From a virus, in IMG/VR virus record IMGVR_UViG_3300037961_002898, positions 795 to 20,809 of that record: a stretch of 20,015 nucleotides of DNA; one strand, given 5' to 3'. The notes under the pieces are model-generated. The model saw only the letters and a program-made list of their open reading frames with translations. It ran no database searches and was not told the DNA's origin. This document shows positions 1 to 20,015 of the stretch, one piece after another. Every line of letters starts with the position of its first letter. The stretch's first letter is position 1. Position numbers and translations under genes: made by a program.

Positions 1-37
1 TGGTAGTGACACGTTAGGTCACGATTTGGGATAATTC

Positions 38-172
38 TCAAAGAATATCCGTTGACACCCAAACGAATCCCTTTTCGTCCATCTGCCAAACGATTGCCTT
101 AGCGTCACGCTTGTCGCAGATTGTCCAGCTTGTTTTGTTAGTGTCGGGATTGATGAAGTTCATTTGAATCAT
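38..172 (-). CDS. Small hypothetical protein, 44 aa
   Basis: Unrecognised short protein (begins MIQMNFINPDTNKTSW, ends WVSTDIL) of mixed polar and aromatic composition, with no signal peptide or membrane segment. The frame stays open upstream to an ATG at 229, but that ATG lies inside the promoter spacer. The ATG at 172 follows an AAAGG ribosome site with about 8 nt spacing, so I chose it. The strong promoter directly upstream and the well-placed ribosome site are the main evidence that it is expressed. It is read leftward, in the same direction as the methyltransferase cassette but from its own promoter. No function can be assigned; small early phage proteins are often host-interaction factors, which is only a possibility here. 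Confidence 0.55.
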   Translation of the reverse strand: MIQMNFINPDTNKTSWTICDKRDAKAIVWQMDEKGFVWVSTDIL

Positions 173-208
173 TGTGTTTACCTTTTGTTGTTGTTTGTTA
201 TGTCTCCC

Positions 209-236
209 ATTATACATACTTATCGACATTTGTCAA
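209..236 (-). promoter_or_regulatory. Sigma-70 promoter for the 44-aa gene
   Basis: On the minus strand a perfect TTGACA (231-236) and a perfect TATAAT (209-214) are separated by 16 nt. Transcription should begin near 202, leaving a leader of about 30 nt before the ATG at 172. The -10 is directly preceded by TG, as in several other promoters of this window. Confidence 0.8.
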
Positions 237-304
237 GGCCTCTGTGCAGTTATTCTAGAAGTTTTTGCAAGAAAGTTTTTTTTGTCTTTTTGCTTGATTT
301 GCTA

Positions 305-334
305 TTGACAGGGGGTTTTATCTTGTGGTAAAAT
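305..334 (+). promoter_or_regulatory. Plus-strand promoter pointing into the minus-strand cassette
   Basis: TTGACA (305-310) and TAAAAT (329-334) with an 18-nt spacer and an extended -10 (TGG just before TAAAAT). Start would be near 341, immediately before the C6/G6 hairpin. No convincing plus-strand gene follows; the transcript would run antisense to the DUF1289 and sulfotransferase genes. Promoter-like by sequence only. Confidence 0.45.
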
Positions 335-344
335 GTACTTGCTT

Positions 345-363
345 CCCCCCCGAAAGAGGGGGG
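345..363. other. GC-rich hairpin (C6 loop G6)
   Basis: A run of seven C (345-351) and a run of six G (358-363) flank a short loop (GAAAGA or CGAAAGA), giving a 6-bp all-GC stem. No U-tract follows on either strand, so it is not a standard intrinsic terminator. It would lie at the extreme 5' end of a transcript from the 305-334 promoter, where such a stem can protect RNA, or act as a roadblock or weak terminator for the opposing cassette transcript. A GGGGG run at 311-315 can also pair with the C run. Confidence 0.4.
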
Positions 364-464
364 TGGTTTAAACACAATCACCAAAATATATGTATATGTA
401 TCACCTAATCTATCCCTTTTGACTCTTCTCGGTTCGCTCGTCCCTACACAAAACACATTTGAAT

Positions 465-668
465 CTATTCTTCCCGGTCATTACGAAAACCTTGGTCCCG
501 CATTTCCTGCATACCGGAGGCCCGTATACTACTTTGCCTAAGTATTTCTCGTTTTTCTTCGTCACTTGCGCTTCTCCAAATTCTAATGTCCCTAACAGTC
601 ATTCCACAACCAACACATACGCTCTGTTTGTTCAATGCACACGACCTGACACATGGTGATTTAATCAT
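465..668 (-). CDS. DUF1289 family protein, 67 aa
   Basis: The N-terminal half carries the DUF1289 signature: SPCVRSC, then VCVGCGMT (CxxC), followed by the I-x-x-W segment and the SDEEKREIL helix. The paired cysteine motifs suggest a small metal-binding fold. The family occurs as short standalone proteins in proteobacteria and in some phages, and its biochemical function is unknown. The ATG overlaps the end of the sulfotransferase gene by 8 nt (ATGATTAA), implying translational coupling; its own ribosome site is weak. A 66-codon plus-strand frame covers the same DNA, but the recognisable family on this strand makes this the coding one. Last gene of the three-gene leftward cassette. Confidence 0.8.
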   Translation of the reverse strand: MIKSPCVRSCALNKQSVCVGCGMTVRDIRIWRSASDEEKREILRQSSIRASGMQEMRDQGFRNDREE

Positions 669-1404
669 CTTTTATAAAATCTCTAAGCTTGAAACTGCAA
701 ATTCCTTCGTCTAATACTTTTTTTACACTTTTCGGGTGATCGCTAAAGTGTACATCGTGTAGTAATTTTTCGTAATATTTGAATTTTTCATGATCTCCGT
801 CTAATTCGTCTAGGAATACATTTCTTTTATCCGTCGTGTTTAAGACTGGTACTGAAATGTTTTCGGCGTTGTTGATACCTATGAATTTTGGAATTTGATT
901 AATGTTTTCTCCAGTAAAAACTATCACGTCAACATCCTCTATACCGCTAACTGTATCGCTAGTGACCGTTAAATAAGAGTCGAGTTTACTCCAAGCGAGA
1001 TGGTTTTTCTCTTTCTCTAGCGAGATATTGTCATTCTGAATAAAATTTATCATTTGTGACGCATATTCTAAAACGCCGAGTTTGCCTAAGTTGTTATGCT
1101 CCCAAGGACAACCGCTTGATCCGGGTGGATAATCTAGTAAGTATCTATAAAAACTTTGAACCCAATCCATAGCATCTCTTATGTTCACAAGGAATTTAAA
1201 CTTTCTAATTTCTTGCTCATTAAAGTCACTTCGACAAATTTCAAGTGTTTTTTTTAGTGTAAAATGTCCGTGGTATTTTTTAGATGTAATCTGTACATTG
1301 CAACCGGTTTTCTTGAGGAAATCAATGGTCGAAGTTCCGGCACATTTTGGTACATGGACAAAAAATCCAATTTTTTCTTTTCCTCTGCTAATTAAATATG
1401 GCAT
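661..1404 (-). CDS. Sulfotransferase family protein
   Basis: Likely transfers sulfate from PAPS to a carbohydrate or other acceptor. Near the N terminus is a PAPS 5'-phosphosulfate loop of the form FVHVPKCAGTS, typical of membrane-type carbohydrate sulfotransferases of the HexNAc/Gal class. About 60 residues later VNIRDAMDWVQSFYRYL resembles the 3'-phosphate-binding motif (R-D-x3-x-x-S-x-Y-R). About 247 aa and complete; no transmembrane anchor or signal, so probably cytosolic in the infected cell. Start: ATGs exist at 1416, 1407 and 1404; the GGAG at 1411-1414 is 6 nt before 1404, which I prefer. Second gene of the cassette, 30 nt after the methyltransferase. Acceptor unknown; lipid, surface glycan or virion glycan are all possible. 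Confidence 0.72.
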   Translation of the reverse strand: MPYLISRGKEKIGFFVHVPKCAGTSTIDFLKKTGCNVQITSKKYHGHFTLKKTLEICRSDFNEQEIRKFKFLVNIRDAMDWVQSFYRYLLDYPPGSSGCPWEHNNLGKLGVLEYASQMINFIQNDNISLEKEKNHLAWSKLDSYLTVTSDTVSGIEDVDVIVFTGENINQIPKFIGINNAENISVPVLNTTDKRNVFLDELDGDHEKFKYYEKLLHDVHFSDHPKSVKKVLDEGICSFKLRDFIKDD

Positions 1405-1434
1405 CATTATCTCCATTATGTATTGAATAAAAAC

Positions 1435-2004
1435 CTAATAATTCTTTACGCCCCATCCTTCCCATACAAATTCATTGTTAAATATATTTTTGTAATGGGT
1501 TTCCATCTCGCTAGTTATAGCATTTCTTCTTTCCACATGGTTATCAATGAACCTATGGTATTGAATTAGAAAGTTTTGAAAAACTTTCATCACGTCAGAT
1601 TTCATGACTTTTTCCATAAGTCTGTATTCTTCACCCTCTATATTGATTTTGAATAGATCTACACGTTGTATGTTGTTGTTTTTTATAAACTTTTCTATAT
1701 CTATTAGTTCTATATTATGAGATGCGGTTTCAGAGTAAACTGAAGAACAATCTCCTTCTATTGAGATTTTTACCTTCCTGTCTTTATCAGAAAGTCCAAA
1801 ATTAAAAACTTTTACGTTAGGTTGTTCTTTGTATCTATTTTTGATATTTTCGTAAAAACTAATAACTGGTTCAAATACATAGACAGTTGCACTTGGGTTC
1901 TTTTTTAAAAGCTCGTAAGTCCAGTCTCCTTCAAATCCACCGGCATCGAAAACGATGGGATTTTCGGGTAAAGAAAAGTAATTGACAAGATCGTTAAATT
2001 TCAT
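1435..2004 (-). CDS. FkbM-type SAM-dependent methyltransferase
   Basis: A 189-aa Rossmann-type methyltransferase. Residues about 18-28 (VFDAGGFEGDW) form the glycine-rich SAM loop; YVFEPVISFYENIKNR (about 42-57) provides the acidic ribose-binding residue at the end of strand 2; and FKINIEGEEYRLMEKV matches the D/N-x-E-G-x-E motif diagnostic of FkbM proteins. FkbM enzymes O-methylate natural products and, when near glycan genes, sugars. The ribosome site is strong (AGGGGA, 5 nt spacing). First gene of the leftward cassette with a sulfotransferase and a DUF1289 protein; a sugar methylation role is inferred from this neighbourhood and from the GDP-mannose dehydratase on the plus strand. A TATAAATAA element lies just upstream. 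Confidence 0.8.
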   Translation of the reverse strand: MKFNDLVNYFSLPENPIVFDAGGFEGDWTYELLKKNPSATVYVFEPVISFYENIKNRYKEQPNVKVFNFGLSDKDRKVKISIEGDCSSVYSETASHNIELIDIEKFIKNNNIQRVDLFKINIEGEEYRLMEKVMKSDVMKVFQNFLIQYHRFIDNHVERRNAITSEMETHYKNIFNNEFVWEGWGVKNY

Positions 2005-2018
2005 TTTGTTCCCCTAAG

Positions 2019-2027
2019 TTATTTATA
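2019..2027 (-). promoter_or_regulatory. T4-late-like TATAAATAA element before FkbM gene
   Basis: Minus-strand TATAAATAA, 9 bases, with no plausible -35 at 16-18 nt spacing. It matches the T4 late promoter -10 consensus, and transcription would start just before the AGGGGA ribosome site. The window also encodes a gp55-like sigma factor. The motif is AT-rich and short, so chance occurrence is possible. Confidence 0.35.
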
Positions 2028-2047
2028 TTTACAACGAGAGCGTTTGT

Positions 2048-2155
2048 ACCATAGAAGTATAATTTCTGGTACTTGGTAGCGTCTGTAAGCAACACTCTTT
2101 GATTCTCACTTCTATGGTCCAAGTTACGCGCCCGTAGTGCTTGGTTTTATTTTTT
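2048..2155 (+). ncRNA. Candidate structured small RNA with intrinsic terminator
   Basis: ACCATAGAAGT (2048-2058) and ACTTCTATGGT (2108-2118) form a perfect 11-bp inverted repeat closing a 49-nt interior, and are followed without gap by a terminator hairpin. The arrangement resembles a short structured RNA of about 110 nt read rightward. I tried to fold it as a tRNA (71 nt, an encoded CCA at 2119-2121), but the T arm and D arm do not pair and position 8 is not U. No clear promoter is visible upstream; a weak TATATT lies near 2024. Function unknown. Confidence 0.35.
2119..2155 (+). terminator. Intrinsic terminator in the divergent intergenic region
   Basis: CCAAG-UUAC (2119-2127) pairs with GUAG-(UG bulge)-CUUGG (2134-2144) around a GCGCCC loop, followed by TTTTATTTTTT (2145-2155). 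It is oriented rightward; on the other strand no U-tract follows. It sits upstream of the rightward operon promoter, so it ends a transcript coming from the left (antisense or small RNA). Confidence 0.6.
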
Positions 2156-2333
2156 GTGTCTATAAGTCCTCGTAAACTTACATACCACTTACAAAATTAT
2201 GAAAGGTAAGACTGCCCTACTTCACCAATTATCAGTTTTATACAATTTTCATAATCGACCGCACTGAGCTACCATTGCAGTCACAATATATTACCTTATT
2301 TCTCACTAAAAGTCATAAGTTTATGTAAAAAAC
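2156..2333. other. Non-coding stretch between terminator and operon promoter
   Basis: I see no gene here. It is AT-rich with weak secondary structure: a bulged hairpin GGTAAG (2205-2210) / CTTCACC (2220-2226), and a 6-bp inverted repeat GACTGC (2210-2215) / GCAGTC (2277-2282). On the minus strand it contains a tRNA D-arm-like string, GGTAGCTCAGTGCGG, but no full cloverleaf. Confidence 0.4.
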
Positions 2334-2362
2334 TTGAAAAAACTAGCGATACGGTGTATAAT
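2334..2362 (+). promoter_or_regulatory. Sigma-70 promoter of the rightward operon
   Basis: TTGAAA (2334-2339) and TATAAT (2357-2362) with a 17-nt spacer and TG immediately before the -10. Start near 2369, giving a leader of about 25 nt with an AAGGGA ribosome site before the ATG at 2394. It probably drives the whole overlapping set of genes to the terminase. Confidence 0.75.
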
Positions 2363-2393
2363 AGGTGTACGAACAACTTTTAAGGGAATAATT

Positions 2394-2570
2394 ATGAAAA
2401 AAGCAAAAAAAATAGAATCTGAACTTTGCTGTAGGGCAAATGCTTCGCTTAATGAGGAAATACAAGAAGATCTGGACAAACCAGACAAATCTTTAGGAGA
2501 ACTTTTGGATGAAAAAGAACAAAATAGAGACGAGGAGCGCGTCTGTAAGCGTAGGGACTGTTGCGAATAA
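2394..2570 (+). CDS. Small Cys-containing hypothetical protein, 58 aa
   Basis: Unrecognised, highly charged protein starting MKKAKKIESELCC and ending CKRRDCCE, with five cysteines clustered at the two ends and an acidic helical middle. The frame extends upstream to a TTG at 2334, but that overlaps the -35 box, so the ATG at 2394, preceded by AAGGGA at 8 nt, is the start. It is the first gene after the operon promoter. Its last 62 nt overlap the next gene in another frame, an unusually long overlap. The terminal CC pairs recall the Cys-rich structural proteins further right, but no function can be given. Confidence 0.6.
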   Translation: MKKAKKIESELCCRANASLNEEIQEDLDKPDKSLGELLDEKEQNRDEERVCKRRDCCE

Positions 2571-3162
2571 TAAGAAAGATGTAATTCTTATAAATAAATC
2601 AGATTCGCCGTATTATGGATCGCTTCCGAAAGAAGCAGATCTCAAGCACAACATACCTCTCAAAACAAAATTCTTTTACAAAATACAGTCTACAAAGAAT
2701 GAAGTTGACTTTTCTTACGAAGAAACCGGTGTCGGTCACATCGAAAAGAAAGGAAAGAACAAAATTCTTGTAAGAGATCGTGCATTTTACTATTATAGTA
2801 AAAAAGAAGGTCTTTCTAGAGCAAGAAACGGTAAAATCAACAGTATTTTACATCCAGAAGACGAATATCTAGTAGTAAGCACCTCTATACCTGAAGATTA
2901 TAAGAAATTATTTTCTATAGAGAATAGTGTTATGTGCTGCACTGATGCATTCTGCCCAACCCCTGTAGAATTACAGGATGGTACTCTCTTGGGTAAACTC
3001 GATGATATTATACAATCTATAGATCAGAATGAGTTATGGACTATATTATTACAAAATAATAGAAAGCCCGTCGAAGGAAGCATTAGATACAACAAGAGAG
3101 ATAAATGCTTTGAAGGATACACAGGAGAACAATGGCGCGCACTGATGTGGGGTGATGAATGA
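2509..3162 (+). CDS. Putative virion-associated protein, 217 aa
   Basis: No family recognised over most of the length. The C terminus contains IRYNKRDKCFEGYTGEQW followed by a short acidic tail. IRYN...FEGY...W is common near the C termini of phage fibre and other virion proteins, so a structural role is possible. Residues about 141-147 contain MCCTDAFC. AGGAG at about 9-10 nt supports the ATG at 2509, which lies inside the preceding gene. The TGA stop overlaps the ATG of the sigma-like gene (ATGA). Its place at the head of an operon with a sigma factor is unusual for a fibre component, so the motif may mark only a shared domain. Confidence 0.6.
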   Translation: MKKNKIETRSASVSVGTVANNKKDVILINKSDSPYYGSLPKEADLKHNIPLKTKFFYKIQSTKNEVDFSYEETGVGHIEKKGKNKILVRDRAFYYYSKKEGLSRARNGKINSILHPEDEYLVVSTSIPEDYKKLFSIENSVMCCTDAFCPTPVELQDGTLLGKLDDIIQSIDQNELWTILLQNNRKPVEGSIRYNKRDKCFEGYTGEQWRALMWGDE

Positions 3163-3671
3163 AGACACCATCCAATATGACAGATGAACAAGTACTAGAT
3201 ACTATGGAACTTGTTATTAATAGGATTGCACCTAGATATACCTTTTATGGATATACGGTTAGTGATATAAAACAAGAATCCTACATTATATGTATTGAGG
3301 CCCTTGAACGATATGATGAAAAACGCCCGTTGGAAAACTTCCTCAGTGTGAACCTATCTAATCGTCTTAAAAACTTCATTCGTGACAACTATTTCATCGC
3401 AGAGTCGAATGACGAGCGAATAAAGGTCTTACAACCAGTACAACTTGATTACGAAGATACTCTCATCGACAAGAAAGAGAAGTATTCTATAGATGAAGAA
3501 AAGATAGACAAAGATTCTTGCAATTCTTATATTGATAGATTTCTACCGGCATCCATGAGAATGGACTACCTCAAGATTATTAATAATGTTTATATTACAA
3601 AGTCTAGGCGAGATGAGGTTGTAGAAAAAGTAAAAGAAATACTAGAAGAGGCAGGTTATGAAAAAGGGTAG
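3159..3671 (+). CDS. Sigma-70-like factor, region 2 only (T4 gp55-like)
   Basis: Residues about 29-80 resemble sigma-70 region 2: DIKQESYIICIEALERYD matches the region 2.1-2.2 helix that binds the beta-prime coiled coil, and FLSVNLSNRLKNFIRDNY corresponds to region 2.3-2.4. The remaining C-terminal part (LPASMRMDYLKIINNVYI, then a basic helix) is not a visible region 4 helix-turn-helix. At 170 aa it is close to the size of T4 gp55, the late sigma factor that recognises the -10 alone. The likely role is redirecting host RNA polymerase to phage promoters; this window has -10-only candidates that it could read. ATGA overlap with the previous gene and a 14-nt overlap with the next. Confidence 0.68.
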   Translation: MKTPSNMTDEQVLDTMELVINRIAPRYTFYGYTVSDIKQESYIICIEALERYDEKRPLENFLSVNLSNRLKNFIRDNYFIAESNDERIKVLQPVQLDYEDTLIDKKEKYSIDEEKIDKDSCNSYIDRFLPASMRMDYLKIINNVYITKSRRDEVVEKVKEILEEAGYEKG

Positions 3672-4443
3672 GTTCTCTAAAGAGGATATACAATACATAG
3701 AAGAAAATGTATTAACAGACTCTCCAGAGCAAATAGCAAAGGCACTGGACAGAGATCCAGAGAGCATAGAGAACTTCATAAAAAAGAAGCACGGCAAGGG
3801 CGCTTCCAGAGAAGAGATTGCTGCTTTTGATCTTGAGAACAGACCTTACTGGATAGAAGTTAGACAGCAGTTTACAGAAGAAGAATTAAAGTTATTTAAA
3901 TATCACTGGGCAAGAATTATATCACAATTCAGAGACGATGTTATACCTACAGAAGAACTACAAGTTGTTGACCTTATAAAGTTAGAGCTTCTTATGAACA
4001 GGTCGCTCAAGCAGAACAAAGACAACATACAGCAGATATCTGCGTTAGAGGGTCTAGTACAACAGGAGAGAGCGCGCGATCCAGATCAGCAAGATGTAGA
4101 CATGGTATTCAACATGGAGCGTCAGATCGCCTCTCTGAAGGCATCCCAAGAATCTTTAAATAAAGACTACAGGGAGTTGCAAACAAAAAAGAATTCGATG
4201 CTCAAGGAAATGAAGGCAACCAGAGAGCAAAGAGTAAAAAGACTAGAGGATAGCAAACAAAGTCTTGTTGGTTGGATAGCTTATCTTATGGGCAATCCAG
4301 ATGTAACAAGTCAATACGGAATAGAAATGGAAAAGATGCGACTTGCGATGATACAGGAAAAAGAAAGACTTGCTGGATATCATAAGTATACAGACGGACA
4401 GGTAGATCAACCTTTTTTAAACTCGGATACAATCAAGGAATAA
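3658..4443 (+). CDS. HTH/coiled-coil protein, terminase small subunit candidate
   Basis: Residues about 5-45 (FSKEDIQYIEENVL... then PEQIAKALDRDPESIENFI) look like a SANT/Myb-type or small-terminase helix-turn-helix. Residues about 115-210 are rich in heptad-like Gln, Lys and Glu with long predicted helices, consistent with a coiled coil; the C-terminal 50 residues are also helical. N-terminal DNA-binding HTH followed by an oligomerising helical region is the architecture of small terminase subunits, and no other candidate precedes TerL. At 261 aa it is long for the family, and five genes separate it from TerL. Alternatively it is a regulator or nucleoid-type DNA-binding protein. It overlaps the sigma gene by 14 nt. 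Confidence 0.5.
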   Translation: MKKGRFSKEDIQYIEENVLTDSPEQIAKALDRDPESIENFIKKKHGKGASREEIAAFDLENRPYWIEVRQQFTEEELKLFKYHWARIISQFRDDVIPTEELQVVDLIKLELLMNRSLKQNKDNIQQISALEGLVQQERARDPDQQDVDMVFNMERQIASLKASQESLNKDYRELQTKKNSMLKEMKATREQRVKRLEDSKQSLVGWIAYLMGNPDVTSQYGIEMEKMRLAMIQEKERLAGYHKYTDGQVDQPFLNSDTIKE

Positions 4444-4444
4444 A

Positions 4445-5518
4445 ATGAAGACAGCTATAATCTTTGGGATAACAGGACAAGATGGAAGTCACTTGGCGGA
4501 CTTGCTACTAGAAAAAAACTATAAAGTTACGGGCGTTACAAGAAGAACGAGTACGGACAACACGACACGTATTTCGCACATACTTAATAACAAAAATTTC
4601 AGACTAGCAAGCGGCGACATTACAGATGCATCCAGTGTTTTAAATATACTTAGAGAACACGAACAAGTAGATGAAGTCTATAATCTTGCAGCACAATCGC
4701 ACGTTGCAGTTTCATTTAAGCAACCCGGATTAACTTGGGACATAACAGGAAAAGGTTGTTTGAATATCCTACAAGGGTTGGTAGATCTAAACATGTTAGG
4801 TGCTAGATTTTATCAAGCAAGCAGCAGTGAGATGTTTGGAAAAAATTATGATGTTGAATTAGGGATGACTACTGAAAGCAAATATCAAAATGAAGAGACT
4901 AAGTTTTTGCCGCAAAGTCCATATGCTATTGCTAAATGCGCTGCGCACTATATGACTGCTTTATATAGGGATGGTTATGGAATACATGCAAGTGCCGGTA
5001 TACTATTTAATCACGAAGGACCGCGAAGAGGAGAAACTTTCGTAACAAGAAAAATCACAAAATGGATTGGTGACTTTGTTAAATGGATGAACTCGTTAAA
5101 CATAAGTTACGCAGACCTTTCATCAGCATGTGAAGAAGGAGATTCCCTGTTTGCATCTGGAGTTCAGTACAGTTTTCCAAAATTAAGATTAGGAAATTTA
5201 GACGCATACCGAGATTGGGGTTATGCGGGAGACTACTGCGAAGCAATGTGGATGATGCTGCAACAAGATGAAGCAGACGATTATGTTATTTGCACTGGCG
5301 AAACGCATACTATTAGGGAATTTCTTGATGTCGCTTTTAAAGAAGCAGGTATAACAGATTGGTCTAGTTGTGTTATCCAAGATCCAGAGTTCTATAGACC
5401 AGCAGAAGTTGACTACCTTAGAGGCGATTGTAGCAAAGCAAACACTAAACTGGGATGGACACCTAAACATAGTTTTGAAGATCTAGTAAAAATGATGGTA
5501 AAGCATGATCTAGAATGA
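4445..5518 (+). CDS. gmd: GDP-mannose 4,6-dehydratase
   Basis: Converts GDP-D-mannose to GDP-4-keto-6-deoxy-D-mannose, precursor of GDP-fucose, GDP-rhamnose, GDP-perosamine and related sugars. It is a complete extended short-chain dehydrogenase: NADP-binding GITGQDGS at residues 8-15, the SSSEMFG catalytic segment at 126-132, YAIAK with Tyr160 and Lys164, the RRGETFVTRKIT substrate segment at 194-205, and RLGNLDAYRDWGYAGDY at 248-264. All catalytic residues are present. The region between the KIT helix and RLGNLDA (about 214-246) is about 30 residues longer than in typical enzymes. A ribosome site AAGGA precedes the ATG one base after the preceding stop. No epimerase/reductase is nearby, so the end sugar must come from host or other phage enzymes. 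Confidence 0.93.
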   Translation: MKTAIIFGITGQDGSHLADLLLEKNYKVTGVTRRTSTDNTTRISHILNNKNFRLASGDITDASSVLNILREHEQVDEVYNLAAQSHVAVSFKQPGLTWDITGKGCLNILQGLVDLNMLGARFYQASSSEMFGKNYDVELGMTTESKYQNEETKFLPQSPYAIAKCAAHYMTALYRDGYGIHASAGILFNHEGPRRGETFVTRKITKWIGDFVKWMNSLNISYADLSSACEEGDSLFASGVQYSFPKLRLGNLDAYRDWGYAGDYCEAMWMMLQQDEADDYVICTGETHTIREFLDVAFKEAGITDWSSCVIQDPEFYRPAEVDYLRGDCSKANTKLGWTPKHSFEDLVKMMVKHDLE

Positions 5519-5763
5519 AGATTTACAAAGTACATATGGTATTAACTTTAGTTATGCCAAGGCTAAAGAAGTATGAACTAGAAGACTACAATAGTTCAAC
5601 ACCGATAATATTTGTTGAAGCAGAAGACCCAGACGATGCTTGCTACAGAGCGATGCATAAGCTCGCTGGAAAGATATTAAGATCCGATCATTCTATTGAA
5701 ACTTTAAATTTTATAAAAGATATATTCCATGACATAAGAATAATAAAGATTGAAGTGCCATGA
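5515..5763 (+). CDS. Hypothetical protein, 82 aa
   Basis: Unrecognised. The sequence is a small alpha/beta mix: KIYKVHMVLTLVMPR, then the segment IIFVEAEDPDDACYRAMHKL and a C-terminal strand IRIIKIEV. The strand-helix pattern EAEDPDDACYRA resembles small phage proteins of the type with a DxxAxxxA helix, but no family can be named. It overlaps the dehydratase stop by 4 nt and the HNH gene by 4 nt (ATGA each), so it is almost certainly translated within the operon. Confidence 0.6.
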   Translation: MKIYKVHMVLTLVMPRLKKYELEDYNSSTPIIFVEAEDPDDACYRAMHKLAGKILRSDHSIETLNFIKDIFHDIRIIKIEVP

Positions 5764-6026
5764 GAAGAAACTATGACGATCCCGTTTATAAAGACTGGAG
5801 GATTAAAGTATACAAAAGAGATAACTTTACATGTCAGATGCCGGGATGTAAATGCAAAAAGAGATTAAACGCGCACCACATACAGAAATGGGCAAGTGCC
5901 TCTATGTTGAGATATGATATTGATAATGGCATAACACTATGTAAGAACTGTCACGACAAAGTAACGGGACATGAACAGCATTATCAACGATTATTTCAAG
6001 ATATAGTGAGAAAAAACAATGGGTAA
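5760..6026 (+). CDS. HNH endonuclease
   Basis: An 88-aa HNH nuclease. The fold begins VYKRDNFTCQMPGC (first zinc Cys pair, CxxxxC), followed by AHHIQKW with the catalytic HH, then DNGITLCKNCH (N plus CxxC second zinc pair and the third His) and a final GHE. All ββα-metal residues are present. HNH proteins placed next to terminase genes often act with the packaging motor, cutting DNA at initiation or assisting TerL; this one lies three genes before TerL. It is too small to carry a DNA-recognition domain of a homing enzyme. Coupled by ATGA to the preceding gene and by an 8-nt overlap to the ERCC4-type nuclease. Confidence 0.85.
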   Translation: MRRNYDDPVYKDWRIKVYKRDNFTCQMPGCKCKKRLNAHHIQKWASASMLRYDIDNGITLCKNCHDKVTGHEQHYQRLFQDIVRKNNG

Positions 6027-6522
6027 GTACAAGACTGCTCCGGGGTACACTGTGGTTAGAGACACAAGAGAGCAGCAGGGATATTTCTTTAAAAAATTCA
6101 ATACGTGTCAAGGTACAGTACAAAGAAAACTTGATACTGGTGACTATTCTATACTGGGTATGGAAGAGAAGGTGTGCATAGAAAGAAAAGCAAGCGTATC
6201 AGAAATAGCGCTAAATCTAGGTAAGGGTAAATACGCCTTTTATAACGAAGTAGAAAGAATGAGAGAGTATGAACACAAGTTTATAATTTGTGAGTTTTCT
6301 ATGGAAGATGTTATGAAATTTCCAGAAGGCGCTAATATACCCAAAGAATTAAAAAACAAAGTGAAGATAACAGGAAAGTATATACTAAGATGCTTAATGG
6401 AGTTTGCAGTATTTAATGATGTACACGTTATATTCGCTGGTAGCGAAAGAGGAGCATTTGACCTGACAAGCAGTCTCTTAAAAAGAATTAACGAAAAGTA
6501 CACGATAGGGCGCAAATCATGA
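6019..6522 (+). CDS. ERCC4-type nuclease
   Basis: A 167-aa protein with the XPF/ERCC4 nuclease core: VRDTREQQGYF near residues 13-23 (D of the first motif), KLDTGDYSILG at about 37-47, and the hallmark VCIERKASVSE at about 52-62 (GD...ERK). In the common ERKxxxD form the last Asp is replaced here by Ser, with Glu next to it, so activity should be checked. No helix-hairpin-helix domain is visible at the C terminus, so it is a nuclease core alone. Related phage proteins are thought to cleave branched or flap structures during recombination and packaging. It overlaps the HNH gene by 8 nt and the ClpP-like gene by 4 nt, suggesting that all act on replicated DNA entering capsids or at expression of the same stage. 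Confidence 0.78.
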   Translation: MGKYKTAPGYTVVRDTREQQGYFFKKFNTCQGTVQRKLDTGDYSILGMEEKVCIERKASVSEIALNLGKGKYAFYNEVERMREYEHKFIICEFSMEDVMKFPEGANIPKELKNKVKITGKYILRCLMEFAVFNDVHVIFAGSERGAFDLTSSLLKRINEKYTIGRKS

Positions 6523-7130
6523 CAACGAATAGAGATAGCGTTGGTGAAATACATTCCTACAATATAGATGTAAAGAACAGAGAAATCTATATAAACGAGT
6601 TTGATGACTCTGGAGAAACTGGGGGTGTAGATCACAGGATGCTTCAGAATTTTATTAAAAACATAAACATATTAAAAAATCTAAGTAGAGATCCTATTAC
6701 CATACATATGCAAACGGTAGGTGGTTGCTGGTACTCCGGGATGGGTATATACGATGCCATTAAAAGTTGCAAATGTAAAACTACTTTTATTGGATATGGT
6801 CAACTATGCTCTATGGGTACTGTTATAATACAAGCTGCCAATAGACGTTTAATTACTGACAACTCTGCGTTTATGGTTCACTGGGGCAGTAGTGAGATAA
6901 GTGGCTACTACTTAACTGCACAAAACATTGCCGACTTTGAAAAATACACCGCACAACAAATGATAGAAATATATGCAGAAAGATGTCAAAGAGGAGATTA
7001 CTTTAAAGAACGTCAAAACAATTTATCTAAAACTAAAGCATACCTAAAAAGAAAACTAGGAGGGGGCGATTGGTATATGACAGCAGATGAGGCTGTATAT
7101 TACGGATTCGTCGATGGAATTTATAAATGA
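6519..7130 (+). CDS. ClpP-type serine protease (peptidase S14)
   Basis: A 203-aa ClpP-fold protein with an intact catalytic triad: Ser98 in GQLCSMGTVI, His121 in AFMVHWGSSE, and Asp184 in GGGDWYMTADEAV, followed by the conserved EAVYYGFVD end. The TVGGCWYSGMGIYDAI segment (about 66-81) matches the PGG-type oxyanion region and helix. No ClpA/ClpX-binding features are evident. Phage S14 proteins in this genomic position frequently serve as prohead proteases, but here another protease-like domain follows the portal gene, so its substrate is uncertain: it could process head proteins or degrade host proteins. ATGA overlaps join it to both neighbours. Confidence 0.85.
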   Translation: MTTNRDSVGEIHSYNIDVKNREIYINEFDDSGETGGVDHRMLQNFIKNINILKNLSRDPITIHMQTVGGCWYSGMGIYDAIKSCKCKTTFIGYGQLCSMGTVIIQAANRRLITDNSAFMVHWGSSEISGYYLTAQNIADFEKYTAQQMIEIYAERCQRGDYFKERQNNLSKTKAYLKRKLGGGDWYMTADEAVYYGFVDGIYK

Positions 7131-9118
7131 GTAAAGAATTAAAACAAATTGATGAAGCATGGTTGAAAATAGATGTAGACGAAAATAGTTTGTTTGACCC
7201 AACTTCTATATTGAAATCATCAGAAGACGATTTTCATCTTAAACTTACTTGGTTGATGACTAGACCAGAGTATTTTTCTTTCTTAGTAAAACAAATATTC
7301 AACATACAACTCCTGCCATCTCAAGCTCTTATTCTATATGAATTGTGGAACCGAAAGTTTCCTATGCTTATAGCAAGTCGTGGTTTTGGTAAATCCTTCA
7401 TGCTATCTCTATATTGTATGCTGAGAGCGCTTATACTTCCGGGTAGAAAGGTTGTAGTCGTAGGTGCTGCCTTTAGACAATCTAAAGTTCTTTTTGAGTA
7501 CATGGAAACCATTTGGAACAATTCTCCAATTCTAAGGGATATATGCGATGGAAACTCTGGACCCCGTAGAGATGTTGATCGTTGCGTTATGCGTATTAAT
7601 GATTCAAGGGTCACTTGCTTACCTCTTGGTGACGGGCAAAAAATTAGAGGTCAAAGAGCTAACGATATTATTAGCGATGAATTTGCTTCCATACCTCGCG
7701 ATATCTTTGAGACGGTTGTTGCAGGTTTTGCTGCCGTAAGTTCAGACCCTATCGAGAATGTTAAACGTCTTGCCGCAGAGAAGAAAGCAAAAGAACTAGG
7801 AGTAGAAATACAAAACAAAGATGAAAATAAACTAGAAGACAAGGATAACCAAATTATATTAAGTGGTACTGCTTACTATGATTTTAATCACTTTGCGACC
7901 TACTGGAAAAGATGGAAGTCTATAATAAAAAGCAAAGGCAATCCAACAAAATTAAGAGAAGTCTTTGGTGGCGAAGACGTACCAGAAAATTTTGACTGGA
8001 CTGAGTACTCTATTATGAGAATACCTTACGAACTTTTACCAGAAGGTTTTATGGATGCCTCACAGGTCGCCAGATCCAAGGCAACAGTTCACGCTGGTAT
8101 TTATCAAATGGAATTTGGAGCAGTTTTTACGCGCGACTCAGAGGGGTTTTTCAAGAGATCCTTGATAGAATCCTGCGTAGTGGACGATAAAGACCCAACA
8201 AAAGACTCTAAGGGTAACGAAATTATCTTTGAGGCAAAACTTATGGGCGACCCTAAAAAGAAATATATATTTGGCGTTGACCCAGCATCTGAGGTTGACA
8301 ATTTTAGTATAATTGTATTAGAGTTAAACGAAGATCATAGACGTATAGTACATTGCTGGACTACCAATAGATCAGAACATAAAGAAAAAGTTAAAAGAGG
8401 TTATTCCACTGAGACGGACTTTTACTCTTATTGCGCTAGGAAAATACGAGATCTTATGAGACTTTTCCCTTGTGTTCATATTGCTATGGATGCTCAAGGT
8501 GGTGGTATCGCAGTCATGGAATCTTTGCACGATAAAGATAAACTACAGGATGGAGAGATAGAAATCTGGCCCGTTATTGACGAGGATAAACCAAAAGACA
8601 CAGACGATCAACGTGGATTGCATATACTAGAAATGTGTCAATTTGCCAAATACGACTGGTTAGCAGAAGCGAATCACGGACTCAGAAAAGACCTAGAGGA
8701 CAAAGTTATACTATTTCCTAGATTTGACTCAGTTACAGTTGGTATATCAAATATAGAAGATGGTATGAAAGGTAGGATGTACGACACTCTAGAGGAGTGT
8801 GTCATGGACATAGAAGAACTTAAAGACGAGTTATCTATGATACAGATGACCCAAACATCTAATGGTAGGGATCGCTGGGATACTCCAGAGGTTGTTGTTG
8901 CTGCTGGAAAGAAAAGCAAAATGAGAAAGGACAGGTATTCGTCTTTGATTATGGCGAATATGGCGGCAAGAAAAATAGCAAGAACTCCAACCCCAGAGGC
9001 ATACGAATTCTTTGGAGGATTCGCAGGTTCTTTACCAAGTCAATCAAAACAGAAAGGTGATGGTAAACTGTACAATGGTCCAAATTGGTTTACGGAAAAC
9101 ATGAAGGATATTTATTAA
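7127..9118 (+). CDS. Terminase large subunit
   Basis: ATP-driven DNA packaging motor with nuclease. Residues about 84-90 (SRGFGKS) are the Walker A loop; IISDEFA at 181-187 is Walker B with the catalytic Glu185; ILSGTAYYDF near 244-253 fits the coupling motif. The RNase H-like nuclease domain follows: FGVDPA with Asp385, IAMDAQGGG with Asp455, and a late Asp in RKDRYSSLIMANMA near 605. At 663 aa it is somewhat longer than T4 gp17 (610 aa); the extra sequence includes a charged insert around 214-240 (KKAKELGVEIQNKDENKLED) between Walker B and motif III. Start overlaps the ClpP-like stop by 4 nt. Identity is clear from motifs and from position before the portal gene. Confidence 0.95.
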   Translation: MSKELKQIDEAWLKIDVDENSLFDPTSILKSSEDDFHLKLTWLMTRPEYFSFLVKQIFNIQLLPSQALILYELWNRKFPMLIASRGFGKSFMLSLYCMLRALILPGRKVVVVGAAFRQSKVLFEYMETIWNNSPILRDICDGNSGPRRDVDRCVMRINDSRVTCLPLGDGQKIRGQRANDIISDEFASIPRDIFETVVAGFAAVSSDPIENVKRLAAEKKAKELGVEIQNKDENKLEDKDNQIILSGTAYYDFNHFATYWKRWKSIIKSKGNPTKLREVFGGEDVPENFDWTEYSIMRIPYELLPEGFMDASQVARSKATVHAGIYQMEFGAVFTRDSEGFFKRSLIESCVVDDKDPTKDSKGNEIIFEAKLMGDPKKKYIFGVDPASEVDNFSIIVLELNEDHRRIVHCWTTNRSEHKEKVKRGYSTETDFYSYCARKIRDLMRLFPCVHIAMDAQGGGIAVMESLHDKDKLQDGEIEIWPVIDEDKPKDTDDQRGLHILEMCQFAKYDWLAEANHGLRKDLEDKVILFPRFDSVTVGISNIEDGMKGRMYDTLEECVMDIEELKDELSMIQMTQTSNGRDRWDTPEVVVAAGKKSKMRKDRYSSLIMANMAARKIARTPTPEAYEFFGGFAGSLPSQSKQKGDGKLYNGPNWFTENMKDIY

Positions 9119-9135
9119 TTTGTGTATAATACAAT
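9119..9135 (+). promoter_or_regulatory. Late-type promoter element TGTGTATAATA before portal gene
   Basis: TGTGTATAATAC (9121-9132) has a perfect TATAAT at 9125-9130 but no TTGACA-like box 16-18 nt upstream. The same element, with one variable base, lies before the protease and 163-aa genes. Leader of about 38 nt, ending AAGGAACCCG before the ATG. Confidence 0.55.
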
Positions 9136-9174
9136 AACAATCCGATTGCAATCCAAATACCAAAAAGGAACCCG

Positions 9175-11169
9175 ATGAATAAAGATAAATCTTTGATAAC
9201 TTGGAATGATTCTGACGCTTCAAGTAAAGCGGTTGCGTTTGATCAGTTCGCAAAAGCAGGTGAAGATTACGCAGGCATAACCAAGGCTAATCATCTTAGA
9301 GACTTTAAAGACATAGAGTCAAACAGATCTGTTCGTCCGGGTTTTAGAACATCTGATTATCACGCATTTAGACCAGAAGAACGAGTTCCTTATAGGCAAA
9401 AACGTGCTATAAAAATGTGCATGGATGCCTACGAAAAGGTTGGAATTATTAGAAATGTAATTGACCTTATGGGTGATTTTGGATGTCAAGGCATAAACAT
9501 AGTACACGAAAACAAAAGCGTAGAAAAGTTCTATCAACAATGGTTCAAGAAGTGTAGCGGTAAAGAAAGGTCAGAAAGATTTTTAAATTTACTATACAGA
9601 TCTGGTCAAGTTCCTGTGTACAGAAGTTATGCTAACTTGACACCAGAGGTTGTAAAGTATGTTAAATCAATTGGTCAAGATATAACTGTAGAAGTACCCA
9701 ACTTTGAAAAGAACCAAATACCTTGGCGATATAATTTCTTTAACCCCGTGTCGCTTGATATTAAAGATAGTAACATAAACCTATTCTTAGGCACGAAAAA
9801 TTTTCAGATATCACCTTCAAGTTTTTTAGACAACTTTAAAGATGGTTCTATCCCTGCGCATATGCTGGACACTCTTCCGGTAGACATAAAAGAGAGAATC
9901 AAGAACGGAGAAAGGAAAGTAACGCTAGATCCAGAAAGACTTTCTATGTTTTATTACAAGAAAGACGACTGGTCTAACTGGGCAAACCCCTTGATTTACG
10001 CAATCCTTGACGATGTAATAATGCTAGAAAAGATGAGACTTGCTGACTTGTCTGCCTTGGACGGTGCGATCTCAAACATCAGATTATGGACTCTTGGTAA
10101 TCTAGATCACAAAATCCTACCAAATAAAGCTGCTATTAATAAACTTAGAGACATACTAGCAAGCAATGTTGGTGGAGGTACTATGGAGTTAGTTTGGGGT
10201 CCAGAACTTTCTTACACAGAGTCAAATAGTCAAGTGTACAAGTTTTTAGGTTCAGAAAAGTATAATTCTGTCTTGAATAGTATTTATGCTGGTTTGGGAG
10301 TTCCTCCTACTCTTACGGGTATGGCAGGTAATGGCGGTGGTTTTACAAATAACTTTATATCGCTCAAAACTCTTGTAGAAAGATTGCAATACGGTAGAGA
10401 CCAACTAACCGCATTCTGGGAAAAGGAATGCGAGATAGTAAGAAAAGCAATGGGTTTTAGGAAGTCTCCTCATATAATGTACGATCAAATGAGTCTATCT
10501 GATGAGTCTTCTGAGAAAAACCTACTAATACAACTTGCTGATAGAGACATCATATCACATGAGACAGTACTTGAAAGATTTAAAGAAGTCCCTTCGGTTG
10601 AGAAAATGAGACTAAGGAGAGAAGATAAGTCTAGAGATGCAGAGACCTTACCAGAGAAAGCTGGACCTTTCCATCCTCCACCAGCACCTCAAGAGATGAA
10701 AGAAGAACCTCAAGTTGAACAAGTAGAAAAAACCAATGATTCTGAACCATCTGGTGGAAGACCTCTGTTTAAAAAAGACGAGGAACCTAGAAAGAAAAGG
10801 GTGGAAACACCAAAATCAAAACCCGGAGTTGCTGAACTAATAGTATGGGCAAATGCTTCTTTTGATAAGATATCTGAAATAACAAACGAGGCGTACTTGT
10901 CTGTAAAATCAAAAAAGAACATGAGATCTTTAAGTAAAGTAGAGGCGAAAGAATTAGAAGAGTTGAAGATTCATGTCCTATCTAATCTACAACCTATGTC
11001 CGAGGTAAATGTTGATAACGTCAGGAAGGTTATAGGTTCTACAAGAAAGATGCCCGAAAAACTCAAAAATCAACTTGACGCACTAAATATTAATTTAGAA
11101 AACATGAACATGGAAAACTTCAGAAGACATGCTATTTCATGCTACGTGGAGTGTTTTTTAGGCAGTTAA
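9175..11169 (+). CDS. Portal protein
   Basis: A 664-aa protein placed between TerL and the prohead protease, the standard portal position. It forms the dodecameric ring through which DNA passes. Features seen: N-terminal region with basic segments PYRQKRAIKMCMDAYEKVGI; a central stretch with KYNSVLNSIYAGLGVPPTLT and GGFTNNFISLKTLVERLQYG (about 360-405), typical of the portal stem/wing region in which a helix follows a gly-rich loop; and a C-terminal Pro/Glu/Lys-rich linker (about 495-545) before a final helical domain. The last 140 residues look like an added tail. Ribosome site AAGGA, 5 nt before the ATG, with its own promoter element upstream; the gene is not overlapped by its neighbours. 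Family assignment rests partly on position. Confidence 0.85.
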   Translation: MNKDKSLITWNDSDASSKAVAFDQFAKAGEDYAGITKANHLRDFKDIESNRSVRPGFRTSDYHAFRPEERVPYRQKRAIKMCMDAYEKVGIIRNVIDLMGDFGCQGINIVHENKSVEKFYQQWFKKCSGKERSERFLNLLYRSGQVPVYRSYANLTPEVVKYVKSIGQDITVEVPNFEKNQIPWRYNFFNPVSLDIKDSNINLFLGTKNFQISPSSFLDNFKDGSIPAHMLDTLPVDIKERIKNGERKVTLDPERLSMFYYKKDDWSNWANPLIYAILDDVIMLEKMRLADLSALDGAISNIRLWTLGNLDHKILPNKAAINKLRDILASNVGGGTMELVWGPELSYTESNSQVYKFLGSEKYNSVLNSIYAGLGVPPTLTGMAGNGGGFTNNFISLKTLVERLQYGRDQLTAFWEKECEIVRKAMGFRKSPHIMYDQMSLSDESSEKNLLIQLADRDIISHETVLERFKEVPSVEKMRLRREDKSRDAETLPEKAGPFHPPPAPQEMKEEPQVEQVEKTNDSEPSGGRPLFKKDEEPRKKRVETPKSKPGVAELIVWANASFDKISEITNEAYLSVKSKKNMRSLSKVEAKELEELKIHVLSNLQPMSEVNVDNVRKVIGSTRKMPEKLKNQLDALNINLENMNMENFRRHAISCYVECFLGS

Positions 11170-11195
11170 TCTTGTTTCTTTAAAAAATTATAATT

Positions 11196-11210
11196 TTTGT
11201 GTATACTAAT
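11196..11210 (+). promoter_or_regulatory. Late-type promoter element TGTGTATACTA before protease gene
   Basis: TTGTGTATACTAATT (11198-11212) with TATACT at 11202-11207. No -35 box. Start near 11214 would leave a leader of about 11 nt that contains GAGGTG, the ribosome site for the ATG at 11225. Confidence 0.5.
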
Positions 11211-11224
11211 TGTAGAGGTGATAC

Positions 11225-12679
11225 ATGACAATAAAAATATTCCAAAACGAAATAAATGACGGCATTGGCGAACTCGTAAAGAGTACGGCTAGTGTTGCAT
11301 ACTGCGCTGAAGCAACGATCCAAAAGGAGATTCCTGAAGAGATTGTTGTAAAAGCAATTGCTGAAAATAAAGACCAAGTTGATCTATACTATCTAGAATC
11401 AGTTTTAGTGTCTTGCGGTTGGAACAAAAACGACGATGTGTTCATGCCAGAGGCGACTTGGGCGGCACGTAACACCCCAGAAGATAAACAATTCAATTTT
11501 ATGCACGATGAGAATGATATCATCGGACATATTACTGGTAGTTATGTCTTAGGCAAAGATGGCGTTGCTGTAGCAGATGACTCAGAAATGCCAGAAGACT
11601 TTGACATTATCACTCAAGCAGTTCTTTATAATAGTTGGACTAACAGCGAAAATAAAGAACGAATGGACAAAATCATAGCAGAGATAGAAGAAGGCAAATG
11701 GTATGTTTCTATGGAATGCCTATTTGCTGGATTTGATTATGCTCTGTCAAATGAAGATGGTCTAAAGAAGGTTCTAGCAAGAGATGAAGAATCTTCTTTC
11801 TTAACAAAACACCTTAGATCTTACGGCGGTAGCGGTGAATATCAAGGTTATAAAATTGGTAGAGCGTTAAAGAACATTGCCTTTTCGGGTAAGGGTCTTG
11901 TCTCTAAACCAGCCAATCCACGAAGTGTAATTTTAAAAAGTGTAGCTTTTAATTTAGATGGCGACTCTCAATTCGATATAGGAGAATTTAATATGTCAGA
12001 TAATTTACTTGAAAAGCAATTGGCAGAAGTTCGTGAAGAACTTGTTTCTGCTAAAGCTGAAAACGAAGCTATCAAGGCTAAAATTGAAGAAGCAAAAGAC
12101 AAAGAGTTTGCTTCTAAGGTAGAAGCTTTTGAGGCAACCGTAGAAGAAAAAGATGCAAGCATTGCAGAACTTGAAGAGAATATCAAAAGTTCACAAGCTC
12201 GTATCGCTGAGTTGGAAGATACTCTTGCTAAGTCGCAAGAAGAACTTACTGTCGCCATGAAAGAAATGGACGACATGAAGAAAAAAGCAAAAGTAGAAAA
12301 AAGAATGGCTGCTCTCGTAGAAGCTGGTTTCGACCAAGAAGAAGCAGAAGAGACACTTGCTGCTTTTGATTCTGTAAACGACGAAGCTTTCGATATTATC
12401 GTTGCAAAAATGTATGAAAAAGCAAAGAAAGACAAAAAAGAAGATGAAGCTGAAGCAGCGATGCCTCCAGCGCTTAAAGAAGCACTCGAAAAGAAGAAAA
12501 AAGAGAAGGAAGCAAAAGCCGATGAAGAGGCTGAAGCTGAAGTAACTCCAGAACTTCTTGAAGATGTCGAAACTTCTGAAGCAACTTTAATTGATGCTAC
12601 GGAGCAAGTAGACGAAGTAGAATCAACAAGAGCTAGCATTTCTGACTGGCTTTCAAATAACGTACTTTCAACTAAGTAA
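11225..12679 (+). CDS. Prohead protease-scaffold fusion
   Basis: Residues 1 to about 245 look like a herpesvirus/HK97-type prohead protease (S78/U9-like): NFMHDENDIIGHI provides His94, KWYVSMECLFAGF Ser162, and the domain ends with the characteristic FSGKGLVSKPANPRSVI segment. Residues from 257 on form a Glu/Lys/Ala-rich coiled coil of scaffold type (KQLAEVREELVSAKAENEAI onward), then a disordered acidic linker. One polypeptide therefore carries protease and scaffold; in related phages the scaffold is cut out after assembly. An internal ATG at 11993 with a strong ribosome site could make the scaffold alone. A GAGGTG ribosome site precedes the start. The His and Ser residues fit the family catalytic pair by position; third residue unassigned. 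Confidence 0.82.
   Translation: MTIKIFQNEINDGIGELVKSTASVAYCAEATIQKEIPEEIVVKAIAENKDQVDLYYLESVLVSCGWNKNDDVFMPEATWAARNTPEDKQFNFMHDENDIIGHITGSYVLGKDGVAVADDSEMPEDFDIITQAVLYNSWTNSENKERMDKIIAEIEEGKWYVSMECLFAGFDYALSNEDGLKKVLARDEESSFLTKHLRSYGGSGEYQGYKIGRALKNIAFSGKGLVSKPANPRSVILKSVAFNLDGDSQFDIGEFNMSDNLLEKQLAEVREELVSAKAENEAIKAKIEEAKDKEFASKVEAFEATVEEKDASIAELEENIKSSQARIAELEDTLAKSQEELTVAMKEMDDMKKKAKVEKRMAALVEAGFDQEEAEETLAAFDSVNDEAFDIIVAKMYEKAKKDKKEDEAEAAMPPALKEALEKKKKEKEAKADEEAEAEVTPELLEDVETSEATLIDATEQVDEVESTRASISDWLSNNVLSTK
11993..12679 (+). CDS. Internal in-frame scaffold protein (nested start), 228 aa
   Basis: Inside the protease-scaffold gene, ATG codon 257 is preceded by ATAGGAG with 8 nt spacing (11979-11984). 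The same ATAGGAG with 8 nt spacing precedes the decoration protein gene at 12700. The frame is that of the parent, and the ATG falls exactly at the junction between protease and coiled-coil scaffold. The predicted product starts MSDNLLEKQLAEVREELV, with no protease residues, and would be free scaffold, as in the nested scaffold genes of lambda (Nu3 within C). Expression is inferred from the ribosome site and the domain boundary only. Confidence 0.6.
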   Translation: MSDNLLEKQLAEVREELVSAKAENEAIKAKIEEAKDKEFASKVEAFEATVEEKDASIAELEENIKSSQARIAELEDTLAKSQEELTVAMKEMDDMKKKAKVEKRMAALVEAGFDQEEAEETLAAFDSVNDEAFDIIVAKMYEKAKKDKKEDEAEAAMPPALKEALEKKKKEKEAKADEEAEAEVTPELLEDVETSEATLIDATEQVDEVESTRASISDWLSNNVLSTK

Positions 12680-12699
12680 TCATAATAGGAGATTTAACT

Positions 12700-13185
12700 A
12701 TGGCTCTCAAAGCAGATAGATATGAAGAATCAACAGACATCAGCTTCTTTTATGATGCTGGTACTGCAACTCGCGGTGGCGTAGTTGCTCTTGATGCAAC
12801 GAATGCTTCAGGTGCAGCAATGGACCAAGGTGAGAATAAAGTCGCTTATGTCGCGGCAACAAAGAATAGCATTCCGGTTGGAGTTTTGCTTAACGATGTG
12901 GTCAATAAAGACCTAACAAGAACTCACCTTAATCAATATAAGGATGAAGTTCAAAAAGGCGGTAAGGTTACTGTACTTACCCGTGGTTGGGTTGTCACCA
13001 ATAACATCACTGGTAATCCCGGTGCTGGCGACATTGCGTATCTTGACGAGACCACAGCAGGTAACGTCGGAAATGCAAGTGACCTTAGTTACTCTTCTGG
13101 AGTAATGGCAGTTGGTCGCTTCATGACCAATCAAGACGCAGATGGTTATGCTAAACTTTACGTCAATCTTCCAAACCTTGGTTAA
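12700..13185 (+). CDS. Head decoration / capsid-stabilising protein
   Basis: A 161-aa beta-rich protein (ALKADRYEESTDISFFYD..., GGVVALDATNASGAAMDQG, VLTRGWVVTNNITGNPGAGD, and VGRFMTNQDADGYAKLYVNL) located between the protease-scaffold and major capsid genes. The segments RGGVV and KGGKVTVLTRGWVVTN resemble small capsid-surface proteins found beside major capsid genes of marine phages; I recognise the pattern but cannot cite the family number. It probably sits on the outer face of the capsid lattice and adds stability. ATAGGAG ribosome site at 8 nt. Only 23 nt separate it from the major capsid gene, so both are co-expressed at high level. No signal or membrane segment. Confidence 0.72.
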   Translation: MALKADRYEESTDISFFYDAGTATRGGVVALDATNASGAAMDQGENKVAYVAATKNSIPVGVLLNDVVNKDLTRTHLNQYKDEVQKGGKVTVLTRGWVVTNNITGNPGAGDIAYLDETTAGNVGNASDLSYSSGVMAVGRFMTNQDADGYAKLYVNLPNLG

Positions 13186-13208
13186 TAAATAAACAGGAGA
13201 TAATTATA

Positions 13209-14216
13209 ATGTCATATACAGAAAGACCTAGCGAAGAATTTATTTCAGTACTTCGCAAATGTGGTGACTCCGATATGGAAGTCGCCCTTGCAGCACAAAG
13301 AGAATTTGCCAAGGCTTTGGAACTTCCTTTGCGTAAAGGCGTTCTTATCGGAAATATCCTCGGTAATATTTTCGAGACTATCAATGTAGAACCGGGCGGA
13401 AGCACTGAGTATCCTCTCGATTTGCTTTCTCCGGGACTTGAGGGTGAGCATGTTGCTTACACTAATCCGGGTCATGGTCGCGTTCCTGAGCGTGCAGTCG
13501 AAAGCGATTACGTCATGATTCCAACGTACAGCATTGCAAGTAGCATCGACTTCTTGCTCCGCTATGCTCGCGAAGCACGTTGGGACATTACTGCTCGCGC
13601 TATGCAGGTTCTTGAGGCAGGTTTTGTCAAGAAGATGAACGATGATGGTTGGCACACACTTTTGGCTGCTGGCGTTGATCGTAACATCTTGGTTTATGAC
13701 GGTGACGCAACTGCTGGTATGTTCTCAAAGAGACTTGTCAGCTTGCTTCAAACTGTCATGCGCAGAAATGCTGGTGGTAACACCGGAAGTGGAGATCGTG
13801 GTCGCTTGACAGACCTTTACGTTTCTCCAGAAGCGCTTGAAGATGTTCGCAACTGGGGTTTTGATCAGGTTTCTGATGCAACCAGAACTGCGATCTACAA
13901 TGCTGGTGGAGATGGCGCTCCTATCACCAATATCTTTGGTGTAAATCTTCACGACCTTGACGAACTCGGAGAAGGTCAAGAGTATCAAACTTTCTTTGAG
14001 AATGGTCTTGGCGGTTCTGTTCAAGGTAGTGACTCAGAACTTGTTGTTGGTCTTGACCAAGGCGCAAACGACAGTTTCGTTATGCCAATGAAGCAGCAAG
14101 TTTCTATTCACGAAGATCCTACCCTCCATCGTCAGCAGAGAGTTGGTTGGTACGGTTTCGCTGAACTTGGTTTCGGTGTCCTTGATAACCGTAGAGTTAT
14201 TCTCGGAAGCTTCTAA
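13209..14216 (+). CDS. Major capsid protein, HK97 fold
   Basis: A 335-aa protein at the expected place after protease and decoration genes. An N-terminal helical region (to about 40) is followed by NVEPGGSTEYPLDL and ERAVESDYVMIPTYSI, a typical N-arm/E-loop region, then the spine helix IDFLLRYAREARWDITARAM with VLEAGFVKKMNDDGW. LTDLYVSPEALEDVRNWG matches the common P-domain 'lyvsPe' strand-helix in HK97-type capsids, and the C-terminal VGWYGFAELGFGVLDNRRV is a conserved A-domain ending. No long N-terminal delta domain is visible, consistent with the separate scaffold. Strong ribosome site AGGAG; codons are more GC-rich than in the neighbours, as for highly expressed genes. A terminator follows immediately. 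Confidence 0.92.
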   Translation: MSYTERPSEEFISVLRKCGDSDMEVALAAQREFAKALELPLRKGVLIGNILGNIFETINVEPGGSTEYPLDLLSPGLEGEHVAYTNPGHGRVPERAVESDYVMIPTYSIASSIDFLLRYAREARWDITARAMQVLEAGFVKKMNDDGWHTLLAAGVDRNILVYDGDATAGMFSKRLVSLLQTVMRRNAGGNTGSGDRGRLTDLYVSPEALEDVRNWGFDQVSDATRTAIYNAGGDGAPITNIFGVNLHDLDELGEGQEYQTFFENGLGGSVQGSDSELVVGLDQGANDSFVMPMKQQVSIHEDPTLHRQQRVGWYGFAELGFGVLDNRRVILGSF

Positions 14217-14243
14217 TTATACTAATAATTTAGTATATCTAAT

Positions 14244-14280
14244 GGAAAGGTGGTTCAAAAGAATCGCCTTTCCTTTTTTT
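14244..14280 (+). terminator. Strong intrinsic terminator after the major capsid gene
   Basis: GGAAAGGTGGTT (14244-14255) pairs with AATCGCCTTTCC (14262-14273) over 12 bp with two G-U wobbles around a CAAAAG loop, then TTTTTTT. It separates the capsid block from the tail/fibre block. A smaller inverted repeat ATACTA / TAGTAT (14219-14236) lies just before it. Confidence 0.9.
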
Positions 14281-14296
14281 ATGTCTACGCAAATAA

Positions 14297-14312
14297 ATGT
14301 GTATAGTAATAT
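14297..14312 (+). promoter_or_regulatory. Late-type promoter element TGTGTATAGTA after terminator
   Basis: ATGTGTATAGTAATA (14298-14312) with TATAGT at 14302-14307 and no -35 box. It lies right after the capsid terminator, so it would restart transcription for the 163-aa and fibre genes, leaving a leader of about 37 nt. Confidence 0.5.
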
Positions 14313-14350
14313 ATACATGTATGTTTAGGACTTGTTTTTAGGAGCAAAAT

Positions 14351-14842
14351 ATGTCAGCATTATCAGATTATGTAGAATCTGGTTTACTAGACCATATCTT
14401 TCGCGGGGGTTCTTTCCCCAAACCATCTTTTTTGTCAATTGCGCTGTGTAGCGGTACACCCTTAGACAATCAATCTGGTGTTGATATGGGAGAATTACCA
14501 CAATTTTACAGTGATGGCACAACGTCAACAGGTTACGAAAGAATTCTTATTGGTCCTCCTGCGGATTCTGGAGATTCTTTTTGGAAATTCTACGAAGAAG
14601 ATTACAATGTCGGTAGCGGAGTTATTAAAAATTGCGATAAAATCATATGGAATACATCAGCAAAAGACCCATCAAATACAGATTTTGGGTGGGGTTGGGT
14701 TTCCGGGATAGCAATAATGGATCACCATGAAGTTGGATCTGGCAATATAATAATGAGAGCTCAATTGGACAACCCAAGGATAGTTTATGCGGGTGACACA
14801 TTAATGTTTGATGCGGAAAAACTTCTCGTTAGCTTTAAATAA
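14351..14842 (+). CDS. Putative virion structural protein, 163 aa
   Basis: N terminus LSDYVESGLLDHIFRGGSF, then PSFLSIALCSGTP, matches a widespread phage structural family that begins 'LsdylE..ll.hvfrg..f..p..lyvaL'; members are encoded next to tail and fibre genes and their exact place in the virion is mostly unknown. The rest is beta-rich (IIWNTSAKDPSNTDFGWGW, then VSGIAIMDHHEVGSGNI). ATG at 14351 follows TAGGAG at 6 nt. It directly precedes the fibre gene with 8 nt between them, and may sit at the base of the fibre or on the head or neck. No Cys-rich or coiled-coil segment. Confidence 0.7.
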   Translation: MSALSDYVESGLLDHIFRGGSFPKPSFLSIALCSGTPLDNQSGVDMGELPQFYSDGTTSTGYERILIGPPADSGDSFWKFYEEDYNVGSGVIKNCDKIIWNTSAKDPSNTDFGWGWVSGIAIMDHHEVGSGNIIMRAQLDNPRIVYAGDTLMFDAEKLLVSFK

Positions 14843-14850
14843 GGTCCAAA

Positions 14851-17800
14851 ATGACTATTAGATCTAGAGACGAATTTCAAAACTTATTAAATTCTCTACT
14901 TCCAGATAACACGACTAGAGAGATATCGCCAGAAGACATGAGATCAGTATTCACTGATCTTGCAGATTCTATTGGTTCTTTCTTGGCAAAGCAAGAAATT
15001 GTTTCACTAAATTTTGCTACGCCAGACACTAGAACTACAATAGCAGGCGAAGATGCTCTAAAACAAATAGGACTAGCAGGAAGATCTTCAAAAGACAATT
15101 CTGCCCTAGGTTATGGTGCATTACAGTTTAGTTACACTGGAGAAAGAAATACAGCAATAGGTTCTGAAAGTTTAAAGTTCCTATCTCTAGGTCATGACAA
15201 TATTGCTGTAGGTAAAGACACTCTTTGCGCAACGACTGCCGGTTCTGGTAATCTTGCACTAGGAAACTTTGCTTTACAAAAAAATAAAAGAGGTGACTTC
15301 AATATCGCTATAGGTTATGGCGCTGGTCACTATGTAGATGACAATTCAAGTTTTAAACTTTATTTAGGTTCTTTTCCTGATGCGTCAGGGGATTGCGACA
15401 CCACATACGATCAAGGCAAACCGCCCCTCATTTATGGCGATCTACTAAATAATCAACTTGGTATAGGTGTCAAGTCTTTTCACAACGACACTACTGCGCT
15501 TCAGGTTTCAGGCAATATAATACCTCACGAAAGCGGTGGTTCATTTTCTTTAGGTAGTGGTGCTTACACTTGGGACGCCTATCTTAATAATGTTTATATT
15601 TCTGGTGAATTGAGTTATCCCCTTGGTTGGGACTTCAATGTAACGGATGGTGCAGTCGCTCCTAATCTCGTTGCAAGTGGGGACACTATTCATATAAGCG
15701 GTGTTAGTGGAATAAAAACTGAATTCCTAGATCTAAACGAAAATAAGTATGTATTTATATCAGCAAGTCCAATCTCTGGTTGGGCGGAATCAAACTTAAA
15801 CTCTATATCTGGAGATAATGGTTTATTAAACAGTATTTCTGGTTATCCAAACGGTCTTATTTATCAGGCAAGCGGCTCTCTTGCCAGCGAAATCAATGAC
15901 GTTTCTGGAGTTGGTGGTCACATAGATCAAGTCAGTGGTTGGTCACAATATAATTTTTCTGCTATAAGCGGATTTCCAAACGGTCTATTATATCAAAGTA
16001 GCGGATCTCTTGCTAGTGAAATAAACTCAGTATCTGGCGTCGGGGGTGTTATCGACCAAGTTTCTGGTTATTTAGCTCATTATGATCAAGGTTTGATATA
16101 TCTTGTTAGCGGTTGGAACAAGAACTATACAGACGCGCAAGTGGGTGCTGCTGGTGGTTATACTTTCTGGGAATTAGAAGGTCAATATGGCGCATCGGGA
16201 ATAATCAATCATGCAGATACGGTTATTATAAGTGGTTGTAGTGGTGTTGAAACCATACTAGATTTTAACGAAAATGGCGTAACAAATAACTACAGATTAA
16301 ATATTAACGCTGCGCCGATTTCTGGTTATATAGACGCTAGAGAAGCTGCTCTAAATACTTCAATAAGCGCAAACTCAAACGACATCGACGAGATTACAGA
16401 TGTAAAATTACCACAAATCTCTGGATACCCTAACGGTCTATTGTATTTGGCGAGTGGTTCGCTTGCTAGTGAAATAAATGATGTTTCTGGTGTTGGTGGA
16501 CAAATAGACTCTGTTAGTGGTTGGACTTATGCTAATCTAAATCTTCTTTCTGGAGTTCATGACGGTCCTCTTTGGGGAGGAAGACCGTCAGGTTTAATAT
16601 TCCAAGTCAGTGGATTCTTGAAACATTATATAGACAATAAAGACTTAACCGCCGGTGGTTACAACCACTGGAAAGTTGAGACTATAGATGATTACGACAC
16701 AACAAGATCTTCTTTTAACGTTGACTCAAAAGATACAGTATTATTCTCTGGTGTTGATGGTATCGCGATTAGTGGTTACGAAGACTCTAGTCTAAATACA
16801 GTTGAGATAAGCGCATCTCCTATCTCTGGATATCTTGAGTCTAGACTTGAATCTATTATTGAAGACATAAATACAAACACTGAAACCAATAACAGTCAAG
16901 CAACTTCTATTACTGATCTTGAGGGAAATATAGCGTCAACAGGTAGTACGCTTTTAAAAGAGATAGACACAATCAGTGGCGTAAACGGAACTTTAAAGCA
17001 AACAAGCGGAAACCTAAACAATACAATATCTTCTTTGTCGGGTTATTTAAGCAATTATCCAGAAGGTTTGATTTATTTAGTTAGTGGTTGGAATAAAGAT
17101 TATACCGATACTCAGGTAGACTTCAATGTAGGTGAAGATGGATACGGTTACTGGAGAATTGGTGACGCAACAGACATTAACTACCAAGTCGGATCAACGG
17201 ATAAAGTAAACGCAATCGGCAAAGATGGAATTTCTACACAAGTAAGACAAGATGCCGGTATAAACTATTTAGATATCTCTGCCTCTCCTTTATCTGGACT
17301 GATGGCAAATGACCTTAATAGCATCTCTGGTATCGGCGGTATAATAGACGAAAGAATAAAAAGTGCTGGTGGAGATGGAACGTTTTTTGCTTGGGTTCTT
17401 TCTGACTCAGTTAGAGATTCTCAAATACAAGGAACTGACAAGGCAAAGTTTGTCGGAGTTTCTGGTATAGAAACTTTCTTGGAAGTAGACAACGACAAAG
17501 TTCTGATATCCGCACATCCTCTTTCTGGATACCTTGACTCTAGAATTGATGGAATATCTTCTCAACTTGACTGTATAAAAGGTGTAAACTGCCCGGATTC
17601 AAACACAGAGTGTTGCGATAATGTTAGCGGTTGGGCGCAAACCAATCTCAACATCCTGAGCGGCATTGCTCCTACAGTCTATGGTCCAAGTGGATTAATC
17701 TGGAGTGTAAGTGGTTATAATAAATCATATACTGACCAGCAAATACAAGGTCTGTCTCTTTCTTCTGACACTTACTCTCATTGGAGAATAAGCGACGGAA

Positions 17801-18921
17801 CTACAATTCGTAGTATTAGAGCTTTAGAAGAAACTCAGTTTCTGGGTGTTAGTGGAATAGAAACTCAGACAAGGACTACGGGTGCTAGTGGATTGACCAT
17901 ATCTGCCGGTCCTCTGTCGGGTTGGGCAAACTACAACTTCTATAATGAACTTGGTCAGACAAGGATCAGAGCAAAACAAGCAAAGAACGATGCGGTTGCT
18001 CACGCCAACCTTGTTAGTGGTTCCTTGGCTTATGAGATAAATCAAGTCTCTGGTTATCCCAACGGTCTGGTTTATCAGGTTAGTGGTTGGACTGCCGGTG
18101 AACTTAACTCCATATCTGGGGTCGGTGGTCAGATAGATGCTGTTAGCGGTTGGTCTCTAGAAAATCTAACTCAAATATCTGGATTTAACGGCATAATAGA
18201 TCAGGTTAGCGGTTGGACAGGGTATAATTTAGATGCTATATCTGGCGTAGACGGTGTAATTGATCAAGATGTTTCCGCAATGAGCGGCGCTTTAAACAAT
18301 GAACTAAACCTTCTATCTGGGGTTGCAGATAATCTTTGGAATGGTTATCCTTCTGGTTTAATCTGGCAGGTTAGCGGTATACTTAATACTATACCCGTTC
18401 TTAACTTTACTGCTGGTTCTGGTTTGAAACTTGAAAACTCTGAGTTCAGAACTCACGGAAGCGGAACTTTCAACAAAGTTATCCTAAGTAGAAACTCTGA
18501 TCCATCTGGTCAAATAGTTGCTGATTCTGGTGGTCCTAATAATATTGTTAATTCAAGTGGTTATCTTGTCACTCCTTTCTACGATAAAAGGACCACGCTA
18601 GAAACCGCAATAACTCCTTCTGCTGCAAATTCTGGTGCTATATTCTTTGCTGGAGATCATCCGGTAAGGTCTCAAGGTTCTTCTTGGTCAAGACCTGTCA
18701 ATATAGAAGGTTTTCTACAAAATAATTTGCTTGCGCCAACAAGTTATAATAGTCCTACGAGCGGTAGACTTACGGTTATGGATGATCAGTTTTCAACGTC
18801 TGAAACTGTTTACATAATAAACAGAGATACTTTTCTTTCAATTAGCGGAGGATTGTTCTGTGTTGCAAGTTTAGTAAATGGAGAATATAGACCAATTTAT
18901 CATTCTTGTAGTGGAGTTTAA
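14851..18921 (+). CDS. Long tail fibre, YadA-like head and SG-repeat shaft
   Basis: A 1356-aa fibre subunit. Residues 1-60 (DNTTREISPEDMRSVFTDLA) match N-terminal anchoring segments common in marine phage fibres. Residues about 84-160 carry four YadA-like head repeats: GERNTAIGSESL, GHDNIAVGKDTL, GSGNLALGNFAL and FNIAIGYGAG, which in YadA form a left-handed trimeric beta-roll. From about 280 to 1190 the shaft is built of repeated modules with VSGW and SGYPNGL motifs, including at least four copies of a 35-residue block. GVNCPDSNTECCDN (about 912-925) is the only Cys cluster. The last 160 residues are a distinct end domain (HGSGTFNKVILSR..., YIINRDTFLSISGGLF), presumably receptor-binding or trimerising. 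Ribosome site is modest (AAGG). Confidence 0.85.
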   Translation: MTIRSRDEFQNLLNSLLPDNTTREISPEDMRSVFTDLADSIGSFLAKQEIVSLNFATPDTRTTIAGEDALKQIGLAGRSSKDNSALGYGALQFSYTGERNTAIGSESLKFLSLGHDNIAVGKDTLCATTAGSGNLALGNFALQKNKRGDFNIAIGYGAGHYVDDNSSFKLYLGSFPDASGDCDTTYDQGKPPLIYGDLLNNQLGIGVKSFHNDTTALQVSGNIIPHESGGSFSLGSGAYTWDAYLNNVYISGELSYPLGWDFNVTDGAVAPNLVASGDTIHISGVSGIKTEFLDLNENKYVFISASPISGWAESNLNSISGDNGLLNSISGYPNGLIYQASGSLASEINDVSGVGGHIDQVSGWSQYNFSAISGFPNGLLYQSSGSLASEINSVSGVGGVIDQVSGYLAHYDQGLIYLVSGWNKNYTDAQVGAAGGYTFWELEGQYGASGIINHADTVIISGCSGVETILDFNENGVTNNYRLNINAAPISGYIDAREAALNTSISANSNDIDEITDVKLPQISGYPNGLLYLASGSLASEINDVSGVGGQIDSVSGWTYANLNLLSGVHDGPLWGGRPSGLIFQVSGFLKHYIDNKDLTAGGYNHWKVETIDDYDTTRSSFNVDSKDTVLFSGVDGIAISGYEDSSLNTVEISASPISGYLESRLESIIEDINTNTETNNSQATSITDLEGNIASTGSTLLKEIDTISGVNGTLKQTSGNLNNTISSLSGYLSNYPEGLIYLVSGWNKDYTDTQVDFNVGEDGYGYWRIGDATDINYQVGSTDKVNAIGKDGISTQVRQDAGINYLDISASPLSGLMANDLNSISGIGGIIDERIKSAGGDGTFFAWVLSDSVRDSQIQGTDKAKFVGVSGIETFLEVDNDKVLISAHPLSGYLDSRIDGISSQLDCIKGVNCPDSNTECCDNVSGWAQTNLNILSGIAPTVYGPSGLIWSVSGYNKSYTDQQIQGLSLSSDTYSHWRISDGTTIRSIRALEETQFLGVSGIETQTRTTGASGLTISAGPLSGWANYNFYNELGQTRIRAKQAKNDAVAHANLVSGSLAYEINQVSGYPNGLVYQVSGWTAGELNSISGVGGQIDAVSGWSLENLTQISGFNGIIDQVSGWTGYNLDAISGVDGVIDQDVSAMSGALNNELNLLSGVADNLWNGYPSGLIWQVSGILNTIPVLNFTAGSGLKLENSEFRTHGSGTFNKVILSRNSDPSGQIVADSGGPNNIVNSSGYLVTPFYDKRTTLETAITPSAANSGAIFFAGDHPVRSQGSSWSRPVNIEGFLQNNLLAPTSYNSPTSGRLTVMDDQFSTSETVYIINRDTFLSISGGLFCVASLVNGEYRPIYHSCSGV
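15838..16071 (+). repeat. Two copies of 105-nt fibre module
   Basis: Copies at 15838-15942 and 15967-16071 encode SGYPNGLIYQASGSLASEI-type and SGFPNGLLYQSSGSLASEI-type blocks with identical spacing. They are diverged at synonymous sites, so old duplicates rather than recent ones. 24 nt lie between the copies. Confidence 0.8.
16420..16524 (+). repeat. Third copy of 105-nt fibre module
   Basis: Encodes SGYPNGLLYLASGSLASEI followed by NDVSGVGGQIDSVSGW, in frame with the two earlier copies and with the same length. Confidence 0.8.
18016..18240 (+). repeat. Rearranged distal fibre module copies
   Basis: SGSLAYEINQVSGYPNGLVY followed by QVSGWTAGELNSISGVGGQI and two more VSGW units: the same elements as the upstream modules but in permuted order, suggesting shuffling or in-frame recombination in the distal shaft. 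Confidence 0.65.
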
Positions 18922-18923
18922 AA

Positions 18924-20015
18924 GTGGGAAGTTGTTGTTGCACACCGCCGCCAGATCCGCCACCTTTAGGTGCTTGTTGTTTCACAGAGATAGTTAACAC
19001 TGAACCAAAAAGCACTGGAGCTGCTCGTCAAAACCAAGGCAGTCCGTATGACGTGCTTAACAATGGTGATCCAGTAGGTAGTTTAGATGCTGCTATAACC
19101 GCCTTGAGTCAGTACCTTCAGGCTGGAGTAGATCTCGGGTATTTCTATGACGTAAACGGGGATGGGTTTATAACCGCCAATGATCTACTTATTTTAATAA
19201 ATTTCAGAAATTTTCTTCAGAGTAATCCTAGGTCTCAAGGAAACATATGCGAAGACAATGTAACTGAAGCTCAATGCTTTGCTAGTTTCCGAGGTATAGG
19301 GTTTGATAGTTCTGATTTTACGTCTGGTCAAGACACTTTATTTAAAAGATACAACCATAGATTTAAAGCAAACCAAAGTTGCGGAGAACAAGTTTCATGT
19401 CCTAATGTTCCTAGTATTACTTATAACACTGCTTGTGGAGAAGTAGATTGCCCCGGATATTACTGTAATCAAAAGACTGGCGAATGCGGTTTACGTAACA
19501 CTATAGACTCAAGTTTGTTAAGCAGATGGCCGTATTCTTTGGTTGACAATTGTGAGGAATGTGAAAAAACTAACCCCGGATGCTGCTGCAAATACTGGAC
19601 AGACCCTGAAGGGAAAATACCAGACTACAATAACGTTACTTATGTTTTCGACGATTACCTTTGCAAAGGTAGAAGAATTTTTCATGTAAATCAATACATA
19701 ACTCCTGATGCATATTTTGCTAGTAAAGAAGAAAATGGATTTTCAATAGATGAGAACTCAAACTTTATTTGCGATGCCTTGTCTCCTTGTAATGGAGACG
19801 ATCCTGATGATGATGATGATACTCCTGTTAGCGGTTGGTATTGCCTTGAGCAGTTTAACAGTGGAAACAAGTTTTGTCAATTCTTTAACAGAGACCCTAA
19901 AGAAGAAGGGTTTATTGACACTGAAGTAAAAGGTGGTCCGTTTCAAGAGAAAAGTATTTGCGACGAGAACTGCGGTGGTGGCGGTGGTGGTAACGGCGGT
20001 GGCGGCGGTGGCGGC
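18924..20015 (+). CDS. Cys-rich, dockerin-like structural protein (partial at 3' end)
   Basis: A frame open from GTG at 18924 to the window end (364 codons, no stop, no in-frame ATG). GGAG 7 nt before the GTG and a 2-nt gap from the fibre stop support the start. It begins VGSCCCTPPPDPPPLGACCF. Residues 43-98 hold two dockerin-like repeats: a degenerate DVLNNGDPVGSLDAAITAL, then DVNGDGFITANDLLILI, whose Asp76, Asn78, Asp80 and Asp87 match a calcium-binding EF-hand loop. The later part has many Cys in CxxC, CCC and CEEC arrangements (for example GCCCKYW), a DDPDDDDD stretch and a terminal polyglycine run. Probably a virion surface, fibre-associated protein; the host-binding or cohesin-like partner is unknown. 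Confidence 0.8.
   Translation, partial: MGSCCCTPPPDPPPLGACCFTEIVNTEPKSTGAARQNQGSPYDVLNNGDPVGSLDAAITALSQYLQAGVDLGYFYDVNGDGFITANDLLILINFRNFLQSNPRSQGNICEDNVTEAQCFASFRGIGFDSSDFTSGQDTLFKRYNHRFKANQSCGEQVSCPNVPSITYNTACGEVDCPGYYCNQKTGECGLRNTIDSSLLSRWPYSLVDNCEECEKTNPGCCCKYWTDPEGKIPDYNNVTYVFDDYLCKGRRIFHVNQYITPDAYFASKEENGFSIDENSNFICDALSPCNGDDPDDDDDTPVSGWYCLEQFNSGNKFCQFFNRDPKEEGFIDTEVKGGPFQEKSICDENCGGGGGGNGGGGGGG
19974..20015 (+). repeat. Polyglycine GGN codon run at window edge
   Basis: Fourteen consecutive GGT/GGC codons with a single AAC, reaching the window end. Low complexity; flexible linker, or an assembly edge, since contigs often break in such tracts. Confidence 0.7.

Follow-up and report, generated by a model that had tools for sequence, protein, structure and literature searches.

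A conserved internal start suggests a nested scaffold product within a phage protease-scaffold gene

The window, the whole stretch of 20,015 nucleotides that was analysed, makes up almost the whole of a 20.8-kb virus contig from IMG/VR and carries a gene (11225..12679, + strand, 484 aa) that very probably makes two products in one frame, a full-length protease-scaffold fusion and, from a second internal start, the scaffold alone. Our preferred reading, to which we assign a probability of roughly 0.92, is that one promoter immediately before 11225 gives a single mRNA from which both the fusion and the nested scaffold are translated. Initiation at 11225 would give a 484-aa protein consisting of a prohead protease, a flexible linker, and a coiled-coil scaffold, and a second initiation at 11993 would give the scaffold by itself. 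Free scaffold together with the capsid protein would build the prohead core, and the fusion would join the assembly via the scaffold part common to both products, so that protease molecules are brought inside the prohead. Once assembly is complete, the protease would cleave the scaffold, which would then exit.

The arrangement would add a large uncultured lineage and two cultured phage groups, in which the corresponding genes are labelled “hypothetical”, to the phages that encode scaffold and protease-scaffold in one frame, with a start that is under selection at the RNA level. As gene callers overlook the short product, these phages would be left without an annotation for their main scaffold.

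Gene anatomy and head module

Gene order, fold matches, and a structural model place an N-terminal protease and a C-terminal putative scaffold in one frame beside the capsid genes. The AlphaFold2 model, with 65 relatives as input (mean pLDDT 75, pTM 0.47), has strands that stop at residue 242, a stretch with pLDDT below 50 at residues 245-259, and a long helix at residues 261-366 (12005..12322, + strand). On the same strand, the protease domain spans residues 52-242 (11378..11950), and a hypervariable, poorly ordered linker, residues 243-256 (11951..11992), houses the candidate internal ribosome site. The original prediction had described an AGGAG 8 nt ahead of an in-frame ATG exactly at the domain junction. 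Such a Shine-Dalgarno (SD) sequence is found at 11980..11984 (+ strand), followed at that spacing by the ATG at 11993-11995, which is Met257 of 484, in frame with 11225, and opens a putative nested scaffold gene of 228 aa (11993..12679, + strand). Since the modelled strands run to residue 242, disorder follows, and the helix starts at residue 261, the internal start sits at the domain junction as had been proposed. From its position and form we infer that the C-terminal coiled coil is the scaffold. An antisense open frame of 223 aa (11968-12639, minus strand) lies over the coiled-coil part and is probably a by-product of codon composition.

The fusion gene is preceded by TerL (7127-9118) and a portal-position gene (9175-11169), which is named from its position and from synteny with Bacillus phage Slash because the protein has no convincing family match. 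It is followed on the + strand by a decoration-position gene (12700..13185; PHROG 563, virion structural protein) and the major capsid gene (13209..14216; distantly similar to gp27, the major head protein of Bacillus phage G). The internal site had also been said to copy the sequence before the decoration gene, and the latter indeed has ATAGGAG, with its AGGAG (12687..12691, + strand) likewise 8 nt before the ATG. A separate ClpP-like gene (6519-7130; PHROG head maturation protease/ATP-dependent protease) adjoins TerL, though the likely head protease sits in the fusion.

Relatives sampled

Relatives were gathered by IMG/VR scans and one scan of GTDB genomes. Each productive IMG/VR scan contributed the best 80 of at least 599 pattern matches, and the relatives are thus a sample of the lineage, of which at least 574 matching stretches occurred in one scan. 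Merging of identical core DNA reduced 231 fusion-encoding loci to 159 distinct ones. The 159-row alignment is made up of the window and 158 distinct loci with 51-100% identity to the window protein; locus L083 (37%) was kept apart because its junction cannot be aligned. Since the protein of locus L002 is identical to that of the window, the window is possibly counted twice. The rows share ancestry and are not independent trials, for which the parsimony counts given below correct only in part.

Internal GGAG was counted from alignment positions in all 159 rows, and codon-level counts are from the first 123. Among these 123, both domains lie in one open frame in every examined row except for four that stop at a contig end (L070, L078, L080, and L088) and L025, whose frame is cut short by a stop at codon 432. 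The scans are less apt to catch relatives with split genes, so the absence of split genes is weak evidence.

Chance and conservation of the internal start

In one genome, the site is within chance: when the codons of the window gene were shuffled synonymously 5000 times, 1107 shuffles contained an in-frame GGAG-N5-10-ATG, 743 had one at Met257 itself, and TerL (residue 560) and the portal gene (residue 337) of the window each hold one. Single-sequence statistics were therefore dropped as evidence.

Across relatives, the aligned ATG is present in all 159 rows and has GGAG upstream of it in every one, versus 12 of 1584 other in-frame ATGs of the same gene. The spacing from GGAG to ATG is 8 nt in 157 rows and 5 nt in two. 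The comparison sites are less well kept, with the portal site at residue 337 found in 48 of 147 loci and the TerL site at residue 560 in 8 of 118. Judged from the alignment, conservation of the internal site is far beyond chance. Lack of the site where the fusion occurs had been named as an observation that would speak against the original prediction; the site is kept in every relative of this kind that was examined, in the aligned rows as well as in L083 and the phages Slash, Stills, and MaeS.

The constraint lies on the bases themselves. The Gly253 codon is GGA in 123/123 rows, the highest uniformity among 16 other conserved Gly columns being 69%; on a FastTree tree, its third position requires 0 parsimony steps versus 19-41 in those 16 columns. 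Over 47 four-fold columns the mean is 29.6 third-position steps, and the next lowest value after Gly253 is 14 (same tree). Ile252 is encoded by ATA in all 92 rows that have it; of the remaining 31 rows, 28 retain an A before GGAG. Nucleotide by nucleotide, 0 parsimony steps were counted at GGAGA (positions -12 to -8) and at the ATG, and 7-21 at positions -7 to -1. The surrounding linker is hypervariable, with an amino-acid entropy of 1.89 bits; the values for the protease and the coil are 0.59 and 1.26, respectively. Four loci (L199, L209, L228, and L231) have Gly in place of the acidic residue, and their DNA reads AGGAGG; L215 and L217 retain the ribosome-binding sequence at a shifted place. 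As the SD is kept in a hypervariable linker despite altered residues and moved sites, the base sequence emerges as the selected trait, and the aligned sequences indicate that selection at the internal site keeps the bases and not the peptide.

These patterns bear on two explanations that do without internal initiation. T4 gp21 cuts after [L/I]-x-E, and the conserved I-G-E/D encoded at the site might be the cut site at which the protease separates itself from the scaffold, with free scaffold arising from cleavage alone and GGAG being incidental. The poorly ordered linker would suit such cutting, and of the 123 rows, 61 with IGE and 3 with LGE fit the gp21 rule. The remaining 59 do not (IGD in 30, KGD in 10, and others), yet all have GGAG, and a peptide motif leaves unexplained the fixed third base of GGA, the ATA codon, and the fixed ATG. 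Cleavage as the sole source of free scaffold is thus given very little credence, but a cutting site and an internal start may coexist. Alternatively, the SD-like sequence could slow the ribosome while the protease folds, with no initiation taking place, for which its location at a domain boundary would be apt. A pause needs no start codon, however, and the ATG is retained throughout the alignment at fixed spacing, even where the site has moved or the linker is altered, which makes pausing a highly improbable account. A second start, with its own candidate ribosome-binding site conserved at the junction under synonymous constraint, accounts for the pattern best.

RNA openness at the internal start is weakly above that of the rest of the gene (a median of 26% of positions are at least as open; 53 rows), and this weak signal was set aside as support.

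Promoter-like motif and product amounts

Ahead of the full-length start lies the promoter-like sequence TTGTGTATACT (11197..11207, + strand), whose GTGTATA is conserved in relatives. In 152/159 rows, GTGTATA lies in the 60 nt that precede the full-length ATG, and in 114 of these it ends 18-20 nt before that ATG. No copy of it was found in the 125,160 bases of protease coding sequence, and from 400 nt before to 600 nt after the gene's stop it was seen in 1 of 141. An exact copy of the related sequence TTGTGTATAAT lies before the portal gene at 9120, and motifs of this type are probably the structural-gene promoter of the lineage.

The short product could also come from a transcript of its own begun inside the gene, as with herpesvirus UL26.5. 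A generic sigma-70-like match at 11361-11390 (+ strand) would be a candidate for such a promoter, but generic matches exceed those in shuffles across the region on both strands alike, and the conserved motif stands upstream of the full-length start and is absent within the protease part. A separate transcript is rated very unlikely, with the proviso that a promoter of another type may lie within the gene. With the motif upstream of the whole gene, the nesting looks translational, and one promoter before the fusion combined with two translation starts looks like the simplest reading of the sequence.

The full-length start has a ribosome-binding-like AGAGGT (11214..11219, + strand), with GAGG in 143/159 rows. 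GGAG is found at 124/124 internal, 115/115 decoration, and 111/111 capsid starts, and at 4/124 full-length starts; TerL starts, located in 3 rows, were left out of this comparison. The original prediction also expected a larger amount of free scaffold than of fusion, for which SD strength gives no support and was rejected as a sign. Pairing energies with the anti-SD sequence are -10.1 kcal/mol for the full-length start versus -7.3 kcal/mol for the internal start in the window; averaged over 124 rows, the two starts are equal (-7.45 and -7.53 kcal/mol, respectively), and the internal start is the stronger of the two in 89 rows and the weaker in 35. An excess of free scaffold is plausible by analogy with lambda.

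Sequences like TTGTGTATAAT lie at 9120-9130, 11197-11207, and 14297-14307, with 0, 1, and 2 mismatches, before the portal gene, the fusion gene, and the gene at 14351.

Protease fold

In the predicted model, the N-terminal domain is a barrel of the T4 gp21/herpes assemblin type with a conserved His and Ser. The VIA fold search matched it to the varicella-zoster virus (VZV) protease (Z 7.5; 116 residues, 3.2 A) and T4 gp21 (Z 7.3; 125 residues, 3.2 A); the top 34 rows were all herpesvirus or T4 gp21-type proteases, and other proteins appeared from Z 5.2 down. In BFVD the domain matched many phage prohead proteases, one of them gp19 of phage G (E 9e-8). Foldseek against the PDB was weak, its best match (E 0.035) being a herpesvirus protease. 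His94, Ser162, and His196 are invariant in 65/65 members, which suggests catalytic roles for the first two and makes His196 a candidate third catalytic residue.

Sequence searches did not recover this relationship. PHROGs and Pfam searches of the fusion gave no protease family match, the matches from sequence-family and PDB-sequence searches were for the most part to coiled coils or weak and of mixed kinds, with no prohead protease among them, and hhalign of phage G gp19 against the fusion profile gave no match although the predicted fold matches. Descent from an S49/ClpP-type protease such as lambda C was considered and rejected, as there was no protease family match in PHROGs or Pfam and the fold matches were to herpesvirus and T4 gp21 proteases.

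Distant relatives and cultured phages

The 78.8-kb contig of L083, placed in a Gemmataceae (planctomycete) bin, carries the same head module. The linker of L083 is unalignable, yet AAGGAG stands where its own coil begins, with an ATG 9 nt after GGAG. The L083 protein as a query gave no match among viral contigs and, against phages, short N-terminal matches only, within residues 37-98.

Through TerL, two cultured phages were reached, Slash from Bacillus and MaeS from Microcystis, both of which have the gene order TerL-portal-fusion-small protein-capsid-sized protein. The Slash gene (339 aa; L234 11928-12947), the MaeS gene (354 aa; L235 11927-12991), and that of Stills (L239 101-1123), a Bacillus phage 90% identical to Slash, are each annotated “hypothetical protein”. 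Slash_35 matched the fusion profile at 96% in hhalign (E 2e-9). The strongest internal SD of the gene lies at the junction in both, ahead of an ATG at residue 183 in Slash and a GTG at residue 201 in MaeS, and Stills retains AAGGAGG in an altered linker. The Slash and MaeS proteins differ from the window protein in being shorter, with 23-24% identity to it, and MaeS in its GTG start, whereas the internal SD start at the junction is common to the window and all three phages. All three genes resemble protease-scaffold fusions, each with an internal start that is missing from the annotation. To judge by order and size, the two genes that follow in Slash and MaeS are probably decoration and capsid genes. 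The genome note on Slash does not contain the words scaffold, protease, or capsid.

Comparison with known systems

In-frame scaffold starts in protease genes are already known from lambda and Mu, as is the overlap with a herpes-fold protease in UL26/UL26.5. What appears to be new is the nested scaffold start in this lineage and in Slash and MaeS, for which the base-level evidence is unusually clear; no description of it for the lineage or for Slash/MaeS was found in searches of open-access literature, in agreement with the novelty originally suggested.

The parallel originally drawn with lambda C/Nu3, whose overlap is the subject of a paper cited in PMC8508860, holds for the architecture and fails for the type of protease. 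In both cases, protease and scaffold share one frame with a nested scaffold, followed by decoration (D in lambda) and capsid (E) genes. Lambda C, however, is annotated as S49 family, whereas the window protease has the gp21/herpes-type fold, and no sequence relation between lambda C and the fusion was found. Mu I/Z, with which the Mu-like phage PaMx73 is grouped, is as good a parallel; here too, the proteins differ from those of the window and the likeness is one of architecture.

In herpesviruses, UL26/UL26.5 encode an in-frame protease and scaffold with a common C-terminus (PMC4498786), and the short product is made from a separate transcript with a promoter of its own (titles cited in PMC4498786). 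The UL26 protease fold matches that of the window protease, but herpesviruses use a separate transcript where the window lineage appears to use an internal ribosome site. It is conceivable, though we consider it unlikely, that the nested scaffold is an old inherited trait of the gp21/assemblin-type fusion, kept by internal ribosome entry despite turnover of the linker in uncultured phages, the planctomycete-binned contig, Slashvirus, and MaeS, and that UL26/UL26.5 is the same arrangement shifted from translation to transcription and not a case of convergence. An internal ribosome start in a herpes/T4-fold fusion makes a common origin with UL26/UL26.5 testable in cultured Slash.

P2 gpO is likewise a protease-scaffold fusion (PMC7552001). 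P2 O has no annotated nested gene, and the internal-SD scan finds no SD start at its junction, so such a fusion can manage without a detectable nested start. The two-polypeptide phage endolysins produce a full-length and a C-terminal product from one gene via an in-frame internal start (PMC9430671); their proteins and function are unrelated to the fusion, and the coding strategy is alike.

As a check on the method, the internal-SD scan ranked the annotated Mu Z start second. In lambda C (L236, 4900-7300), the strongest internal SD start was at codon 309 (approximately position 5342), and the nu3 start annotated at 5132 ranked lower.

Follow-up and report, generated by a model that had tools for sequence, protein, structure and literature searches.

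The cysteine-rich gene and its neighbourhood

The window, which means the whole stretch of DNA analysed here, is the final 20,015 bases of a 20,809-base IMG/VR contig. Its last open reading frame starts with GTG two bases past the stop of the tail-fibre gene and continues beyond the end of the contig, with 364 residues of a Cys-rich protein visible. The features discussed below are the following.

13209..14216, + strand: major capsid protein, assigned from where it lies and from weak similarity to the major head protein of phage G
14851..18921, + strand: main tail-fibre gene with VSG repeats (PHROG 4636 tail spike, E 3.6e-14), immediately upstream of the Cys-rich gene
18924..20015, + strand: Cys-rich modular protein, from the open reading frame list (relatives on three contigs, L002-L004, 67-82% identity, full length)
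18969..18989, + strand: first half of the N-terminal Cys module (GACCFTE); GxCC modules occupy the corresponding position in the RCC1-type proteins and in further phages of this group
19050..19088, + strand: decayed F-hand 1, residues 43-55, DVLNNGDPVGSLD, from the alignment of four relatives
19059..19202, + strand: Dockerin_1-like segment, residues 46-93, above the cut-off of Pfam PF00404
19149..19184, + strand: F-hand calcium loop 2, residues 76-87, DVNGDGFITAND, from the sequence and per-position counts; near-invariant in four relatives
19248..19403, + strand: second half of the Cys module (CEDNVTEAQC...CGEQVSCP), from alignments, downstream of the inserted segment

Terminase, portal (by position), capsid and tail-fibre genes lie upstream of the Cys-rich gene. 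In the phage collection the capsid protein found only a distant match, the phage G major head protein (20.6% identity, E 1e-3). It served as the query for collecting relatives of the group, and IMG/VR holds at least 597 of them, on contigs of up to 174 kb. The group is widespread, mostly aquatic and, as far as 50,697 phage records show, uncultured. A Cys-rich protein starting ...TPPP..GxCC... follows directly behind the tail fibre in about 20 of the collected loci, and the next genes in the relatives encode a glycosyltransferase and another fibre-like protein. The window gene and its relatives belong to the tail-fibre region, where they come immediately after the tail-fibre gene. This neighbourhood makes the Cys-rich protein a likely tail adhesin, and gene order suggests that it may reside in the virion.

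On the two contigs that hold the whole gene, the relatives of the window protein are 1296 and 1320 residues long, with 82 Cys each. The window protein found no match among the 50,697 phage records, and an IMG/VR search with the dockerin-like segment itself returned nothing beyond the three known relatives. RCC1 repeats were absent from the visible part of the protein in the Pfam scan. The contig terminus (19974-20015) is a GGC/GGT run encoding poly-glycine; the relatives read DGDDDPPHPP there, so the last codons of the frame may be an assembly artefact.

Further genes were noted near the head genes. Sugar-modifying genes lie at 661-2004 (-) and 4445-5518 (+); the set comprises an FkbM-type methyltransferase (PF05050), a GDP-mannose 4,6-dehydratase and a sulfotransferase-like protein recognised by eye, with no Pfam match. 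A ClpP-like protease (6519-7130; PF00574, 76.5 bits) stands directly upstream of the terminase; a repurposed prohead protease and an auxiliary gene are both conceivable.

The dockerin match and its two calcium loops

Dockerins form the plug of a protein-protein lock that is among the strongest known, and they are familiar from cellular enzymes and scaffolds. The initial annotation had proposed a dockerin type I pattern in a phage structural protein, and the profile search bore the pattern out. Pfam Dockerin_1 (PF00404) matched residues 46-93 of the window protein at 27.4 bits (curated gathering cut-off 22.9 bits) with an E-value of 4e-6, calculated for a search of this single protein through 24,736 models, and it exceeded the cut-off in this protein again when the whole record was scanned. 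Three EF-hand families (PF13405, PF13499 and PF00036) reached 13-16 bits, below their cut-offs of 25-30, with a best E-value of 0.014; Dockerin_1 was thus ahead of any EF-hand family. All four close-family members matched Dockerin_1 at E-values up to 0.1. The match in the window protein is above chance. The dockerin-type module and the tail-region setting of that proposal are borne out by the profile, by the adjoining tail fibre and by the complete dockerins of the relatives described below, while the word structural derives from gene order.

Loop 2, DVNGDGFITAND, carries the full set of ligands that had been named for it (D76, N78, D80 and D87), and NDLLILINFRNFL comes next. It fits the pattern D1, N/D3, D/N/S5 and D12 in a loop of 12 residues with a predicted helix after it. 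The loop (DVNGDGFIT..D) was identical in all four close-family proteins except at positions 10-11. When the window gene was compared with that of L002, amino-acid-changing relative to silent change stood at 0.27 in the region of loop 2 and its helix versus 0.53 elsewhere, but the comparison involves only a handful of changes.

Loop 1, DVLNNGDPVGSLD, is one residue over length and is without the ligand pattern. That the first repeat lacks typical ligands had been remarked at the outset, and it holds for the family, since the loop is degenerate in four of four close-family proteins. In L004 it has gained a four-residue insertion and lost both the first and the last Asp. Two tandem F-hands that both bear calcium ligands were therefore found neither in the window copy nor in its three close relatives. 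With loop 2 intact but loop 1 decayed, the strict two-F-hand rule makes the window copy dockerin-like rather than a complete dockerin. The structure model of the segment placed helices at residues 50-67 and 85-100 with low confidence (pLDDT 36), and these helices were left out as evidence.

The xylanase dockerin of C. thermocellum (PF00404; PDB 1ohz and 2ccl) shares the two-part loop-helix layout and the DxNxDGxIxxxD loop with the phage segment. Cellulosomal dockerins occur in secreted glycosidases, whereas the segment here lies inside a phage tail-region protein, and the window copy has one decayed repeat.

It is most improbable that chance or convergence produced the segment as a generic EF-hand-like loop with no relation to dockerins. 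Its ligand-bearing half is weakly EF-hand-like (E 0.01-0.06), and the window family alone scored about equally against solved EF-hand proteins and solved dockerins, the dockerin structures giving an E-value of 0.01 with one half only aligned. Against this origin, Dockerin_1 is the sole family above cut-off for the segment and covers both of its halves, and the same gene slot in relatives holds complete dockerins. A profile-profile comparison (hhalign) of the window segments with those of these relatives gave an E-value of 4e-7 in the loop-2 region, which also argues against a chance resemblance.

Complete dockerins in related phages

Fifty phage contigs of the group were scanned with Dockerin_1. 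Ten had a match, six of them above the cut-off, and three further contigs, found later, exceeded it too. Complete two-loop dockerins, scoring up to 50.9 bits, were present in eight relatives of the gene, which occupy the same slot as the window gene. The eight dockerin-bearing proteins were aligned and were 28-52% identical. They begin with the same Cys module and continue with an RCC1-like propeller, and RCC1_2 repeats (PF13540) occurred in all eight. Consistently, a Foldseek search with the model of an RCC1-type protein matched BLIP-II and RCC1-family structures with E-values down to 1.9e-12. The dockerin part of this model had a pLDDT below 50.

In these RCC1-type dockerins, positions 1, 3, 6 and 12 of both loops are essentially fixed and positions 10-11 vary, so that two tandem F-hands with calcium ligands are present. 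A profile of the segments found the cellulosomal dockerins 2ccl and 1ohz in the PDB at an E-value of about 1.5e-6, with both repeats aligned. The same profile matched 13 distinct contigs, some of them nearly identical.

The place of the insert differs between the carriers. In the window family the dockerin-like segment splits the N-terminal Cys module, between GACC and CEDNVTE. In the RCC1-type proteins the Cys module has no dockerin interrupting it, and the dockerin sits between two propeller blades. RCC1 and BLIP-II beta-propellers (PF13540) therefore resemble the carrier of the insert in the relatives, but not the visible part of the window protein. No dockerin insert was found in the RCC1 proteins of other phages. 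A third carrier may be the tail fibre of locus L042 (10663-14397), in which a half-match lies inside the fibre and scores 17.3 bits (E 0.005), below the Pfam cut-off. From these sequences, the module has been inserted at two or more, probably three, sites in tail-region proteins; this is a count of sites and not of separate captures. The segment in the L042 fibre reads PGDFNNDGVVDAADYTIWSDNYG...VTADYTLWADNIG, which we take to look like planctomycete or verrucomicrobial dockerins. Half a dockerin was also seen in another phage (IMGVR_UViG_3300013117_000172, locus L118, 5722-6126), in a 134-residue protein with a signal-like N-terminus and a fibronectin-III-like part, adjoining a glycosyltransferase-like gene.

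What is new here is that complete dockerins recur, across a widespread phage group, in the tail region; the window copy is a weaker, half-decayed version. None was found in the 50,697 phage records. Our literature search returned no description of a phage-tail dockerin that held up. Dockerin similarity has been mentioned for two tail-type proteins, VvAW1 gp40 (PMC3558961) and vB_EcoS_HSE2 Gp02 (PMC5967307). We rejected both as dockerins: rescanning of gp40 gave only an esterase domain and no Dockerin_1 match, and Gp02 was modelled as a carbohydrate-binding module with no dockerin repeat.

Possible roles, partners and hosts

The analogy with known dockerins suggests, with about an even chance of being right, that this calcium-stabilised module is an exchangeable binding insert on a virion adhesin, most likely for attachment to the host surface. 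In this reading the Cys-rich, adhesin-like tail-region protein has received a dockerin-type module, which would present its compact loop-helix binding face outward, and such modules would be exchanged as inserts within the phage group. The face would attach the virion to a host-surface protein, for which a cohesin or a cohesin-like domain is the obvious putative partner. The profile match, the complete dockerins of the relatives with their fixed ligand positions, the differing carriers of the insert, its absence from the RCC1 proteins of other phages, the position next to the tail-fibre genes and the planctosome precedent count for this reading. The loop 1 of the window copy, non-functional by sequence, the alignment of the window family alone with solved dockerins over one half only, the lack of a cohesin in 50 phage records and the low pLDDT of both models (36 for the window segment, below 50 for the RCC1-type dockerin) count against it. 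As only F-hand 2 keeps its ligands, the window copy could manage no more than a single binding orientation, or might act chiefly as a spacer clamped by calcium.

The planctosome is a noncellulosomal cohesin/dockerin assembly proposed in freshwater Planctomycetes (PMC6461901). It likewise concerns dockerins apart from cellulose degradation, in aquatic bacteria; its dockerins belong to cellular proteins with signal peptides, whereas the present ones belong to a phage gene beside tail fibres. Recognition between dockerin and cohesin in cellulosomes involves positions 11, 12, 18, 19, 22 and 23 of each F-hand motif (PMC4728124). The variable positions of the phage dockerins are 10-11, and the key recognition positions of that paper are 11-12 in its own motif numbering. 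Where C. thermocellum has a conserved Lys-Arg at 18-19 (PMC4728124), the phage dockerins have an invariant Asn at 18, with numbering that may differ by one.

A calcium-dependent structural clamp or spacer in a large extracellular-type protein, with no partner bound, is the main rival to host-surface attachment and a possibility to be taken seriously, though a tentative one. It would agree with the retention of ligands by one loop only in the window family, with the free variation of surface positions of the module, with the phage contigs (50 records) that have no cohesin, and with an insert that lies between propeller blades or within a Cys module like a tolerated insertion. Complete two-loop dockerins that keep nearly all ligands in about 12 related contigs, at 28-52% protein identity, speak against it, and the recurrence of one module type at several insertion sites suggests a role beyond that of a spacer.

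Docking onto another protein of the same particle, which would help to assemble a tail-tip complex, ranks below both and is unlikely. The gene is flanked by tail-fibre genes, and the known dockerin systems use the module for assembly (PMC4728124). The cohesin search that the initial annotation had called for gave no match on the phage side: none of the 50 phage records, a set with two long records of 163 and 174 kb, contained Cohesin (PF00963). A partner of the known cohesin family within the virion is therefore unlikely, although the search could miss a diverged, cohesin-like Ig fold. A dockerin was carried by only 8 of the 36 collected loci that extend at least 5.4 kb past the capsid gene, which argues that it is not a core part of the assembly.

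Among these proposed roles, we rank host-surface attachment as the most likely. Recurring dockerins in differing protein contexts suggest that phages may use the cohesin-dockerin lock for attachment. The wider proposal, that phages of an abundant, uncultured lineage have on repeated occasions taken host-type dockerins into their tail-region proteins and that their virions plug into cohesin-bearing proteins of the host surface, is speculative and we consider it rather doubtful. If true, it would be the first known case, within the searches made here, of a virus that uses the lock as a receptor system. The recurring dockerins also give a lead for host finding, namely to look in the waters of the phage group for bacteria that carry cohesins on their surface.

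The capsid protein was also searched against GTDB genomes, where it matched four metagenome bins labelled SAR202, Alphaproteobacteria, Flavobacteriales and Chitinophagia. These labels are of unrelated groups, and we read the matches as binning noise and rejected the bins as hosts. No dockerin was found in any of the four bins, and no cohesin in the SAR202 bin. This bin (OSU_TB57, our G051) holds contig C9 of the phage group, and it may be mixed, since its DUF1501 scores are far above those of its class peers.

DUF1501 proteins are typical of Planctomycetota and related groups. They are encoded in three phages of the group (G012, G021 and G037), the two longest and one more. G012 has two of them (L104, 14110-16607), which score 303 and 368 bits and have N-termini resembling RR-type export signals. 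The usual distribution of the family suggests that the phage genes are possibly host-derived, a hint of a Planctomycetota/Verrucomicrobiota-like host. The nearest named plasmid homologue, from Singulisphaera, is only 32% identical to the phage protein, and one phage copy is 65-66% identical to the copies in the SAR202 bin.
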